A DNA stretch of 64,000 nucleotides. Origin: Novosphingobium sp. GTDB lineage: Bacteria > Pseudomonadota > Alphaproteobacteria > Sphingomonadales > Sphingomonadaceae. The stretch is from positions 248,001 through 312,000 of the forward strand of contig JADJYM010000016.1 in the NCBI GenBank assembly GCA_016719755.1, read 5' to 3'. Made by a program: the position numbers and the translations under genes. The notes beneath the pieces were generated by a model. The model ran no database searches. It had not been told where the DNA came from and saw only the letters and a program-made list of their open reading frames with translations. The stretch's first letter is position 1. Each line of letters starts with the position of its first letter. Shown piece by piece: positions 1 through 64,000 of this stretch.

Positions 1-84
1 GTCCCGCGCAATGTCTAATTTCCGCGCGTTTCGGGACGAAACCTGGGAAAAAATTCAGGCACACGGACTTGCGTCGGCGGCCCT

Positions 85-426
85 TCAGCCCTGTGCGAAC
101 AGGTCCGCTTCGGCCAGGCCCAGCCGGGCGATCCGGGCACGGATCGCGGGCCATTCCACGTCAAGGAACCGTTCGCGCTCGCTGCGGCGAAGCCGGTCCG
201 CCGCGCCGCGCGCAACGAACATGCCGACGCCGCGCTGGACCTCCACCAGGCCATCAAGCTGGAACTGCTGGTAGGCCTTGGCCACGGTCAGCGGATTGGC
301 CCCCTGCTCGGCCGCGAAAGCGCGTACCGAAGGCAGCATCGCCCCATCGGGATAGGTGCCATCGATGATCGCACCGGCGATGTGATCGCGAAGCTTGAGA
401 TAGACGGGCTTGCTGCTGTCGGGCAT
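85..426 (-). CDS. GntR-family (YtrA-like) transcriptional regulator
   Basis: A 113-residue protein that is essentially one GntR winged helix-turn-helix domain with a short helical tail. The N-terminal half carries the GntR pattern (PVYLKLRDHI, then GAMLPSVRAFAAEQGANPLTVAKAY, with the recognition helix around NPLTVAKAYQ), followed by the wing (GLVEVQRGVGMFVARGA). It is far shorter than FadR or HutC regulators and has no effector domain, which fits the YtrA subfamily that usually controls an adjacent ABC transporter. The start is the ATG at 426; a longer frame runs upstream into the repeat element without homology. It lies at the left edge of the window, so its likely targets downstream on the same strand are not visible. 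Bases 1-84 hold nothing I recognise. Confidence 0.85.
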   Translation of the reverse strand: MPDSSKPVYLKLRDHIAGAIIDGTYPDGAMLPSVRAFAAEQGANPLTVAKAYQQFQLDGLVEVQRGVGMFVARGAADRLRRSERERFLDVEWPAIRARIARLGLAEADLFAQG

Positions 427-796
427 GGTGACCCAGTGCCATAATACAGCGCAGCACGCAAGCGTGTTGGCCGCCTTGCGGCGATGCGGACAGGCCGTCC
501 GGCCTGTCCTTGCAGCACCAGCCCGCTCCCCCGGCCCGACCACCCACAGGGTACCTTAAATGGGCGGTCGGGCCGGGGGAGCGGGCTGGTGCTGCAAGCC
601 AATCGCGGAGGCGATTGGCTCACCAGACAAAGAACCCATCTCGCAACCACACAAGGCGGACTGGGACTCTCTGCCGCGCAACAAAGGAACAATTGCAACG
701 AATTTCCCTTCACAGCGGCGAAATCGGCACTAGTCTTTGGCGTCATTCGGAGCGCCCCGGAAGGCGGGCGCCCATCTGCCTTTTCGGGGAGCTTAC
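427..796. other. Intergenic region carrying a palindromic repeat element
   Basis: This 370-base gap lies between the divergent GntR regulator and the POT transporter. It holds no gene. Bases 488-619 are a composite inverted repeat described separately. The remainder (620-796) should contain the promoter of the transporter operon; I see no clear operator. A ribosome-binding stretch GGGGAG lies just before the ATG at 797. Confidence 0.7.
488..619. repeat. Composite palindromic element: two inverted hairpin-plus-core units
   Basis: The element reads hairpin, core, short loop, inverted core, hairpin. Hairpin 1 (488-509) has 9-bp arms GGACAGGCC/GGCCTGTCC around loop GTCC. The core (510-546) starts TTGCAGCACC. 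An inverted copy (561-597, one mismatch over 37 bp) follows a 14-base centre (547-560). Hairpin 2 (598-619) has 9-bp arms GCCAATCGC/GCGATTGGC around GGAG, which is CTCC read in the inverted orientation. The first unit recurs at 51247-51295 with a compensated stem change. The layout resembles paired REP/BIME elements, although no RAYT transposase is in the window. Confidence 0.8.
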
Positions 797-2368
797 ATGA
801 AGGACCTGGCGCTTTGGAACGAGGGTGACTGGATCGCGGCAATCGCGGTCGTCGTGCTCGGCGTGTTTCTTGCCATCGGGGCGAAGATCGCGATCCAGAA
901 AGAACCCGAATTCGCGGGCCATCCCAAGGGCCTGTACATGCTGTTCTTCGCCGAAATGTGGGAGCGTTTCTCCTACTACGGCATGCGCGCGCTGCTGATT
1001 TTCTACCTGACCAAGCACTGGCTGTTCAGCGATGGCAACGCCAACCTGATCTACGGCGCCTATACCAGCCTGGTCTATATCACCCCCGTGCTGGGCGGCT
1101 ATCTGGCCGACCGCTATCTGGGGCAGCGCAAGGCGGTGCTGTTTGGCGGCCTGCTGCTTGCCGTGGGCCACAGCCTGATGGCGGTGGAAGGCAATGGCGG
1201 GCAGACCGATCCGGCGCTCAACGTGTTCTGGGCGGCGCTGGCCTTCATCATCGTCGGCTCGGGCTTCCTCAAGGCCAATATCTCGGTGATGGTCGGCCAG
1301 CTCTACAAGCTGACCGACGTGCGCCGCGACGGCGCCTACACGGTGTTCTACATGGGCATCAACGTGGGCGCGGCGATCGGCACGATCCTTGTCGGCTACC
1401 TGGGTGAGACCATCGGCTGGGGCTATGGCTTCGGCCTTGCGGGCATCGGGATGCTGCTTGGGCTGGTTGTTTTCGTACTGGGCAAGAGCGCGCTGAACGG
1501 CGCGGGCGAGGCTCCGGCCCCGCTGGCGAAATCGCGCGAGTTCACGCTTTATGGCATCGGCATCGGCGCGGTCGCGGTGTGCTGGGCGCTGGTCCAGTAC
1601 CAGTCGGTGATCCAGACCCTGCTGGTGATCTCGGGCGTCGGCCTGCTGGGCTATGTCCTGTACGAAACCTTCAAGCTGCCCAAGGAACCGCGCGAGCGGA
1701 TGTTCGCGATCCTGTTCCTGATCAGCCTCAACCCGCTGTTCTGGGGCCTGTTCGAGCAGGCGGGCGGATCGATGAGCCTGTTTACCGACCGCTATGTCGA
1801 TCGCGGCGCGACCCCGGCCTCGCTGTTCCAGTCGATCAACCCGATCTACATCATCCTGCTCGCCCCGCTGTTCGCCGGGCTGTGGCAATGGCTCGGGCGG
1901 CGCGGCAAGGAGCCTTCGGCCCCGGCCAAGTTCGGTCTGGCGCTGGCGCAGATGGGGCTCGCCAACCTGGTGCTGGTCTGGGGGGCAGAGGCCTTTGGCA
2001 TTGAGGCGATGACCCCGGTGCTGTTCGTGTTCCTTTATTACCTGCTGGCCACCACGGGCGAGCTGTGCCTTTCGCCGGTCGGGCTTTCGGCGATGAACCG
2101 CCTGGCGCCCAGCTACCTCGCCTCGCTGATCATGGGGGCCTGGTTCTACATGACCGCGGTGGGCAACTTCGTGGCCGGCAAGATCGGTGAGGCGACCGGC
2201 GGCCACGGCGGCGAGATGAGCAAGGAAAAGCTGCTCGAAATCTACGAGATGTTCGGCTGGATCTCGATCGGCGCGGCCGTGGTCGTCCTGCTGCTCTCGC
2301 GGATCGTCAAGAGCTGGATGCACCTCGACACGCTGGGACAGGCGGGCGCCGAAGGGGAGAAGGCCTGA
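797..2368 (+). CDS. POT-family proton-dependent oligopeptide transporter
   Basis: A 523-residue inner-membrane transporter of the peptide:H+ symporter (POT/PTR2) family of the major facilitator superfamily. It should import di- and tripeptides. The POT signature is clear near the N-terminus: LYMLFFAEMWERFSYYGMRA, containing the ExxERFxYY motif for proton coupling. A second family motif, including GGYLADRYLGQRKAVL, follows. About 12-14 hydrophobic segments are visible, and the length is normal for the family. I start at the ATG at 797, after a GGGGAG ribosome site, because the upstream in-frame extension from 737 is not transporter-like. Its stop overlaps the start of the next gene (TGATG), so transporter and amidohydrolases form one operon. 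This suggests uptake and processing of peptides or amide compounds. Confidence 0.92.
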   Translation: MKDLALWNEGDWIAAIAVVVLGVFLAIGAKIAIQKEPEFAGHPKGLYMLFFAEMWERFSYYGMRALLIFYLTKHWLFSDGNANLIYGAYTSLVYITPVLGGYLADRYLGQRKAVLFGGLLLAVGHSLMAVEGNGGQTDPALNVFWAALAFIIVGSGFLKANISVMVGQLYKLTDVRRDGAYTVFYMGINVGAAIGTILVGYLGETIGWGYGFGLAGIGMLLGLVVFVLGKSALNGAGEAPAPLAKSREFTLYGIGIGAVAVCWALVQYQSVIQTLLVISGVGLLGYVLYETFKLPKEPRERMFAILFLISLNPLFWGLFEQAGGSMSLFTDRYVDRGATPASLFQSINPIYIILLAPLFAGLWQWLGRRGKEPSAPAKFGLALAQMGLANLVLVWGAEAFGIEAMTPVLFVFLYYLLATTGELCLSPVGLSAMNRLAPSYLASLIMGAWFYMTAVGNFVAGKIGEATGGHGGEMSKEKLLEIYEMFGWISIGAAVVVLLLSRIVKSWMHLDTLGQAGAEGEKA

Positions 2369-3771
2369 TGCGCGGCTTTCGTGCTGTCCTGTGCGGCGCG
2401 GCGCTGGTGCTGACCGCCGCCGCCCCGGGCATTGCCCGGGACAAGAAGGAACCCGGCGCCGCCGCCAAGGCCGCAACGCAGTTCAACAAGGACCCCTATC
2501 CGTCCACCTACCGCCCCTATCCGGGCCAGCCGGTGCTGATCACCGGCGCGACGATCTATGACGGCAAGGGCGGGCGGATCGAAGGCGGCGCGCTGCTGCT
2601 GCGGGATGGCAAGGTTGCCGCCGTGGGCGCCAGCGCGGCGGGGTTCGACGTGCCCGGCGATGCCCTGCGGATCGACGGTTCCGGCAAGTTCGTGACGCCC
2701 GGCATCATCGACATCCACAGCCATCTGGGCGACTATCCCAGCCCGGCGGTCGAGGCCCATTCCGACGGCAACGAGATGACCGATCCGATCACCCCCAACG
2801 TCTGGGCGGAACATTCGGTCTGGCCGCAGGACCCGGGCTTTTCCCGCGCGCTGGCCAATGGCGGTGTCACCGCGTTGCAGATCCTGCCGGGCAGCGGCAA
2901 CCTGATGGGCGGGCGCGGGGTAACGCTGAAGAACGTGCCCGCGCGCACGGTCCAGGGGATGAAGTTCCCCGGTGCGCCCTACAGCCTGAAAATGGCCTGC
3001 GGCGAGAATCCCAAGCGCGTCTATGGCGAAAAGGGCCGGATGCCCAGCACCCGCATGGGCAACTTCGCGGTCAACCGCGAAACCTGGATCAAGGCGCAGG
3101 AATACCGCCGCAAGCGCGACGAGGGCAAGCTGGAGACCCGCGACCTCAAGATGGAAACGCTGGCCGGTGTGCTCGACGGGGAAATCCTGATCCAGAACCA
3201 CTGCTACCGCGCGGATGAAATGGCGCTGGTGCTCGATATGGCGAAGGAGGCCGGTTACAAGGTCACCACTTTCCACCACGCGGTCGAAAGCTACAAGATC
3301 GGCGATCTGCTGCGGGCAAACGAGGTGTGCAGCGCGATCTGGGCGGACTGGTGGGGCTTCAAGATGGAAGCCTATGACGCCATCCCCGAAAACGCCGGCA
3401 TCCTTCACAAGGCCGGCGCCTGCGTGGTGATCCATTCGGACGACGAGAACGGCATCCAGCGGCTCAACCAGGAAGCCGCCAAGGCCCAGGGCGACGCGCG
3501 GCGGATGGGGATCGAGATCCCCGATGCCGAAGTGATCCGCTGGCTGACCGCCAATCCGGCCAGGGCGATGGGGATCGATGCGCTGACCGGCAGTCTGGAA
3601 CCCGGCAAGATGGGCGACGTTGTGCTGTGGAACGGCAATCCGCTGTCGGTCTATTCGCGGCCCGAGAAGGTCTGGGTGGATGGCGCGCTGCTGTTCGACG
3701 CGAACGACCGCAAGCGCCGCCCGGTCAGCGATTTCGAGCTGGGTCAGCCCGGTGAAGGAGACGTGAAATGA
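2368..3771 (+). CDS. Secreted amidohydrolase, metal ligands intact
   Basis: A 467-residue protein of the amidohydrolase superfamily (imidazolonepropionase/prolidase-like branch). It has an N-terminal signal peptide (cleavage near APGIARD), so it probably acts in the periplasm. The metal-site residues are all present: the HxH after strand 1 (PGIIDIHSHLG), later histidines in ILIQNHCYRADE and TTFHHAVES, and the final aspartate in HSDDENG. The C-terminal beta-sandwich segment (LEPGKMGDVVLWNGNPL) is typical. It begins within the stop of the POT transporter and overlaps the second amidohydrolase by 4 bases (ATGA). The substrate cannot be read from sequence; context suggests a peptide or N-acyl compound. 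Confidence 0.88.
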   Translation: MRGFRAVLCGAALVLTAAAPGIARDKKEPGAAAKAATQFNKDPYPSTYRPYPGQPVLITGATIYDGKGGRIEGGALLLRDGKVAAVGASAAGFDVPGDALRIDGSGKFVTPGIIDIHSHLGDYPSPAVEAHSDGNEMTDPITPNVWAEHSVWPQDPGFSRALANGGVTALQILPGSGNLMGGRGVTLKNVPARTVQGMKFPGAPYSLKMACGENPKRVYGEKGRMPSTRMGNFAVNRETWIKAQEYRRKRDEGKLETRDLKMETLAGVLDGEILIQNHCYRADEMALVLDMAKEAGYKVTTFHHAVESYKIGDLLRANEVCSAIWADWWGFKMEAYDAIPENAGILHKAGACVVIHSDDENGIQRLNQEAAKAQGDARRMGIEIPDAEVIRWLTANPARAMGIDALTGSLEPGKMGDVVLWNGNPLSVYSRPEKVWVDGALLFDANDRKRRPVSDFELGQPGEGDVK

Positions 3772-5063
3772 GCGCGCACCGCCTGATGCGCGCCGCACTT
3801 GGCGCGCTGCTCGCCTCTGCCGCTCCCGCCATGGCGCAGGACATGGCCATAACCAATGCCCGCCTGGTGATCGGCGATGGCACGCCGCCGATCGAGAATG
3901 GCACGGTGGTGGTGCGCGGCGGCAAGGTCGTTGCCGCCGGGGCCGGGGTCGCCCTTCCGGGCGATCTCAAGCCAATCGATGCGGGCGGGCGCTGGGTCAC
4001 CCCGGGGCTGGTCGTCGCGGTAACCGATCTGGGCCTGGTCGATGTCGAGGCGGTCGATGACAGCAACGACAGCGGTGCCGCCAAGGCGCCGTTCAGCGCC
4101 GGGCTGGACATTGCCGCCGCGATCAATCCGGCGGCACAGCCGATCGCGATCGCCCGCGCCGGCGGGGTAACCCGCGCCGCGGTGGCGCCGCTTGGCACCT
4201 CGGGCATTTTCCGGGGGCAGGGCGCGGTGATCGATCTGGGCGCCGATCCGCGCGCCGTGGTTCAGCCGCGCGCGTTCCAGTATGTCGATCTGGGCGAGGC
4301 CGGGGCCGCCGTGGCTGGCGGCAGCCGCGTCGCCGTGCTGGCAAGCCTGCGCAATGCCCTCGCCGAAGCGCGCGAGCTTGCGCTCGCCCCCGCTGGTAAC
4401 CGCCGCGACGACGTGCTGCTGACCCGCACCGATGCCGCCGCGCTGATCGCGGTCGTCACCGGCAGACAGCCGCTTTACGTGCGCGCCGACCGCGCCGCCG
4501 ACATCCGCATGGCCCTGAACCTGCGCGAGGAATTCCCCGCACTGAAGCTGACCCTGGTCGGCGCGACCGAGGGCTGGATGGTGGCGGGCGAGATTGCCGC
4601 TGCCGGGGTGCCGGTGATCGCCACGCCGCTCACCGATCTGCCGCAAAGCTTCGAACGGCTGGGGGCCACCCAGTCCAACGTCGGGCGGATGGCGGCGGGC
4701 GGGGTCAGGGTGGCGCTGGGCGCGTTCTTCGATCAGCCGCGCTATGCCCCGCAATATGCCGGCAACCTCGTCGCGCTGAACAGGGTGCCGGGGGCCAGGG
4801 GCCTGTCGTGGGACAAGGCCTTTGCCGCGATCAGTTCGGGCCCGGCCGAGATCCTCGGCATGGGCGAGCGGTTCGGCAGCCTGAGGGCGGGTCGCGCCGG
4901 GGACGTCGTGGTGTGGGATGGCGATCCGCTGGAGCTGACATCCGGCGCGGTGCGGGTGTTCATCGACGGGGTCGAGCAGCCGCTCGAAAACCACCAGACC
5001 CGCCTGCGCGAGCGCTATCGCAGCCCGGCGGAAGGGAGCCTGCCCAAGGCCTACGACTGGTAG
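3768..5063 (+). CDS. Amidohydrolase-like secreted protein lacking the HxH metal motif
   Basis: A 431-residue paralogue of the preceding amidohydrolase, with a signal peptide ending near APAMAQD. The superfamily framework is kept: the N-terminal sandwich, the GGRWVTPGLVVAVT turn and the C-terminal LRAGRAGDVVVWDGDPL segment. At the position where active members have HxH after TPG, this protein reads VVAVTDLGLVD with no histidines, and the later metal-binding histidines are also not evident. It is therefore probably catalytically inactive or changed in chemistry, perhaps a partner subunit of the upstream enzyme. It overlaps that enzyme by ATGA, so the two are translationally coupled. Confidence 0.8.
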   Translation: MSAHRLMRAALGALLASAAPAMAQDMAITNARLVIGDGTPPIENGTVVVRGGKVVAAGAGVALPGDLKPIDAGGRWVTPGLVVAVTDLGLVDVEAVDDSNDSGAAKAPFSAGLDIAAAINPAAQPIAIARAGGVTRAAVAPLGTSGIFRGQGAVIDLGADPRAVVQPRAFQYVDLGEAGAAVAGGSRVAVLASLRNALAEARELALAPAGNRRDDVLLTRTDAAALIAVVTGRQPLYVRADRAADIRMALNLREEFPALKLTLVGATEGWMVAGEIAAAGVPVIATPLTDLPQSFERLGATQSNVGRMAAGGVRVALGAFFDQPRYAPQYAGNLVALNRVPGARGLSWDKAFAAISSGPAEILGMGERFGSLRAGRAGDVVVWDGDPLELTSGAVRVFIDGVEQPLENHQTRLRERYRSPAEGSLPKAYDW

Positions 5064-5089
5064 GAACGGCAACACGGGGGAGAGAGCGC

Positions 5090-5776
5090 ATGGATGCCAA
5101 GCTGGTCAGCCTGATTGCGGCATCGGCCGCCTTTGTCGGCAGTCATTTCCTGCTTTCCCACCCGCTGCGCGCCCGCCTGGTCGCGGCGGTCGGCCCCGGC
5201 GGCTTCCAGGCGCTCTATTCGCTGTTCGCCTTTGCCGGCCTTGGCTGGATGGTGATGGCTTTCGTGGCCATCGGTCCGCAGGGGGCCGTGCTGTGGGACG
5301 GCACAAGCGATGCCATCTGGGCACTGGCCAGCCTGCTGACCCTGATCGCCAGCGTGCTGCTGCTGGGCAGTTTCATGGGCAACCCGGCCCTGCCCGCGCC
5401 AAACGCCGCGCAGCACGCCGCGCGCGGGGTCCACGGCGTGTTCCACGTCACCCGTCACCCGATGATGTGGGCAATCGCCCTGTGGGGCGTGGCGCATATC
5501 CTGGTCCGGCCCGATCCGCGCACCGGCGTGCTGGCGGGATCGTTCATCCTGCTGGCGCTGCTGGGATCGCACTTTCAGGACCGCAAGAAGCAGGAGCTGA
5601 TGGGCGGGGCCTGGCAGGTCTGGCAGGCGCAGACCAGCTTCTGGCCGCGCCCGCTGGGGCTGCTGTCCGCCGGAATCGTGCCATGGCTGGGCGGGCTGGT
5701 GCTGTGGCTGGGCGCCACCTGGGCGCACGTCTGGCTGGTCTATATCCCGGCCGGGCTGTGGCGCTGGGTGGGCTGA
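5090..5776 (+). CDS. NnrU family membrane protein
   Basis: A 228-residue integral membrane protein with about six hydrophobic segments. NnrU hallmarks are present: SHFLLSHPLRARLV near the N-terminus and VTRHPMMWAIALWGVAHIL in the middle. NnrU proteins are related to isoprenylcysteine methyltransferase-like membrane proteins and to the ZISO isomerase of plants. Some are linked to denitrification, but no nitrogen-oxide genes are near, so that role should not be assumed. The start is the ATG at 5090, preceded by GGGGGAGAGAG; a longer frame upstream is read-through of the amidohydrolase region. The 3' end overlaps the convergent hydrolase gene by 37 bases. Confidence 0.85.
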   Translation: MDAKLVSLIAASAAFVGSHFLLSHPLRARLVAAVGPGGFQALYSLFAFAGLGWMVMAFVAIGPQGAVLWDGTSDAIWALASLLTLIASVLLLGSFMGNPALPAPNAAQHAARGVHGVFHVTRHPMMWAIALWGVAHILVRPDPRTGVLAGSFILLALLGSHFQDRKKQELMGGAWQVWQAQTSFWPRPLGLLSAGIVPWLGGLVLWLGATWAHVWLVYIPAGLWRWVG

Positions 5777-6591
5777 AGCACCAGTTCCAGCCAGGCACGC
5801 TGCCGTTCCTGCGCGCGGCGATCCCAGGCGAGATCGTGATCGAGCCCCGGGAACAGTTCAAGCCGCGCGCGCGGCTGCGCATCACCCAGCGTTTGCGCAT
5901 GGCCGGGCGCGATCATCGTATCGGCGGTGCCGTGCTGGATCAGCACCGGCGCGGCAACCAGCGGCAGCTTGGCCGCATTGTCGAAGCGGTGGCGCACCAT
6001 CCAGCGCGCCGGAACCCACGGCAGCTTCTGCGCGGCAAGTTCGGGCAGGCTGGAATAGGGCGAAACCAGCACCAGCGCGGCGACCCGCGCTTCGCGGGCC
6101 AGCTGCACCGCAACGCCCGATCCCATCGAATTGCCGATCAGCACCACCCTGCCGCTGGCGATGCCCTTGCCTGCCAGCCAGGCCAGCGCCGCGCGGCCAT
6201 CGGCATAGAGTCCGGCCTCGCCCGGTTTGCCGGGATTGCCCCCATAGCCGCGGTATTCGGCCAGCATGACGCCATAGCCCGCATCCGCCAGCACGGCGGT
6301 TGCCCGCGCCGCGCCGCTCAGGCTGTCACCGTTGCCATGGAAGAACACCGCCACCGGCTTGCCCGGCTGCGGTGGGCGCCAGCCGGCCCGCAATTGCAGC
6401 CCGTCGGCGGTCGACAGACCGATCTCGTCGTAACCCTGGGGAAGGTCGCCGGTCGATCCGGTGGCCGGAAAGATCAGCCCGTCCTGCGCCGCATAAAGCG
6501 CGGGAACCGTCGCGACATAGGCCAGCGCGGTGCCCAGGACGATGCCGATGGCGATGCGGACACCCGGGCGCCGCAGCGCCGCGCGTGTCAC
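5740..6591 (-). CDS. Membrane-anchored alpha/beta hydrolase
   Basis: A 283-residue serine hydrolase of the alpha/beta fold, close to the BEM46/YfhR group. An N-terminal hydrophobic helix ([19 protein letters not shown]) probably anchors it with the enzyme domain in the periplasm. The oxyanion strand is [10 protein letters not shown] and the nucleophile elbow is IGNSMGSG (Ser). An acid in [12 protein letters not shown] and a His in [10 protein letters not shown] complete a plausible triad. Its start overlaps the dxs stop (ATGA), so it is co-transcribed with dxs. The substrate is unknown. Confidence 0.85.
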
Positions 6592-8522
6592 GCCCGCGCC
6601 TCTTCCACTCCGGCCGAGTTGTGACGCAGCGCGCGCAGCACGGTATCGACGATCTGCGGGGCGTTGAGCCCGGCGGCGTCATACTGCTTGTCCGGACTGT
6701 CGTGATCGAGGAACAGGTCGGGCAGGCGCAGGGTGCGGATCTTCAGCCCCGCATCGGTCAGCCCCTCATCGCTCGCCATGGTCAGGACATGGGCGCCCAG
6801 CCCGCCGATCGAGCCTTCCTCCACCGTCACCACCACTTCGTGGGCCGCCATCAGGCTGCGGATCAGATCGGTATCGAGCGGCTTGGCAAAGCGCAGGTCC
6901 GCAACCGTGGTCGAAAGCCCGCGCGCCTCAAGCGCATCGGCCGCCTTGAGCGCTTCGGCAAGCCGCGTGCCGAGCGATAGCAGCGCAACCTTGGTGCCCC
7001 CCCGTTCATTGGCGCGCACGATCCGGCCCTTGCCGATTTCCAGGCGCTGCGGAACTTCCGGCAGGGCCACGCCGGTGCCGTTGCCGCGCGGATAGCGGAA
7101 CGCGATCGGGCCGCTGTCGTGAAGCGCGGCGGTATAGGTCATGTGGACCAGTTCGGCCTCATCCGCGGCGGCCATGACCACGAAATTGGGCAGGCTGGCC
7201 AGATAGGTGATATCGAACGATCCGGCGTGGGTTGCACCGTCCGCGCCGACCAGCCCGGCGCGGTCGATCGCGAAGCGCACCGGCAGGTTCTGGATCGCCA
7301 CGTCATGCACCACCTGGTCATAGGCGCGCTGCAGGAAGGTGGAATAGATCGCGCAGAACGGCCGCATCCCCTGGGCGGCAAGCCCGGCGGCGAAAGTCAC
7401 CGCGTGCTGTTCGGCAATTCCGACGTCGAACGAACGCTCGGGATGGCGCTTGGCGAACTTGTCCACCCCGGTGCCCGAAGGCATCGCGGCGGTGATCGCG
7501 CAGATCGTCGGGTCCTTGTCAGCCAGGTCCGCCAGGGTTTCACCGAAGACGTTCTGGTAGGCCGGTGCGGTTGCCACCGCCTTGACCTGTTCGCCGGTGA
7601 CGACGTTGAACTTCTGCACGCCGTGATACTTGTCGGCGGCGGATTCGGCCGGGCCATAGCCCTTGCCCTTCTGCGTCACGACATGGATCAGGCACGGGCC
7701 TTCGGCGGCGTCGCGCACGTTTTCCAGGATCGGGATCAGCTGCTCAAGGTTGTGCCCGTCCAGCGGGCCGACATAGTAGAAGCCCAGTTCCTCGAACAGG
7801 GTGCCGCCCATCGCCATGCCGCGCGCGAATTCGTCAGTACGCTTGGCGGCGCGGTGAAGCGGTTCGGGCAGGTGGCGCGAAAGCTTGCGGGCGATGTCGC
7901 GCAGGCCCAGGAACGGGCGCGACGAAACCAGCCGCGCCAGATAGGCCGAAAGCCCGCCCACCGGCGGGGCAATCGACATGTCGTTATCGTTGAGGATGAC
8001 GACCAGCCGGTTGCCCGCGGCCTTGGCGTTGTTCATCGCCTCATAGGCCATGCCCGCGCTCATCGCGCCGTCGCCGATCACCGCGATGCCCTTGCCCGGC
8101 TTGCCCGCGATCTGGTTCGCCACGGCAAAGCCCAGCGCGGCGGAGATCGAGGTGGAGGAATGCGCCGTGCCGAACGGATCGTATTCGCTCTCGCTGCGCT
8201 TGGTGAAGCCCGACAGGCCGCCGCCCTGGCGCAGGGTGCGGATCCGGTCGCGCCGGCCGGTGATGATCTTGTGCGGATAGGCCTGGTGGCCAACGTCCCA
8301 CACCAGCCGGTCATCGGGCGTGTTGAACACATAGTGCAGCGCAACCGTCAGTTCGACCACGCCAAGGCCGGAACCAAGGTGCCCGCCGGTCTGACCGACG
8401 GCGCTGATCATTTCGGCGCGCAGTTCGTCGGCCAGCTGGCGAAGATCGCCGGGCGGCAGCTTGCGCAGGTCGGCCGGAGTCGCAACCGTGTCGAGCAGGG
8501 GGGTGGCCGGATTTGGGCTCAT
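6588..8522 (-). CDS. dxs: 1-deoxy-D-xylulose-5-phosphate synthase
   Basis: The thiamine-diphosphate enzyme that condenses pyruvate and glyceraldehyde-3-phosphate into DXP, the first step of the MEP isoprenoid pathway. At 644 residues it has normal length. Visible motifs include [16 protein letters not shown], the ThDP/Mg motif [17 protein letters not shown], the catalytic [12 protein letters not shown] of the pyrimidine domain, and [15 protein letters not shown]. The C-terminal transketolase domain is complete. It leads a two-gene unit with the downstream alpha/beta hydrolase. In sphingomonads this enzyme feeds carotenoid, quinone and hopanoid synthesis. Confidence 0.97.
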
Positions 8523-8587
8523 CGCAAATGCCTTACACGCTTGGAATAACCGTGTCGATTGTCACAATGGTGCAGGATTCGTCTGCT

Positions 8588-9049
8588 TCAGGCGCAGGCC
8601 GCGCAGATCCCGCGCAGCTCAACCACCGGGCGGATATCATGGAATCCCGCATCCTTCGCCGCCTGGACCAGCGCGCCGGTCATCCGGTCGTCGTCAAGAT
8701 GGGTGGCCTGGCCGCAGGAATCGCAGATCAGGAAAATGCAATCGTGGCGGCAGCCGGGATGCGGATTGGCGATATAGGCGTTGGCGCTTTCGATCCGGCG
8801 GGCAAGGTTGGCCTTCACGAACAGATCGAGGATCCGGTAGACCGAATTGGCCGCCACCCGCTTGCCCCGCGCGCCCGACACGGCTTCGGCGATGTCATAG
8901 GCCGAGGCCGGACGTTCCTGCGCGGCCAGCGCCTCGAACACTTCGGAGCGCATTCCGGTCCACTGCTCGCCCGCGCCGGTCAGCGCGTGGCGCGCGGCAT
9001 CGACAAGGCTTTCGCCGGAATGTTCGTGGTGATGGTGATGCGCCGCCAT
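8588..9049 (-). CDS. Fur-family regulator, Zur-like
   Basis: A 153-residue Fur-superfamily repressor. The winged-helix part (SAYDIAEAVSG to NSVYRILDLFVKANLARRIES) is followed by the dimerisation domain with two CxxC pairs for structural zinc (CDSCG and the C-terminal CAAC). The PHPGCRHDCIFLICDSCG arrangement resembles zinc-uptake regulators more than iron-sensing Fur, so zinc control is the best guess. The N-terminus has five consecutive histidines plus another His, a natural metal-binding extension. It stands alone between dxs and msrA. Confidence 0.85.
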   Translation of the reverse strand: MAAHHHHHEHSGESLVDAARHALTGAGEQWTGMRSEVFEALAAQERPASAYDIAEAVSGARGKRVAANSVYRILDLFVKANLARRIESANAYIANPHPGCRHDCIFLICDSCGQATHLDDDRMTGALVQAAKDAGFHDIRPVVELRGICAACA

Positions 9050-9103
9050 GGAGGGGATATAGGACGAGCCGCCCGCCGGAGCAATCGCGGCGGCGGTGCG
9101 CCC

Positions 9104-9772
9104 TCAACCCTTGGTGAACTGCGGCTTGTAGAGCGCGGGAAACAGCTTCTTCAGCGAGCGCACCTTGGCCACGTCCCAGGTGACGATGTAGGGGTGCCTG
9201 GGGTTCGCGGCCATGAAATCCTGATGCTCGGCCTCCGCCGGATAGAACCGGTCCAGACCTTCCATGCGGGTGACGATCGGCCGCTTCCAGACGCCCGAGG
9301 CGCGCAGCTGGGCGATATAGGCGCTTGCCACCAGCCGCTGCTCCTCGGTCAGGGGAACCAGCGCGGTGCGATACTGGGTGCCGGTATCGGGACCCTGACG
9401 GTTCAGCTGGGTCGGATCGGCGATGACCGAGAAATAGATCCGCAGCAGCTGGTCATAGCGCACCACGCGGGGATCGTAGGTTACCTCGACCACCTCGGCA
9501 TGGCCGGTATCGCCCTGCTTGACGCGATCGTACTTCGCGGTCTTGCCCGAACCGCCGTGGAAGCCCGAAACCGCGCTGGTCACGCCCTTGACGTGGCTGA
9601 ACACGCCCTCGACGCCCCAGAAGCAACCGCCCGCGAAGATCGCCCGCTTCAGCCCGTCGGATTCCTTGGCGACGCGCGCGGGGGCAGGCGCCAATACGGC
9701 GCGCGCTTCGGCAGGTTGCATGCAGGCGGCGCAAAGCGCCAGAAGCAGGGCGGCGGAAAAGTGGCCCTTCAC
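9104..9772 (-). CDS. msrA: Peptide-methionine (S)-S-oxide reductase, exported
   Basis: A 222-residue MsrA that reduces methionine-S-sulfoxide in proteins. The active-site motif GGCFWGVEGVF contains the catalytic Cys, and the family signature regions (VSGFHGGSGKTAKYDRVKQGDTGHAEVVEV, given here only in part: GHAEVVEV) follow. An N-terminal hydrophobic stretch with cysteines (LLLALCAACMQPAEA) looks like an export or lipoprotein signal, so the enzyme probably works in the periplasm. It overlaps the upstream 65-residue gene by ATGA. No MsrB domain is fused. Confidence 0.93.
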   Translation of the reverse strand: MKGHFSAALLLALCAACMQPAEARAVLAPAPARVAKESDGLKRAIFAGGCFWGVEGVFSHVKGVTSAVSGFHGGSGKTAKYDRVKQGDTGHAEVVEVTYDPRVVRYDQLLRIYFSVIADPTQLNRQGPDTGTQYRTALVPLTEEQRLVASAYIAQLRASGVWKRPIVTRMEGLDRFYPAEAEHQDFMAANPRHPYIVTWDVAKVRSLKKLFPALYKPQFTKG

Positions 9773-9966
9773 CGCGCCGCAGGGGCCGCAGGAGCGACCT
9801 CAGCCGGAGCAAGCGTCCGGTCGAGATGGGCAGGCGCAGCCTCGGCGACCGTGATAACCTTCAGGTCCTGGCCCGCGCTCAACGCCAGAACCCCGCCCAT
9901 CAGCGCGGTGCCCAGCACGAACCCGACTGCGAAAGAGCGATAGAGGTCGGGTTTGAACAGGCCCAT
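9769..9966 (-). CDS. Small membrane protein upstream of msrA
   Basis: A 65-residue protein with one hydrophobic helix (SFAVGFVLGTALMGGVLALSAG) and an alanine/proline-rich C-terminus. It matches no family I know. The start at 9966 (MGLFKPDLYRS) gives a compact positively charged N-terminus; longer in-frame starts lack support. Its ATGA overlap with msrA indicates one transcript, so it may act at the membrane with the exported reductase, but that is only context. Confidence 0.6.
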   Translation of the reverse strand: MGLFKPDLYRSFAVGFVLGTALMGGVLALSAGQDLKVITVAEAAPAHLDRTLAPAEVAPAAPAAR

Positions 9967-10105
9967 GCAGGAATTCCAGGAGTTGGCAGTGTTGACGAAT
10001 CGTTGCCGCTTCCTGCCGAGGAAACGCTTGCTGTCGAGTGAACAATTCCGCCTTGTGCACCGCAACACGCCGAGCCGCATCGCACCTGCGACGAATCGCC
10101 TCGGC

Positions 10106-11695
10106 TCAGTGCCGGAAGTGGCGCATCCCGGTGAACACCATGGCCAGCCCCGCCTCGTCCGCCGCCGCGATCACTTCGGCGTCGCGCATCGATCCGCCGG
10201 GCTGGATCACGGCCGTCGCCCCCGCTTCGGCCGCCGCCAGCAGGCCATCGGCAAAGGGAAAGAACGCGTCCGAAGCGACCGCGCTGCCCACGGTGCGGGG
10301 GTTGGGCCAGCCGAACTTTTCCGCCGCCTCAGCCGCCTTCATGGCGGCGATCCGGCTCGAATCGCGGCGATTCATCTGGCCCGCGCCAATTCCGGCGGTG
10401 ACGCCGTCGCGGGCATAGACGATCGCGTTCGATTTCACGTGCCGCGCCACGGTCCAGGCGAACAGGCAGTCCTTCAGTTCCTGCTCGGTCGGCGCGCGCT
10501 GCGTCACCACCTTGAGGTCGTCCAGCGTGATTGCCCCGTTGTCGCGGGTCTGGACCAGCAGGCCGCCGGTGATCGGCTTCACCGCCAGCCCGGCGCGGCG
10601 CGGATCGGGCAGATCGCCGGTGATCAGCAGGCGCAGGTTCTTCTTGCGGGCAAAAGCGGCGCGCGCGGCCTCGTCCGCCGCCGGGGCGACCACGACCTCG
10701 GTGAAGATTTCGCAGATCGCCTCTGCCGTGGGGCCATCCAGCGGCACATTGACCGCGACGATCCCGCCGAACGCCGAAACGTCGTCACAGGCCAGCGCGC
10801 CCTGCCAGGCTTCCAGCAGGGTCTTGCCCTGGGCAACGCCGCAGGGGTTGGCGTGCTTGACGATCACCACCGCCGGGTCCTGTCCGCGAAATTCGGCGCA
10901 CAGTTCCAGCGCGGCGTCGGCATCGTTGTAATTGTTGTAGGACAGCTCCTTGCCCTGGACCTGCTCGGCCTGGGCGATGCCCCGGGCGTGCGGCCCCCTG
11001 GGGATGTAGAGCGCGGCGCGCTGGTGCGGGTTTTCACCATAGCGCAGCTCTTCACGGCGGGTGCCGGTGATCGCCAGCATTTCCGGAAAGACCTGCTGCT
11101 GATCGGCAAAGGCGAACCACTGGCTGATCATCGCGTCATAGGCGGCGGTGGCGGCAAAGGCGCGCGCGGCCAGCTGCTTGCGGAAGTCCAGCGAGGTTGC
11201 GCCATCCTTCGCTTCCAGTTCGGCCAGCAGCCCGGCATAGTCGGCGGGGTCGGTGACAATGGCCACGAAGGCATGGTTCTTGGCGGCCGAGCGGACCATC
11301 GAGGGCCCGCCGATGTCGATATTCTCGATCACCTCGTCGCGCTCCGCGCCCTTGGCGACGGTCGCCTCGAACGGATAGAGATTGACCACCACCAGATCGA
11401 TTGCGCCGATTTCGTGCGCGGCCATGGCGGCGGCGTGTTCGGGATTGTCGCGCACGGCCAGCAGGCCGCCGTGGACCTTGGGGTGGAGCGTCTTGACCCG
11501 CCCGTCCATCATCTCGGGAAAGCCGGTCAGTTCCGAAATGTCCTTCACCGTCAGCCCGGCATCGCGCAGCGCCTTGGCCGTGCCGCCGGTGGAGACCAGT
11601 TCCACCCCGCGCGCGCCCAGGGCCTGGCCCAGTTCGACGAGGCCGGTCTTGTCGGAAACGGAAAGCAGCGCGCGGCGGATGGTGACATCGGACAT
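10106..11695 (-). CDS. purH: Bifunctional AICAR formyltransferase/IMP cyclohydrolase
   Basis: A 529-residue enzyme carrying out the last two steps of purine synthesis (AICAR to FAICAR to IMP). The N-terminal cyclohydrolase domain (MGS fold) starts [20 protein letters not shown] and contains [13 protein letters not shown]. The formyltransferase domain includes the conserved [12 protein letters not shown] and ends with [10 protein letters not shown]. The length is standard. It follows a heparinase-like gene after a 99-base gap, an arrangement I recall as common in sphingomonads. Confidence 0.97.
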
Positions 11696-11794
11696 CGGTT
11701 CAAAACCCCGGGATCGCGTGGTGGACGTGTTTGCCGGTCCCCATAGGGACTTTGCGGATTTTGGCTATGCCTGAGTCGGTCCGAAAGGGCGATT

Positions 11795-13678
11795 TCAGCC
11801 CATTTTCTTGAACAGCCAGGCGAAATTGCCGCCCCCGCGCGACACCAGCCCCTGCAGCACCAGCTGCTGGACCGGCTGCGGGCGACCGTGGCCATCGACC
11901 CACAGGCTTTCCTCGACCGTGACCTGACCGCCGCCAGAGCGGAATTGCCAGTACGATCCGTCCGGCAGGGCCAGGCCCGCGCCCTGCCCGTCCTCGGACA
12001 GGCCGACATCGACCCCGGGGCCAAGGTGGAAACGGATCGCGAAGCCGACCTTGCCCTTCTTGCCCTTGCCCCCGGACGGGACCAGCAGATCCTCGCCGCG
12101 CAGTTCGGTGCCATCATCACGCAGGATCAGGATGCGGCGGTGGGTCAGGCCATAGCGCGAGGCATAGCCGTTGTGGCTGGCTTCCAGCCGGGTCGCGCCT
12201 GCGCCCTTTTCGGACACCAGGGTGCGGCGGTCGATCTCGACCTCGGAAACCCCGCTGCCGATCCGGCCATTGATCAGGACGGCGGTGGAGTTGGCATCGT
12301 CGATCACCAGCGTGGAATGCGCCGCCGTGGCGCGCAGGCCCTGTTCCAGCCGCACCGGAACGAGGCCGCCCGCGCAGGATGCGCCGCCGCAGTTGACCAC
12401 GATGCGCTGGCCCGCATGGCTGAATTCGAACGCCAGGGTGGAAGCGCAGCCGCCGCGCGCATGGCGGGCCAGCGGCGGGGGCGCGGCATCCAGCAGCAGC
12501 AGGCCCTTCTGGGCGGTGACGCGCTGATAGCCCCACTGCCGCACGTCACGCAGCGGGCGGGTGCGCACTCCGCTGGCCGAAACCAGCGCCGCCAGCTCGG
12601 CCGCGTCGATTGCCCAGGACCCCTGCCAGGAACCCAGCGAACCGTCGCCGTGGACCAGGGTCAGCAGCGGCGGCACCAGCAGCGCGAGGATCGCTTCCAG
12701 CGCCTGCGGCGGATCGCGGCGCACCGCGTGATAGCAGGCATTGAGGCGCACCAGCAGGCTGATCGCCTCGATCTGGCACAGCGGGCTGCGCGAAAGCACG
12801 CCGCCATCATCGCCCACCAGTTCGCCCAGCGCGCGGATCAGACCGGCCTCACCATAAAGGCGGCGCGGCTTGCCATCGGGCAGCAGCAGCCCGGCGGCAA
12901 CGATCCCGCACCAGCCCGCCACTTCCGCCAGCGGATCTTCCGCGCGGCCGACATTGCGATCGAGCCAGCGGGCGGTTTCGCCCAGGGCATCGAGCACTTT
13001 CGCCCGCAGCGCCTTGTCGGCCCCGGACAGGATCAGCGGGGCGTGGACCAGCCAGTTAAGCTCGCGCGCGCCGGCATTGGCCAGGCTCCACGCCGGGCCC
13101 TTGCCCGGGCGCGAGGGGATTTTCGCATTGGCGCCCAGCCAGGCGGCGATGATCCGTTCGGCCACCGGCGCGGCCTGTTCGCGCGGGGCGCAGGCTTCCA
13201 GATCGGCCAGCCATGAGAACGAGTGGACCACCCGCTCAAGCGGCGGGGCCATCCGCGCCGCGCCGCCAAAGTCGATCTGGGCGATCGGCGCCTTGACCCC
13301 GTGGACCAGGAAATGCCCGGCGCGCAGCGCGGTGCCCGCCACCTTGCTGCCGGGCAGCGGATTGGCGACCGTTGCCAGCAGGCGCGGGCGCGCGGGTTTG
13401 CGGAACGGCGCGGTCAGGGCCGATCCGGAAATTCCCAGGCTATAGGCCAGGCGCACCAGCCGTTCGCCCGCGCTGACGGACGGCGGGGAGAAATCGGCAA
13501 GGGCAAGGGCCCGCCCGGGTTCGACCACTTCGCCCTGCGGCGCGGACGCGGATTCACCGGCGGGAGGATCGTTCACCACGCCGGCCTCATCCCCGGCATG
13601 GAGCGGGATCGCGCGGTCGTCCTCTGCATGAGCGGCCAGACCCGAGCCGCTGCGCGTGGAGGACAGGACATCCGCCAC
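11795..13678 (-). CDS. Heparinase II/III family protein
   Basis: A protein of about 627 residues with the two-part architecture of the heparinase II/III family: an alpha/alpha-toroid N-terminal part (SLANAGARELNWLVHAPLIL) and a C-terminal beta-sandwich (LAFEFSHAGQRIVVNCGGAS, TRLEASHNGYASRYGLTHRR). Family members are polysaccharide lyases acting on uronic-acid glycans, but many alphaproteobacterial copies are uncharacterised. I place the start at the GTG at 13678, just after the rpe stop at 13683-13685. An in-frame ATG at 13720 would overlap rpe by 38 bases. No clear signal peptide follows either start. It probably forms a transcript rpe-heparinase-purH. Confidence 0.82.
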   Translation of the reverse strand: MADVLSSTRSGSGLAAHAEDDRAIPLHAGDEAGVVNDPPAGESASAPQGEVVEPGRALALADFSPPSVSAGERLVRLAYSLGISGSALTAPFRKPARPRLLATVANPLPGSKVAGTALRAGHFLVHGVKAPIAQIDFGGAARMAPPLERVVHSFSWLADLEACAPREQAAPVAERIIAAWLGANAKIPSRPGKGPAWSLANAGARELNWLVHAPLILSGADKALRAKVLDALGETARWLDRNVGRAEDPLAEVAGWCGIVAAGLLLPDGKPRRLYGEAGLIRALGELVGDDGGVLSRSPLCQIEAISLLVRLNACYHAVRRDPPQALEAILALLVPPLLTLVHGDGSLGSWQGSWAIDAAELAALVSASGVRTRPLRDVRQWGYQRVTAQKGLLLLDAAPPPLARHARGGCASTLAFEFSHAGQRIVVNCGGASCAGGLVPVRLEQGLRATAAHSTLVIDDANSTAVLINGRIGSGVSEVEIDRRTLVSEKGAGATRLEASHNGYASRYGLTHRRILILRDDGTELRGEDLLVPSGGKGKKGKVGFAIRFHLGPGVDVGLSEDGQGAGLALPDGSYWQFRSGGGQVTVEESLWVDGHGRPQPVQQLVLQGLVSRGGGNFAWLFKKMG

Positions 13679-13682
13679 CGCT

Positions 13683-14345
13683 TCACCCCGCCTGCCTGAG
13701 CGCGGCGATGTTGGCCGCATAGCAATCGGGTCCGCCCTTGAAGCTGGCCGAGCCCGCAACCAGCACATCGGCCCCGGCATCGACGCAGAGCCGCGCCGTG
13801 GCGGCATCCACCCCGCCATCGACTTCCAGCCGAATCTCGCGGCCGGTCTTGTCGATCGCCTTGCGGATCGCCTCGATCTTGCGCAGCTGGCTGGAAATGA
13901 AGCTCTGCCCGCCAAAGCCGGGGTTGACGCTCATCACCAGGACCAGGTCGATCTCCTCGTAGAGGTAGTCGAGCATCTTGGCAGGCGTTGCGGGATTGAG
14001 CGAGACGCCCGCCTTCTTGCCCAGCGCGTGGATCGCCTGGACCGTGCGGTGGGCGTGGGGCCCGGCTTCGGGATGGAACGTGATGATGTCCGCCCCGGCA
14101 TCGGCGAAGGCCTGAAGATAGGGATCGACCGGCGCGATCATCAGGTGAACGTCGAACGGCTTGGCCGTATGCGGGCGCAGCGCCTTTACCACGGCGGGGC
14201 CGATCGTGATGTTGGGAACGAAATGCCCGTCCATCACGTCGATATGAATCCAGTCGGCCCCGGCGGCGTCGATCGCGCGCACTTCCTCGCCCAGCCGGGC
14301 GAAATCGGCGGACAGGATCGATGGGGAAATAAGCGGTACGGCCAT
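13683..14345 (-). CDS. rpe: Ribulose-phosphate 3-epimerase
   Basis: A 220-residue TIM-barrel enzyme converting ribulose-5-phosphate to xylulose-5-phosphate in the pentose phosphate pathway. Typical segments are [51 protein letters not shown] and [27 protein letters not shown] (quoted in parts: [10 protein letters not shown]). Metal-binding His and Asp residues are present in these motifs. The length is normal. It is divergent from the lasso cluster, with 147 bases between the start codons. Confidence 0.97.
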
Positions 14346-14492
14346 GGCGCGTCTATAAGGCTCCCTGATCGGGGCTTACCCAGCGCGACTCGGCGGAACA
14401 AGGCAGTATGCGGCGGTTTTCCACACTGCATCCGGAATTTACCGCGCGCCGGCACCGCTTTGCCGCGATTGACCCTGTGCGGGAGAGCGGGC

Positions 14493-15371
14493 ATGGCCCC
14501 GCCGATGGGCGATCCGCACTCCCTCCACCCCGCGCAGGCGCTGATGGCGCGCGAAACGGCGTGGCGGCGGGGAACGGTTCCGCCCGATCTGGATGGCATT
14601 CCGGTCAGCGGCTGGGGCTGGGCAATCACCCGCGACGCATTCCTGCTGCGCACCGACAGCGGCTATGCCTACCTCTACCGCCGGGGCGAGGGCGTGACGA
14701 TCGAACGCGCCGATGATGCCGACCCGCAAGAGGAGCCACTGTGGTTCAACGGCAGCGTCTATGCCGCGATCGCCAGCCTCAACGGGCTGATGCCGATCCA
14801 CGCCTCCGCCATCGCCCACGCGGGCCAGGTCCACGCCTTCACCGGACCGAGCGGCGCGGGCAAGTCGACCCTTGCCGCCGGACTGGGCGCGCACGGCCTG
14901 CCGCTGTTCGCCGACGACACCCTGCTGCTCGACCTGTCCGACCCGGACCGCATCCTCTGCCTGCCCGGACACAAGCGGCTGAAGCTGACGGAAGAGGCCC
15001 TCGACCTCACCGGATCCGCGCGCGAGGAAGAGGTCGGCGCACAGACCGGCAAGCACTATGCCGCCCCGCCCGCCGGCCATGTCCGCGAAGTGCTGCCGCT
15101 CGCGCGGCTCTCGGTGCTCTCAGCGGGCGATCAGTGCCGTTGTGAGCCGCTCGGTGCCGGTGAACGGATTGCGCTGCTGGGGGACGATCACTACACTGCC
15201 GATCTCTTCGCCCTGGCACGCGGGCTGGACCGCCCGGCGCGGTTCGCGCTGTTCGCCGGGCTTGCCGCACGGATCCCGATGGAACGCTTTACCCGCCCCC
15301 GCGACCCCGCCCGCTTCATGGAAGGGGTTGCCGCCATGTCCCGCCGGATTGCCCAGGATATCTTGCCATGA
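14493..15371 (+). CDS. HPr-kinase-like RiPP (lasso peptide) kinase
   Basis: A 292-residue protein with the P-loop core of HPr kinase/phosphorylase-like enzymes. The Walker A motif GPSGAGKST is at residues 118-126, preceded by the typical PIHASAIAH segment, and an acidic LPLFADDTLLL strand follows near residue 140. It lacks the full N-terminal domain and hexamer signature of true HprK. Homologues in lasso-peptide clusters (the paeninodin-type kinases) phosphorylate the C-terminal serine of the precursor. Here the precursor ends in Ser, which fits. The start at 14493 follows GGGAGAG. It overlaps the PqqD-like gene by ATGA and is the first gene of the cluster, which is divergent from rpe. Confidence 0.82.
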   Translation: MAPPMGDPHSLHPAQALMARETAWRRGTVPPDLDGIPVSGWGWAITRDAFLLRTDSGYAYLYRRGEGVTIERADDADPQEEPLWFNGSVYAAIASLNGLMPIHASAIAHAGQVHAFTGPSGAGKSTLAAGLGAHGLPLFADDTLLLDLSDPDRILCLPGHKRLKLTEEALDLTGSAREEEVGAQTGKHYAAPPAGHVREVLPLARLSVLSAGDQCRCEPLGAGERIALLGDDHYTADLFALARGLDRPARFALFAGLAARIPMERFTRPRDPARFMEGVAAMSRRIAQDILP

Positions 15372-15637
15372 CCCAGCCGCTCGCCAAGCGCCCCGGCGCT
15401 TTCAATGAAACGGCGATCGAGGACGAGGTGGTGGTCATGCACCTGGAAAGCGGGGAGTTTTTCTCGCTCACCGGCAGCGCGGCGGCGATCTGGAAACTGA
15501 TCGACGGCACCCGCAGCCGCGATGCGGTGCTGACCGCCCTGGCGGCGCAGTTCGCGGGCGAGGACGAGGCGCGGATTGCCGCCGACCTCGACGATTTCCT
15601 GGCGCAGCTGCGCGCCGCGGGCCTTGTCGAAGCCTGA
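15368..15637 (+). CDS. PqqD-like RiPP recognition element (lasso B1)
   Basis: An 89-residue stand-alone PqqD-fold protein: a winged-helix peptide-binding module that grips the precursor leader and presents it to the B2 protease. Recognisable features are EDEVVVMHLESGEFFSLTGSA followed by the AIWKLIDGTRSRDAVLTALAAQF helix pair (quoted in parts: HLESGEFFSLTG, AIWKLIDG) and an acidic C-terminal helix. It begins inside the kinase stop (ATGA), and its own end overlaps the B2 frame. In clusters with a split B enzyme, B1 and B2 act together, as the tight arrangement here suggests. Confidence 0.88.
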   Translation: MTQPLAKRPGAFNETAIEDEVVVMHLESGEFFSLTGSAAAIWKLIDGTRSRDAVLTALAAQFAGEDEARIAADLDDFLAQLRAAGLVEA

Positions 15638-16034
15638 ATCGGCCTGGCGGCTGCGCGCGCGCACCCTTGCGGCCATGGCGCTGCTGGTCGCGGCGCAGGC
15701 CCTGGTCCGGATCGTTCCGCTGGCCCGCTGGCGGGGCTGGCCGGGGCTGGCGGGTGCGGCCGCGCCGCACCGGCAGAGCGAAGCGCGCAGGCTGGCCATC
15801 CATGTCGAGCGCGCTGCCGCCCGTTTGCCGTGGGGGGCGCTCTGCCTGCCCCGGGCAATCGCGCTAAGTGCACTGTTAAAAAACAGAAATATTCCTCATC
15901 AGGTGGTCATCGCGATCCGCCCCGCCGGACAGCGCGGCGAGGCGGATGCACTCCACGCCTGGATCGATTGCGGCGGGATCGTGGTGCTGGGCGCGCTGGA
16001 AGGGCCATGGCACGAACTGGCCCGGCTGCCCTAA
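15624..16034 (+). CDS. Lasso-type leader peptidase (B2, transglutaminase-like)
   Basis: A protein of about 136 residues from the transglutaminase-like lasso B2 family, which removes the leader peptide. A hydrophobic N-terminal segment (LAAMALLVAAQALVRIVPL) precedes the catalytic region. The catalytic Cys lies in WGALCLPRAIAL (about residue 74) and the His in ADALHAWIDCGG (about residue 111). The third acidic residue is uncertain; Asp115 or Glu126 are candidates. I chose the TTG at 15624, which overlaps the B1 gene by 14 bases; the ATG at 15675 would remove most of the N-terminal helix. The protein is short but has the core motifs. Confidence 0.78.
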   Translation: MSKPESAWRLRARTLAAMALLVAAQALVRIVPLARWRGWPGLAGAAAPHRQSEARRLAIHVERAAARLPWGALCLPRAIALSALLKNRNIPHQVVIAIRPAGQRGEADALHAWIDCGGIVVLGALEGPWHELARLP

Positions 16035-16090
16035 ATTCGGCCGATGCTGCGTTGCAACTTGCAAGCACCTCCCCGACAATGGTAAGCAGG

Positions 16091-16119
16091 TTGCCAACGC
16101 TTCCATTTTGCCCAATATT
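16091..16119 (+). promoter_or_regulatory. Possible promoter for the precursor gene
   Basis: The 100-base gap before the precursor contains TTGCCA (16091-16096) and AATATT (16114-16119) with a 17-base spacer. This fits a weak sigma-70-type promoter in an unusually AT-rich patch. An internal promoter would allow the precursor to be made in excess of the enzymes. Against it, the implied leader before the ATG at 16135 is only about 9 bases. Confidence 0.3.
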
Positions 16120-16134
16120 GCCAGAGGTTTCCCG

Positions 16135-16269
16135 ATGAACTCCGCCACCACCACTGCCTGGAACAAGCCGACGCTCGAAAAGCTGGGCACGCTGAAGGAT
16201 GTGGCTGGCGGTTCGGCCACCGGCAATGACTCCAACGGCAATGGCGGCTCCAACAAGGCGCCGTCCTGA
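16135..16269 (+). CDS. Lasso-type RiPP precursor peptide
   Basis: A 44-residue peptide between B2 and the cyclase gene. The leader contains W9-N-K-P12-T-L14-E-K-L-G18, matching the aromatic-x2-P-x-L-x3-G motif that lasso B1 proteins bind. The rest is almost only Gly, Asn, Ser, Ala, with one Asp (D32), and ends KAPS at the C-terminal Ser44. Ring options through D32 are A24 (9 residues), G25 (8) or G26 (7). The usual Thr at position -2 of the core is absent in all three. AGAGG at 16123-16127 serves as ribosome site. The core lacks the bulky plug residues normally seen, so the final structure is uncertain. Confidence 0.75.
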   Translation: MNSATTTAWNKPTLEKLGTLKDVAGGSATGNDSNGNGGSNKAPS

Positions 16270-16288
16270 TCTTCTGACCAGCTGATCC

Positions 16289-18208
16289 ATGCTCGCCTTC
16301 CTGCGCGAATGGCGCGAAGGCAGCGGCAATGCTGAGCGCATGGCGACTTCGCTTGCGCTTCACGCTCCCGGAAAACTGAGGTTCGCCCAGCGCGATGGCG
16401 CAGCCTTTGCGCTGGTTCCCGGCATCTGGGGCAACCCCGCACTCACCCCAGGCAAGGGGGCTGTGCCGGCGCTGCTACCGTCGGGCGACCGGGTGCTGTT
16501 CACCGGCTGGTTCGACAATCTTCCCGAAGTCGCCCGCCAACTCGGCCTGACCTCGCCCGATCCCGCCGTGGTTTATGGCCATGCGGTCGAGCGCTGGGGG
16601 GATGAGACCGAATGCCGTGTGATCGGCGCCTATGCGGCGGTCATCGACCGGCCCCGTCTTGGCGAGGTACGCCTCGCACGCAGCCCGATCACAGCCCCGC
16701 CGCTGCACTATCACCGCTCGGCAGGCATGGTTGCCGCCGCCTGTGTCCCGCGGGCACTCATCGCGCTGGGCATTCCGGCAGAGCTTGATGAGGACCGGGT
16801 GGCCATGCACCTCCATGCCATGCCGTTCGACCGCCCGGGCGGTTGGTACAAGGGGATCGAGGCGCTGCAACTCGGCATGGTGGTTAACGTCACGCGGGAT
16901 GGCGAGCGTCGATCCCGGCCCTACAGCCTTGAATCCGTGCCCGAAGTTCGGCTCGGAAGCGACCGCGAATACCAGGAAGCGGCGGAAGCGCTGCTCGCCG
17001 AGGCGGTCGACCGGACTATCGCTGGCTATCGCCAGCCGGGCACTTTCCTGTCGGGCGGGCTCGATTCCAGCATCGTCGCCAGCCACATGCTTGACCGGAT
17101 GCCTGCCGAGAAAAAGCTTCCGACCTTCACCTTCCTGCCGGAGGAGGGTTGGGGCAACGAGGTGAATCCGGTCTTCTTCCCGGACGAACGCCCCTATGTC
17201 GAAGCCTTTGCGGCGATGCATCCGCGCATCGAGGCGCAGTTCGTCGACAACGCCGGCAAGGGGTTCGAGGACGGGCTGGATGAACTGTTCCTGCTGAGCG
17301 GAATGGCACCGGCCTCGCTACCATTGATCTATCCCTACCACGGCATGTTCGCCGCCGCGCGGTCGCGCGGCTGCGATCTGCTGGTCGGTGCGGGCATGGG
17401 CAACACCACTTTCAGCAACGATGGCATGCGCGGCTATGTGGAATACCTCCACCAGTTCCGCTTGCGCGATGTCTGGCGCGCCCTGTCCGGGCGCTGGCAC
17501 GATGACCGCCCGGTCTGGCGCCAGTTCGTCAGCCTCTCGCTGATCCGGGCCTTGCCCGAACCGCTGTGGCGCGCATGGTGCCGGCTCCGGCGTATTCCCT
17601 TGCCTGATGCCGGCGCGGTGGCGGGCGCGCTCAATCCCGGCTGGCTGGGCCTGGCGGACCTTGAGCGCGCAGCCCGCGCGGCGGACGCCAGCTTCGACCG
17701 CCCCTTTTACCGCTCGCGCGAGGACGAGGTCGCATCGATGGCCCGGCAAATGGACGCCGATGCGTTCGACCTGATGCAGGGCCTCCAGCAACGCTTCGGA
17801 ATCGCTTACCGCGACGTCACCCGGTACCGCCCGTTCGTGGAGTTCTGCTGGGGCCTGCCGACCGACCAGTTCCTGCGTGGCGGCGAGACGCGCTGGCTGG
17901 CCCGCCGCATGGGCGAGGGACGCCTGCCCGAAGCCATGCGCACAGAACAGCGCCGGGGGTTTCAGCATCAGGATTGGCACCTGCGGATCGGACGGCGGCG
18001 CGAAGCGCTGCTGGCAGAGCTGAAATCGATGCGCGAGAATCCGAAGGTTGCGCGACTGGTCGATTGTGATCGGCTGATCGGCTTGCTGGAAAACTTCCCG
18101 GAAAGCAGCACAACCGATCTTGATCTGGCCTATCAATACATGATCGCGGTGCCGAACGGCGTGGCGATGGGTCGCTTCATCCGTTTCGTGGAGGGCACCA
18201 ATGTCTGA
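16289..18208 (+). CDS. Asparagine-synthetase-like lasso cyclase (C protein)
   Basis: A 639-residue class-B asparagine-synthetase homologue. In lasso clusters it adenylates the Asp/Glu side chain of the core and forms the isopeptide ring. The ATP-pyrophosphatase loop SGGLDSS is at residues 255-261, and a family-typical glycine-rich GAGMGNTTFS follows. The N-terminal glutaminase-like domain is degenerate: the protein starts MLAFLREWREG with no Cys2 nucleophile, so glutamine cannot be its nitrogen donor. This separates it from genuine AsnB. It starts 19 bases after the precursor and overlaps the ABC transporter gene by 8 bases. Confidence 0.88.
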   Translation: MLAFLREWREGSGNAERMATSLALHAPGKLRFAQRDGAAFALVPGIWGNPALTPGKGAVPALLPSGDRVLFTGWFDNLPEVARQLGLTSPDPAVVYGHAVERWGDETECRVIGAYAAVIDRPRLGEVRLARSPITAPPLHYHRSAGMVAAACVPRALIALGIPAELDEDRVAMHLHAMPFDRPGGWYKGIEALQLGMVVNVTRDGERRSRPYSLESVPEVRLGSDREYQEAAEALLAEAVDRTIAGYRQPGTFLSGGLDSSIVASHMLDRMPAEKKLPTFTFLPEEGWGNEVNPVFFPDERPYVEAFAAMHPRIEAQFVDNAGKGFEDGLDELFLLSGMAPASLPLIYPYHGMFAAARSRGCDLLVGAGMGNTTFSNDGMRGYVEYLHQFRLRDVWRALSGRWHDDRPVWRQFVSLSLIRALPEPLWRAWCRLRRIPLPDAGAVAGALNPGWLGLADLERAARAADASFDRPFYRSREDEVASMARQMDADAFDLMQGLQQRFGIAYRDVTRYRPFVEFCWGLPTDQFLRGGETRWLARRMGEGRLPEAMRTEQRRGFQHQDWHLRIGRRREALLAELKSMRENPKVARLVDCDRLIGLLENFPESSTTDLDLAYQYMIAVPNGVAMGRFIRFVEGTNV

Positions 18209-19901
18209 CCCGGCGCCGCTGCGCCGCCTGCCGGTCCCTCGCGCGCTGCATCCGCTGGCAACTCTGCTTGCCGCTCTGCTGTTCGCCTCGGCTCTGACCG
18301 AAGGGGTCGGCCTGGTATTGCTGGTCCCGATCTTGGCTTCGTTGGATTCAGGAGCCCTGGCGGGCAACCTGCAGCTTCTGGGCAAATCGGCGAAGGTGCT
18401 TGACCTTGGCACTCTGCTGGTCCTGTTTATCGGACTGGTGCTGCTGCGCGGAGCGATCAATCTGGCCCGCAATATCATTGCACTGCGGCTGGAAACGGGC
18501 ATTGTCGACGCCCTGCGCCGCCGCGCCTGGAATGCCCTGCTCCATTGTGACTGGCGCGAGCTCAGTGCGATGCGCCAATCGAAAAATGTCAGCCTGCTGA
18601 TCGGCAATATTGACCGCGCCGGGTTCGGAGCAAACCAGGTGTTCATCGGCATGGCCGCGCTGGTCACTTTGGGCGGTCTGGGTATCGCCGCGCTCACCAT
18701 CGCGCCTGCCGTTGCACTCGCCGCACTGCTCAGCGGGGGGCTGGTATTACTGGCCTGCCGGGGAATGCGCCGCCGCTCGGCAGACCTCGGCGAGCGGCTG
18801 AGCCAGGCCTATGACGCAACCTATGCCAGCCTTTCCGGCAGCCTTGGCGCCTTGCGCGCTATCAAGGGCCTGCAGCGCGAGGATCGCTCCGCAGCCGAGG
18901 CCTTTGCCGGGTTCGCCGATCTTCACCGCGTGCGCGAGGCTTTTGTGCGCAGCTCGGGCCTCGCGCAGCTGGCCCTGCAGGGGGGCGGAGCGGCGCTGCT
19001 GGCCCTGCTGGTCTGGATGGCGATCGTACAATGGCAGATCGGCGTTGCCGCGATCCTGCCGCTTGTGGCGCTGTTCGCCCGCGCCCTGCCGCTGCTAGGC
19101 ACGGTGCAGGACGCATGGCAGAACTGGGCTCACTCACGCCCGGCAATCGACGCCACGCTTGCCCTGATCGCGCGCGCCGAAGCCGCGCGCGAGCCTGCCG
19201 TTGCGGGGCTTGCCCCGCCGGTGCTGGAACGGGCCATCACGCTTGATCAAGTGACTGTTCGGTTTGCCGGACAGGACCGGCCCGCGCTGGCCGGGGTCAG
19301 CCTGACGCTTGGCGCACGCGAAGTGCTGGCACTGACCGGGCCGTCGGGCGCGGGCAAGAGCACGCTGGCCGACCTTCTGGCCGGCCTGATCTCACCCGAT
19401 GAAGGCCACATTGCGATCGACGGGCAGGAGCTTGATCCACCCCGCCGCAGGGGTTGGCGCCAGCGGGTCGCCTATGTCGAGCAGGATCCGGTGTTGCTGG
19501 CCGGATCGATTCGCGGCAACCTGCTGTGGGCGGCGCCGGATGCGGACGAAGCCCGGCTGAATGCCGCGCTCGAGGCCGCTTCCGCCACTTTCGTCCATTC
19601 CCTGCCGCAAGGACTGGATACGCCGGTTGGCGATGGCGGGCGGCGCCTTTCAGGAGGTGAACGGCAGCGGCTGATGCTGGCCCGCGCGCTGCTGCGCGAG
19701 CCTGCCCTGCTGGTGCTGGACGAAGCGACCAGCGCGCTTGATTCCGGCAACGAGACCGCAATCGCCGAGGCGCTGAAGCGGCTGCGCGGGCGCATGGCGA
19801 TCGTCATCATCTGCCACCGCGGGGCCTTGCTGGCGCTGGCCGACAGGGAGGTGCGGCTGGATCAGGGCCAGTTGACCGGGATAGATGCGCGCGGGCGCTG
19901 A
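18201..19901 (+). CDS. ABC exporter of the lasso cluster (D protein)
   Basis: A 566-residue half-transporter with an N-terminal six-helix membrane domain and a C-terminal nucleotide-binding domain. Walker A GPSGAGKST is at about residue 380, the signature LSGGERQ at about 483, and Walker B LLVLDEATSALD follows. There is no N-terminal C39 peptidase domain, as expected when the B enzyme removes the leader. It should export the mature peptide and provide self-protection. It is the last gene of the cluster; the next gene (20026) is separated by 124 bases and looks unrelated. Confidence 0.9.
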   Translation: MSDPAPLRRLPVPRALHPLATLLAALLFASALTEGVGLVLLVPILASLDSGALAGNLQLLGKSAKVLDLGTLLVLFIGLVLLRGAINLARNIIALRLETGIVDALRRRAWNALLHCDWRELSAMRQSKNVSLLIGNIDRAGFGANQVFIGMAALVTLGGLGIAALTIAPAVALAALLSGGLVLLACRGMRRRSADLGERLSQAYDATYASLSGSLGALRAIKGLQREDRSAAEAFAGFADLHRVREAFVRSSGLAQLALQGGGAALLALLVWMAIVQWQIGVAAILPLVALFARALPLLGTVQDAWQNWAHSRPAIDATLALIARAEAAREPAVAGLAPPVLERAITLDQVTVRFAGQDRPALAGVSLTLGAREVLALTGPSGAGKSTLADLLAGLISPDEGHIAIDGQELDPPRRRGWRQRVAYVEQDPVLLAGSIRGNLLWAAPDADEARLNAALEAASATFVHSLPQGLDTPVGDGGRRLSGGERQRLMLARALLREPALLVLDEATSALDSGNETAIAEALKRLRGRMAIVIICHRGALLALADREVRLDQGQLTGIDARGR

Positions 19902-20025
19902 CGGGGGTTGCATCCCATTTTCGCCCAATTCACAATCTATTCAGCGCGCGAATCGCAAAGGGGCAGCAAGCACCATTGGTGACCGCGCAGTGTTGCGCTC
20001 CCCCCAACAACCAGGATCAATGCCC

Positions 20026-20541
20026 ATGAACCTGCCCGGACGTTCGATCGCCGCAGCTTCGCTTGCCGCCCCGCTGCTTATTGCCGGCACTGCCCTTGCC
20101 GCTCTTTCCGCCGCCCCGGCCCTGGCCGAAGCTCCATCCGCGCCCGCCGGTTGCACCGGCCCCGCCAGCGGAACCTGGCTGAATGTCACGGTCAGCGGTG
20201 TGCGCAACAGCAACGGCGTGATCGCGGTGACGCTCTATGCCGATGACAGCTCGAAGTTCCTGGTCAAGCGCGGCTCGCTCTATGTCGGGCGGACCGATGC
20301 CTCGACCGGCGTGACCCGGGCCTGCATCTTCGTGCCCAAGCCCGGGGTCTATGCCCTGGCGCTGTACCATGACGAGAACAGCGACGGGAAGTTCGACCGA
20401 ACTGGCGTGGGGCTTCCGGCCGAAGGCTATGGGTTCTCGAACAATCCCGCGACCCTGGCCGGTCTGCCGACCTTCAAGTCGGTGCGCCTTGCGGTGCCCA
20501 AGTCCGGGCTCACCACCCGGGTAACGATGAAGTACCCGTAA
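20026..20541 (+). CDS. Secreted DUF2141 domain protein
   Basis: A 171-residue exported protein. A signal peptide (SIAAASLAAPLLIAGTALAAL, ending near ALAEA) precedes a beta-rich DUF2141 domain with the family sequence YHDENSDGKFDRTGVGLP and EGYGFSNN. Function is unknown; members are small periplasmic proteins. An ATG at 20020 is also in frame, but AGGA at 20013-20016 is better spaced for the ATG at 20026. It lies just after the lasso exporter, but its gap and wide occurrence argue that it is not part of the cluster. Confidence 0.85.
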   Translation: MNLPGRSIAAASLAAPLLIAGTALAALSAAPALAEAPSAPAGCTGPASGTWLNVTVSGVRNSNGVIAVTLYADDSSKFLVKRGSLYVGRTDASTGVTRACIFVPKPGVYALALYHDENSDGKFDRTGVGLPAEGYGFSNNPATLAGLPTFKSVRLAVPKSGLTTRVTMKYP

Positions 20542-20545
20542 GGGC

Positions 20546-21287
20546 TCACTTCACTCCGTAAATGCCGGCAAGCTGCGCGGGGGCCTCGGCCTCCGCCAGC
20601 GCGTGCATCCGGGGATCGTCGACGTCGAGCCACCAGGCCCCCTCGATCTCCATGGTCGCGGCGCGCCCCGCATCGGCGAGGCGCTGCATCCCTTCCGAAA
20701 GGCTGCCCGCCTTGCCTTCGGCAATCGCGGCGGCAATCGCCCGGGTCAGTTCCGGGTGTCGCAAGGAAGGCACCGCAATCGACAGCATCGTAATCGGGAA
20801 TCGTCTTGCCGATGGCGCTGATGAAGCCGCGATCGTCAAGCTTGACCCAGGTCGCATCGTCGGGATCGACCAGCGGACTGTCGACCCGGCGATCGATGGC
20901 AAGCGTGACTCCCCGGTCCGCGCCGCCCTGCCGCGCAAGCCGGGTCAGGATCGTGTCTGAAAAGATGTGGTCTGACATCATCAGCAGGTAATCGCCCGCG
21001 ATCACGCTGGCCCCGGCCATGACCGACCAGCCATTGGGCTTGGACCAGTCCTCCACCCGCTGCGCCACCACCGGAATTCCGGCGCGGTCCGCCAGCGCGG
21101 GAAGGGCGGCTTCCAGCCGGTCCGCCTCGTGACCGGTCACGACCACCACCCGACCGGCACCCGCCGCCCGGGCCTGGCGCACGCCGAGTTCGAGCAGCGG
21201 GATTCCCGCGATCGGCGTCATCGGCTTCGAATCGGAGATGTCGCGCAGGCGGCTGCCGAACCCGGCGGCGATGATCAGGGCGTCCAT
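20546..21287 (-). pseudogene. Sugar/inositol-phosphate nucleotidyltransferase gene with a frameshift
   Basis: The N-terminal part is a clear nucleotidyltransferase: MDALIIAAGFGSRLRD and KPMTPIAGIPLLELG form the GxGxRL...KP nucleotide-binding motif, then MMSDHIFSD supplies the metal Asp. After ...DYDAVDCGAFLATP the reading frame becomes arginine-rich nonsense. The expected C-terminus (ELTRAIAAAIAEGKAGSLSE... to LAGIYGVK, stop at 20546) is in the next frame. Removing one base from the G run at 20754-20756 joins them into about 246 residues. Next to inositol-3-phosphate synthase and a CDP-alcohol transferase, the likely activity is CTP:inositol-1-phosphate cytidylyltransferase. The frameshift could be real or a sequencing error. 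Confidence 0.8.
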
Positions 21288-21316
21288 GGCGGCTCCAGCT
21301 GGGTCAAAACGCGAAA

Positions 21317-21347
21317 CGGCGCCGGTCAGTCAGCCCGACCGGCGCCG
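21317..21347 (-). terminator. Terminator after inositol-3-phosphate synthase
   Basis: An 11-bp perfect stem (CGGCGCCGGTC with GACCGGCGCCG) around a 9-base loop lies between the synthase stop and the nucleotidyltransferase start. On the minus strand it is followed by TTTCGCGTTTTG, so it looks like an intrinsic terminator that would partly separate the two genes. Confidence 0.65.
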
Positions 21348-21371
21348 CTTCGTTGCGCAATTGCGGGGGGA

Positions 21372-22472
21372 TTACTCCGCCGCGAGCGCGGTATCGCTGA
21401 TGTATTCCTCAACCATCTGGGCGGCGAGGTCATCGCTGAACTGCTGCGGCGGATGCTTGCAGAAGTAGGCCGAGGGGCCGATCAGCGCCCCGCCCTCACC
21501 ACGCTCCAGCGCAACCTTGGCGCAGCGGATCGCGTCCATGACGCAGGCCGCCGAATTCGGGCTGTCTTCCACCGACAGGCGCAGTTCCAGGTCCATCGGG
21601 ACATTGCCCCACTGCAGCCCTTCAAGGCGCAGGAAGCACAGCTTGTTGTCCTTCTGCCAGGGAACGTAGTCCGACGGGCCGACGTGGATGTTCTCGTCCT
21701 CGAGCCGCTGGGCAAGCATCGCCTGCACCGCCTCGGTCTTCGATTCCTTCTTGCTGCCCAGCCGCTGGCGGTCGAGCATGTTCATGAAGTCGGTGTTGCC
21801 GCCGGTGTTGAGCTGATAGGTGCGCTCCACCGTCACGCCGCGCGCGGCGAACAGGCTGGACAGGACGCGGTGGACGATCGTCGCACCGACCTGCGCCTTG
21901 ATGTCGTCACCCACGATCGGCAGGTTCTTGGCGCGGAACTTGGCTTCCCATTCCGGACGGCTGGCGATGAACACCGGCATGCAGTTGACCACTGCCACGC
22001 CTGCTTCCAGCGCGCATTCCATATAGAATTCGGTCGCATCCTGCGAACCGACGGGCAGGAAGTTGATCAGCACTTCGGCGCCGGAATCCCTGATCGCCTG
22101 GACGATCCCTTCCTTGGTCGCTTCGGGCGCATCGGCAACGATGAAGCCCTTTTCGCCCACCGTGGTCATATGCGCGGCGACACCGTCCGACACGCGACCC
22201 ATAATCACCTTGGCGCCGGTGGCCGGCACGTCCTGCTGGAACACCTTGGTGTTGTTGGGGGCGGCGAAGATCGCCTCGGCGATGTCCTTGCCGACCTTGC
22301 GGGCATCGACATCGACGCCGAGCACGAAATCGACATCGCCAGCGCCATAACCACCGATCTTGTCGTGGATCAGGCCCTGCGAGGAATTGTTCTGGCGGTA
22401 ATAGGCAACACCCTGCACCAGCGAACTGGCGCAATTGCCCACGCCAATCATGGCGACCTTAATCGGCTTCAT
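21372..22472 (-). CDS. myo-Inositol-3-phosphate synthase
   Basis: A 366-residue NAD-dependent synthase converting glucose-6-phosphate to inositol-3-phosphate (equivalently L-inositol-1-phosphate). The N-terminal dinucleotide motif MIGVGNCASSLVQG and the family segments PIVGDDIKAQVGATIVHR (conserved DDxKxQ(x)G) and RTYQLNTGGNTDFMN are present. The length matches the short actinobacterial/archaeal type rather than eukaryotic enzymes. Upstream lies a 252-base gap shared with the divergent phosphatidyltransferase gene; downstream is the nucleotidyltransferase. The three genes together suggest synthesis of an inositol-phosphate lipid or a di-inositol phosphate compound. Confidence 0.93.
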   Translation of the reverse strand: MKPIKVAMIGVGNCASSLVQGVAYYRQNNSSQGLIHDKIGGYGAGDVDFVLGVDVDARKVGKDIAEAIFAAPNNTKVFQQDVPATGAKVIMGRVSDGVAAHMTTVGEKGFIVADAPEATKEGIVQAIRDSGAEVLINFLPVGSQDATEFYMECALEAGVAVVNCMPVFIASRPEWEAKFRAKNLPIVGDDIKAQVGATIVHRVLSSLFAARGVTVERTYQLNTGGNTDFMNMLDRQRLGSKKESKTEAVQAMLAQRLEDENIHVGPSDYVPWQKDNKLCFLRLEGLQWGNVPMDLELRLSVEDSPNSAACVMDAIRCAKVALERGEGGALIGPSAYFCKHPPQQFSDDLAAQMVEEYISDTALAAE

Positions 22473-22724
22473 TACTGTTCTATCCTTCCGAGCGTCAGGG
22501 AATTATGCTCTTCCCCCGGGTCCATTGGAATCGTCCGCCAAAAGCAGGTCGCATGTCGCGCGTCAAGCTGATTGGCGGGCAAGGCCCGGTTTTGAACGGC
22601 CGCGACACGATCCCCTCCGGCGCCGGAACCCCTTTTGCCCCCTGCACCGCAAAGCTTCGCTTTGCAATCGTCTGGGCCCGCTTTAAGGCCCCACGAGACG
22701 GATTGGAAGGGAAACGAACGCCCA

Positions 22725-23618
22725 ATGGCAAGCACCGCGCAGCGCCACGACGGCACGCCCAAGCGGCCCCAGCGCCCCCGCGAGCTACAGGACTCGCTCA
22801 ATCACTATCTTTATCATCCGCTTGCCTGGCAACTCGCCCGGCAGCTGGCGCGCACGCCGGTAACGCCCAACATGGTGTCGGTTTTCGGCGCGCTGATGGT
22901 GATCGCCGCCGCCGCCGCCTATGCCCAGCCGTGGTTCCCATGGAGCGCGGTGCTGGGAATGGCGCTGCACATGGGCTGGCACGTGGTCGACGGGGCGGAC
23001 GGCGATCTGGCCCGGCTGACCGGCCGGTCCAGCCCCGTTGGCGAGATGGTCGACGGGCTGTGCGATTATCTCAGTCACGTCGTGCTGTATCTGGTGCTCG
23101 GCTGGCTGCTGTCGCGCAGCCTTGGCGCGGCGGGCTGGTGGTGGATGCTGGCTGCCGGGATCAGCCACGCGGTCCAGTCCAACCATGTCGAGGTTCAGCG
23201 CCGCCAGTATCAATGGTGGGTCTATGGCACGCCCTGGCTGCGCCATTCCCATGGCAACGCCGATTCGGCCACCGCGAAGAGCGGCTTTTCCGCTCTGGTA
23301 TCGGTCTATCTGGGGGTCGCGAGCGGGATGACCCCCCATGCCCTGCGGATCGATGCGGCAGTCGCTGCCGCAAGGGACAACCGCGAGCGGCTTGACGAGA
23401 TTGCGGCCGCCGTGCGCGCGGCCAGTCCGCCGCTGCTGCTGATCTGCAAGGTGCTCGGCCCCAATCCTCGCGCGATCGTGCTGGGTATCTCGATGCTGGC
23501 GGGAAGCCCGCTTTACTATTTCGCCTACCAGGCCCTGGTGCTCAACGCGCTGATGATCCAGTCGGTCCTGATGCACAACGCGGCGGCGCGGCGGATCGCC
23601 GTTAAGATCGGCGCCTGA
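22725..23618 (+). CDS. CDP-alcohol phosphatidyltransferase
   Basis: A 297-residue membrane enzyme of the CDP-alcohol phosphatidyltransferase family. The full catalytic motif DxxDGxxAR(x8)GxxxDxxxD is visible as DGADGDLARLTGRSSPVG followed by EMVDGLCD, containing the metal-binding aspartates and the final catalytic Asp. About five or six hydrophobic segments surround it. It is divergent from the inositol-3-phosphate synthase gene. The acceptor could be inositol phosphate (phosphatidylinositol-phosphate or di-inositol-phosphate synthase type), inferred from the neighbours. The start is the ATG at 22725; the upstream extension is not conserved-looking. Confidence 0.9.
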   Translation: MASTAQRHDGTPKRPQRPRELQDSLNHYLYHPLAWQLARQLARTPVTPNMVSVFGALMVIAAAAAYAQPWFPWSAVLGMALHMGWHVVDGADGDLARLTGRSSPVGEMVDGLCDYLSHVVLYLVLGWLLSRSLGAAGWWWMLAAGISHAVQSNHVEVQRRQYQWWVYGTPWLRHSHGNADSATAKSGFSALVSVYLGVASGMTPHALRIDAAVAAARDNRERLDEIAAAVRAASPPLLLICKVLGPNPRAIVLGISMLAGSPLYYFAYQALVLNALMIQSVLMHNAAARRIAVKIGA

Positions 23619-23672
23619 GCCGCGACCGGCGAACACTCGACAGGCAGGCGGACGCGGCTATCATCCGGCGCC

Positions 23673-24887
23673 ATGCTGACCGAATCGCTGCTTGAGCAGG
23701 CCCGCGCGATCGAGGGTGACATCGTCGCCCTGCGCCGTGCGATCCACGCCGAACCCGAACTGGGCCTCCATACGCCCCTGACCCGCGACAAGGTGCGCGC
23801 CGCACTGGCCGGACTGCCGCTCGAATGGCGGGAAGGCCCCTCGACCACCGGCCTGGTCGCCACGCTGCTGGGCGGCGCGGGCGAAGGCCCCTGCGTGTTG
23901 CTGCGCGGCGACATGGATGCCCTGCCGATGCCCGAGGAAACCGGGCTGGACTATGCCTCGACCATTCCCGGCGCGATGCACGCCTGCGGGCACGATACCC
24001 ACACCGCGATGCTGTTCGGCGCCGCCCGCCTGCTCTGCGCCCGGCGCGAAAGCCTGAAGGGCTCGGTCCGCTTCATGTTCCAGCCGGGCGAGGAAGGCTT
24101 TCACGGCGCGCGCTTCATGCTTGAAGACGGGCTGCTCGGCGGCGGCGGCGGCGATCCGCTGCCTGATGCCGCCTTCGCGCTCCACATCATGCCCAATGCC
24201 CCGCACGGACTCGTTACCGGCCGCGCCGGACCGCTGATGGCGGCGGCCGACCAGTTCGACATCGTCGTCGAAGGGCGCGGCGGCCATGCCTCGATGCCGC
24301 ACCAGACGCTCGATCCGGTGCCCGTCGCCTGTGAGATCGTCACCGCGCTGCAGACCCTCGTGACGCGCCAGTTCGACGCTCACGATCCGGTGGTGGTAAC
24401 CGTCGCTAGGATCGAGGCCGGCAGTGCGCACAACGTGATCGCCGACACCGCCTCGCTCAAGGGCACGCTGCGCACCCTGTCACCGCGCCACCGCACCCGC
24501 CTGCAGGACATGGTCCGGCAGGTCGCCATGGGCATCGCCGCCGCCCACGGCCTTGCCGCCCGGGTCGAGGTGACCGAGGGCTTTCCGGTGACGATCTGCG
24601 ATCCCCGCGCGGTCGATCTGGGCGAATCGACCGCGCGCGCGCTGTTCGGCGAAAGCGCCTTCCGCCGCCTGGAACGCCCGATCATGGGCGCGGAGGACTT
24701 CTCCTACGTGCTGGAAAAGGTCCCGGGCGCGATGTTCTTCCTTGGCGTCGCCCACGAAGGCGCCGACTGGCAGCACTGCCACTCGATCCATTCAACCCGC
24801 ATGGTAGTCGATGAATCCGCCCTCCCCCGCGGCGCGGCCCTGCTCGCCGGGCTGGCCGAACGCTTTGTGGAGAGCGGCTGGGGCTGA
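23673..24887 (+). CDS. M20 family amidohydrolase/peptidase
   Basis: A 404-residue zinc hydrolase of the M20D (hippurate hydrolase/IAA-amino-acid hydrolase) group, which splits N-acyl amino acids or small amides. Visible motifs are [31 protein letters not shown] (metal-bridging region), [16 protein letters not shown] with metal His, and FMFQPGEEG with catalytic Glu. A dimerisation domain inserts in the middle and the C-terminal [10 protein letters not shown] completes the fold. No signal peptide is visible, so it is probably cytoplasmic. It begins 54 bases after the phosphatidyltransferase gene. Confidence 0.92.
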
Positions 24888-24946
24888 CCAGGGGCTGGCA
24901 CGAACCCAGGGCCCAATGGCGATTTCACGATCAATGTCTGAAAAGC

Positions 24947-25023
<77 letters not shown>

Positions 25024-25130
25024 GTGGGAGGGGCGGTTAGCAGGGCGGGGGCGGTTGCGCCAGTGCCTTGTTGATGAACTGCGGCTGCGGTTAGCGATTT
25101 GGCAAGTGTGACTCGGTTAAAGAGGCACTC

Positions 25131-25562
25131 ATGAACGCTTTTTCGAGCATCGGCCCCGCGAGCCCGCCTGTCGGCGGCGTGCTGCCCACTTCCGGGCGCC
25201 CCGAATTCGGCCAGGCTTCGGCCAGCGCGATGAGCATGAAATGGTCCGCCCTGCATGACGCGGCCGGAGTCGTGGCCATGCTGGCCGGGCTCGCCGCCGA
25301 ACCGATGCGCCCCGAAGTGCGCAACTTTCCCGCGCTGATGCGCGACAGTGGCGGCTGGCGCCGCAATCTGGCCGAGCAGGGAATCGATGACCTGAGCGCG
25401 GTGATGGAACCCGGGCTTGCCGCATTGCTGGCCGTCCACGCGCGCGGGATCAATCCCGCCACCGCCGCGCTGGCGCTGTGGCAGGAGTTCTGCGCGGCCC
25501 GCGCAGCGCTGCTGGCGCTGACCCCGCCGCCCGAGGACAACGCGCCCCGCCGCTTCGCCTGA
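25131..25562 (+). CDS. Uncharacterised protein
   Basis: A 143-residue, probably cytoplasmic, alanine-rich helical protein with no signal peptide or membrane helix. I do not recognise a family. It starts with an ATG following AGAGGCACTC, which gives an adequate ribosome site. Codon use matches its neighbours, so it is likely a real gene. It precedes mmcB by 55 bases. Confidence 0.6.
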   Translation: MNAFSSIGPASPPVGGVLPTSGRPEFGQASASAMSMKWSALHDAAGVVAMLAGLAAEPMRPEVRNFPALMRDSGGWRRNLAEQGIDDLSAVMEPGLAALLAVHARGINPATAALALWQEFCAARAALLALTPPPEDNAPRRFA

Positions 25563-25617
25563 ACCGGGGCGGTCGCGCCCCCTTGCGAAGTTCACATTAT
25601 GTTCCTAAGCTGCGGGA

Positions 25618-26118
25618 ATGTCCGCAGCATTGCCCGATCCTGTTCCTGAACCAGACGATGCGGACGCCCGCGCGGCGCGGGGCGTCGCGCGCGGGATTGG
25701 CCGACTGTTCGCCCGCAACGATATCTGGTGCCTGCCGGAAATGCCGCTGCGTTCGGGCCGCCGGGCCGACCTGATGGGGATCGATGCCAAAGGACAGCTG
25801 GTGATCGTCGAGATCAAGGTCAGCCGCGCCGACCTGCTGGGCGATTCCAAGTGGACCGACTACCTTGAGCATTGCGACCGGTTCTATTGGGGACTGGCCG
25901 CGCATCTTGATCGTGCCTGCATGGAACAGGCCGCCTTTCTGCCCCAGCGCTGCGGGCTGATCGTGGCGGATGGCTATGACGCGGAAATCTTGCGCCCCGC
26001 CGCAACCGTCCCGCTGGCCGCCGCCCGCCGCAAGGCCGAGACGGAGCGTCTGGCCCGCGCCGCGCTGCGCCGCCACAGCGCGCTGATCGATCCGCGCCTG
26101 TCCGGCTGGACGGTCTGA
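25618..26118 (+). CDS. mmcB: MmcB-family DNA repair protein
   Basis: A 166-residue protein of the MmcB family (PD-(D/E)xK-like nuclease fold). In Caulobacter, MmcB is part of the DNA-damage response and contributes to mitomycin C resistance. The nuclease-like core is visible as RRADLMGIDAKGQLVIVEIKVS with the Asp, then ExK, residues, followed by DSKWTDYLEHCDRFYWGL. No LexA box was recognised upstream. It is followed at once by a DUF1294 gene, probably on the same transcript. Confidence 0.88.
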   Translation: MSAALPDPVPEPDDADARAARGVARGIGRLFARNDIWCLPEMPLRSGRRADLMGIDAKGQLVIVEIKVSRADLLGDSKWTDYLEHCDRFYWGLAAHLDRACMEQAAFLPQRCGLIVADGYDAEILRPAATVPLAAARRKAETERLARAALRRHSALIDPRLSGWTV

Positions 26119-26121
26119 CCC

Positions 26122-26439
26122 GTGCCGGACATGACGCAGGCGGCGCTGCTGCTGGCCGCGCTGAACCTGTGGACCTTCGCCAGTTTCTGGCATGACAAGC
26201 GCCAGGCAATCAACGGCGGCCGGCGGGTGCCCGAAGGACGCTTGCTGTTGCTGGCGGCGCTGGGCGGAAGTCCGGGTGCCCTGGCGGCGCGCCAGCTGCT
26301 GCGCCACAAGACCCGCAAGCAGCCTTTCGCCGCCCTGCTCTGGCTGATCGCGCTTGTCCAGCTGGGCCTGCTGGGTGGGTGGATCTGGGCCGGAATGCCC
26401 TTGCCAAGCTCGGGCGTAGTGGCTCAAGTCAGTGCGTGA
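26122..26439 (+). CDS. DUF1294 membrane protein
   Basis: A small protein of about 105 residues with two or three hydrophobic helices and the DUF1294 pattern (YDK-like SFWHDKRQAINGGRRVPEGRLLLLA, in parts HDKRQA and RRVPE; then GGSPGALAARQLLRHKTRKQPF). Function is unknown. The GTG at 26122 has GGACGG nine bases upstream; an ATG at 26131 is the alternative. Its stop overlaps the next gene as GTGA. Confidence 0.82.
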   Translation: MPDMTQAALLLAALNLWTFASFWHDKRQAINGGRRVPEGRLLLLAALGGSPGALAARQLLRHKTRKQPFAALLWLIALVQLGLLGGWIWAGMPLPSSGVVAQVSA

Positions 26440-27695
26440 ATTCTGCCGCGCCGCCCCCTGACACCCGCCTGACCGCCCCTGGCCGCGCGCTGGCCCCGTT
26501 CCGGTTTCCGGCGTTCCGGGCCATCTGGACCGCGAACCTGGTTTCCAACTTTGGCGCGATGATCCAGTCGGTCGGGGCGGCCTGGCTGATGACCGATCTG
26601 ACCACTTCGCACCAGCTGGTGGCGCTGGTCCAGGCATCGACGACGATTCCCGTCATGCTGCTGGCAGTCTTCGCGGGCGCGATCGCCGACAATTACGACC
26701 GGCGGCTGGTGATGCTGGCGGCACAGGCGGTGATGCTGGCGGTTTCCGCGACACTGGCCGTACTGACCATGCTGGACCGGATCGGACCGCTGTCGCTGCT
26801 GGTCTGCACGCTGGCGGTGGGTTGCGGCACGGCGCTCAACGGCCCGGCGTGGCAGGCGTCGGTGCGGATGCAGGTGGGAGCCGCCGACCTGCCCCAGGCG
26901 ATTTCGCTCAATACCATCGCCTTCAACCTGGCGCGCAGCGTCGGACCGGCCCTGGGCGGTCTGCTGATTTCGCTGACCGGGCCTGAAGTGGGCTTTACCG
27001 TCAATACATTCAGCTATCTCGCGCTGATCATCGTTCTGCTGCGCTGGCGGCCGGAACAGCCGCCGCGCCAACGCCAGCCGATGCTCGCCTCGATCATGAC
27101 GGGCCTGCGATTCTGCGCCGGATCCGACCCGGTGCGCCGGGTGCTGACTCGCGGCCTGGTGTTCGGCTTTGGCGCGGCGGGGATCCAGGGCCTGCTGCCG
27201 TTGCTCGTGCGCCATCAATTGCAGGGCGGCGAAGTGCAGTACGGACTGGCGCTGGGCGCGTTCGGAATCGGCTCGATCGTGACCGCACTGTGGATTGCGC
27301 CGGCCCGCCGCCGCTGGGGCAGCGAGGCTGTGGTAACCGGGGCCTCGCTGGCCTTTGCAGTCGCCATCGTGCCGCTTGCCCTGACCCAGTCGCTGGGCGT
27401 GGCGCTGATCTGCCTGCTGGTCGCGGGCGGGGGCTGGGTGGCAATCCTGACCACGCTCAACGTCGCCATGCAGCTGCGCTCACCCGAAGCGATCCTGGGC
27501 CGCTGCATGGCGATCTACCAGGCCGTTGCCTTTGGCGGCATGGCGATCGGCGCCTATACCCTGGGACTGGTGGCGGACCTTACCGGTACGAGCACCGCAA
27601 TCCTCGGCGCGGCGGGCCTGATCGCCGGATCATTGCCGCTGCTGCGCCGCTTCGCGCCGATGCCCGCGCGCGAAGAAGGCCGCGTTGTGGCATGA
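26436..27695 (+). CDS. Major facilitator superfamily transporter
   Basis: A 419-residue transporter with twelve predicted helices, resembling the MFS_3 (enterobactin/drug exporter-like) group. The N-terminus FPAFRAIWTANLVSNFGAMIQSVGAAWLM and the loop 2-3 motif region ADNYDRRLVM are characteristic. The start is a GTG (VNSAAPPPDT) whose GTGA overlaps the stop of the DUF1294 gene. The substrate is not predictable. A 14-bp perfect palindrome follows just after the stop. Confidence 0.85.
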   Translation: MNSAAPPPDTRLTAPGRALAPFRFPAFRAIWTANLVSNFGAMIQSVGAAWLMTDLTTSHQLVALVQASTTIPVMLLAVFAGAIADNYDRRLVMLAAQAVMLAVSATLAVLTMLDRIGPLSLLVCTLAVGCGTALNGPAWQASVRMQVGAADLPQAISLNTIAFNLARSVGPALGGLLISLTGPEVGFTVNTFSYLALIIVLLRWRPEQPPRQRQPMLASIMTGLRFCAGSDPVRRVLTRGLVFGFGAAGIQGLLPLLVRHQLQGGEVQYGLALGAFGIGSIVTALWIAPARRRWGSEAVVTGASLAFAVAIVPLALTQSLGVALICLLVAGGGWVAILTTLNVAMQLRSPEAILGRCMAIYQAVAFGGMAIGAYTLGLVADLTGTSTAILGAAGLIAGSLPLLRRFAPMPAREEGRVVA

Positions 27696-27697
27696 CG

Positions 27698-27755
27698 GCA
27701 TGACGTCATGCGTTGGCGGTGCAAAAGTTGCGGCGCGACTTAACAGTTAATTTAC
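27698..27755 (+). promoter_or_regulatory. Palindrome and CtrA-like box before the PAS gene
   Basis: GCATGACGTCATGC (27698-27711) is a perfect 14-bp palindrome three bases after the MFS stop. About 30 bases on, TTAA-N7-TTTAC (27740-27755) differs by one base from the CtrA consensus TTAA-N7-TTAAC. The pair precedes the PAS-domain gene at 27802 and could form its control region. Both calls are by eye. Confidence 0.4.
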
Positions 27756-27801
27756 CACGTTGCGCCAAAACGGGATCCGACAGGGATTGGTGGGGTTCCA
27801 C

Positions 27802-29214
27802 ATGGACACGTATCGCGGGAATTTTCTGGACAGCGCCGATAGCGCCCAGGACGAATACGACCTTGGCGAGGATGAGATCGTGCGCGAGCCGCCGCCCTCG
27901 ATCATCGGCCAGGATGAGCGCCGGATGCAGGTGCGCGCCTATAATCATTGGGCCAGCCTGCTCGACAATCGCAACTTCCCCTCGATCGAGGACCTCGATC
28001 CGGAAGCCTTGCCCGATTTCGGCCCGTTCAGTGTGCTGCTGGATTTCACCGGCGGGATCGAGAATCCCTCGATCCAGTTCCTTGGCGACAAGCTGGCCGA
28101 GGAATGCGGCGCAGAGGATACGATTTCGACCCTGTCGGACGTGCCCAGCCGTTCGCTGCTGTCGCGCATCACCGACCATTACATGCAGATCCTGGCCAAC
28201 CAGGCGCCGATCGGCTTCGAGGCGGAATTCGTCAATCAGCGCGAATCGACGATCCTCTATCGCGGAATCCTGCTGCCGTTCTCCAGCGACGACGAGACGA
28301 TCGACTTCATCTACGGAGTGATCAACTGGAAGGAACTGGCCGACCAGAAGACCACCGACGCGCTGCTGCTGGAAATCGACCAGGCACTGGAAAGCCCGCC
28401 GGCCGGTTCGGGACGCGGCGATGCGCTGACCGACTGGGCGGATGGCCCGGCCGACATCCAGGGCGGCGACGACGTGCTGGACCTTGCCGGGCTGGCGATG
28501 GATGACGATGGCCTGGCTCATTCCGGCCTGCCCTTGCCCGCTTTCGGCGGAGACGAGTTCGGCAGCGATGATTTCGGCACTGCCGAACTGCCCGCCGAAA
28601 CCGCCACCGGCATGGAACTGGCGGACTGGCTCGCCTCGGCCCGCGAACTGGCTGATGCCGCGCGCGGTTCGGAAGACCGCACCCGTCAGGCACTCTATGC
28701 CGCAATCGGCCGTGCCTATGACTTTTCGCTCGCCGCCGCCGATGCTCCCGACGAATTCGCCGAACTGGTCGCCGATTCCGGCCTGACCGTGCAGGACCGC
28801 GCGCCGATGACCCCGGTGGTCAAGCTGGTGTTCGGCGCGGATTACGACAAGACACGGCTTACCGAATATGCCTCCGCGCTCAGCCACGCGCACCGACTGC
28901 AGCTCGAGCGCGGCTCGCTGTCGCGCTATCTCGGGGAGTTCCCGGGCGGGCTGAAAGGTGTCGTTACCGAGGAACGCCGGATCAAGCGCGAGGAAAGCGG
29001 GCTTCCCGCCGACCAGCGCGATACCCCGCGCGAGGCGCTGGCCCGCAAGCTGCGCAAGCTCGACTATGCCCCGCTCGATGCCGTGGCGAGCGAAGGCAGC
29101 GAATTCACGCTGCTGGTCGCGCGGCGCCTGCCGGATGGTCAGGTGGTCCTGCTGGGCGAGATCGCCGAGGACATTGCCCTGCTCGAACGCGCGGCGCGCA
29201 AGTTGCTGGCCTGA
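27802..29214 (+). CDS. PAS-domain (PAS_5-like) protein
   Basis: A 470-residue soluble, strongly acidic protein. The first 190 residues resemble the alphaproteobacterial PAS_5 domain (QVRAYNHWASLLDNRNFPSI, DFTGGIENPSIQFLG, and NQAPIGFEAEFVN followed by LPFSSDDETIDFIYGVINW). A low-complexity acidic linker follows (residues about 200-260). The C-terminal 200 residues are helical and unassigned. I start at the ATG at 27802 (MDTYRGNF). The upstream CtrA-like site and the similarity to cell-cycle-linked PAS proteins hint at a role in growth or stationary-phase control. Confidence 0.7.
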   Translation: MDTYRGNFLDSADSAQDEYDLGEDEIVREPPPSIIGQDERRMQVRAYNHWASLLDNRNFPSIEDLDPEALPDFGPFSVLLDFTGGIENPSIQFLGDKLAEECGAEDTISTLSDVPSRSLLSRITDHYMQILANQAPIGFEAEFVNQRESTILYRGILLPFSSDDETIDFIYGVINWKELADQKTTDALLLEIDQALESPPAGSGRGDALTDWADGPADIQGGDDVLDLAGLAMDDDGLAHSGLPLPAFGGDEFGSDDFGTAELPAETATGMELADWLASARELADAARGSEDRTRQALYAAIGRAYDFSLAAADAPDEFAELVADSGLTVQDRAPMTPVVKLVFGADYDKTRLTEYASALSHAHRLQLERGSLSRYLGEFPGGLKGVVTEERRIKREESGLPADQRDTPREALARKLRKLDYAPLDAVASEGSEFTLLVARRLPDGQVVLLGEIAEDIALLERAARKLLA

Positions 29215-29242
29215 TACAAACTCTGCCTGAACAGCGAGAGGG

Positions 29243-29270
29243 GGGCGCCGTTCCTTTGGGAATGGCGCCC
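29243..29270 (+). terminator. Intrinsic terminator after the PAS gene
   Basis: An 11-bp stem (GGGCGCCGTTC pairing with GAATGGCGCCC, one G-T pair) with a 6-base loop, followed by TTCGGCATTTT. It sits 28 bases after the PAS-protein stop. Confidence 0.75.
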
Positions 29271-29299
29271 TTCGGCATTTTCGGCGATAGACTGCACCG

Positions 29300-30256
29300 A
29301 TGGCACGAGCAGCGGGGCGCAGGCGGATCGGCATGACGGGAGGATTCGCGGTTTTCCTGCTGGTAGCGGTCCTGCTCGGTCTGGGTGGCCTCAAGCTGGC
29401 AATCGATCGCAATCCGGCCGGAACGCTGGACACGGCGGACCGCCTGCTGGGCGGAACGGCCGGAACACGGGTAGCCGCAACCGGTCTCGCCTATGGCCCC
29501 CTGCCCCGCCAGCGGCTTGAAGTCATCGTGCCTGATGCCCTTTTGCCGCACCCCCGGCCGGTGCTGGTCTTCATCCACGGCGGGTCCTGGGAAAGCGGCG
29601 ACGGGGCGGACTATCATTTCATCGGCCGTACCTTTGCCCGGCACGGCTACGTCGTGGTCCTGCCCAGTTATCGGCTGGCCTCCGAGGGCGTCTATCCGCG
29701 CATGCTGGAGGACGGCGCGCAGGCGCTGGCCTGGGTGCGCGGCCATATCGCGGGGTACGGCGGCGATCCGGGGCGCGTGGTGCTCGCCGGGCACAGCGCG
29801 GGGGCCTACAACGCGGCTATGCTGGCGCTGGAACGGCAATGGCTTCGCCGCGCGGGCGTGGAAGATGGCTTCGTCAAGGGCGTTGTCGGGCTGGCCGGTC
29901 CCTATGATTTCCACCCCTTCACCAGCGATTCGGCGCGGCGGGCGTTCGGCCATGTAACTCCGCCCGAGCAGACCCAGCCGATCCGCTTCGTGCGCGGGGA
30001 TGCACCGCCGATGCTGCTGATCACCGGCACCGGAGACACCACGGTCAAGCCGCGCAACACCACCGCGCTGGCCGCAGCGCTGCGCCAGGCCGGAGCGCCG
30101 GTGGAAGAGCTGTACCTGCCCGGCGTCGATCATTCGCAGATCGTGATGAAGCTGGCCGTGCCCTTCAGCCGCGATGACCGTGTGCTCAAGGCGAAGCTGG
30201 CCTTTCTTGCCCGCATGGCCCCGCCTTCAGCGCCGGTTCAGGCGCAGGTCCGCTAG
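29300..30256 (+). CDS. Membrane-anchored or exported esterase (HSL-like alpha/beta hydrolase)
   Basis: A 318-residue carboxylesterase-type hydrolase. After an N-terminal hydrophobic helix (GFAVFLLVAVLLGLGGLKL) comes the oxyanion-hole sequence VFIHGGSWESGD, the nucleophile elbow VLAGHSAGAYNAAM, an Asp in LLITGTGDTTVKP and a His in PGVDHSQIV. This is the HSL/arylformamidase-like group of secreted esterases. The ATG at 29300 is used; a second ATG at 29333 is possible. It sits 10 bases before the M48 protease gene. Confidence 0.87.
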   Translation: MARAAGRRRIGMTGGFAVFLLVAVLLGLGGLKLAIDRNPAGTLDTADRLLGGTAGTRVAATGLAYGPLPRQRLEVIVPDALLPHPRPVLVFIHGGSWESGDGADYHFIGRTFARHGYVVVLPSYRLASEGVYPRMLEDGAQALAWVRGHIAGYGGDPGRVVLAGHSAGAYNAAMLALERQWLRRAGVEDGFVKGVVGLAGPYDFHPFTSDSARRAFGHVTPPEQTQPIRFVRGDAPPMLLITGTGDTTVKPRNTTALAAALRQAGAPVEELYLPGVDHSQIVMKLAVPFSRDDRVLKAKLAFLARMAPPSAPVQAQVR

Positions 30257-30266
30257 GCTGGGAACG

Positions 30267-31631
30267 ATGCGAACCTTGCCCCGCTTCCTCGCCCATGCCG
30301 CAGCAGCGCTCGCCGCGCTCGTGCTCGCCGTGCAGCCGGCCACGGCGCAGTCGATCCTGCGCGATGCCGAGACCGAGGCCCTGCTGCGCGACATGGCAAA
30401 CCCCCTGGTCAGCGCCGCCGGGCTGGACCCGCGCAATGTCGACGTGGTGATGATCAACGACCCATCACTCAACGCTTTCGTGGCGGGCGGGCAGGTGGTC
30501 TACCTCCATTCGGGCCTGATCAACGAGGCAGGCAGCGCCAACGAAGTGCAGGGCGTGATTGCCCACGAACTGGGCCATATCACCGGCGGCCACGTGATCA
30601 GCGATGGCGGCGGCAAGGCCGCGACAGGCATCTCGATCCTGTCGCTGCTGCTGGGCGTGGCGGCGGCCGCGGCGGGAGCCGGGGATGCCGCGATGGGCGT
30701 GCTGATGGCCGGCCAGCAGGCGGCGCTGGGCAAGTACCTGGCCTTCAGCCGGGGCCAGGAAGCCAGCGCCGACGCGGCGGGCGCGCAGTACCTGTCGAAG
30801 GCCGGGATCACCGGGCGCGGCTCGATCACCTTCTTCAAGCGGCTCCAGAACATGGAGTACCGCTATGGCTTCTCCCGCAACGCCGACACCGAGTTCTATT
30901 CGTCCCATCCGATGACTTCGGACCGGATCACCACCCTGGAAGACACCTACCAGGCCGATCCGGCGTGGAACAAGCCGCCCGATCCGGCGATCGAGGAGCG
31001 GTTCCAGCGGGTCAAGGCCAAGCTGGTGGGCTATGTCGCCGAACCCCAGCGCACGCTGCAGCTTTATCCCGAAACGGTGCAGACCGTGCCGGCGCGCTAC
31101 GCCCGGGCCTATGCCTTTCACAAGGACGCCCAGCTTGAGAGGGCCATGGCAGAGGTCGATGCACTGCTCGCCGCCTCGCCCAGCGATCCCTATTTCCTCG
31201 AACTCAAGGGCCAGATCCTGCTTGAGGCTGGCAAGCCCCGGGAAGCGCTGGCGCCCCTGCGCCGCGCAACCGAGCTGACCGCCAACCAGCCGCTGATCGC
31301 CACCACTTTCGGGCACGCGCTGATCGCCACCGAGGACAAGGCCAATTTCCAGGAAGCCGAACGCGTGCTGAAAGCCGCCGTCGCGCGCGACCGCGAGAAT
31401 CCGTTCGCCTGGTATCAGCTTGGCACGGTCTATGCCGCCAATGGCGACCTGCCCCGGGCGCGGCTGGCCAGTGCGGAACAGCAGGTGATGAGCCTGCGCT
31501 TCCAGCAGGCCCTCGCCAGCGCCGAGGCGGCCGAAGCGAGCCTGCCGAAAGGCTCCCCCGACTGGCTGCGGGCCCAGGACATCGCGATGCAGGCGCGCGC
31601 CGAGATTGAACGCAGCGCCAAACGCAAGTAG
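30267..31631 (+). CDS. Periplasmic M48 metalloprotease with TPR repeats (BepA/YfgC-like)
   Basis: A 454-residue secreted zinc protease. A signal peptide ending near PATAQS is followed by the M48 domain with the zinc motif HELGH (in GVIAHELGHITGGH) and the third ligand in EASADAAGAQYL. The C-terminal part contains TPR-like helical repeats. This is the architecture of BepA/YfgC, which assists or degrades outer-membrane beta-barrel proteins. The start at 30267 gives a proper signal peptide. The adjacent DsbA-like gene, 10 bases downstream, supports a periplasmic quality-control unit. Confidence 0.92.
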   Translation: MRTLPRFLAHAAAALAALVLAVQPATAQSILRDAETEALLRDMANPLVSAAGLDPRNVDVVMINDPSLNAFVAGGQVVYLHSGLINEAGSANEVQGVIAHELGHITGGHVISDGGGKAATGISILSLLLGVAAAAAGAGDAAMGVLMAGQQAALGKYLAFSRGQEASADAAGAQYLSKAGITGRGSITFFKRLQNMEYRYGFSRNADTEFYSSHPMTSDRITTLEDTYQADPAWNKPPDPAIEERFQRVKAKLVGYVAEPQRTLQLYPETVQTVPARYARAYAFHKDAQLERAMAEVDALLAASPSDPYFLELKGQILLEAGKPREALAPLRRATELTANQPLIATTFGHALIATEDKANFQEAERVLKAAVARDRENPFAWYQLGTVYAANGDLPRARLASAEQQVMSLRFQQALASAEAAEASLPKGSPDWLRAQDIAMQARAEIERSAKRK

Positions 31632-31640
31632 GCGAAAACG

Positions 31641-32363
31641 ATGACCCAGGCCCCGGCACGTTCGCCCTCCACCCTTGTGCTTGCGCTCGCCGGCACGGTG
31701 CTCCTCCTGCTCGGCGCGATTGGCGGCTGGCTGTTCGAATCGCGGCGGATGGAGCAGGCCGTGCGCACCACCCTGCTCGAAAATCCCGAGATCCTGCCCG
31801 AGGCAATGCAGAAGCTGCGCGAGCGCGAGACGGGCAAGCAGGTCGATGCCCTGGCCGCCAAGCTCACCGAGCCGTTCCCTGGCGCTGTGCTCGGCAATCC
31901 GCAGGGCAAGGTTACCCTGGTCGAGTTCACCGATTTCGCCTGCACTTACTGCCGCGCCAGCGTGGCGGAGGTCGAGGCGCTGATCGCCGCCAATCCCGAC
32001 CTCAGGGTGGTCGTGCGCGATATGCCGATCCTCTCGCCCCAAAGCGCGGAGGCGGCCCGCATGGGCCTCGCCGCCGCCGAACAGGGCAAGTACGCGGCCT
32101 TCCACAAGGCGATGTTTGCCGCTGGCCGGCCCGACGCGCGGACCATCGCCGAGGCGGCCCGGTCAGCCGGGCTGGACATGGAGCGCGCCCGCAAGGTGAT
32201 CGCCGATCCGAAGACCGATGCGGAGCTTGCCGCCAATCTCGATTACGCGCGCCAGCTGGGCTTCGACGGCACGCCCAGCTGGGTGATTGGCGACCAGGCC
32301 TTCTCCGGTGCCGTGGGCCGCGACGTGCTCCAGAAGGCGATTACGGAGGCGCGCGAATCGTAG
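31641..32363 (+). CDS. DsbA-family thioredoxin-like protein
   Basis: A 240-residue thiol-disulfide oxidoreductase with an N-terminal membrane anchor (LVLALAGTVLLLLGAIGGWLF). The thioredoxin fold carries the active site FTDFACTYCRAS (CTYC, an unusual CxxC dipeptide) and the cis-Pro region FDGTPSWVIGDQAFSG. An N-terminal helical domain (DsbD_1-/Com1-like) precedes it. It probably forms or isomerises disulfides in periplasmic proteins, perhaps with the M48 protease encoded immediately upstream. Confidence 0.9.
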   Translation: MTQAPARSPSTLVLALAGTVLLLLGAIGGWLFESRRMEQAVRTTLLENPEILPEAMQKLRERETGKQVDALAAKLTEPFPGAVLGNPQGKVTLVEFTDFACTYCRASVAEVEALIAANPDLRVVVRDMPILSPQSAEAARMGLAAAEQGKYAAFHKAMFAAGRPDARTIAEAARSAGLDMERARKVIADPKTDAELAANLDYARQLGFDGTPSWVIGDQAFSGAVGRDVLQKAITEARES

Positions 32364-32402
32364 GATTTCGCCTACCCCGGCTTTTCTGCTAGCATAACCG
32401 CC

Positions 32403-33563
32403 ATGGCCGTGCTGCCCTTCCGCCCCACTCCCTTCTTTGCCAACAAGAACCGCGCCTTCTGGCGGCTGCAGGCCGTCGGCTGGGGCGGGGCGATGCTGCT
32501 GCGCGTGATGTCGAGCCTCGCCAACGAACAGCCGCTGTCGTTCCTGGTGCTGGTGCTGATCGAAACGATAACCGGCTTCTCGATCTCGCTGATTCTCGCG
32601 GTGATCTACCGCCAGCTGATCAACCGCCGCCCGATCGTCACCTGGGGAGTGACCGCGCTGGTCCTGCCGTTCGCGGTGGCGCTCTATGCCTTCATCGATG
32701 CGTGGGTGATCGGCCTCTACCGATCCGACACCGCAGCCAGCTTCGCGCAGTTGTTCATCGGCGTGTTCTTCTTCGATGCCACGCTGCTGGGGGCCTGGTC
32801 GGCGCTCTACTACGCGATCAACTTCTTCCTCCAGATCGAGGAGCAGAACGACCAGCTGCTGCGGCTGGAGAACCAGGCCACCCAGGCGCAGCTGGCCATG
32901 CTGCGCTACCAGCTCAATCCGCATTTCCTGTTCAACACGCTGAACTCGATCTCCACCCTGGTGCTGCTGAAGCAGACCGAGCCGGCCAATGCCATGCTCA
33001 GCCGGCTGTCCTCGTTCCTGCGCTATACCCTGGTCAACGAACCGACCGGCCGGGTCACCGTGGCGCAGGAGGTCGAGACGCTGAAGCTTTACCTCGACAT
33101 CGAGCGGATGCGCTTCGAGGAGCGGCTGCGCACCGCATTCCGGATCGATCCGCTCACCGAAGGCGCGCTCCTGCCCTCGCTGCTGCTCCAGCCGCTGGTC
33201 GAAAACGCGATCAAGTATGCGGTCAGCACCCAGGAGGCGGGCGCTGAAATCACCATCGCGGCGCAACTCGTCGGTCCAAACCTTCGCATCATCGTCTCCG
33301 ATACCGGGCCGGGATTGCAAAATACGCCCGGCGGCAACAGGTTCGCAGGCGTGACCTTCGATGGCGGCGAACCCGTGTCCACCGGCGTGGGCCTTGCGAA
33401 CATCCGCGACCGGCTGGCCCAGGCCTATGGCGAGGAGCATCGGTTCGAAACGATGGAGCCGCCCGAGGGCGGGTTTGCCGTGCTCATCGAAATCCCGTTC
33501 GAACGCCGCGAAGCCGCGGCGCCGGCGATTCCCGCCGAAGCACGCCCGGCGCTGGCCGGCTGA
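32403..33563 (+). CDS. LytS/AlgZ-type sensor histidine kinase
   Basis: A 386-residue membrane kinase. Four or so transmembrane helices fill the first 150 residues, with no large periplasmic domain, so the signal is probably sensed in the membrane. The His_kinase domain has the phospho-acceptor QLNPHFLFNTLNSISTL, and the ATPase region shows the N box (LLQPLVENAIKYAV) and G box (VSDTGPGL, GVGLANIRDRL). The LytTR regulator follows 20 bases later and must be its partner. Confidence 0.93.
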   Translation: MAVLPFRPTPFFANKNRAFWRLQAVGWGGAMLLRVMSSLANEQPLSFLVLVLIETITGFSISLILAVIYRQLINRRPIVTWGVTALVLPFAVALYAFIDAWVIGLYRSDTAASFAQLFIGVFFFDATLLGAWSALYYAINFFLQIEEQNDQLLRLENQATQAQLAMLRYQLNPHFLFNTLNSISTLVLLKQTEPANAMLSRLSSFLRYTLVNEPTGRVTVAQEVETLKLYLDIERMRFEERLRTAFRIDPLTEGALLPSLLLQPLVENAIKYAVSTQEAGAEITIAAQLVGPNLRIIVSDTGPGLQNTPGGNRFAGVTFDGGEPVSTGVGLANIRDRLAQAYGEEHRFETMEPPEGGFAVLIEIPFERREAAAPAIPAEARPALAG

Positions 33564-33583
33564 AACCTGATCGGAATGCCCGC

Positions 33584-34378
33584 ATGACCATCCGCACCAT
33601 CCTCGTCGACGATGAGAAGCTCGCCATCCAGGGGCTGATGTTGCGCCTCGAGAAGTTCCCCGACGTGGAAGTGATCGACACCTGCTCCAACGGGCGCGAG
33701 GCGATCCGCAAGATCAAGACCGAGAAGCCGGACCTCGTCTTCCTCGACATCCAGATGCCCGGCTTCGACGGGTTCTCGGTGGTCAAGGGCGTGATGGAGA
33801 TCGAGCCGCCCCTGATCGTCTTCGTCACCGCCTATCAGGAACACGCGGTCCGCGCCTTCGAGGCGAACGCGGTAAACTATCTGATGAAGCCGGTGGACGA
33901 GGACAAGCTGGCCGACACGCTGGAGCGAGTGCGCGTCCGCCTGTCGGAAAAGCACGCCGCCGAAGAGGCCGAAAAGCTCAAGAACGTGCTTGCCGAAGTC
34001 GCGCCCGACGCGATGGAAGCCATGCCGGACGAGGGCGAGAGCACCGCGCGCTACGAGAAGCTCATCAACATCAAGGACAAGGGCCAGATCTTCCGGGTCG
34101 ACGTCGATTCGATCGAGCGGATCGAGGCGGCGGGCGATTACATGGTGATCTACACCGCCGACAACAGCCTGATCCTGCGCGAAACGATGAAGGATCTGGA
34201 ACGTCGGCTCGACCCGCGCGTCTTCCAGCGCGTCCATCGCAGCTGGATCGTCAACCTCAACCAGGTACGCCAGGTCAAGCCGCACACCAACGGCGAATGC
34301 TTCCTGATCCTTGAATCCGGCGCCGACGTGAAGGTCAGCCGCTCCTACCGGGATGTGGTGGCCCGCTTCGTCCACTGA
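33584..34378 (+). CDS. LytTR-type response regulator
   Basis: A 264-residue regulator. The receiver domain (residues 1-120) has the acidic pocket VDDEKLAI, phospho-Asp in LVFLDIQMPGFDG, the conserved Thr (VFVTAYQEHAV) and Lys (NYLMKPVDEDKL). The C-terminal LytTR DNA-binding domain follows (IERIEAAGDYMVIYT, VFQRVHRSWIVNLNQV). It is paired with the LytS-like kinase directly upstream. Targets are unknown. Confidence 0.94.
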   Translation: MTIRTILVDDEKLAIQGLMLRLEKFPDVEVIDTCSNGREAIRKIKTEKPDLVFLDIQMPGFDGFSVVKGVMEIEPPLIVFVTAYQEHAVRAFEANAVNYLMKPVDEDKLADTLERVRVRLSEKHAAEEAEKLKNVLAEVAPDAMEAMPDEGESTARYEKLINIKDKGQIFRVDVDSIERIEAAGDYMVIYTADNSLILRETMKDLERRLDPRVFQRVHRSWIVNLNQVRQVKPHTNGECFLILESGADVKVSRSYRDVVARFVH

Positions 34379-34391
34379 CCTGCCGCGCTCG

Positions 34392-34410
34392 CCCCGGGCT
34401 TGACCCGGGG
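34392..34410. repeat. CCCGGGCTTGACCCGGG-type palindromic repeat
   Basis: CCCCGGG-CTTGA-CCCGGGG forms a 7-bp stem in the short gap between the LytTR regulator and nadC. I know this palindrome as a widespread intergenic repeat in alphaproteobacteria. It may act as a weak terminator, but no T run follows. Confidence 0.6.
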
Positions 34411-34433
34411 CCGCTGGCCGGTAAGTCCAGGGG

Positions 34434-35294
34434 ATGACCAGCTTCTCCCTCCCCGGCTTCGACCTCAACGCCTTCGTCCGCGCCACGCTTGACGAGGATC
34501 TTGGCCTTGGCCTGCCGGGCGGCGGCCGCGATGTGACCTGCGAGAGCGTGATCCCGGCGGATGCCCGTTTTTCCGGCGTGATGGACAGCCGCGATGCCAT
34601 AACCGTCGCCGGACTGCCGATCGCCGCCGAATTCTTTCGCGCGCTCGATCCCGCGATGGAGATCGAGCTGCTGGTCGAGGATGGCGCGCGCGTGCCCGCC
34701 GGAACCGATCTGATGCGCCTGTCCGGCAATGCCCGGGCGATGCTCACCGCCGAGCGCTCGGCGCTCAACACCGTGCAGCACCTTTCGGGCGTGGCTACCC
34801 TGACTCGGCGCTATGTCGATGCGATGCAGGGGAACGCCACCCTGCTCGATACCCGCAAGACCATCCCCGGCCTGCGCCACCTCGAAAAGTACGCGGTGCG
34901 GATGGGCGGCGCGCAGAACCACCGCATGGGGCTGTGGGACGCGGCGATGATCAAGGACAACCACGTTGCTGTTGCGGGCGGCGTGACCGAGGCAGTGCGC
35001 CGCGCGAAGGATGCCGGGGTCGAATGGATCATCTGCGAGGTTGACCATATCGACCAGATCGAACCGGCACTCGCGGGCGGCACCAGCCACCTCTTGTGCG
35101 ACAACATGACCCCCGCCCAGTTGCGCGAAGCCGTGACGCTGGTCGCTGGCCGGGTGCCGATCGAGGCTTCGGGCGGGGTGCGCCTTGATACCATCGCCGA
35201 AATTGCCGCGACGGGAGTGACCTACGTCTCGGTCGGCCGCCTGACGCAAAGCGCGCCCGCCGCAGACATCGGGCTTGATTTCACCCCGCTATGA
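34434..35294 (+). CDS. nadC: Nicotinate-nucleotide pyrophosphorylase (carboxylating)
   Basis: A 286-residue quinolinate phosphoribosyltransferase, which forms nicotinate mononucleotide from quinolinate and PRPP in NAD synthesis. Signature residues include AERSALNTVQHLSGVATLT, DTRKTIPGLRHLEKYAVRMGG and NHRMGLWDAAMIKDNH, and the C-terminal EASGGVRLDTI. The length is standard. Its end overlaps the RNase T2 gene by ATGA. Confidence 0.97.
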   Translation: MTSFSLPGFDLNAFVRATLDEDLGLGLPGGGRDVTCESVIPADARFSGVMDSRDAITVAGLPIAAEFFRALDPAMEIELLVEDGARVPAGTDLMRLSGNARAMLTAERSALNTVQHLSGVATLTRRYVDAMQGNATLLDTRKTIPGLRHLEKYAVRMGGAQNHRMGLWDAAMIKDNHVAVAGGVTEAVRRAKDAGVEWIICEVDHIDQIEPALAGGTSHLLCDNMTPAQLREAVTLVAGRVPIEASGGVRLDTIAEIAATGVTYVSVGRLTQSAPAADIGLDFTPL

Positions 35295-35992
35295 GGGCCG
35301 CCATCGCCGCGCTGCTGCTTGCGTTTCCGGCACCGGTCCTTGCCCAGGCCTATCAATGCCAGGCGCCAGAAAGCATCGAGCTGCCGCGCGCCATCCAGCC
35401 GGACGGACCGGTGCGCAAGACCCGGATCACGGGCTATACCCTGGCGATCAGCTGGTCGCCCGAGTTCTGCCGGGGGCGGGCAGGCAGCGATCCCGGCAAT
35501 CTGCAATGCAATGGCAGGATCGGGCGGTTCGGCTTCGTGCTGCACGGTCTGTGGCCCAACAGCGGCGGCGGCAAGCATCCGCAGTGGTGCTCGCTCACCC
35601 CGCGCCCGAGCGCCGAGGAGCTCAAGGCCAACTTGTGCATGACGCCGGTACCCTGGCTGCTGGAGCACGAATGGGCCAAGCACGGCAGCTGCATGGCGCG
35701 CACGCCCGGTGCCTATTTCCGCTCGGCATCGATCCTGTGGAACTCGATCCGCCTGCCCGATGCCGACCGCCTCTCGCGCGAGGAGTTCCTGACCGCCGGA
35801 GACCTCAGAAAGGCCTTTGCAGCGCTCAATCCCGCCCTGCCCAGGAACGCCATCGGCATCCGCAGCGGCAATGGCGGCTGGCTGCGCGAAGTCCACCTCT
35901 GCTATGGCAAGGACTTCATGCCCAGGGCCTGCGAGCCGCGCGCGCTGGGGCCAAGGGACAATGTGCCGCTGAAGATCTGGCGGGGACTTTAG
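35291..35992 (+). CDS. Secreted ribonuclease T2
   Basis: A 233-residue RNase T2-family endoribonuclease with a signal peptide ending near APVLAQA, so it acts in the periplasm or outside the cell. Both catalytic segments are intact: CAS-1 GFVLHGLWPN and CAS-2 EHEWAKHGSC, with catalytic histidines. Several cysteines should form disulfides. It probably scavenges RNA. The coupling to nadC by ATGA is curious but both relate to nucleotide supply. Its stop overlaps that of the convergent tadA by 4 bases. Confidence 0.93.
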   Translation: MRAAIAALLLAFPAPVLAQAYQCQAPESIELPRAIQPDGPVRKTRITGYTLAISWSPEFCRGRAGSDPGNLQCNGRIGRFGFVLHGLWPNSGGGKHPQWCSLTPRPSAEELKANLCMTPVPWLLEHEWAKHGSCMARTPGAYFRSASILWNSIRLPDADRLSREEFLTAGDLRKAFAALNPALPRNAIGIRSGNGGWLREVHLCYGKDFMPRACEPRALGPRDNVPLKIWRGL

Positions 35993-36444
35993 CGGCGGGC
36001 CTTGAAGAAGCCGCGCAGCAGGGCACCAGCTTCCGATTCGCCCATGCCGGAATAGACTTCGGGCGCGTGGAGGCACTGCTTGTGTTCGAACACGCGCGGC
36101 CCGTGCTCCACGGCCCCGCCCTTGGGATCGGCAGCGGCATAATACAGCCGCGCGATCCGGGCATGGGCGATTGCCCCGGCACACATCGCGCACGGTTCCA
36201 GCGTAACCCACAGCTCGCACCCATCCAGCCGCTCGTTGCCCAGCGCCTGCGCCGCCGCGCGAATCGCCAGGATTTCGGCATGGGCGGTGGGATCATGCAG
36301 CCCGCGCGGCGCGTTGTGCGCGGCGGAGATCACCGCTCCATCCTTGACCACCACCGCGCCAATCGGCACTTCACCCGCCGAATCGCCCGCGCGCGCCTGC
36401 TCCAGGGCCAGTTGCATCGGTTCGGGAAGGGGCCAGCGGCTCAT
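35989..36444 (-). CDS. tadA: tRNA adenosine(34) deaminase
   Basis: A 151-residue zinc deaminase converting A34 to inosine in tRNA-Arg(ACG). The HAE motif (DPTAHAEILAIRAAA) and PCxxC motif (TLEPCAMCAGAI) form the active site. The start is the ATG at 36444 (MSRWPLPEP); an in-frame extension upstream is unlikely. A single-gene transcript with its promoter in the gap facing rpmB. Confidence 0.94.
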   Translation of the reverse strand: MSRWPLPEPMQLALEQARAGDSAGEVPIGAVVVKDGAVISAAHNAPRGLHDPTAHAEILAIRAAAQALGNERLDGCELWVTLEPCAMCAGAIAHARIARLYYAAADPKGGAVEHGPRVFEHKQCLHAPEVYSGMGESEAGALLRGFFKARR

Positions 36445-36544
36445 TTCTGGCGGATTGGCCGGTATATCTTGACCCTTCAAGGGTGAATCGGTAATGGCGC
36501 GCCTTCTCCCGAATGGGTAGCCACGTTTTCAAGCGAGTGAAGCC

Positions 36545-36832
36545 ATGTCCCGTATTTGCGAACTGACCGGCAAGGGTCGCCAGGTCGGCCACAACGTCAG
36601 CCACGCCAACAACAAGACCAAGCGCGTGTTCCTGCCCAACCTGCAGAACGTCACGCTGATGTCCGAAGGGCTGGACAAGAGCTTCAAGTTCCGCGTTTCG
36701 ACCCAGGGCCTGCGCTCGGTCGAGCACGTTGGCGGGCTCGACAACTGGCTGCTCAAGACTTCGGACGAAAAGCTGTCCGACACCGCTCTGAAGGTGAAGC
36801 GCGAGCTCAAGAAGCAGGCTGCGGCCGCCTGA
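36545..36832 (+). CDS. rpmB: 50S ribosomal protein L28
   Basis: A 95-residue basic ribosomal protein. The N-terminus [29 protein letters not shown] (read in part: [17 protein letters not shown]) is diagnostic for L28, and the length with a C-terminal extension is typical of alphaproteobacteria. It is monocistronic and followed by a clear hairpin terminator. Confidence 0.97.
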
Positions 36833-36874
36833 GCCACTCCGGCTCCCTCCGGGGCCGGACAAAGCCAATAGCAG

Positions 36875-36901
36875 GGCGCGCGGGTCACTCGCGCGCCTTT
36901 T
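36875..36901 (+). terminator. Intrinsic terminator of rpmB
   Basis: GGCGCGCG and CGCGCGCC form an 8-bp stem around GGTCACT, followed by TTTT. It also borders the stop of the convergent esterase-like gene at 36903. Confidence 0.8.
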
Positions 36902-36902
36902 G

Positions 36903-37895
36903 CTATGTCTGCGGCTTGCCGGGGGGAAGCTCCAGCCGCCACAGCAGGGTCTGCTGGGTTACCGCGCTATTGTCATCGCTGATCAGCCAGACGACAACCG
37001 TACTGTCCCGGGCCCGCCCGGCGGCCGACTCTACCGCCATACCTTCGAAGTTATCGGTCGCCAGTGGCCCGGTATCCAGATCCGCGATCTCCCGCGCACG
37101 CCAGACCTTGCCGGGCGCGATTTCCGCAGGATCGGCAATCGCCAGCTTGATCAGGAAGCGCGCCGGCATCGGCCAGCGCAGGCGGCGCATCAGCACCAGA
37201 ACGCGGCCATCGGGCAATTGCGCCATGTCGACCGGGCGGTAGCCTTCCGGGCCTTCGAAGCCGAATCCCCGCGCCGCGCCAGGCCCGGTTGGATCGGCCG
37301 GGAACAGCAACGCCGGATGGATGGTGCCGCCCCATTCGCTTGCCGCTTCCGACACGGCAACAAACCGCCCGTCGGCCAGGCGCAGCATGGCCTCCGGCCC
37401 TGAGTTGAGTGGCCAGCCACGCATCTCCTCGGGCTGGCGAATGGCCTCGCCGCGAAGGCTGGCGTCATGCCGCGAAACCGCGTTGCGACCCTCCAGCGCG
37501 ATCCAGATCCGGCCGTCTGCCGGATCGCGGGTCGCCGATTCGATGTCGCGGTTTTCCTTGTACTGCGCCTTGTCCGGAAAGACCGCCGCCAGCCGCAGCG
37601 CGCCGTGCTGCCCAGGTTGCGGCAAATCGAGCCAGTAGCCCCGGTCGCTGAAGGCCAGCAGGCGGCCCGGGCGGGTCACCAGCAGCGCCGACCAGCCGCC
37701 GAAATCGGTGTTGGGGCTGGTCAGCCGCCAGGCCCCCGTCAGGCGCAACGGGCCATAGCTGCAACACTGGTCGCCGCGCGGCACGGGCAGGAATTCGACC
37801 GCCTGGAGATGATTCGGGCGCTGCGGCGGACTGCGCAGCCACAGCCCCGGCGCCAGGCCCAGAGCGACAAGCAGGATCAGGGCGCGGCGGATCAT
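36903..37895 (-). CDS. Secreted esterase-like phytase-domain protein
   Basis: A 330-residue exported protein of the 'esterase-like activity of phytase' family (PF13449), a beta-propeller. After a signal or anchor helix (ALILLVALGLAPGLWL) come typical repeats: LTSPNTDFGGWSALLV, LAFSDRGYWLDL, NRDIESATRDPADGRIWIALE and LATDNFEGMAVES. Family members act on phosphate esters, but many are uncharacterised. The start ATG at 37895 gives a compact signal sequence. It is separated from the next gene (divergent) by 122 bases. Confidence 0.82.
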   Translation of the reverse strand: MIRRALILLVALGLAPGLWLRSPPQRPNHLQAVEFLPVPRGDQCCSYGPLRLTGAWRLTSPNTDFGGWSALLVTRPGRLLAFSDRGYWLDLPQPGQHGALRLAAVFPDKAQYKENRDIESATRDPADGRIWIALEGRNAVSRHDASLRGEAIRQPEEMRGWPLNSGPEAMLRLADGRFVAVSEAASEWGGTIHPALLFPADPTGPGAARGFGFEGPEGYRPVDMAQLPDGRVLVLMRRLRWPMPARFLIKLAIADPAEIAPGKVWRAREIADLDTGPLATDNFEGMAVESAAGRARDSTVVVWLISDDNSAVTQQTLLWRLELPPGKPQT

Positions 37896-38017
37896 CGCTC
37901 CTCCTCTGGTCGCCATGCCGCCGCAACGCAAGTGGCGCGGCCCGGGACCGAGATTGACGCGCCGCCCCGCCCCGGCGCATGGTGGCGGAACGACCTGAAT
38001 TCACCGGGAGACAGTCC

Positions 38018-38551
38018 TTGCGCCACCCGTTCCCTATCGCCGCCTGTACCGTGCTGATGTTCGCCGCCGCACCCGCTCTGGCCGACAAACCGGTCGAAGT
38101 GGCAACCCAGCCGCCGGTGTTCCGCGCGGTGATCGATTGCAAGGCCCTGCCTGATCCGCAGGCGCGACTGGCCTGTTACGACAAGGCGGTTGGCGCGCTG
38201 GCCGCCGCTGCCGAGACGCGTGACGTGCTGGTTGTCGACCGTGCCACAGCCCGTTCGACCAAGCGCAGCCTGTTCGGCCTCGCCCTGCCGCGCATCAAGC
38301 TGTTCGGCGACAACGATGACGAGGAAGTCGAGCAGATCGAAAGCACCATCACCACCGCCTACGACGCGAAGGACGGGATGAGCGTGTTCGTGCTGGCCGA
38401 TGGCGCGCGCTGGAAGCAGACCGAAGGACGCTTTACCTATCCCAAGGCCGGTCAGCCGATCGTGATCCGCCGCGCGGCACTGGGCAGCTTTTTCGCCAAG
38501 GTCAACAACCAGGCGGCCGTGCGGGTAATCCGCCTGCCCCAGGGGCAGTAG
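38018..38551 (+). CDS. Secreted protein of unknown function
   Basis: About 177 residues with a signal peptide (FPIAACTVLMFAAAPALA) and a mature part containing a conserved-looking CKALPDPQARLACYDKA motif. That Cys pair pattern is common in small periplasmic proteins of sphingomonads and resembles type VI secretion TagX/VasI-like 'CYD' motifs, but no such genes are near. A TTG at 38018 preceded by GGGAG is favoured; an ATG at 37979 is possible. The C-terminal half is beta-rich. Confidence 0.65.
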   Translation: MRHPFPIAACTVLMFAAAPALADKPVEVATQPPVFRAVIDCKALPDPQARLACYDKAVGALAAAAETRDVLVVDRATARSTKRSLFGLALPRIKLFGDNDDEEVEQIESTITTAYDAKDGMSVFVLADGARWKQTEGRFTYPKAGQPIVIRRAALGSFFAKVNNQAAVRVIRLPQGQ

Positions 38552-38569
38552 GGCACAGCCCCCCGCTGG

Positions 38570-38878
38570 TCAGTTCGAGGAGTTGCCGGCCTTGCTGGTC
38601 ATATCTTCATAGGTGTCGCGCGCGTTCTGGTTGCCGATCTCTTCAGCCTTCTGCCACTGCGCGGTGGTGCGGCATGAATAGATCTTCTTGACCAGCGAGC
38701 CGATCTCTGGCGAGCTTTTGCAGCGGATGTAATAGGGATGGCTCCGGGGCAGGCCGGCATTGAAGGCGCGGATTTCCTTTTGCGTCATCGCCTTCGGATC
38801 GGGTTCGGACACCTGCGTCTGCACGGCTTCGGTGACGGTGCCTTCCGCGGCGATCACTAGGAGCAGGGCTTCAATCAT
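38570..38878 (-). CDS. Small secreted protein of unknown function
   Basis: A 102-residue protein with a very short hydrophobic start (MIEALLLVIAAEG) and two cysteines (YIRCKSSPEIG, IYSCRTTAQWQKA) that could form a disulfide. I know no function. Its codon use resembles its neighbours. It is convergent with the preceding secreted protein, 18 bases apart. Confidence 0.6.
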   Translation of the reverse strand: MIEALLLVIAAEGTVTEAVQTQVSEPDPKAMTQKEIRAFNAGLPRSHPYYIRCKSSPEIGSLVKKIYSCRTTAQWQKAEEIGNQNARDTYEDMTSKAGNSSN

Positions 38879-39038
38879 CGTACATGACCTCTTGCGGGCG
38901 CTGCGGACGCGCGGGGCGCCGCCGCCGGTTTGATGGGTAATGAATAACCGATTACGGGGGCATTGGCGAGTGTCAGGGCCATTGGAGCAGCCACTCTGTG
39001 CAGGTGCCCGTAACGTACGGAGACTTGTAGTCGATCAA

Positions 39039-40217
39039 TCAGGCGAGCGCGGCGTCGGAGGCGACAATATAGTCGATGATCGCCTGGCGCTCCGGCTCGG
39101 AGATATGCGGGTTCCAGGCATCGATGATCAGGATCGCGCGGCGCTTGTCGCTGCCGTTCATCGCCTCGTGATCGATCGTGTCGTCGAAAGCGAAGGCCTT
39201 GCCCTCCACCCACTCACGGGTTTCCCCGCCAACCCGGAACCAGCACTTTTCCGGAATATCCAGCGCAAGGTGGATGATCGCCCGCATGTTGGTGACACCG
39301 GTGTGCGGCGGAATGTGGCTGTTGGGCTTGAGGATCGAGAAGAACGCGCTCGGCCCACGCCCCGGAATGCGCAGCAGCGGCAGCCGATCGAGCAGCGCGG
39401 CGGTCTGCGGGCAGCGCTGATGCACCGGCAGGTTGGCCTGGCCGTATTCCCACAGGAAGCACGCGCCCCAATCGAGCGAATGATCGAGCCTGCTCCATTC
39501 GCTGGGCGGCGAGCCCTCTTCCATCCGGACATAGGGCCGGACCGCGTCGCCGGGGTCCGCCAGAAGGCTTTCCAGCTCAGCCCGGATCACCGGCGTATGG
39601 GCCTCAAGCTCGTCGAGCCACGGGAAGTGCTTGCGGTCAAAATACTCGTCGGCAGGGAGGAACGGATAATAGAGCCCGGCGCATTCGTTCTGATAGGTCG
39701 TGCGGCGGCCCAGCGCGCGGTCGACGAAGGCAGTGATCCGGCGCTGCTCGGTTTCTCCCCAATTACCCTTGCCCGATTCCAGCACCGCATCGGCGCTGGC
39801 CGCCATGCGGGCGCGAAGCTCGTCGCAATAGGCCAGCCCCGCCGCCAGTTCCTGTTCGACCTGCGGGGCAAGGCCAGGCTGCCGTTCGGCCAATTGACGC
39901 ACATTGTTCCACGCCACCAGCGCAGCCTGCTCCTCCCCCCGCCGCTGGAGCAGCTGGGCAAGGCGCAACTGGGAGCCGAAATCGAGCCGGTCAAGCGCCA
40001 GGGCCCGGTCAAGCGCGGCGCGCTCGCCCGCGTCATTGCCGCTCAGGCGGTGGGCATGGGCCAGATTGCGCCACAGCGGCAAGGCCCCGGGATCGGCCGT
40101 GGTGGCGCGGGTGAAGGCTTCAACCGCAGCGGGCCCATCGCCGGCGCGTATCGCGGCCATGCCCTGGGCGTTGGCTTCAAGCGCTTCGCGCGGCGGCTGG
40201 TTCGGGGCCTGGGTCAC
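39039..40217 (-). CDS. TPR-fused aspartyl/asparaginyl beta-hydroxylase
   Basis: About 392 residues: an N-terminal TPR-like helical part (residues about 10-120) fused to an Asp/Asn beta-hydroxylase domain, an Fe(II)/2-oxoglutarate oxygenase. The oxygenase motifs are visible: SHIPPHTGVTNMRAIIHL (2-oxoglutarate/iron region) and FAFDDTIDHEAMNGS followed by RRAILIIDAW. The substrate is probably a peptide or protein side chain. I chose the GTG at 40217 because the frame upstream covers the divergent gene; the ribosome site is weak. It neighbours two sulfotransferase-like genes and a TonB receptor. Confidence 0.85.
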   Translation of the reverse strand: MTQAPNQPPREALEANAQGMAAIRAGDGPAAVEAFTRATTADPGALPLWRNLAHAHRLSGNDAGERAALDRALALDRLDFGSQLRLAQLLQRRGEEQAALVAWNNVRQLAERQPGLAPQVEQELAAGLAYCDELRARMAASADAVLESGKGNWGETEQRRITAFVDRALGRRTTYQNECAGLYYPFLPADEYFDRKHFPWLDELEAHTPVIRAELESLLADPGDAVRPYVRMEEGSPPSEWSRLDHSLDWGACFLWEYGQANLPVHQRCPQTAALLDRLPLLRIPGRGPSAFFSILKPNSHIPPHTGVTNMRAIIHLALDIPEKCWFRVGGETREWVEGKAFAFDDTIDHEAMNGSDKRRAILIIDAWNPHISEPERQAIIDYIVASDAALA

Positions 40218-40298
40218 GATGGAGCGAGGGATAGGCCCGCCCCCCGCTTCCCGCAAGGGGGAGTTGCCGCCCGGCGGAGGCCCCTCTAACCTGCGGTC

Positions 40299-41324
40299 AT
40301 GGCTCATACTTCCGCTGTTCTGCTGAACGATCCCGAATGGCTGGCGCACCGCCTGGTCGAGGGGAGCGATGCGGCCCGTTTCGTCCGCGTGCCACGTGCC
40401 CGGCACGGCGCGGTACCGTTCCTGACCGACCGCGATCTGGGCGAAACGGAAATCGGCGGAGACGTGCCGCTGCGCGATTGCCTTGCGCTGCCAGGCGATG
40501 CCCCGCTCGGCTTCCTGTTCCATTCCGCCTTCTGCGGATCGACCATGCTGGTGCGCGCGCTGGACCGTACCGGCACGGCAATGGGCCTGTCCGAGCCGGT
40601 GATCCTCAACGACGTGGTCGGCATGCGCCGCCGGGGGGCAGACCCGCGCGCCGTCGCCCGCGCGGCGGATGCGGCAACGCGGCTGCTGACCCGGCCGTTT
40701 GGGCCGGGCGAAGCGGTGATCGTCAAGCCGTCCAACGTCATCAACCCGCTTGCCGAATTGCTGCTGGCGCTGCGCCCCCAGGCGCGCGGCCTGTTCCTCT
40801 ACGCGCCGCTTGAGACCTTCCTGATCTCGGTCGCGCGCAAGGGGCTGGGGTGCCGGCTGTGGGCGCGGGAGCTGCTGGAAGGGCAATTGCGCGACGGCTT
40901 CATCCAGCTGGGCTTCGCGCCCGAGGAGCTGTTTCGCCAGACTGACCTGCAGGTCGCGGCCGTCGGCTGGCTGGCGCAGCACGCGCATTTCGCGCAGCTG
41001 GCGCACAAGCTGGGACCACAGCGGCTGCGCAGCCTCGATGCCGACCGGATGACCGCCCGCCCTGCCGAAGCGATTGCCGCCGCCGCCGCGCAGTTCGGGC
41101 TGAATCTCGATGGGGCGGCTATCGGGACGATTGCGTCAGGCCCGGCCTTCACCCGCCATTCCAAATCGGGAGCGGCCTTCACGCCCGAGGACCGGCGCGC
41201 CGAATATGCCCGGGCCCGGACGGCCTATGGCGACGAGATCGACAAGGTGCTGGAATGGGCCGGGGTGGTCGCCGAAAATGCCGGGATCGCGATGGAAGGC
41301 CCCTTCCCCCTGCTTCAGGAGTAG
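40299..41324 (+). CDS. Sulfotransferase-like P-loop protein
   Basis: A 341-residue cytoplasmic protein. The segment LGFLFHSAFCGSTMLVRALDRTG resembles the PAPS-binding 5'-phosphosulfate loop of sulfotransferases, and VIVKPSNVINPLAELLLALRP and FLYAPLETFLIS follow in the usual places. It is divergent, so its function is less certain than that of its neighbour. It starts 82 bases from the beta-hydroxylase in the opposite direction and overlaps the TPR-sulfotransferase end by 10 bases. Confidence 0.65.
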   Translation: MAHTSAVLLNDPEWLAHRLVEGSDAARFVRVPRARHGAVPFLTDRDLGETEIGGDVPLRDCLALPGDAPLGFLFHSAFCGSTMLVRALDRTGTAMGLSEPVILNDVVGMRRRGADPRAVARAADAATRLLTRPFGPGEAVIVKPSNVINPLAELLLALRPQARGLFLYAPLETFLISVARKGLGCRLWARELLEGQLRDGFIQLGFAPEELFRQTDLQVAAVGWLAQHAHFAQLAHKLGPQRLRSLDADRMTARPAEAIAAAAAQFGLNLDGAAIGTIASGPAFTRHSKSGAAFTPEDRRAEYARARTAYGDEIDKVLEWAGVVAENAGIAMEGPFPLLQE

Positions 41325-42892
41325 CCGAAGCGGTCGATCCACGGCTGGAGCATCGGCATCACCGGGGCGAAGAACTGCGCATAGGGTTCCCACTGGCGGG
41401 TGCCATCGTAAAGCCCGCGCTGGACCTGCCCGGCGCTGGCGGTCGTCACCCCGCGCCGCGCGGCGGTGCGATCGAAGCGGCGGAGATCCGCAGTCCATTC
41501 GAGCCCCAGGAAGTCGCAGATCTCACGCGTGGTCGAATCGAAATCGCGGACTAGGCAATGATAGTGCACTTCGTGGACGTTCAGCGGCAAGCGATCGAGG
41601 CAGCTCTGGGTAAGCCGCATCAGTGCGTCGTAATGGCGCGCGGTGCTTTCCAGACTTGTGTAGTCGAGCGTGCCGCTGGTCATCGCGAAATTGGTGCGGA
41701 AGCATGACCAGACGACATCGCGCGGATCGCGGCGCATGATAAGGATCCGGGCATTCGGGAACAGCCGGGCGATCAACGGCAGGCGGGTGCCCTTGAGCGG
41801 GTCCATGTCGACGAAGCACGCGGCGCCATTGGGAACTCCGGCATCGGCGACCTTTTCCCAATAGGCGCGGCGCAAATCGTCGAGCGCCGGGCCGTCAAGC
41901 CTCGCAAACCGCGCGAGGCTGGCGACGACTTCGCCGTGACTGCCTGACAGGTATTCGCGGTCCGCCGCGGCCAGAGTGGGGCGTTCTTCCAGTGCGGCCA
42001 CCCCGGGCAGGGTGGCAAGGACGTTTTCGAGCAGCGTGGTGCCCGAACGGGGATAGCCCAGCAGGAAGACATGACGCGGGGTTTCGGCACGCGGACTGGC
42101 GCAAACCGCGCCGGGCCACGGATCGACCGCCGCAAAGCCCTGTGCAATCGCCTCGATAAACTCGCCGTGGCGCATCCGCCCCGCAGCGGTATCGGCGTGG
42201 ATCGCGGCGAAATCGGCCTTGGACCGGGCATAGGCGGCGTAGGCGCCCGCGTGGTCCTTCAATCGGTCCAGCGCGTCGCCAAGCGTGACGAGTGTGAGCA
42301 TGCGGTCAAAGTTCGGCTTGGTCATGGCTGCCGCGCGCGGGGCCAGCAGATCGCGGGCGCGCTCGGACTGGCCTGCCGCGATGTCCGCGCGCGCCAGGGC
42401 AGTAGCGGCAACGATGTTGCCGGGATCGAGCGCAAGAGCCTGTTCCGCATGGAGGCGGGCATCGCCCACGTTCCCTTCGCGCGCGGCCAGGGCGGCCAGA
42501 CCGGCATGAGCGGGAGCGCTTTGCGGGGCAAGTTCGGCTGCCCGGGCGAAGCTTTTGCGGGCTGCCTCGGCCGATCCACCGGAGGAAAGGATCGCACCGC
42601 GTTCCAGCCAGGCGTCGGGATAGTCCGGCCAGGCGGCAATCGCGGCATCGCAGGCCAGCACCGCTTCGCGCAAACGCCCGTTCTGGCGATGAAAGATCGC
42701 CAGGCCGGTCAGGGTAGCGGGATTGCCCGGCTCCATTGCCAGGGCGCGCTCCAGCAGGGCCTGGGCGCCGGTCTGGTCCCCCCGCGCGGCGCGGGCAAGC
42801 GCGGCAACGGTATGATCGTGGGCATCGCCGGTGCCGCGAGCGAGCGCAGCTTCGGACTCAACGGCGGCGGCGGCGAGTTGGGGGTCGATCAC
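41315..42892 (-). CDS. TPR-domain sulfotransferase
   Basis: About 525 residues: TPR repeats in the first 260 (for example NPATLTGLAIFHRQNGRLREAV, in part) followed by a sulfotransferase domain. The PAPS-binding loop GYPRSGTTLLENVL and the 3'-phosphate segment IMRRDPRDVVWSCF are intact, as in tyrosylprotein-sulfotransferase-like bacterial enzymes. An ATG at 42964 lies inside the perfect terminator hairpin of the TonB-receptor gene, so the GTG at 42892 is the more likely start. The gene is downstream of that receptor on the same strand. Confidence 0.85.
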   Translation of the reverse strand: MIDPQLAAAAVESEAALARGTGDAHDHTVAALARAARGDQTGAQALLERALAMEPGNPATLTGLAIFHRQNGRLREAVLACDAAIAAWPDYPDAWLERGAILSSGGSAEAARKSFARAAELAPQSAPAHAGLAALAAREGNVGDARLHAEQALALDPGNIVAATALARADIAAGQSERARDLLAPRAAAMTKPNFDRMLTLVTLGDALDRLKDHAGAYAAYARSKADFAAIHADTAAGRMRHGEFIEAIAQGFAAVDPWPGAVCASPRAETPRHVFLLGYPRSGTTLLENVLATLPGVAALEERPTLAAADREYLSGSHGEVVASLARFARLDGPALDDLRRAYWEKVADAGVPNGAACFVDMDPLKGTRLPLIARLFPNARILIMRRDPRDVVWSCFRTNFAMTSGTLDYTSLESTARHYDALMRLTQSCLDRLPLNVHEVHYHCLVRDFDSTTREICDFLGLEWTADLRRFDRTAARRGVTTASAGQVQRGLYDGTRQWEPYAQFFAPVMPMLQPWIDRFGYS

Positions 42893-42953
42893 GCGGGGCA
42901 GATGGCGGGCGCGGCAAGCCCCTGTCAAGTTCGCGGGTTCAGCACAAACGAAA

Positions 42954-42977
42954 GGGGCGGGCATTGCTGCCCGCCCC
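42954..42977 (-). terminator. Terminator of the TonB-dependent receptor gene
   Basis: A perfect 10-bp stem (GGGGCGGGCA with TGCCCGCCCC) and a 4-base loop, followed on the minus strand by TTTCGTTTG. It begins 27 bases after the receptor stop codon and separates it, at least partly, from the TPR-sulfotransferase gene. Confidence 0.85.
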
Positions 42978-43003
42978 CACGTTGGCTGCTAAGCGAGAAG
43001 CTA

Positions 43004-46000
43004 TCAGAACTTCAGCTTGGCGGCGACCGCGAAGCGGCGGCCCAGAGCGTCGTAGGTCGACGGATAGACGTTACCGCTGTTGTACGAGGTCGAACCGATG
43101 GTGTTACCCAGAACCTTCGGCTTGCTGTCGAACAGGTTCTGCACGGCAGCGGTGAAGGTCATGTTGTCGCTGACGTTGAAGCGCAGCGTGAAGTCGAAGT
43201 AGCTCTTCGCGCCGATGCGGCGGAAGTCTTCTTCGACCATGCAGCCGAATTCATCGGTGGTCGCGAAGTTCGGGCACTGCTGGAAGGCAGCGTTGCCGAA
43301 GCCGGACGACAGATTGATCGGCAGCAGGGCGCCAGCAGCGTTGCGGTTGGCGGCATCGGCCGAAGCCGCGTCGTCAGCCAGCTGCTGGGGTTCGAAGCGA
43401 ACCGCATCGATCCAGCGCCACAGCAGCGAGGCGTCGACCGGACCGATCGAGAGCGTCGTGCGCTGGCTGAACTGGAACTTCGGCTGGATCGAACCCGTGA
43501 ACGAGCAGTTGACCGAGTAGTAACCCACGCATTCGCGGTCGAGGCTGGTCGGAGTAGCCTGGAACTTCGAATGGGCGGTGTAGTTACCGACGAACGACAG
43601 CGCCAGCTTCCCGAAGCCGAGATCGGTGTTGTAGTTCATCGTCAGGTCGATGCCCGAGGTTTCGAGCTTGCCCAGGTTGTTCAGCGGAGCGAACAGGCCC
43701 GGGGTCGTCGCCGGATCGCCGTCAAGCGCGCCGGTGATCGGATTGCGCCGGATCACGGTGCAGTCCGGGTTGGTCACGCTGGACGCGCTCAGGCTGCCGA
43801 AGCAGGCGCTGATAAGGTCACCCGGGAGCGGGGCGCCGATAACGTCCTTCACCTTGATGTTGTAGTAGTCCAGCGACATCGAGAAGCGCGGCAGGAACGA
43901 CGGCTGGAACACCGCGCCCAGGGTCCAGGTGGTGGCCTTTTCCGGAGCGAGGTTCAGGTTGCCGCCGGTGGCAATGTTCGCCTGGGCTGCGGTCGGGTTG
44001 TTGATCGAACCGATCGTGCTGGCCGGAGCGCCCTGCGCGATGCAGACCGCGCGCAGGTTGGCATTGTTGGTCGGGGCCGCGCCGGCGCAGGGATCCACGC
44101 CAAGGTTGGTCAGGCCAACGGTCACCGGAGTGAACAGTTCGCTGATGTTCGGAGCGCGCACCGCGCGGGCATAGTTGCCGCGCAGCTTGAGGTCCGCGGT
44201 CGGTTCCCAGCTCAGGCCACCCTTCCAGGTCCAGGTGTCGGTCGAACGGCCGCCGTTGATCGAATACTTCGAGTAACGGGCACCGGCTTCGAGCGTCAGG
44301 CTGTTGAAGAACGGCTTGTCCTGCACCAGCGGAGCGACGATTTCAGCGTAGCCTTCCCACACCTTGTAGCCGCCGTCGATGTCCGGAGCCGCACCGCCAG
44401 CGCCGCCGAGTTCACCCGGGGTCTTGGCGAGGAGGTCCGACGCCTGTTCGGCCTTGTAGGCGCGGTATTCGGCGCCCAGCGCGAAGTTGAAGGGCTCCGA
44501 AGCGCTCGGCAGGGCAAAGCCCATGTCCCCCGAAACGATGCCGCGCACCTGGGTCAGCGCGGTGCGGACCTTGGTCGAGCTGTTTTCGCTCAGGAAGTCA
44601 GCCATGGCCGGAGTGATCGAGCCATCGGCACCGAACAGGTTGACCGGAACGCAGCCGTTGGACGTGTCCTGGCAGACCGGGTTGGCAAGCGTGCCGTTGA
44701 CCAGCGCGCCCTGCCGCCAGCGCGACTGCAGGGTGTAGCCCTTGATCGTCTGGAGCTTTTCCGATTCGCCGTAGGAACCCGACAGATCCCAGTCGATCGA
44801 ATCGGTGATCTTGCCGCGGAAGCCCAGGCGATAGTCGAACACGGTCGAGCTGTAATCGCTGATGCGCGGACCGACTTCGGTGGCGCGGCGGTTGAAGGTG
44901 ATGCCCGGGTTCGGGTTGTAACCTTCGCCAGCTTCGATCACGCCGTTCTGGTTGTTGTCGAACGGCACGAAGCCGCCGGCACCAACCACGCGGTAGTGCG
45001 GATCGCTGGGACCGGTTGCCAGCGCGGCGTTGGCGCATTCGGTCGGGCTGAAGCGCGGGATGTAGGCCGCCTGGCCCGAAACCGACGCGCCGGAGGCGTT
45101 GACGCCGTTGAGCGCCGGGGCGACGTTGAACGCGCAGAACTGGTTGCGCAGGGTGGCGGGCAGGAACGGGTTGTTGAGGTTGACCTGCACCGAACCGCCG
45201 AACGAGCCCGAAGGCGCGATGATGGTCGACACGGTGTTCTTCGAGAACATGCCGCGGGTGTAGACTTCCACCGCATCCGACACTTCATAGTTCGCCTGGG
45301 CAAAAATGTTGTAGCGGGTGAACGGCGTCTGGAAGACGTTGTACGGGTTGAAGTTGAAGAACGCGAAGGTGCCGACAGCGGCGCCCGCCGAGTTGATCTG
45401 GCGCAGGCCGCCGTTGGCCGCACCATCGGCGTTGGAGGCCAGCAGCGGGATCAGCGGGGTGTTGGTGCCTTCGTTGGGCTTGGTCGGATCGTAGTTCGGA
45501 TTGGCAACCAGCCCGTTCTGGATCAGCGAGGTCAGCGTGTTGGGAGCGCCGTTGACCAGCGGACGCGTGCCCGCGAAGCGCGCCGGAACCGAGGTGCCCG
45601 AACCGGCCGTGCCGCCCGAGTACGAGCTGATCTGTTCGATCGAGAAGTCGCGGTCGCCCTGGTAGATCGGGTCCGACTTCTGATAGCCGAGCGACAGCAC
45701 GGCATTGCCGCGACCATCGTCGAAGTTGGCGCCAACGGTGACGTCGGCGCGGAAGAAGTTGCCATCGCCCTTCTGGGTGATCTGGTCGCCCACGGAGATC
45801 TCCACGCCCGCGAAGTCCTTGCGGGTGACGAAGTTGACGACGCCGGTGATGGCGTCCGCACCGTAGGTGGTCACCGCTGCACCGGTCTGCGCGTCAACGC
45901 GGCTGATCAGGGCGAGCGGGATGTTGTTGAGGTCGACGCGGCCTTCAAGGTCGGCCGGGACGATGCGGTTGCCGTCGAGCAGCACGATGTTGCGGTTCGA

Positions 46001-46330
46001 GCCGAGGCCGCGAAGGTCGACGTAGGAAGCGCCTTCGTTGCCGTTGTTCACGGACGAACCGACGTTGGCGACGACGCCCGGGATTTCGCGAAGGACTTCT
46101 TCAGCCAGATTCGACTGCTTCAGTTCGATCTGGTCGGCGGTGGTCACGTTGACCGGGTTGGCCTGAACCAGGTTCGGGTTGCGGATCAGCGAGCCGGTGA
46201 CGACGATGGTCTGGTCCTCGGGCGCTTCTTCGGCAGCATCCTGCGCGAACGCCTGGGTGCTGATCAGCGCAAGGCCCAGAACGACCGGAGCCGAGCTTGC
46301 CTTGAGAAGGGTGATGGTTTGCTTTTTCAC
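43004..46330 (-). CDS. TonB-dependent outer-membrane receptor
   Basis: A large 1108-residue TonB-dependent transporter. A signal peptide (GLALISTQAFAQD) precedes a TonB-box-like IVVTGSLIR, the plug domain (QSNLAEEVLREIPGV, VDLRGLGSNRNIVLLDGNR, YGADAITGVVNFVTRKDFAG) and a long beta-barrel ending AVAAKLKF with the terminal Phe. The barrel loops contain several cysteine-bearing stretches. Receptors of this sphingomonad/Xanthomonas-type class import large organic nutrients. The downstream TPR-sulfotransferase and hydroxylase may be functionally linked. Strong promoters and operators are expected in the 258 bases upstream. Confidence 0.94.
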   Translation of the reverse strand: MKKQTITLLKASSAPVVLGLALISTQAFAQDAAEEAPEDQTIVVTGSLIRNPNLVQANPVNVTTADQIELKQSNLAEEVLREIPGVVANVGSSVNNGNEGASYVDLRGLGSNRNIVLLDGNRIVPADLEGRVDLNNIPLALISRVDAQTGAAVTTYGADAITGVVNFVTRKDFAGVEISVGDQITQKGDGNFFRADVTVGANFDDGRGNAVLSLGYQKSDPIYQGDRDFSIEQISSYSGGTAGSGTSVPARFAGTRPLVNGAPNTLTSLIQNGLVANPNYDPTKPNEGTNTPLIPLLASNADGAANGGLRQINSAGAAVGTFAFFNFNPYNVFQTPFTRYNIFAQANYEVSDAVEVYTRGMFSKNTVSTIIAPSGSFGGSVQVNLNNPFLPATLRNQFCAFNVAPALNGVNASGASVSGQAAYIPRFSPTECANAALATGPSDPHYRVVGAGGFVPFDNNQNGVIEAGEGYNPNPGITFNRRATEVGPRISDYSSTVFDYRLGFRGKITDSIDWDLSGSYGESEKLQTIKGYTLQSRWRQGALVNGTLANPVCQDTSNGCVPVNLFGADGSITPAMADFLSENSSTKVRTALTQVRGIVSGDMGFALPSASEPFNFALGAEYRAYKAEQASDLLAKTPGELGGAGGAAPDIDGGYKVWEGYAEIVAPLVQDKPFFNSLTLEAGARYSKYSINGGRSTDTWTWKGGLSWEPTADLKLRGNYARAVRAPNISELFTPVTVGLTNLGVDPCAGAAPTNNANLRAVCIAQGAPASTIGSINNPTAAQANIATGGNLNLAPEKATTWTLGAVFQPSFLPRFSMSLDYYNIKVKDVIGAPLPGDLISACFGSLSASSVTNPDCTVIRRNPITGALDGDPATTPGLFAPLNNLGKLETSGIDLTMNYNTDLGFGKLALSFVGNYTAHSKFQATPTSLDRECVGYYSVNCSFTGSIQPKFQFSQRTTLSIGPVDASLLWRWIDAVRFEPQQLADDAASADAANRNAAGALLPINLSSGFGNAAFQQCPNFATTDEFGCMVEEDFRRIGAKSYFDFTLRFNVSDNMTFTAAVQNLFDSKPKVLGNTIGSTSYNSGNVYPSTYDALGRRFAVAAKLKF

Positions 46331-46503
46331 AGGTCAGTCCCTCATTGAATCCCGCTGGCCGAAAGCCCTCCGGGATAATGGTCCTCCACGCCTCGGGCAC
46401 GGTAAAGTGCGGCCAAATTGCGGATAGATGGATCGGACATGAACAAAAGGCGGGTGCCCGGCAAAGCATTTTCCCCTGCCATGCTGCATTCGCTCACAGC
46501 CTG

Positions 46504-46570
46504 TTGCGCAGGTGCAACACGGCTGTTGCACTTGCGCAATTTTCGTGCGCAAGCATTGAAATTAGCGCAA
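46504..46570 (-). promoter_or_regulatory. Inverted-repeat operator upstream of the TonB receptor
   Basis: TTGCGCAGGTGCAAC (46504-46518) and GTTGCACTTGCGCAA (46525-46539) are inverted repeats matching at 14 of 15 positions around ACGGCT. Two further TGCGCAA/AGCGCAA half-sites follow at 46546-46552 and 46564-46570. The cluster lies about 175-240 bases before the receptor start and has no T run, so it looks like a multi-site operator rather than a terminator. Confidence 0.55.
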
Positions 46571-46588
46571 TTTTGCCCGGCAGGCGGA

Positions 46589-47473
46589 TCAACGTGCCGG
46601 CATCGGTCCGGTGAACAGCAGCGGATCGAGGCGCGCGCTGCGCCACTTGACCGACCAGTGAAGGTGCGGCCCGGTCGCCCGCCCGGTCGCGCCGATCTTG
46701 CCGATGTACTGGCCCTGGCGAACCACGTCGCCAACCTTCACCGCAAGTTCGGAGCAGTGCAGGAAGGCGCTGTTGAGGCCCATCCCGTGATCGATCATCA
46801 GCAGCCGTCCCTCCAGCGTGAAGGGACTGGCGGCGGCCAGGATCACCACCCCGTCAGCCGGGGCGACGAACGGTGTGCCGCTCGCCCCGGTGGCGATGTC
46901 CATGCCGGAATGATAGCTGCCCGGCGTGCCGTTGTAGATCCGCTGCGAGCCAAACCGGCCCGAAAGCCGCCCCAGCACCGGCCAGATGAACTTCTGCCGC
47001 CAGCCCGCGCTGTCATGATCGACGCTGCGCGCCGCATTGATCTGGGCAAGCTCCGCCGCGCGGCGGCGGGCGAACTCCTCGCTGGGCGCGGTGCCCGGGC
47101 GCGGACCGATCGGGATATGCTCGATCTGCCAGGCGCGCGGCGCGATGACCAGATCGTAGGTCGCGCTGCGCCCGTCGCTCAGGCTGGCGGTCAATACGGT
47201 CCGGGCCTTGGCATCGCGGTCAAAGGCGATGAAGAACCGGCCATCGGGGGCAAGCGGCACCGACTTGCCATCCAGCGCGATCCGTTCGATCCCGCGCGGT
47301 GCGGCGCCCCGCGCCCAACCGCCCTGGGTGAATTGGCCGGTCAGGCCCAGATCGGGCTGCGCCACCTTGCCGATTCCCATCGCTTCGGCGGCGCGGGCGG
47401 GCAGGCCGGAGAAATGCAGGCCTGCACCGGTCAGCACCACCAGTGCCAGCGCGAGCAGAGGGCCGCGCTTCAC
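46589..47473 (-). CDS. M23 (LytM-type) peptidase
   Basis: A 294-residue exported peptidase. A signal/anchor segment (LLALALVVLTGAGLHFSGL) is followed by a beta-sandwich-like region and a C-terminal M23 domain with zinc ligands in SYHSGMDIATG and GPHLHW. Such enzymes cut peptidoglycan crosslinks or regulate amidases. The true start is the GTG at 47473, whose GTGA overlaps the DUF2093 stop. Confidence 0.9.
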   Translation of the reverse strand: MKRGPLLALALVVLTGAGLHFSGLPARAAEAMGIGKVAQPDLGLTGQFTQGGWARGAAPRGIERIALDGKSVPLAPDGRFFIAFDRDAKARTVLTASLSDGRSATYDLVIAPRAWQIEHIPIGPRPGTAPSEEFARRRAAELAQINAARSVDHDSAGWRQKFIWPVLGRLSGRFGSQRIYNGTPGSYHSGMDIATGASGTPFVAPADGVVILAAASPFTLEGRLLMIDHGMGLNSAFLHCSELAVKVGDVVRQGQYIGKIGATGRATGPHLHWSVKWRSARLDPLLFTGPMPAR

Positions 47474-47673
47474 GGGCGGGTCAGCAACCGCGCCGTGGCG
47501 CGCGCCGCATCGGCATAGGCTTCCTGCCGCTCGGCACACCAGTAGCGCAGCGCCTCCAGCGGAATCTGCTCGCCGCTGACGGCGCAGACCACGAATTTGC
47601 CCGGGGTAATGACCCGGAACGAGCTCGACTGATAGAACAGGGTGGCGGGGCGATCGCTGGCGGACATCAACAT
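47470..47673 (-). CDS. DUF2093 protein
   Basis: A 67-residue protein of the alphaproteobacterial DUF2093 family: FRVITPGKFVVCAVSGEQIPLEALRYWCAERQEAY, read in parts (TPGKFVVCAVSG, LRYWCAERQEAY). Two cysteines suggest metal binding. Function is unknown; it usually sits next to xseA, as here. The ATG at 47673 follows AAGGGTGG; other in-frame starts are at 47679 (GTG) and 47667. Confidence 0.85.
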   Translation of the reverse strand: MLMSASDRPATLFYQSSSFRVITPGKFVVCAVSGEQIPLEALRYWCAERQEAYADAARATARLLTRP

Positions 47674-47700
47674 GGCCACCCTTCTAGCGCCTGATCCCTT

Positions 47701-49101
47701 TCAGAGCAATTTACCCTGCTCGGGCGGCGCGGGTTTCGGCCGTGCCGGGGCACGGGTTGGCGCGGACGGCCCGGCTCCCGCCGGAACGACCGCGAGTTCG
47801 CCATCGCGGAAGTGCAGCGAAAGCGCGCTTTGTGCCCCGGCCGCCGCGCAGCTGGTCAGCGTCCGCCCGTCAGCGCCCGTCACCCGGACATAGCCGCGCT
47901 GGAGCACCCGGTCGGGATCGAGCGAGGCGTGCAGCCGCACAAGGCCGCCCAGCCGCTCCTGCGCGCGGTGGAGCCGGGACGAGAGCAGCGGCAACGAAAG
48001 GCGCGCGCCAGTGCGTTGCAGCTGGGCACTGGCGGCGGCGGTGCGATCGACCAGACCGCGCCGCAACCGCTCCCCCAGCTCGTCCAGCCGCTGCGCCTGC
48101 GGGCTGAGCAGGGCTTCGGGGCGGGGCAGGCGTTCGGCCCGCGCCGCCAGCCGCTCGCGCCCCAGCTGGAGCGGGCGCAGCACTGCCCGCCGCTGGCGCA
48201 AGGCCAGTTCGGCAAGCTGGTTGAGCAGGTCCTCGCGTACCGGCACGGCCAACTCGGCAGCGGCGGTGGGGGTTGGCGCGCGCAGGTCGGCGGCGAAATC
48301 GACCAGGGTGGTATCGGTTTCGTGCCCCACGGCGGAAATGACCGGGATCTGGCTTTCGGCCACCGCGCGGACCACGATCTCCTCGTTGAAGGCCCAGAGG
48401 TCCTCGATCGAGCCGCCGCCGCGCGCGACGATCAGCAGATCGGGGCGCGGCACCGGCCCGGCTTCGGGCAGGCTGGCAAAGCCGCGCACCGCCGCCGCCA
48501 CCTGCTGCGCCGCACCCTGGCCCTGGACCAGCACCGGCCAGACCAGCACATGGCTGGGGAAGCGGTCGGCCAGACGGTGGAGGATGTCGCGGATCACCGC
48601 GCCGGTCGGCGAAGTAATGACCCCGATGGTGCGGGGCAGAAATGGCAGGCGGCGCTTGCGGTCAGCCGCGAACAGCCCCTCCGCCTCCAGCCGCGCCTTG
48701 GTCTTGGCAAGCAGGGCGAGCAGGGCGCCTTCGCCCGCCACTTCCATACGCTCGATCACGATCTGATAGTTGGAGCGGCCCGGATAGGTGGTGAGCTTGC
48801 CGGTGGCGATTACTTCCAGCCCGTCCTCGGGCCGGAAGTTCAGGCGCTGCACGGTGCCCCGCCACATCACCCCGTCAAGCCGCGCGCCTTCATCCTTGAG
48901 CGCGCAATAGAGGTGGCCAGAGCCCGCCAGCTTGACCCCGGAAAGCTCGCCCCGCACCCGCACGAAACCGAACCGATCCTCCACCGTGCGCTTCAGCAGC
49001 GCGGAAATCTCGCTGACGGAGAGCGGCGCGGCGTTGTCCCCGGCGCTGTCCTTCGCTACCAGCCCGGCGGAAGTCTCATCTGGGAAGGGCGGCGGCGACA
49101 T
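47701..49101 (-). CDS. xseA: Exodeoxyribonuclease VII large subunit
   Basis: A 466-residue nuclease subunit. The N-terminal OB domain ([29 protein letters not shown], in part VSEISALLK) precedes the catalytic domain with [38 protein letters not shown] and [30 protein letters not shown], then a coiled-coil C-terminus. With XseB (not in the window) it degrades single-stranded DNA. Its ATG at 49101 shares a CATG with the ATG of divergent purD. Confidence 0.95.
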
Positions 49102-50380
49102 GAATATCCTGCTTCTGGGTTCGGGGGGCCGCGAACATGCGCTGGCGTGGAAGCTGGCGCAATCCCCGCGCTGCACGAAGCTGTTCGCCGCGCCCGGCAA
49201 TCCGGGAATCGCCCGGCATGCCGAGCTTGTTGCGCTTGATGCGGCCGATCACGGCGCTGTGCTGGCCTTCTGCGAGGCGCAGCGCATCGGCCTGGTGGTG
49301 GTCGGGCCGGAGGCACCGCTGGTCGATGGCCTGGCCGATTCGCTGCGCGGCGCGGGCGTGCCGGTGTTCGGCCCGTCCAGGGCGGCGGCCCAGCTTGAAG
49401 GAAGCAAGGCCTTCACCAAGGAACTGTGCGCGCGCCACGCCATCCCTACCGCCGCTTTCGAACGCGTGCGCAGCGCGGCGGAAGGTCTGGCGGCGCTGGG
49501 CCGGTTCGGAATTCCGGTGGTGATCAAGGCCGATGGCCTGGCCGCCGGCAAGGGCGTGACTGTCGCCCTGACCGCTGCCGAAGCCGAAGCGGCGGTGCGC
49601 GAGATCTTCTCGGGCCGGTTCGGCGAGGCCGGGGCCGAAGCGGTGATCGAGGAATTCCTCGAGGGCGAGGAAGCCAGCTTCTTCGCGCTGACCGATGGTC
49701 ACACGCTGGTCGCCTTCGGCTCTGCCCAGGATCACAAGCGGGTGGGCGACGGCGATACCGGGCCAAACACCGGCGGGATGGGCGCCTACAGCCCGGCGCC
49801 CGTTCTGACGCCGCTGCTGGAAGGCGAAGCGATCGAGCGGATCGTTGCCCCGACCGTCCGCGCCATGGCCCAGGAAGGCACGCCCTACAGCGGCGTACTC
49901 TATGCCGGACTGATGCTCACGCCGCAGGGCGTGAAGCTGATCGAATACAATTGCCGCTTCGGCGATCCCGAATGCCAGGTGCTGATGATGCGGCTGGAAT
50001 CCGATCTGCCCGAGCTTTTGCTGGCCTGTGCCGAAAACCGGCTGGCGGCGCTGCCCGCTCCGCGCTTTTCGCCCGATACCGCCCTGACCGTGGTGATGGC
50101 GGCCCGGGGCTATCCCGACACTCCCGCCAGGGGCGGCGCGATTCGCGGGATCGCGGCGGCGGAGGCGACCGGCGCCATGGTGTTCCACGCCGGAACCGCG
50201 CTTGATGAAGGCGAACTGGTCGCCAGCGGCGGACGCGTGCTGAACGTGACCGCCACCGGCAAGCGGGTAACCGAAGCGCAACGCGCGGCCTATACTGCGG
50301 TCGATGCCATCGACTTTGCCCAAGGCTTCTGCCGCCGCGACATCGGCTGGCGCGAAGTTGCCCGCGAGGCGCAGGACTGA
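49100..50380 (+). CDS. purD: Phosphoribosylamine-glycine ligase
   Basis: A 426-residue ATP-grasp enzyme (GAR synthetase), second step of purine synthesis. The N-terminus [20 protein letters not shown] is diagnostic, and [35 protein letters not shown] and [36 protein letters not shown] follow. The length is standard. GGAAGGG at 49082-49088 is its ribosome site. Its start codon overlaps that of xseA on the other strand. Confidence 0.97.
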
Positions 50381-50404
50381 CGCAGGCCGGAAAGGGGCTG
50401 GATA

Positions 50405-51211
50405 ATGCGGATCACCCTGATCGACAGCGCCGTTGCAGGGCTGGAGCCATGGGTAATCGGCTATGTCGGCGGCCACTATGCCGAACGCGGCGAACCCGGG
50501 CGGCGGGTGATCCCGGCGCGCCCCAACTGCTTCATCCAGATCGTGCTGGAAGGCGGCCATGCGCTGTACGACGTGGTCGCGGGAACCACCGTCGAGGTGC
50601 CCGGCGCGGCCCTGTTCGGACCGCTGACCCATTATCGCTATGACATGGTGATCCCGGGCGGACTCAAGACCTTCTGCGTCAGGCTGCAACCGGCGGCTGC
50701 GGGCCAGCTGTTCGGGCTGGATCCGATGAGCCTGGTCGACAGTTGCTTCCCGCTGGACCTGCCCTGCGGCCTGCTCGACAGCCTGCTTGCCGCACCTGAC
50801 TGGGCAGCCATGGTCGCGCCTGCCGACGAATGGCTGATGGGTCTGGCGCAGGGCAGGAACAGTGACGATCCGGTGGCCCGCGAGGCAAGCCGGCTGCGCC
50901 AGATGCGCGGCACCGTGGCGATCCAGGAACTGGCGGAATCCGCCGGACTTTCGCTGCGCCATTTCCAGCGGCGCTTCCGCGACCTCACCGGGCTCAACCC
51001 CAAGCTTTACGCGCGGATCTGCCGGATCGGCCACGCAGTGCACCGCAAGGAACTGGAACCCGATGCCTCGTGGACCACGCTGGCGCTAGAGGCGGGCTAT
51101 GCCGACCAGCCGCACTTCATCAGGGATTTCAAGGAACTGACCGGGATCTCCCCCGGCCATTTCCTGCGCGGGCAAAGCCCGGTCATGCGCTATCCCAAGT
51201 GGGACGAGTGA
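50405..51211 (+). CDS. AraC-family transcriptional regulator
   Basis: A 268-residue regulator with an uncharacterised N-terminal sensor domain and a C-terminal double helix-turn-helix (MRGTVAIQELAESAGLSLRHFQRRF and WTTLALEAGYADQPHFIRDFKELTGISP, in parts). It begins 24 bases after purD and may share its transcript. Target genes are not obvious. Confidence 0.9.
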   Translation: MRITLIDSAVAGLEPWVIGYVGGHYAERGEPGRRVIPARPNCFIQIVLEGGHALYDVVAGTTVEVPGAALFGPLTHYRYDMVIPGGLKTFCVRLQPAAAGQLFGLDPMSLVDSCFPLDLPCGLLDSLLAAPDWAAMVAPADEWLMGLAQGRNSDDPVAREASRLRQMRGTVAIQELAESAGLSLRHFQRRFRDLTGLNPKLYARICRIGHAVHRKELEPDASWTTLALEAGYADQPHFIRDFKELTGISPGHFLRGQSPVMRYPKWDE

Positions 51212-51246
51212 TGGCAAAGGTCATGTTTTCCGCCTGACGGCGGTGC

Positions 51247-51324
51247 GGACAGGGCGTCCGCCCTGTCCTTGCAGCACCAGCCCGCTCCCCCGGCCAGGTC
51301 AAGCTATCGACGGATGTCGATAGC
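51247..51324. repeat. Second copy of the palindromic element (partial)
   Basis: Hairpin 51247-51268 has 9-bp arms GGACAGGGC/GCCCTGTCC around GTCC. The core 51269-51295 is identical to 510-536. A third hairpin (51303-51324) has arms GCTATCGAC/GTCGATAGC around GGAT, again 9 bp with a 4-base loop. Compared with 488-509 the first stem differs by a paired G/C swap. The inverted second core is missing. It lies between the convergent AraC and PfkB genes and may end both transcripts. Confidence 0.8.
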
Positions 51325-51329
51325 ACTAC

Positions 51330-52325
51330 CTACTCCGCCTGACCGCTCACCAGCGCCTTGAGATCGGCTTCCGGCCGGGCACCGTAGTGCGAGATGATCT
51401 CGGCCGCGCAGATCGCGCCAAGGCGCAGGCATTGCTCGACGGCAAGGCCCCGGACATGGCCATGCAGGAACCCGGCGGCGAACAGGTCGCCCGCGCCCGT
51501 GGTATCGACCACCCGCTCGACCGGAACAGCCGGAACTTCCGCCAGGCTGCCGTTCCAGGCAGCCACCGCGCCCTGTTCGCTGCGGGTAACGACCACCAGC
51601 GGCACCTTGTCCCTCAGCGCGTCGATCCCGGCGTGAAAATCATCCTTGCCGGTCAGCGCGGCCAGCTCGATGTGGTTGGCGAACAGGATGTCGATTTCGC
51701 CCGCCTCGATCATCGCGCGGAAATCGGCGCCATGACGCTCGATCACGAACGCATCGGACAGGGTGAAGGCAACCTTGCGGCCCGCGCCCCTCGCCGCCGC
51801 GATCGCCCGGCGCATCGCCGCGCGCGGCTCTTCCGGATCCCACAGATAGCCTTCGAGGTAGAGGATCTTCGCATCGCGGATCGCCGCATCGTCGAGCGCG
51901 GCGGGCGGCAGGTACTGCGAAGCGCCGAGGTAGGTGTTCATCGTCCGCTGGCCATCGGGAGTGACGAAGATCAGGCAGCGCGCGGTCGGCGGATCACCGG
52001 CGCGGGCGGGCGTTGCAAAGCTGATCCCCCCGGCGCGAATGTCGTGAGCGAACACCTCGCCCAGCTGATCGTCCGCGACCTGGCCGATAAAGGCACAGCG
52101 CGAGCCGAGCGCGGCGAGGCCGGCCAGCGTGTTCGCCGCCGAACCGCCCGAAATCTCGCGCGCCGGGCCCATCGCCTCATAGAGTTCGTGGGCGCGTTCG
52201 GTATCGACCAGAGTCATGCCGCCGCGCACCAGGCCGAAGCGCTCGATCAGCTCGTCCTCGCAGGGGGCCATCACATCGACGATGGCGTTGCCGATCGCAA
52301 TCACGTCGGTCGTGGGCTCGGTCAT
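51330..52325 (-). CDS. PfkB-family kinase (adenosine kinase-like)
   Basis: A 331-residue ribokinase-superfamily enzyme. The N-terminal signature (GGSAANTLAGLAALGSRCAFIGQVADDQLG, in part) and the C-terminal signature DTTGAGDLFAAGFLHG with the catalytic Asp are present. Alphaproteobacterial relatives are annotated adenosine kinases, which phosphorylate adenosine to AMP. The start is the ATG at 52325. It is divergent from the EI24 gene. Confidence 0.9.
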   Translation of the reverse strand: MTEPTTDVIAIGNAIVDVMAPCEDELIERFGLVRGGMTLVDTERAHELYEAMGPAREISGGSAANTLAGLAALGSRCAFIGQVADDQLGEVFAHDIRAGGISFATPARAGDPPTARCLIFVTPDGQRTMNTYLGASQYLPPAALDDAAIRDAKILYLEGYLWDPEEPRAAMRRAIAAARGAGRKVAFTLSDAFVIERHGADFRAMIEAGEIDILFANHIELAALTGKDDFHAGIDALRDKVPLVVVTRSEQGAVAAWNGSLAEVPAVPVERVVDTTGAGDLFAAGFLHGHVRGLAVEQCLRLGAICAAEIISHYGARPEADLKALVSGQAE

Positions 52326-52441
52326 GAAAAAATCCTGCTGCAAGAGTGCGCAAACGCGCCGCGCCTAGCCGCCGCCCGGCCGCAGGGCAAGGGGCACGGA
52401 CGTTGACAGCGCGGCACACACAGGCGATTCCCCGCGCTCCG

Positions 52442-53119
52442 ATGCTAAAGGCCTTCGCCCTTGCCGCCGCCCAGCTGGCCGATCCCCGCGTCCTGCGCCT
52501 GCTGGTGAAGAGCGCCTTGCTGGTGCTGGCCCTGCTGGTGGCGCTGGGCGGCCTGTCAGCCTGGGCGATCCTGGCCCTGCTCCCGCCGGACCGGTTCTCG
52601 GGCGAGGCGGGAATGGCCCTGGCAGTGGGAATCGTCCTGCTTGGCGGCTGGCTGCTGTGGCGCATCGCGGCGCTTGCCGTGCTCCAGTTCTATGCCGACG
52701 AAGTGGTGATCGCGGTCGAATCGCGGCACTATCCCGCCGCAGCCGCAAGGGCCCGCCAGCTTGGCTGGCGCGAGGAGCTGGCAAACGGGCTGAAAGGCGC
52801 GGGGCGCGCGGTGCTGGTCAACCTGATCGCCCTGCCGCTCGCGGCGGTCCTGCTGGTGACCGGGATCGGCGCGCCACTGGTCTTCCTGCTGGTCAACGCG
52901 GTGCTGATCGGGGCCGAGCTTCAGGACATGGTCTGGCTGCGCCACCGCCATTCGCCGCAGCAGCGCCCGCCGCTGGGCGCAATCGAGCGCCTGGTGCTGG
53001 GCGGCGTCGTTACCGCGCTGCTGACCGTTCCGTTCGTCAACCTGCTCGCCCCGTTCCTCGGCGCGGCAGCGGCAACCCATCTTGTCCATCGCAAGGATTT
53101 GCCCCCCGATGCTGCCTAG
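52442..53119 (+). CDS. EI24/CysZ-like membrane protein
   Basis: A 225-residue membrane protein with about four hydrophobic helices and the EI24-family sequence features (LNAVLIGAELQDMVWLRHRH, LLTVPFVNLLAPFLGAAAATHL). Family member CysZ transports sulfate, but no sulfur-assimilation genes are near. The start is the ATG at 52442. The stop overlaps the next gene by 11 bases. Confidence 0.82.
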   Translation: MLKAFALAAAQLADPRVLRLLVKSALLVLALLVALGGLSAWAILALLPPDRFSGEAGMALAVGIVLLGGWLLWRIAALAVLQFYADEVVIAVESRHYPAAAARARQLGWREELANGLKGAGRAVLVNLIALPLAAVLLVTGIGAPLVFLLVNAVLIGAELQDMVWLRHRHSPQQRPPLGAIERLVLGGVVTALLTVPFVNLLAPFLGAAAATHLVHRKDLPPDAA

Positions 53120-53531
53120 ATACCTGCTCGCAGCCGCCCTCGTCCCGCTGCTTGGGGCCTGCGGAGGAGCGCAGACCGGCAAGGTCGCCAGCGCCTCGAC
53201 CGCGCCTCCGCCGCGTGCCAGCGTGCCGGTGCGGGCACCGGTGCGAACCACCCCGCCGCCCGCGCGAATCCTTGCCGCGCCCGGACTGGAAGGAGTGGTC
53301 GGACACAGCGCGCACGAGCTTGAGCGCCAGTTCGGACCGGCCCGGCTCGACGTGCTGGAGGGCGATGCCCGCAAGTTGCAGTTCAGCGCGGCGGCCTGCG
53401 TGCTTGACGTATATCTCTATCCCCGGCCGGACGGGCGTGAGGCCCAGGCGACCTATGTCGAGGCGCGCCGGGCAAGCGACGGACAGGACGTCGACCGCGC
53501 CGCCTGCATCGCGGCGCTGCGCAAACGCTGA
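53109..53531 (+). CDS. Putative lipoprotein
   Basis: A 140-residue protein with a lipoprotein signal (LLAAALVPLLGACGG; lipobox LGAC). A proline/alanine-rich linker precedes a small domain (GVVGHSAHELERQFGPARLDVLEG, in part, then LQFSAAACVLDVYLYPR). I know no function. It overlaps the EI24-like gene, so both proteins probably act at the envelope. Confidence 0.75.
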   Translation: MLPRYLLAAALVPLLGACGGAQTGKVASASTAPPPRASVPVRAPVRTTPPPARILAAPGLEGVVGHSAHELERQFGPARLDVLEGDARKLQFSAAACVLDVYLYPRPDGREAQATYVEARRASDGQDVDRAACIAALRKR

Positions 53532-53555
53532 CCCCAGATCACGGGGCCAGCGAAG

Positions 53556-53570
53556 GTAACCGCGAATTAA
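53556..53570 (+). promoter_or_regulatory. CtrA-like site
   Basis: Read on the minus strand this is TTAA-TTCGCGG-TTAC, one base off the CtrA consensus TTAA-N7-TTAA. It lies about 50 bases before the gene at 53621. By-eye match only. Confidence 0.3.
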
Positions 53571-53620
53571 GGACAAGCGGCGATAAGCTTCCCCGTGGAT
53601 TTCCAGGGGGCCCTTGCGCC

Positions 53621-54574
53621 ATGAGCATGCATTTTCGCGATATTGCCGTCCAGGCGGCGAGTGACGGGGCGATCGGCCCGGACGAGATTCTGGCGCTGCG
53701 CCGCGCGGGCTGGGTCGACGGCAAGATGGACCCGGAAGAGGCCGAGGCGCTGTTCGTCGCCAACGACCACATCACCGAGCCGAGCGCGGAATGGTGCGAT
53801 TTCTTTGTCGAGGCACTGGGCGAATTCATCGTCAACACCGTCGAACCACGGGGCTATGTCGACCAGGCGATGGCCGACGAGCTGGTTTCGCGAATCGACC
53901 GCGACGGGCGAATCGAGACGATGGCCGAGCTGGAACTGCTGGTGCGGGTGCTTGAACGCTCGCTCAGCGTGCCCGTCAGCCTGCGCGCCTATGCCCTGCG
54001 CCAGGTGGAAAATGCCGTGCTCCACGGCGAAGGCCCGACCCGGCGCGGCGAACTTGATCCGAAGGGGATCAACGAGACCGAATGCACCCTGCTGCGGCGG
54101 CTGATCTTCGCGGCCGGCGGGGACCGTCCCGCCTCGGTCAGCAAGGCCGAGGCGGAGATGCTGTTCCGGATCAAGGATGCGACACTGTATGAAGTGAACG
54201 CGCCATCCTGGGAAAAGCTGTTTGTCCAGGGCGTCGCCAACTACCTGCTCGGCTTTGGCGGGAACGAACCGCTGAGCCACGAGCGCGCGGGCGAGCTTGA
54301 GCGTTTCATGTCGACGGAAGGTGCCGGTATCGGCGGCTTCCTCAAGCGGATGGCGACCACCGAGCCCGACTTCAAGGGCGCCTTCGGCAGCCTGCTGGAA
54401 ATGAACCCGTCCGCTCCGGACATCGAAGGCCCGGCGCTGGAGGCGGCGGAATTCACCGATCAGGAAGACCTTTGGCTGCTCGACCGGATCGACGCGGACG
54501 AGGAACTGGATCCGCTGGAAAAGGCCCTGCTGGCTTTCATCGCCGAGGAAACCGGTGAAGCGCCGGAATTGTAG
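53621..54574 (+). CDS. Acidic helical protein of unknown function
   Basis: A 317-residue soluble acidic protein without signal peptide. It appears to consist of three helical segments with similar starts (AIGPDEILALRRAGWVDGKMDPEEAEALF; PLSHERAGELERFM; DELDPLEKALLAFI), with short acidic loops reminiscent of EF-hand or TerB-type domains. I cannot assign a family. The start follows GGGGGCCC, with a CtrA-like site upstream. It stands alone before the convergent suf operon. Confidence 0.65.
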   Translation: MSMHFRDIAVQAASDGAIGPDEILALRRAGWVDGKMDPEEAEALFVANDHITEPSAEWCDFFVEALGEFIVNTVEPRGYVDQAMADELVSRIDRDGRIETMAELELLVRVLERSLSVPVSLRAYALRQVENAVLHGEGPTRRGELDPKGINETECTLLRRLIFAAGGDRPASVSKAEAEMLFRIKDATLYEVNAPSWEKLFVQGVANYLLGFGGNEPLSHERAGELERFMSTEGAGIGGFLKRMATTEPDFKGAFGSLLEMNPSAPDIEGPALEAAEFTDQEDLWLLDRIDADEELDPLEKALLAFIAEETGEAPEL

Positions 54575-54636
54575 GAAATTTCTGTCCACCTGGCGGCGGT
54601 GGGTGAAGTCCTTCGCGGAGGCGAAAGGCGTACCGA

Positions 54637-55005
54637 TCAGACCGTAAAACTCTCGCCGCAGCCGCAGGAGCCCTTGGCGTTGGGGTTCTGGAACACGAAC
54701 CCGGCGGTGAAATCGTCCTCCTGCCAGTCCATCGTGCTGCCGATCAGGTACAGCACCGAGCCGCCATCGATGAAGAAAGTGCCGCCCGGCGTTTCGATCC
54801 GCTCGTCCATCGGGTTTGCCTCGGAAACATAATCCACCGAATAGGCGAGGCCGGAGCAGCCCCGGCGCGGGGTGGAAAGCTTGACGCCGATCGTGCCTTC
54901 GGGCGCATCGCCCATCAGCCTGGCGATCCGCGCCTCGGCGGAGGGGGTCAGGATCACGGCGGCGGGCCGCTGGCGGACCGGGGGACGGGTGGTGGCGACA
55001 GTCAT
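54637..55005 (-). CDS. sufA: HesB/IscA-type iron-sulfur carrier
   Basis: A 122-residue A-type carrier that receives and delivers Fe-S clusters. Its three conserved cysteines are visible: RRGCSGLAY and GSCGCGESF at the C-terminus. The start ATG at 55005 overlaps the stop of the upstream gene (TGATG). It is the last gene of the suf operon. Confidence 0.9.
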   Translation of the reverse strand: MTVATTRPPVRQRPAAVILTPSAEARIARLMGDAPEGTIGVKLSTPRRGCSGLAYSVDYVSEANPMDERIETPGGTFFIDGGSVLYLIGSTMDWQEDDFTAGFVFQNPNAKGSCGCGESFTV

Positions 55006-55478
55006 CACAGCATCCCCAGTTCAAGCCGGGCCTCGTCGCTCATCTTGGCGGGGTCCCATGGCGGATCCCAGACGAGGTTGACCTCTGCATCGCGCACGCC
55101 CGGCACCGCGCCGACGCGCAGTTCAACCTCGGCCGGCATCGATTCGGCCACCGGGCAATGCGGGGTGGTGAGCGTCATGGTCACGATCACGCCGCCGTCA
55201 CTATCCACATCGACGCCGTAGATCAGGCCAAGATCGTAGATGTTCACCGGGATTTCAGGATCGAAGATGTCGCGCAGCGCCGCGATCACCCCTTCGTAGA
55301 GATCGCCGCCGGGTTCGCCCGGAGCGGCACCTGCCGGTTTCTCTGCCAGGAAGCCTTCCAGATAGTCGCGCTTGCGCTCCAGCTTGTCGGCGGGCGCCTC
55401 CGCATCGTCGACCCGTGCGCGCGGCGGCGCGGGGACGCTGTCCACCTGCTCAATCGCGATCTTGCTTTCCTCGTTCAC
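55005..55478 (-). CDS. sufT: SUF-associated DUF59/MIP18 protein (SufT)
   Basis: A 157-residue protein with an N-terminal charged linker and the MIP18/DUF59 domain: FDPEIPVNIYDLGLIYGVDV (Asp-Pro-Glu-Ile-Pro-Val signature) and TTPHCPVAESMPAEVE with the conserved Cys. SufT helps mature Fe-S proteins, mainly under high demand. It overlaps sufS (ATGA) and sufA. Confidence 0.92.
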   Translation of the reverse strand: MNEESKIAIEQVDSVPAPPRARVDDAEAPADKLERKRDYLEGFLAEKPAGAAPGEPGGDLYEGVIAALRDIFDPEIPVNIYDLGLIYGVDVDSDGGVIVTMTLTTPHCPVAESMPAEVELRVGAVPGVRDAEVNLVWDPPWDPAKMSDEARLELGML

Positions 55479-56689
55479 CCGAAAATCCTCCGTGTGCGCT
55501 CGATCCCGCGCAGCAGCGCGGCGATGTCGCTTTCATCAGAATAGAGCCCGAAACTGGCCCGCGCGGTGGCTGGCACGCCCAGGTGGTCCATCAGCGGCTG
55601 GGCGCAGTGGTGCCCGGCACGGATGGCGACACCTTCTTCGTCCAATATGGTGCCGAGATCGTGCGGATGCACCCCATCCAGCGCGAAACTGACGATTCCG
55701 GCCGAATCCTCCGGCCCGAACAGCGTCACGTCATTGCGCGCGGCCAGTTCGCGGCGCAGCTGACCGACCAGCGCCGCCTCGTGCGCGTGGATCGCGGGGA
55801 GGCCGATGGCCGAGACATAATCCACCGCCGCGCCCAGCGCGATGGCTTCGACGATGGCCGGAGTGCCAGCCTCGAAGCGCTGCGGCGCGGGGGCATAGGT
55901 GGTGCGTTCGAAAGTCACGCGGTCGATCATCGCCCCGCCGCCCTGCCAGGGCGGCATCGCGGCCAGCAGCTCACGCCGCGCCCACAGCGCGCCGATCCCG
56001 GTGGGGCCGTAAAGCTTGTGCGCGGAAAAGGCGTAGAAATCGCAGCCCAGCGCCGCCACGTCGACTGGCAGGCGCGGCACGGCCTGGCAGCCATCAAGCA
56101 GGATCACCGCGCCCACGCCATGCGCGAGGGCTACCGCGCGAGGGCCATCGAGCACCGAGCCGAGCACGTTGGAAACATGGGCAAAGGCAACCAGCTTGTG
56201 CTCGCGCGTCAGCATGGCCTCGGCGGCATCAAGGTCGATCCGGCCATCCCCGGTCAGCGGACAGACATCGATGGCAACGCCGGTACGCTCGGCAAGCAGC
56301 TGCCAGGGGACAATGTTGGAATGGTGCTCCAGCAGCGACAGCAGAATGCGGTCGCCCGCCTTGAGGTTGGCCGCGCCCCAGGTCTGGGCGACAAGATTGA
56401 TCGCCTCGGTCGCGCCGCGGGTGAAGACCAGTTCATCCTCCGCCCCGCCGATGAAGGCCGCAACCTTGCGCCGCGCGGCCTCGAAGGCGAGCGTCATTTC
56501 CGCCGAGCGGGCGTAGACGCCGCGGTGAACCGTCGCATAGTCCGCGCCCATCGCGCGGGTGGCCGCGTCGATCACCACCTGCGGTTTCTGCGCGGTGGCG
56601 GCGGAATCAAGATAGTGCCAGCCGCCCGTAAGGCCGGGAAATCCGGACCTGATCCCGTTCGTATCGAGCGCAGGTTGGGCCTGGCTCAC
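55475..56689 (-). CDS. sufS: Cysteine desulfurase SufS
   Basis: A 404-residue PLP enzyme that supplies sulfur from cysteine. The PLP lysine lies in FYAFSAHKLYGPTGIGALW and the catalytic Cys in IRAGHHCAQPLMDHLG, as in the group II (SufS) desulfurases. LVAFAHVSNVLGS and LDGCQAVPRLPVDV complete the fold. No SufE is seen in the window. It overlaps both neighbours by ATGA. Confidence 0.95.
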   Translation of the reverse strand: MSQAQPALDTNGIRSGFPGLTGGWHYLDSAATAQKPQVVIDAATRAMGADYATVHRGVYARSAEMTLAFEAARRKVAAFIGGAEDELVFTRGATEAINLVAQTWGAANLKAGDRILLSLLEHHSNIVPWQLLAERTGVAIDVCPLTGDGRIDLDAAEAMLTREHKLVAFAHVSNVLGSVLDGPRAVALAHGVGAVILLDGCQAVPRLPVDVAALGCDFYAFSAHKLYGPTGIGALWARRELLAAMPPWQGGGAMIDRVTFERTTYAPAPQRFEAGTPAIVEAIALGAAVDYVSAIGLPAIHAHEAALVGQLRRELAARNDVTLFGPEDSAGIVSFALDGVHPHDLGTILDEEGVAIRAGHHCAQPLMDHLGVPATARASFGLYSDESDIAALLRGIERTRRIFG

Positions 56690-57423
56690 AGCATCGCCTC
56701 AAGCGCGGCGAGCGCCTGTTCGAGCAGCGCCTCTTCCTCTGCCGCACCGGCGAAAGCTTCGGCAACGAAGGCCTGAAGCATCAGCCGCTTGGCGGTTTCC
56801 GGCGGGATGCCGCGCGCCGCCATGTAGAACAGGCCATTGGCGTCAAGCTCGCCCACCGCGCAGCCGTGGGCGCACTTGACGTCGTCAGCGTGGATTTCCA
56901 GTTCCGGGCGGGCATTGGCCGTGGCGGTGCGATCAAGCAGCATGGCGCGGACCGACTGTTCGCCGTCGGTGCCGCTGGCGCCCTTGGCGACCAGCACCTT
57001 GCCCAGATAGTTGACGCTGGCCTGCCCGCCCGCGACCGAGCGGACGATCTGGCGGCTGACCGCGTCCGGCGCGGCGTGGACCACTTGCGTCACGATTTCC
57101 AGCACCTGCTCGCCCGCTGCCAGTTGCGCCGCGCCAAGCGTGAAGTTTGCGCCTTCGCCCAGCTCCGCGCGCAGCGCAACACGGCCATAGGCGCCGTTGG
57201 CGTTGAGCACGCGCAGATCGAACGAAGCCCCGGCACCGAGCGTCACCACCAGTTCGCGCGCCACCGCCTCGCCCCCGGCAAGGATGAGAGTCATGGTCTG
57301 CGCTTCGCCCCCTGGCACGCGCACCTGCTCCGCCGCCACGGGCCACAGCGGCGTCAGTGCCGCGAGGTCCGCATAGCGGAAATCCTCGTCGCGACGGGTC
57401 GGAAGGGCGGCCACCTGGCTCAC
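56686..57423 (-). CDS. sufD: Fe-S assembly protein SufD
   Basis: A 245-residue SufD, on the short side for the family. The C-terminal signature DDVKCAHGCAVGELDANGLFYMAARGIP (in parts KCAHGCAVGELD, FYMAARGIP) is clear. It forms the SufBC2D scaffold with SufB and SufC. It lies between sufC and sufS with 4-base overlaps. Confidence 0.93.
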   Translation of the reverse strand: MSQVAALPTRRDEDFRYADLAALTPLWPVAAEQVRVPGGEAQTMTLILAGGEAVARELVVTLGAGASFDLRVLNANGAYGRVALRAELGEGANFTLGAAQLAAGEQVLEIVTQVVHAAPDAVSRQIVRSVAGGQASVNYLGKVLVAKGASGTDGEQSVRAMLLDRTATANARPELEIHADDVKCAHGCAVGELDANGLFYMAARGIPPETAKRLMLQAFVAEAFAGAAEEEALLEQALAALEAML

Positions 57424-58169
57424 GCCGCCACCGCCTCGTAGCCGCGCTCTTCCAGTTCGAGCGCAAGGTCCGGCCCGCCGGTGCGCACGATCCGCCCGCC
57501 CGCCAGGACGTGGACGAAGTCCGGCTTCACATAGTCGAGCAGGCGCTGGTAGTGGGTGATCAGCAGCACCGCCTTGCCGGGCTGGCGCATCACGGTGTTG
57601 ATGCCTTCGCCGACCACGCGCAGCGCATCGATGTCGAGCCCGGAATCGGTCTCGTCGAGGATCGCGAGCTTGGGATCGAGAATCCCCATCTGGACCATTT
57701 CGGCGCGCTTCTTCTCGCCGCCCGAGAAGCCGACGTTGACCGGCCGCTTGAGCATATCGAGGTCCATTTTCAGCAGCCCCGCCCTGAGCTTTGCGACCTG
57801 CAGAAAAGCGCCGCCCGAAAGCTCTGTTTCCCCGCGCGCACGGCGCTGGGCATTCAGGCTTTCACGCAGGAACTGGAGAAACGAGACGCCCGGAATCTCG
57901 ACCGGGTACTGGAAGCCCAGGAACAGCCCGGCGGCGGCGCGCTCGTGCGGCTCCAGCGCGAGCAGGTCCTGCCCGGCGAATGTCACCGTGCCGCCGGTCA
58001 CCTCATAACCGGGCCGCCCGCCGAGCGTGTAGCCCAGCGTCGACTTGCCCGCCCCGTTCGGCCCCATGATCGCATGGACCTCGCCCGGATTGATGGTCAG
58101 CGACAGACCCTTGAGGATCGGCTTGTCGGCGACGGTCGCGTGAAGATCGGTAATCTGGAGCATGGTCAT
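57420..58169 (-). CDS. sufC: Fe-S assembly ATPase SufC
   Basis: A 249-residue ABC-type ATPase of the Suf scaffold. Walker A GPNGAGKSTLGYTLGG, signature NVGFSGGEKKRAEMVQM, Walker B LAILDETDSGLDID and the conserved His in LLITHYQRLL are all present. It follows the DUF559 gene by an ATGA overlap. Confidence 0.96.
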   Translation of the reverse strand: MTMLQITDLHATVADKPILKGLSLTINPGEVHAIMGPNGAGKSTLGYTLGGRPGYEVTGGTVTFAGQDLLALEPHERAAAGLFLGFQYPVEIPGVSFLQFLRESLNAQRRARGETELSGGAFLQVAKLRAGLLKMDLDMLKRPVNVGFSGGEKKRAEMVQMGILDPKLAILDETDSGLDIDALRVVGEGINTVMRQPGKAVLLITHYQRLLDYVKPDFVHVLAGGRIVRTGGPDLALELEERGYEAVAA

Positions 58170-58657
58170 CCTCGGGGTCGGCGCGGGCCGGAACGGTTCG
58201 TTTGGGTGCGCGGGCGGCGTTCGTTCCAGCGCTCGCGCATGATGGCGGAAACCCGGGCGGCGGCAGCGGCGGGATCGGCCAGCACGGCGCTGGCGGACAG
58301 GCGATCCACCCGGTAGCCGACCTCGGCCAGACTGCGATCGCGGTCGGCGGCAAAGGCCGCGTCCTCGTCGCCGTCCAGCTCGATCACCAGCATCAGCGGC
58401 TTGCAGGCGAAGTCGACGATGGCCGAGCCGATCACGTGCTGGCGCTTGAAGGCAAAGCCTCCGGTCTCGACGTCGCCCAGCGCATCGGCCAGCGCCTGCT
58501 GCGCCGGGGTGGGATTGCGGCGCATTTCCCGCGCGCGCTCATGCAGCGCATCGAGGCGGCTTTCCGAGATTTCCCAGCCGCGCCCCTTCTTGCGGACCGC
58601 AGGGGCTCCATCCACCTCGGATGGTTCGCGCAGCTTCAAGGTCTTGCGGTCGGTCAT
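58166..58657 (-). CDS. DUF559 endonuclease-like protein inside the suf operon
   Basis: A 163-residue DUF559 (Vsr/MTES-type, PD-(D/E)xK-like) protein. The nuclease-like core is FKRQHVIGSAIVDFACKPLMLVIELDGDED, in parts VDFACKPLMLVIELDG, followed by RDRSLAEVGYRVDRL. The usual His after DG is replaced by Asp/Glu, so activity is uncertain. The N-terminal 50 residues are charged. The start at 58657 overlaps the upstream gene. Why it sits between sufB and sufC is unknown. Confidence 0.83.
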   Translation of the reverse strand: MTDRKTLKLREPSEVDGAPAVRKKGRGWEISESRLDALHERAREMRRNPTPAQQALADALGDVETGGFAFKRQHVIGSAIVDFACKPLMLVIELDGDEDAAFAADRDRSLAEVGYRVDRLSASAVLADPAAAAARVSAIMRERWNERRPRTQTNRSGPRRPRG

Positions 58658-59238
58658 TGCTGCGCTCCGGGGGCGAAGAAATAGCCCATGAGGAAAATCA
58701 GAAAGGCGGCGGCGCCCATCAGGGCGGCGCCCCAGACCAGCGATCTGCCGACGGTGCGGAAATAGTCGCGGTCGAATCGTGGCCGCGCCGCCGGGGCGGG
58801 TTCGGGATTGGCCCCGATCGCCGCGATGGTCGCGGTGCAGAACGCGATCATCTGTGCATTGCCAAGCTGCTCTTCGCCCTCGTGCCACCAGCCCTGCGCG
58901 TCGGAAAGCTCGCAGATTGCTCGCTGGACCAGCGCCATCGCCAGCAGCGAGGTCTGGTTATGGCGCGCGGCGAAGGCCAGCACGGTATCGCCGAAGTCCG
59001 GGACCGCAGGGGCCTCGGAATCTTCGGCGGCATAGCTCGCCCGGGGAAAAATGCCGAAATCGAAGCCCGAAAGCGCGCCGTTCACCGTGACGGGCACCCA
59101 GTCAGACTGGCCGTCCGCCACGCTGAAGCCTGCCGGGAAGGCGATGCTGTAGCCATGGCTGGCAACCTGCCGGACGATCGCGTCGGCCCCCGGCACGGCA
59201 GCGCGGCTGAGGAACAGGTCGCTTGCGGACAGGCTCAC
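58654..59238 (-). CDS. Tail-anchored protein of unknown function in the suf operon
   Basis: A 194-residue protein with one C-terminal transmembrane helix (SLVWGAALMGAAAFLIFLMGYFF). The soluble N-terminal part (SRAAVPGADAIVRQVASHGYSI; WVPVTVNG) has no family I recognise. It is coupled by ATGA at both ends, so it is made together with the Suf proteins and may place a factor at the membrane. Confidence 0.7.
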   Translation of the reverse strand: MSLSASDLFLSRAAVPGADAIVRQVASHGYSIAFPAGFSVADGQSDWVPVTVNGALSGFDFGIFPRASYAAEDSEAPAVPDFGDTVLAFAARHNQTSLLAMALVQRAICELSDAQGWWHEGEEQLGNAQMIAFCTATIAAIGANPEPAPAARPRFDRDYFRTVGRSLVWGAALMGAAAFLIFLMGYFFAPGAQQ

Positions 59239-59678
59239 TGCCCCGGCTCCGGAGTGCCGGCAGCCGGGTCCTGCGCTTTGAGCTGTTCGAACAGGCGCTG
59301 CTGCGCCCGGTCGACGAACTCCCCTGCCACCTGTTCCAGCGTCTCGCGCCGGACAAAGGGCACCTGCTCGGCCAGGGCATCGGTGATCGCAGCCACCGCG
59401 ACGGTGCGGGCGCCCTCCATCGAGGCAAGCTCGGAATAGGTTGCGGGCAGATGGCCGTACTGGGCCTTGTAGGCCGCCATTTCGGAGCGCGCGCCCTGCT
59501 CGAGAATGCCGAGCGCGGCGCGGGCTTCCTCGGACAAGAGTGCGCGCACCTTGCTGTCGTCAAGCGACTGCAACGGCCCCGCGAGCGCCTTCTCCGCCGT
59601 GGGGGCGGCACTGTCGCCGCAGCCCGCCAGCAGCGCGGCCCCGGCCAGCACGGCCAGAATGGCAGGACGCAGCGTCAT
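59235..59678 (-). CDS. Lipoprotein of unknown function in the suf operon
   Basis: A 147-residue lipoprotein (signal [19 protein letters not shown]; lipobox LAGC) with a helical mature part. No family is recognised. It overlaps sufB and the tail-anchored gene. A periplasmic lipoprotein in a cytoplasmic Fe-S operon is unexpected. Confidence 0.72.
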
Positions 59679-61150
59679 CCCACGCTCCCTTCCAGGCTGA
59701 TGCCGAGCAGCTTCTGCGCCTCGACCGCGAATTCCATCGGCAGCTGCTGAAGCACTTCCCTGGCAAAGCCGTTGACGATCAGCGCCACGGCGGCTTCCTG
59801 ATCCAGCCCGCGCTGCATCGCGTAGAACAGCTGGTCGTCGGAAATCTTGCTGGTCGTCGCCTCGTGCTCGATCTGCGCGGAAGGATTGCGCACCTCGATG
59901 TAGGGCACGGTATGCGCGCCGCATTCCGATCCCAGGAGGAGCGAATCGCACTGGGTGAAATTGCGCACTCCCTCGGCCTGGGGGGCAACCCGGACCAGCC
60001 CGCGATAGGTGTTCTGGCTGCGGCCCGCGCTGATCCCCTTCGACACGATGGTCGAGCGCGTGTTGGCGCCGTTGTGGATCATCTTGGTGCCGGTATCGGC
60101 CTGCTGGTAATTGTTGGTGACGGCAACCGAGTAGAATTCGCCCACCGAGCCTTCGCCGTTGAGCACGCAGCTGGGATACTTCCAGGTGACCGCGCTGCCG
60201 GTTTCGACCTGCGTCCACGACACCTTGCTGCGCTTGCCCTGGCACAGCGCGCGCTTGGTGACGAAATTGTAGATCCCGCCCTTGCCCTCGGCATCGCCGG
60301 GATACCAGTTCTGAACGGTGGAATACTTGATCTCCGCATCATCGAGCGCGACCAGTTCGACCACGGCGGCATGAAGCTGGTTTTCGTCGCGCTGCGGCGC
60401 GGTGCAGCCTTCCAGATAGGACACATAACTGCCCTTGTCGGCAACGATCAGGGTCCGTTCGAACTGCCCGGTATTTTCCGCGTTGATGCGGAAATAGGTG
60501 GAAAGCTCCATCGGGCAGCGCACGCCTTCGGGGATGTAGACGAAGGTGCCGTCAGAGAAGACCGCGCAGTTGAGCGCGGCGAAGAAGTTGTCGTGCATCG
60601 GCACGACCTTGCCCAGCCAGCGCTTCACCAGATCGGGATATTCGCGGATCGCCTCGCTGATCGACAGGAAGATGACCCCGGCCTTCTTGAGCTCCTCGCG
60701 GAAGGTGGTGGCGACCGAAACGCTGTCGAACACGGCATCGACCGCGATCTTGCGCGCGCCTTCGACCCCGGCGAGGACCTTTTGCTCCTCGATCGGAATG
60801 CCAAGTTTCTTGTAAACCTCGAGAATATCGGGATCGACCTCATCGAGGCTGGCCAGCTTCTTCTTCGCCTTGGGCGCGGCGTAGTAATAGGCGTCCTGGT
60901 AATCAATCGGGGAAATGTTGAGCTTTGCCCAGTCGGGCATCGGCATGGTCTGCCAGTGGCGGAAGGCCTTCAGCCGCCAGTCGAGCATCCATTCCGGCTC
61001 GTTCTTCCTCGCGCTGATGAACCGGACAGTGCTTTCGTCCAGGCCCTTGGGCGCGAAGTCGGTCTCAATGTCGGCCGACCAGCCATGCTCGTAGTCGGCA
61101 ACCTTCGCGGCGGCATCGCGTGCCGCCTGGTCTTTCACGGCTTCGCTCAT
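59675..61150 (-). CDS. sufB: Fe-S assembly scaffold protein SufB
   Basis: A 491-residue SufB, the scaffold subunit on which clusters are built. Diagnostic parts are [45 protein letters not shown] (in part [16 protein letters not shown]), [21 protein letters not shown] and the C-terminal [21 protein letters not shown]. It overlaps the Rrf2 gene by ATGA. Confidence 0.97.
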
Positions 61151-61557
61151 CGTGACTGCTCCGAAAGGCGGGTCAGCGGCACGTCAGCCAGCGCGCTGCG
61201 CACCGCCGAACCGACGATTCCCCAATGCGGCTTGACCGTGCAGCCGCTATCCAGCGCGCAGTCATGCCGCGCGGTATCGACGCAGGGGGTCAGGGCGATC
61301 GGGCCTTCCACCGCCTCGATTATATCGGCCAGGGTGATCGCGGCGGCCGGCCGCGCAAGCTTGAGCCCGCCGCCCACCCCGCGCGAGGAGCGCAGCAGGC
61401 CAGCCGCGGTCAGGCGGCTGACCAGCTTCTGGACTGTAGGAACCGGCAGGCCGGTTTCCTCGGCCAGCTGGCTGGCGGATACCCGCCTGCCGCCGCAATG
61501 GCGCGCGGCGGCGCTCATCGTTACGACGGCATAATCGGCCATGGAAGACAGGCGCAT
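61147..61557 (-). CDS. Rrf2-family regulator of the suf operon
   Basis: A 136-residue Rrf2 regulator of the SUF-associated type (IscR relative). The winged helix ([41 protein letters not shown], in parts) is followed by three cysteines in [17 protein letters not shown] that should bind an Fe-S cluster. It probably senses cluster status and represses the operon it heads. The leader contains AATCAGTCCGATTTAA about 15 bases before the start, a possible self-operator. Confidence 0.92.
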
Positions 61558-61688
61558 CGGCGGCTCCGGTTAAATCGGACTGATTCTTTCCGGTTTGCCT
61601 TTAAGCGTGCCCCGCAAGGATTTCAATGGCGCGTTCCGCCCGATTCGCACGGCCTTGCGCGCGAGCCTCCGCACGCCGGAAACGCCCC

Positions 61689-61725
61689 AAAAAAAGAGCG
61701 GCCCGCCCGAGAACGGGGGGCCGCT
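61689..61725 (-). terminator. Strong intrinsic terminator
   Basis: AGCGGCCC (61697-61704) pairs with GGGCCGCT (61718-61725), extended by CCCG/CGGG with one bulged base and an AGAA loop. Seven U residues follow on the minus strand (61695-61689). Confidence 0.85.
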
Positions 61726-61907
61726 TGTGTAAGTTAAGAACTCATGGCGGTTTGCCTTGAGCCCTTCGGGTCGCAATCGTCTGGTACTCCAACGATGACC
61801 TCTGCGATTGTATGGATTCGACAAGCCTGCCGATTTGCACCTCAGGAAAACCCGTAGTCGATTGCATTCCGTAGCGGCAAGCCGCACTTCGGAAAGGGTC
61901 ATCGACT
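61689..61907 (-). ncRNA. Candidate small RNA or leader RNA
   Basis: Read on the minus strand the stretch folds into at least three elements. Hairpin A (61856-61907) has 7-, 5- and 4-bp helices closed by AGTCGAT/ATCGACT. Hairpin B (61771-61807) has two 5-bp helices with a bulge. A terminator (61689-61725) follows. It starts just upstream of the divergent pyrD and ends 131 bases before the rrf2-suf start. The terminator on this strand has no other gene to serve. It may be an independent sRNA or an attenuator for suf. I found no match to tmRNA, SRP RNA, RNase P or 6S RNA. Confidence 0.5.
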
Positions 61908-61940
61908 AAGCGACCGCGCGGTGCCATAGGCTCGCCGACA

Positions 61941-62972
61941 ATGCTCTATACCCTGTTCCGCCCGCTGCTCGCGCTGCTCGATGCCGAGGATGCCCACCGC
62001 CTGGCGATTGCGACGCTAAGGCTGTTGCCGCTCCACGGCAGTTCCCGCGCGGATGGCCCGCTGGCAACCAGCGTGGCCGGCCTTGCCTTTCCCAATCCGC
62101 TGGGCATGGCTGCCGGGTTCGACAAGAACGCCGAAGTGCCGGACGCGCTGCTGGGTATCGGCTTCGGCTTTGCCGAGGTTGGCTCGATCACCCCGCTGCC
62201 CCAGGCCGGAAACCCGCGTCCCCGGCTGTTCCGGCTGACCGAGGACCAGGCAGTGATCAACCGCATGGGCTTCAACAACGCCGGGGCCGAAGCGGCAGTC
62301 GAGCGGCTCGCCCGGCGGCGCGGGCGACCGGGAATCGTCGGGATCAACATCGGCGCGAACAAGGATTCGCTCGACCGGATCGCCGACTATGCCACCATGG
62401 CGCGGCTGATGGCGCCACTCGCCAGCTATCTGGCGGTCAACGTCTCCAGCCCCAACACGCCTGGCTTGCGCGCGCTGCAGGACGAGGGCGCGCTGACCGC
62501 GTTGCTCGATGCGGTGCTGGCCGCGCGCGGCGCCAAGGGCCCGCCGGTCTTCCTGAAAGTCGCGCCGGATTTGGAACCGGCGGATATCGACGCGATTGCG
62601 CGAATCGCGCTCGACAAGCGGCTGGGCGGGCTGATCGTATCAAACACCACCATATCGCGCCCGCCGCTGGCTTCGGCCCATGCCGGGGAAGCGGGCGGCC
62701 TGTCCGGGGCGCCGCTGCGCGACCTGGCCCAGCAGCGCCTGCGCGATTTCCGCCAGGCCACCGGCGGGGCGATCCCGTTGGTCGGCGTGGGCGGCGTTGC
62801 CTGCGCCCAGGACGCCTGGGCGCGGATCCGCGCGGGCGCCAGTCTGGTCCAGCTCTACAGCGCCATGGCCTTCGCCGGACCGGGGATCGCGCGGCGGATC
62901 GTGAAGGAGCTCGAGGCGCTGATGCGGCGCGATGGCTTTGCGACCATTGCCGAGGCGGTGGGAAGCGAATAG
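61941..62972 (+). CDS. pyrD: Dihydroorotate dehydrogenase (quinone)
   Basis: A 343-residue class 2 enzyme that oxidises dihydroorotate with membrane quinone in pyrimidine synthesis. The N-terminal membrane-association helix (LYTLFRPLLALLDAEDAHRLA) is typical of class 2. Further motifs are NPLGMAAGFDKNAEVPD, GSITPLPQAGNPRPRLFRL, NRMGFNNAG, and the catalytic-Ser segment VNVSSPNTPGLRALQ. The length is normal. Confidence 0.97.
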   Translation: MLYTLFRPLLALLDAEDAHRLAIATLRLLPLHGSSRADGPLATSVAGLAFPNPLGMAAGFDKNAEVPDALLGIGFGFAEVGSITPLPQAGNPRPRLFRLTEDQAVINRMGFNNAGAEAAVERLARRRGRPGIVGINIGANKDSLDRIADYATMARLMAPLASYLAVNVSSPNTPGLRALQDEGALTALLDAVLAARGAKGPPVFLKVAPDLEPADIDAIARIALDKRLGGLIVSNTTISRPPLASAHAGEAGGLSGAPLRDLAQQRLRDFRQATGGAIPLVGVGGVACAQDAWARIRAGASLVQLYSAMAFAGPGIARRIVKELEALMRRDGFATIAEAVGSE

Positions 62973-62982
62973 CCTTGGCGCC

Positions 62983-64000
62983 ATGAAACTGCGCCTGCTT
63001 GCCCTGATCGCCGCTCCGCTGCTTGCGGGCGGCTGTGCCACCACCACCACCGCGCCGCGCCCCGCCGCCGCTCCGCCGGTTTTCGACAAGGGCATGGTCA
63101 GCGCCGCCGATCCGCGCGCGGCGGAAGCTGGTGCCCAGATCCTGCGCCAGGGCGGCAGCGCGACCGACGCGGCGCTCGCAACGTTGCTGGCACTGACCGT
63201 CGTCGAGCCGCAAAGCTCCGGCATCGGCGGCGGCGGGTTCCTGATCGTCGATGACGGCAAGGGCAAGGTCGACACGCTGGACGGGCGCGAGACGGCGCCT
63301 GCCGCCGCCGGGCCCGACTGGTTCAAGGTGAACGGACAGTACCTTACCGTCCCTCAGGCAATTCCCGGCGGGAAAAGCGTGGGGGTGCCCGGCAACCTGG
63401 CCCTGATGGCAGAGGCGCACCGCCGCCATGGCAAGCTGGCGTGGAAGGACCTGTTCCAGCCCGCGATCCGCCTGGCGGGCGAGGGCTTCACCGTGACCCC
63501 GCGCCTCAACGCCTTCCTTGAGCGTTTTCGCGAATCCGCGGCGCTGAGCGCCGAAGGCCGCGCGATCTATTACCCGGACGGCAATCCGGTTGCGGCCGGC
63601 ACCACGCTGAAGAACCCCGCGCTCGCCGCATTCCTGGCCCGGTTGGCGGACGAAGGCCCCAGGGCGTTCTATTCCGGCGCCAATGCGCAGGCGATCGTTA
63701 CCGCCGTCAACACAGCGCCGCGCAATCCCTCGGCCATGACGCTGGGCGATGTCGGGGCCTACCGCGCCAAGGAACGTCCACCGGTCTGCGTCACCTACCG
63801 CCGCCACCGGATGTGCGGCATGGGCCCGCCAAGCTCGGGCGCGACCACGGTGTTCGGCGTGCTCGGCCTGCTTGAACGCTTTGACCTTCCCGCGCTGGGC
63901 AAGGACGATCCACGCGCCTGGCACCTCATCGCGGAAGCGCAGCGGCTGGCCTATGCCGACCGCGAACGCTATCTGGCCGACCCCGATTTTGTCGACGTGC
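62983..64000 (+). CDS. ggt: Gamma-glutamyltransferase, start of gene (cut by window end)
   Basis: The first 339 codons of a gamma-glutamyltranspeptidase, which hydrolyses glutathione and transfers gamma-glutamyl groups in the periplasm. A lipoprotein-type signal (LLALIAAPLLAGGCATT) is followed by GMVSAADPRAAEAGAQILRQGG, the family core SATDAALATLLALTVVEPQSSGIGGGGF (in part EPQSSGIGGGGF) and DGRETAPAAA. The autocatalytic Thr motif lies beyond the window. It starts 10 bases after pyrD. Confidence 0.93.
   Translation, partial: MKLRLLALIAAPLLAGGCATTTTAPRPAAAPPVFDKGMVSAADPRAAEAGAQILRQGGSATDAALATLLALTVVEPQSSGIGGGGFLIVDDGKGKVDTLDGRETAPAAAGPDWFKVNGQYLTVPQAIPGGKSVGVPGNLALMAEAHRRHGKLAWKDLFQPAIRLAGEGFTVTPRLNAFLERFRESAALSAEGRAIYYPDGNPVAAGTTLKNPALAAFLARLADEGPRAFYSGANAQAIVTAVNTAPRNPSAMTLGDVGAYRAKERPPVCVTYRRHRMCGMGPPSSGATTVFGVLGLLERFDLPALGKDDPRAWHLIAEAQRLAYADRERYLADPDFVDV

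Follow-up and report, generated by a model that had tools for sequence, protein, structure and literature searches.

The 64,000-nucleotide stretch of Novosphingobium sp. DNA analysed here (the window) contains a complete gene set for a lasso-type ring peptide. The cassette is of a sphingomonad type located at the junction of rpe and a DUF2141 gene, and it probably encodes a pathway to a paeninodin-like lasso peptide (or to an unthreaded lariat) in which the cyclase of the clade accepts either a carboxamide or a carboxylate. The predicted ring-closing place is occupied mostly by Gln in the relatives, which points to an unexplored ring-closing chemistry; since the window's own precursor carries Asp9, the missing carboxylate acceptor of the relatives is invisible from the window alone.

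The six genes lie on the plus strand in the order given by the initial annotation: a 292 aa HprK-related RiPP kinase (K; 14493..15371), an 89 aa PqqD-type leader-binding protein, or RRE (B1; 15368..15637), a transglutaminase-like leader peptidase (B2; 15624..16034, with an uncertain start at either TTG 15624 or ATG 15675), the precursor (A; 16135..16269), a 639 aa homologue of the asparagine-synthetase-type (PP-loop) lasso cyclases (C; 16289..18208), and a 566 aa ABC exporter (D; 18201..19901). The coordinates likewise bear out the ATGA overlap it described between the kinase stop (15371) and the B1 start (15368), and the 100-base gap between the end of B2 and the precursor. To the left of this fixed insertion site is rpe, encoding ribulose-phosphate 3-epimerase (13683..14345, minus strand; TIGR01163, 292.5 bits), and to the right a gene for a probably secreted DUF2141 protein (20026..20541, plus strand; PF09912, 94.4 bits). 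The ORF list of the window holds 83 ORFs of at least 230 aa, many of which run antisense to a gene. Twenty window ORFs (10 lying within roughly 10 kb) were scanned with Pfam, and no match to a peptidase S9 or a TonB-receptor was found among them; the remark that no isopeptidase or receptor lies nearby thus stands for these 20 ORFs and not beyond them.

Regions from relatives were collected in two scans, 53 from the first (broken G136 pieces left out) and 60 from the second (G466, G550 and both G502 matches left out). Three to six candidates were scored per genome in both, so second copies may be missed. The cassette is inserted between rpe and the DUF2141 gene; rpe flanks 70 of the 114 loci analysed. 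Because rpe and the DUF2141 gene also adjoin each other in all nine cassette-free loci examined, both were rejected as pathway genes. The order kinase-B1-B2-C was found in each of the 44 rpe-site loci having both a kinase and B2; the gene order that had been called unusual is so only by comparison with textbook clusters, is the norm of this clade, and was set aside as a novelty. Annotated plasmids carried no close relatives (10 records; best full-length identity 27.8%, and one short piece at 38.6%). It is very improbable that the cassette is decayed or non-functional and merely looks intact. Broken or partial copies do occur in some relatives (a second G123 copy with three in-frame TGA codons, and the B2-precursor fusion of L066), but all six window ORFs are open, the kinase and cyclase motifs are kept, and the cassette is found again and again, at 70 loci, with widely differing cores. 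Before counting we dropped L051 (Sphingomonadales MAG REEB403; 67% cyclase identity in a contig scan), taken as a duplicate of L052, and L066, whose core would be of the Gln9 kind. The lone cyclases L137, L140 and L144, which have a different core register and an acid at the aligned place, were also removed and used as controls, and non-rpe loci without a precursor call were left out of the resulting set of 77 precursors (the window's included).

The split-B lasso-type machinery and RiPP-type kinase proposed earlier are supported by family matches and by the kinase motif. All four models for the leader-handling proteins scored above their cut-offs: PF05402 (71 bits, cut-off 23.4) and TIGR04353 (38 bits, cut-off 35) for B1, and Transglut_core3 PF13471 (59.5 bits, cut-off 26) and NCBIfam lasso_biosyn_B2 NF033537 (49.9 bits, cut-off 33) for B2. 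The Cys (ALCLPRA) and His (LHAWID) of B2 align with those of the Priestia B2; a sequence search of B2 against the PDB led nowhere. Some relatives have no B2 beside the cyclase, and in all 23 such genomes checked B2 was encoded elsewhere, so true absence was rejected. The exporter matched ABC_tran PF00005 (117.3 bits, cut-off 25) and ABC_membrane PF00664 (34.1 bits, cut-off 28), and none of its Pfam matches was to a peptidase domain.

The translated precursor, one of the 77 clade members, reads MNSATTTAWNKPTLEKLGTLKDV as leader and AGGSATGND SNGNGGSNKAPS as predicted core of 21 residues, with Asp9 as acceptor and, as the initial annotation had it, Ser at the C-terminus; the linear core has a computed neutral monoisotopic mass of 1818.7729 Da. 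A gap-free rule, in which the core follows the leader Trp after 15 residues, also gives residue 9 as the acceptor for the annotated paeninodin-family control (LGGSGEYTD) and likewise for Paenibacillus cellulosilyticus (AGAGTKYID). The PadeA core is presumably AGPGTSTPD..., and its computed mass agrees with the published core mass. Two paeninodin-type Bacillota clusters, of Priestia aryabhattai pB2.3 (L165) and P. cellulosilyticus (L166), served as controls; they share with the window the split B, the HprK-related kinase, the ABC exporter, the C-terminal Ser, the leader W..P, the 15 residues from Trp to core and the acceptor at residue 9. They differ in having Thr at leader position -2 where the window has Asp if its core starts at Ala24, in having Phe/Tyr in their tails, and, for L165, in the gene order C-A-K-B1-B2-D. 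Later core starts would place Val or Ala at -2 and the acceptor at Asp8 or Asp7, and the Trp(-17) spacing of BsfA, if applied, would start the core two residues later and give a ring of 7. Ile/Val exceptions at -2 have been reported (PMC10368454), so that Thr(-2) is not a strict feature. Lasso peptides are kept threaded by bulky plugs or by disulfides, and the window tail SNGNGGSNKAPS contains no aromatic and no large aliphatic residue. Tails are short across the clade (4-18 residues; 6 or 7 in 36 of the 77 cores) and Phe, Trp or Tyr occurs in only eight, which makes stable threading doubtful.

The window kinase has the His-P-loop-Asp-Asp motif of the phosphorylated lasso subclass. Its catalytic residues H103, G118, G121, G123, K124, S125, D141 and D142 are spaced as in BsfK, and among 36 aligned kinases (the window's included) H103, G121, G123, K124, D141 and D142 show no variation, with S125 almost invariant. 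The predicted structure (mean pLDDT 94.6) has HprK/P as its best PDB match, and identity to the kinase of the Priestia paeninodin-family cluster is 26% over 231 residues. Models of the PTS HPr(Ser) kinase were not matched (PF07475, 14 bits, cut-off 33.3; TIGR00679, 12.2 bits, cut-off 240). A PTS HprK was therefore rejected, and the proposal of a RiPP kinase survives the check that the initial annotation had set for it, namely whether the kinase belongs with HprK of the phosphotransferase system.

The last core residue is Ser in 75 of the 77 clade cores and Thr in two, and is Ser or Thr in every one of the 46 kinase-positive cores. As far as the sequences go, we favour phosphorylation of the C-terminal Ser, as claimed earlier, and the window product would best be read as a ring peptide with phosphate on the final residue. 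The Ser by itself is no proof of the kinase's target, since all 31 cores whose loci gave no kinase match in the fetched stretch also end in it. Kinase-like genes were found elsewhere in all 24 genomes checked among those lacking a match at the locus, and may serve such loci; at L071, L080, L081 and L094 the absence may reflect contig ends. It seems quite unlikely that the enzyme instead phosphorylates Ser/Thr3 within the ring: BsfK of Bradymonas, which carries this motif, does phosphorylate Ser3 (PMC10368454), but position 3 is Ser/Thr in just 16 of the 46 kinase-positive cores, and in the window it is Gly (AGG) if the core starts at Ala24, becoming Ser if it starts at Gly25.

Across the clade the acceptor place is Asp, Glu, Asn or Gln in 77 of 77 precursors, and an amide (Gln/Asn) in 63. 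Among the distinct cores we counted 51 with Gln9, nine with Glu9, five with Asp9 and four with Asn9, while the remaining eight have Gln10 (six) or Asn10 (two); L075, with both Asn9 and Gln10, is entered as Asn9 in these counts and as Gln on the tree. Of the 77 cores, 75 begin with Ala or Gly. Core composition was rejected as an explanation, as 5000 shuffles gave a mean of 17.3 and a maximum of 30 cores with one of the four residues at position 9 (69 observed), and a mean of 30.9 and a maximum of 47 at position 9 or 10 (77 observed). Outside the clade, 63 control loci provided 42 Trp-leader candidates in 36 loci and none in 27. An acid lies at positions 8-11 in 37 of these 42, versus 26 of 77 inside; amides alone occur in two, L152 and an ORF of L230 that looks like chance, and three, all chance-looking, have neither. 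With Tyr-leaders included, the acid count was 40 of 47. The second candidate of L100, counted as acid, is also chance-looking. At the aligned place L152 offers amides alone, so the amide state also occurs outside the clade. On the cyclase tree, amide and acid interchange at least nine times, seven of the changes being forced by well-supported branches, and side-chain length is kept between close relatives (Glu/Gln in L082/L083; Asp/Asp/Asn in L069/L070/L071); the L083 core, for example, is AGPTGNGVQGGPNGRS with Gln9, next to Glu9 in L082.

The cyclase matched Asn_synthase PF00733 (79.2 bits, cut-off 21) and reached 101.8 bits, under the cut-off of 525, with the NCBIfam lasso cyclase model. Its predicted structure (pLDDT 93.5, pTM 0.93) is nearest to TsnB9, beta-lactam synthetase, asparagine synthetase and carbapenam synthetase, four solved structures that share its fold and PP-loop at 12-16% identity. 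The ATP motif LSGGLDSS is intact in the window, as expected of an AsnB-type ATP-dependent cyclase, and is kept by the cyclase of the clade. The substrates of those four enzymes are small molecules, and beta-lactam synthetase and carbapenam synthetase close their rings by adenylating a carboxylate. We looked for cyclase residues that would tell acid members from amide members, and within the clade none does so cleanly. Arg434 occurs in 11 of the 14 acid members and in 13 of the 60 amide members, and at position 381 Trp is present in 68 of 74, Arg being limited to the window and L052. This result fits one enzyme accepting both side chains, and fits equally well a residue 9 that is not the acceptor.

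In the pathway we propose, B1 would bind the leader (WxKPxLxxLG) and present the precursor, the kinase would phosphorylate Ser21 on the linear peptide, and B2 would cleave at V23|A24. The cyclase would then use ATP to activate the side-chain carbonyl of Asp9, the Ala1 amine would close a 9-residue ring, and the product would be exported by D. Residue 9 would be the ring-closing position throughout the clade, though it is mostly Gln, and we infer that either a carboxamide or a carboxylate can serve as substrate for this cyclase subfamily. Tentatively, ATP activation of the Gln/Asn amide oxygen might yield a cyclic amidine with net loss of water, giving lasso-type macrolactamidines, while acid members such as the window would form ordinary macrolactams on the same fold; in a weaker form of this idea, direct transamidation with loss of ammonia would leave an ordinary isopeptide. 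Argininosuccinate synthetase and TilS are precedents for PP-loop enzymes that activate amide-like carbonyls.

If all members instead made ordinary lasso peptides, Gln/Asn9 would have to be deamidated, spontaneously or by an enzyme encoded elsewhere, before the usual isopeptide bond formed. We regard this as unlikely. Lasso cyclases are described as activating a carboxylate, as far as the accessible parts of PMC13352647 and PMC8498205 go, and 14 of the 77 members do have Glu9 or Asp9; however, none of the window's six genes matched a deamidase, and Gln to Glu and Asn to Asp are single-base changes, so that 63 of 77 remaining amide would be odd if the acid were the true substrate. Residue 9 might also serve in recognition or hydrogen bonding, with no ring there, and the cyclase act elsewhere, for example on the C-terminal Ser carboxylate in a head-to-tail closure or another C-terminal amide. 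Asp and Glu are absent altogether from 44 of the 77 cores, whose only carboxylate is then the C-terminus, and the near-constant terminal Ser, present with or without a kinase match, would suit such a role. This too appears doubtful given the gap-free homology to paeninodin-type precursors, whose residue 9 is the ring acceptor, the four-residue constraint at position 9 or 10, and the Ala/Gly at residue 1.

Either, then, the clade closes rings on a carboxamide, by amidine formation or transamidation, or it puts a lasso cyclase to other use, and neither was found in print in our literature search. The first would add the amidine (or transamidation) to lasso chemistry, and the second would mean that lasso cyclases were recruited for another reaction. 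Precursor mining rules for lasso peptides have an Asp/Glu acceptor built in, and a clade that occurs in many genera and retains the machinery, with mostly Gln where both paeninodin-type controls have Asp, would largely escape them. In the accessible text of PMC8498205, this acceptor is part of the lasso peptide definition. Natural near-neighbour pairs (Gln/Glu in L083/L082, Asn/Asp in L071/L070) make the acceptor question directly testable by exact mass.

Among known systems, SyanK/SyanA of Sphingobium yanoikuyae resembles the window, by its description in the accessible parts of PMC9266682 and PMC8498205, in being proteobacterial with a kinase and a C-terminal Ser, and the accessible part of PMC5067487 gives a putative proteobacterial kinase cluster, unnamed there, in the order A-B1-B2-C-K-D. 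The bsf cluster of Bradymonas sediminis shares the kinase motif and its spacing, the split B and a rare penultimate leader residue, but differs in the Ser3 target, an Asp8 acceptor and a C-terminal Asp (PMC10368454). The same paper mentions Sphingomonadales precursors with Ile/Val(-2). By our reading, this pattern describes the kinase-A-B1-B2-C clusters that we found at L090-L093, L139, L143, L146, L150 and L151 more closely than it describes the rpe-site family.

The six genes at 14493..19901 (kinase, B1, B2, precursor, cyclase and ABC exporter) were verified in the order and at the coordinates of the initial annotation, as were the ATGA overlap and 100-base gap noted there. Profile searches backed B1, B2 and the exporter with curated models. 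The cyclase is an asparagine-synthetase-type protein matching the NCBIfam lasso cyclase model below its cut-off, and its high-confidence predicted structure (pLDDT 93.5, pTM 0.93) has TsnB9, beta-lactam synthetase, asparagine synthetase and carbapenam synthetase as best PDB matches. The predicted kinase structure (pLDDT 94.6) resembles those of HprK/P and PEP carboxykinase; the earlier reading of a RiPP-type kinase rather than a PTS HprK is supported, with the protein scoring under the PTS HprK cut-offs. Over 231 residues it shares 26% identity with its counterpart in a Priestia aryabhattai cluster annotated as paeninodin-family, and it has, at identical spacing, the catalytic residues reported for BsfK, the kinase of the Bradymonas sediminis bsf cluster (PMC10368454). 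In the plasmid record the Priestia kinase gene (L165, 7063-7998), whose product can be aligned with the window kinase, is labelled 'aldolase'. A tandem pair of amidohydrolase-family genes (PF01979/PF07969) with a 4-base overlap lies at 2368-5063 of the window.

Within the window's genus, 53 of 195 genomes gave a cyclase match (E up to 1e-20); across its family the search (E up to 1e-40) matched 66 of 397 genomes, which represent 27 of 96 genera. We retrieved 113 regions and analysed 114 loci, the window counted in, 70 of which adjoin rpe. The gene order, initially called unusual, is the rule at this site: kinase-B1-B2-cyclase occurs in all 44 rpe-site loci holding both kinase and B2, and the precursor lies between B2 and the cyclase in 43 of them. 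In the exception, L066, B2 and the precursor are joined in a single frame (~6300-7000) and the precursor start is lost, which an in-frame deletion would explain, as would a chimeric assembly. A kinase is present in 35 of 35 rpe-site loci of the same genus and in 10 of 35 from other genera; B2 is found in 13 of the latter 35. Among 23 searched genomes with no cyclase match, nine had a close DUF2141 orthologue and were used (the other 14 gave weaker paralogues only), and in all nine rpe and DUF2141 are directly adjacent, which indicates that the cassette is an insertion at one fixed site, present in some genomes and absent from others, with rpe and DUF2141 as mere flanks. A second cyclase piece in L104 (G123, contig 1, ~2.63 Mb) contains three in-frame TGA codons and is apparently decayed.

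Precursors of the window's cyclase subfamily (the clade) were chosen on the leader pattern alone, ignoring the core (W..P.[LIVMTA]..., G at residue 10, [VI] at residue 15, then the core), and three near-misses were added by name, giving 77 distinct cores from 75 loci. The 15 residues from Trp to core align these precursors without gaps to paeninodin-type precursors, in which the ring is closed by residue 9; the same spacing yields LGGSGEYTD in the Priestia control and AGAGTKYID in that of Paenibacillus cellulosilyticus. For what we assume to be the paeninodin core sequence, the computed [M+2H]2+ is 1209.504. This accords with the 1209.50 given for paeninodin in PMC5067487. Spacing as in the bsf precursor BsfA (Tyr at -17) would start the window core at Gly26, with a 7-residue ring, and a start at Gly25 would place Ser at residue 3 of an 8-residue ring. 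We favour Ala24, because the alignment is then gap-free and residue 1 is then Ala (71) or Gly (4) in 75 of the 77 cores; residue 2 is Gly in 57. The aligned acceptor, the residue predicted to close the ring, is the same whichever of the three starts is used.

At residue 9 the 77 cores have Gln (51), Glu (9), Asp (5) or Asn (4), and the remaining eight have Gln (6) or Asn (2) at residue 10. One of these four residues thus occupies position 9 or 10 in every core, compared with a mean of 30.9 and a maximum of 47 cores when residues were shuffled within cores. The acceptor place holds an amide in 63 cores versus an acid in 14; 44 cores are without any Asp or Glu, and 51 have neither at positions 7-10. 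Two loci encode double precursors, L080 with Asn9 and Gln9 and L145 with two Gln9. A Cys pair occurs in several Gln cores (L072, L074, L075, L077, L085 and L086; e.g. ACTIGQPSCAFS), possibly a disulfide-stabilised subgroup.

A similar W-leader rule was applied to other cluster types of the family, other families of the class and Bacillota. Outside the clade, 36 of the 63 control loci yielded 42 candidates, and 37 of these have an acid at positions 8-11, versus 26 of 77 cores inside it over the same loose span. Four of the five non-acid control candidates resemble chance ORFs; the fifth, L152, is real and has amides only there. In Tistrella mobilis plasmid pTM1 (L167), cyclase, kinase and B1 genes adjoin a 48-aa 'hypothetical' that is lasso-precursor-like, with an acid at the acceptor place; its neighbours are a sigma factor, FecR and a TonB receptor.

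The cyclase tree has 80 rows, of which 60 are scored as amide and 13 as acid (73 in all). Along it the acceptor changed state at least nine times, seven changes being forced by strongly supported branches, and the states are somewhat clustered (shuffled mean, 12.2 changes). Side-chain length is kept between near neighbours, as in AGPRGSGTE and AGPTGNGVQ (L082/L083) or AGSQAINND and AGSNAVNAN (L070/L071). The PP-loop signature is retained, with small variants, in acid and amide groups alike, and no clean acid-versus-amide discriminating residue was found in the clade cyclases. The simplest account of these sequences is that ring closure takes place at residue 9 and that the cyclases of this subfamily would accept carboxamide and carboxylate side chains alike. 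ATP activation of an amide-like oxygen has precedent among PP-loop enzymes. Such activation of the carboxamide would leave a cyclic amidine through loss of water; if ammonia were lost, the product would be the ordinary isopeptide. The window's own precursor carries Asp9, and its product may be a conventional macrolactam. Among PMC titles and abstract openings we found no report of Gln or Asn as a lasso acceptor, and prior notice is possible. The nearest case is metanodin, in which Asn at position 1 is the amine partner and Asp the acceptor (PMC12670498); a ubonodin screen kept Gly1 and Glu8 unmutated, the ring needing both (PMC10037499).

The last core residue is Ser in 75 of 77 cores and Thr in two, and a C-terminal Ser fits the kinases described for paeninodin-type and Sphingobium clusters (PMC9266682, PMC8498205). 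All 31 cores whose loci lack a kinase match in the retrieved stretch end in Ser as well, so phosphorylation there would need a kinase elsewhere, or the Ser serves otherwise. Clade tails are short, with Phe, Trp or Tyr in only 8 of 77, making a stably threaded lasso uncertain; the product may be an unthreaded lariat, or phosphoserine might plug a threaded one.

Reduced clusters (B1-precursor-cyclase, with or without the exporter) are common outside the window's genus and make up 20 of the 70 rpe-site loci. In all 23 checked genomes lacking B2 beside the cyclase, at least one B2 is encoded elsewhere; G283 has two, one ~9 kb from the cyclase locus. Five of 13 retrieved regions around such distant B2 genes (L169-L181) lie within a second lasso-type cluster, and eight (L172, L175-L181) have no further pathway-profile match save one exporter in L180. 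These eight come from genomes with no B2 in the rpe-site cluster, and their B2 proteins are apparent trans-acting orphan leader peptidases. Kinase-like genes were present in 27 of 27 genomes, including all 24 whose cyclase locus has no kinase.
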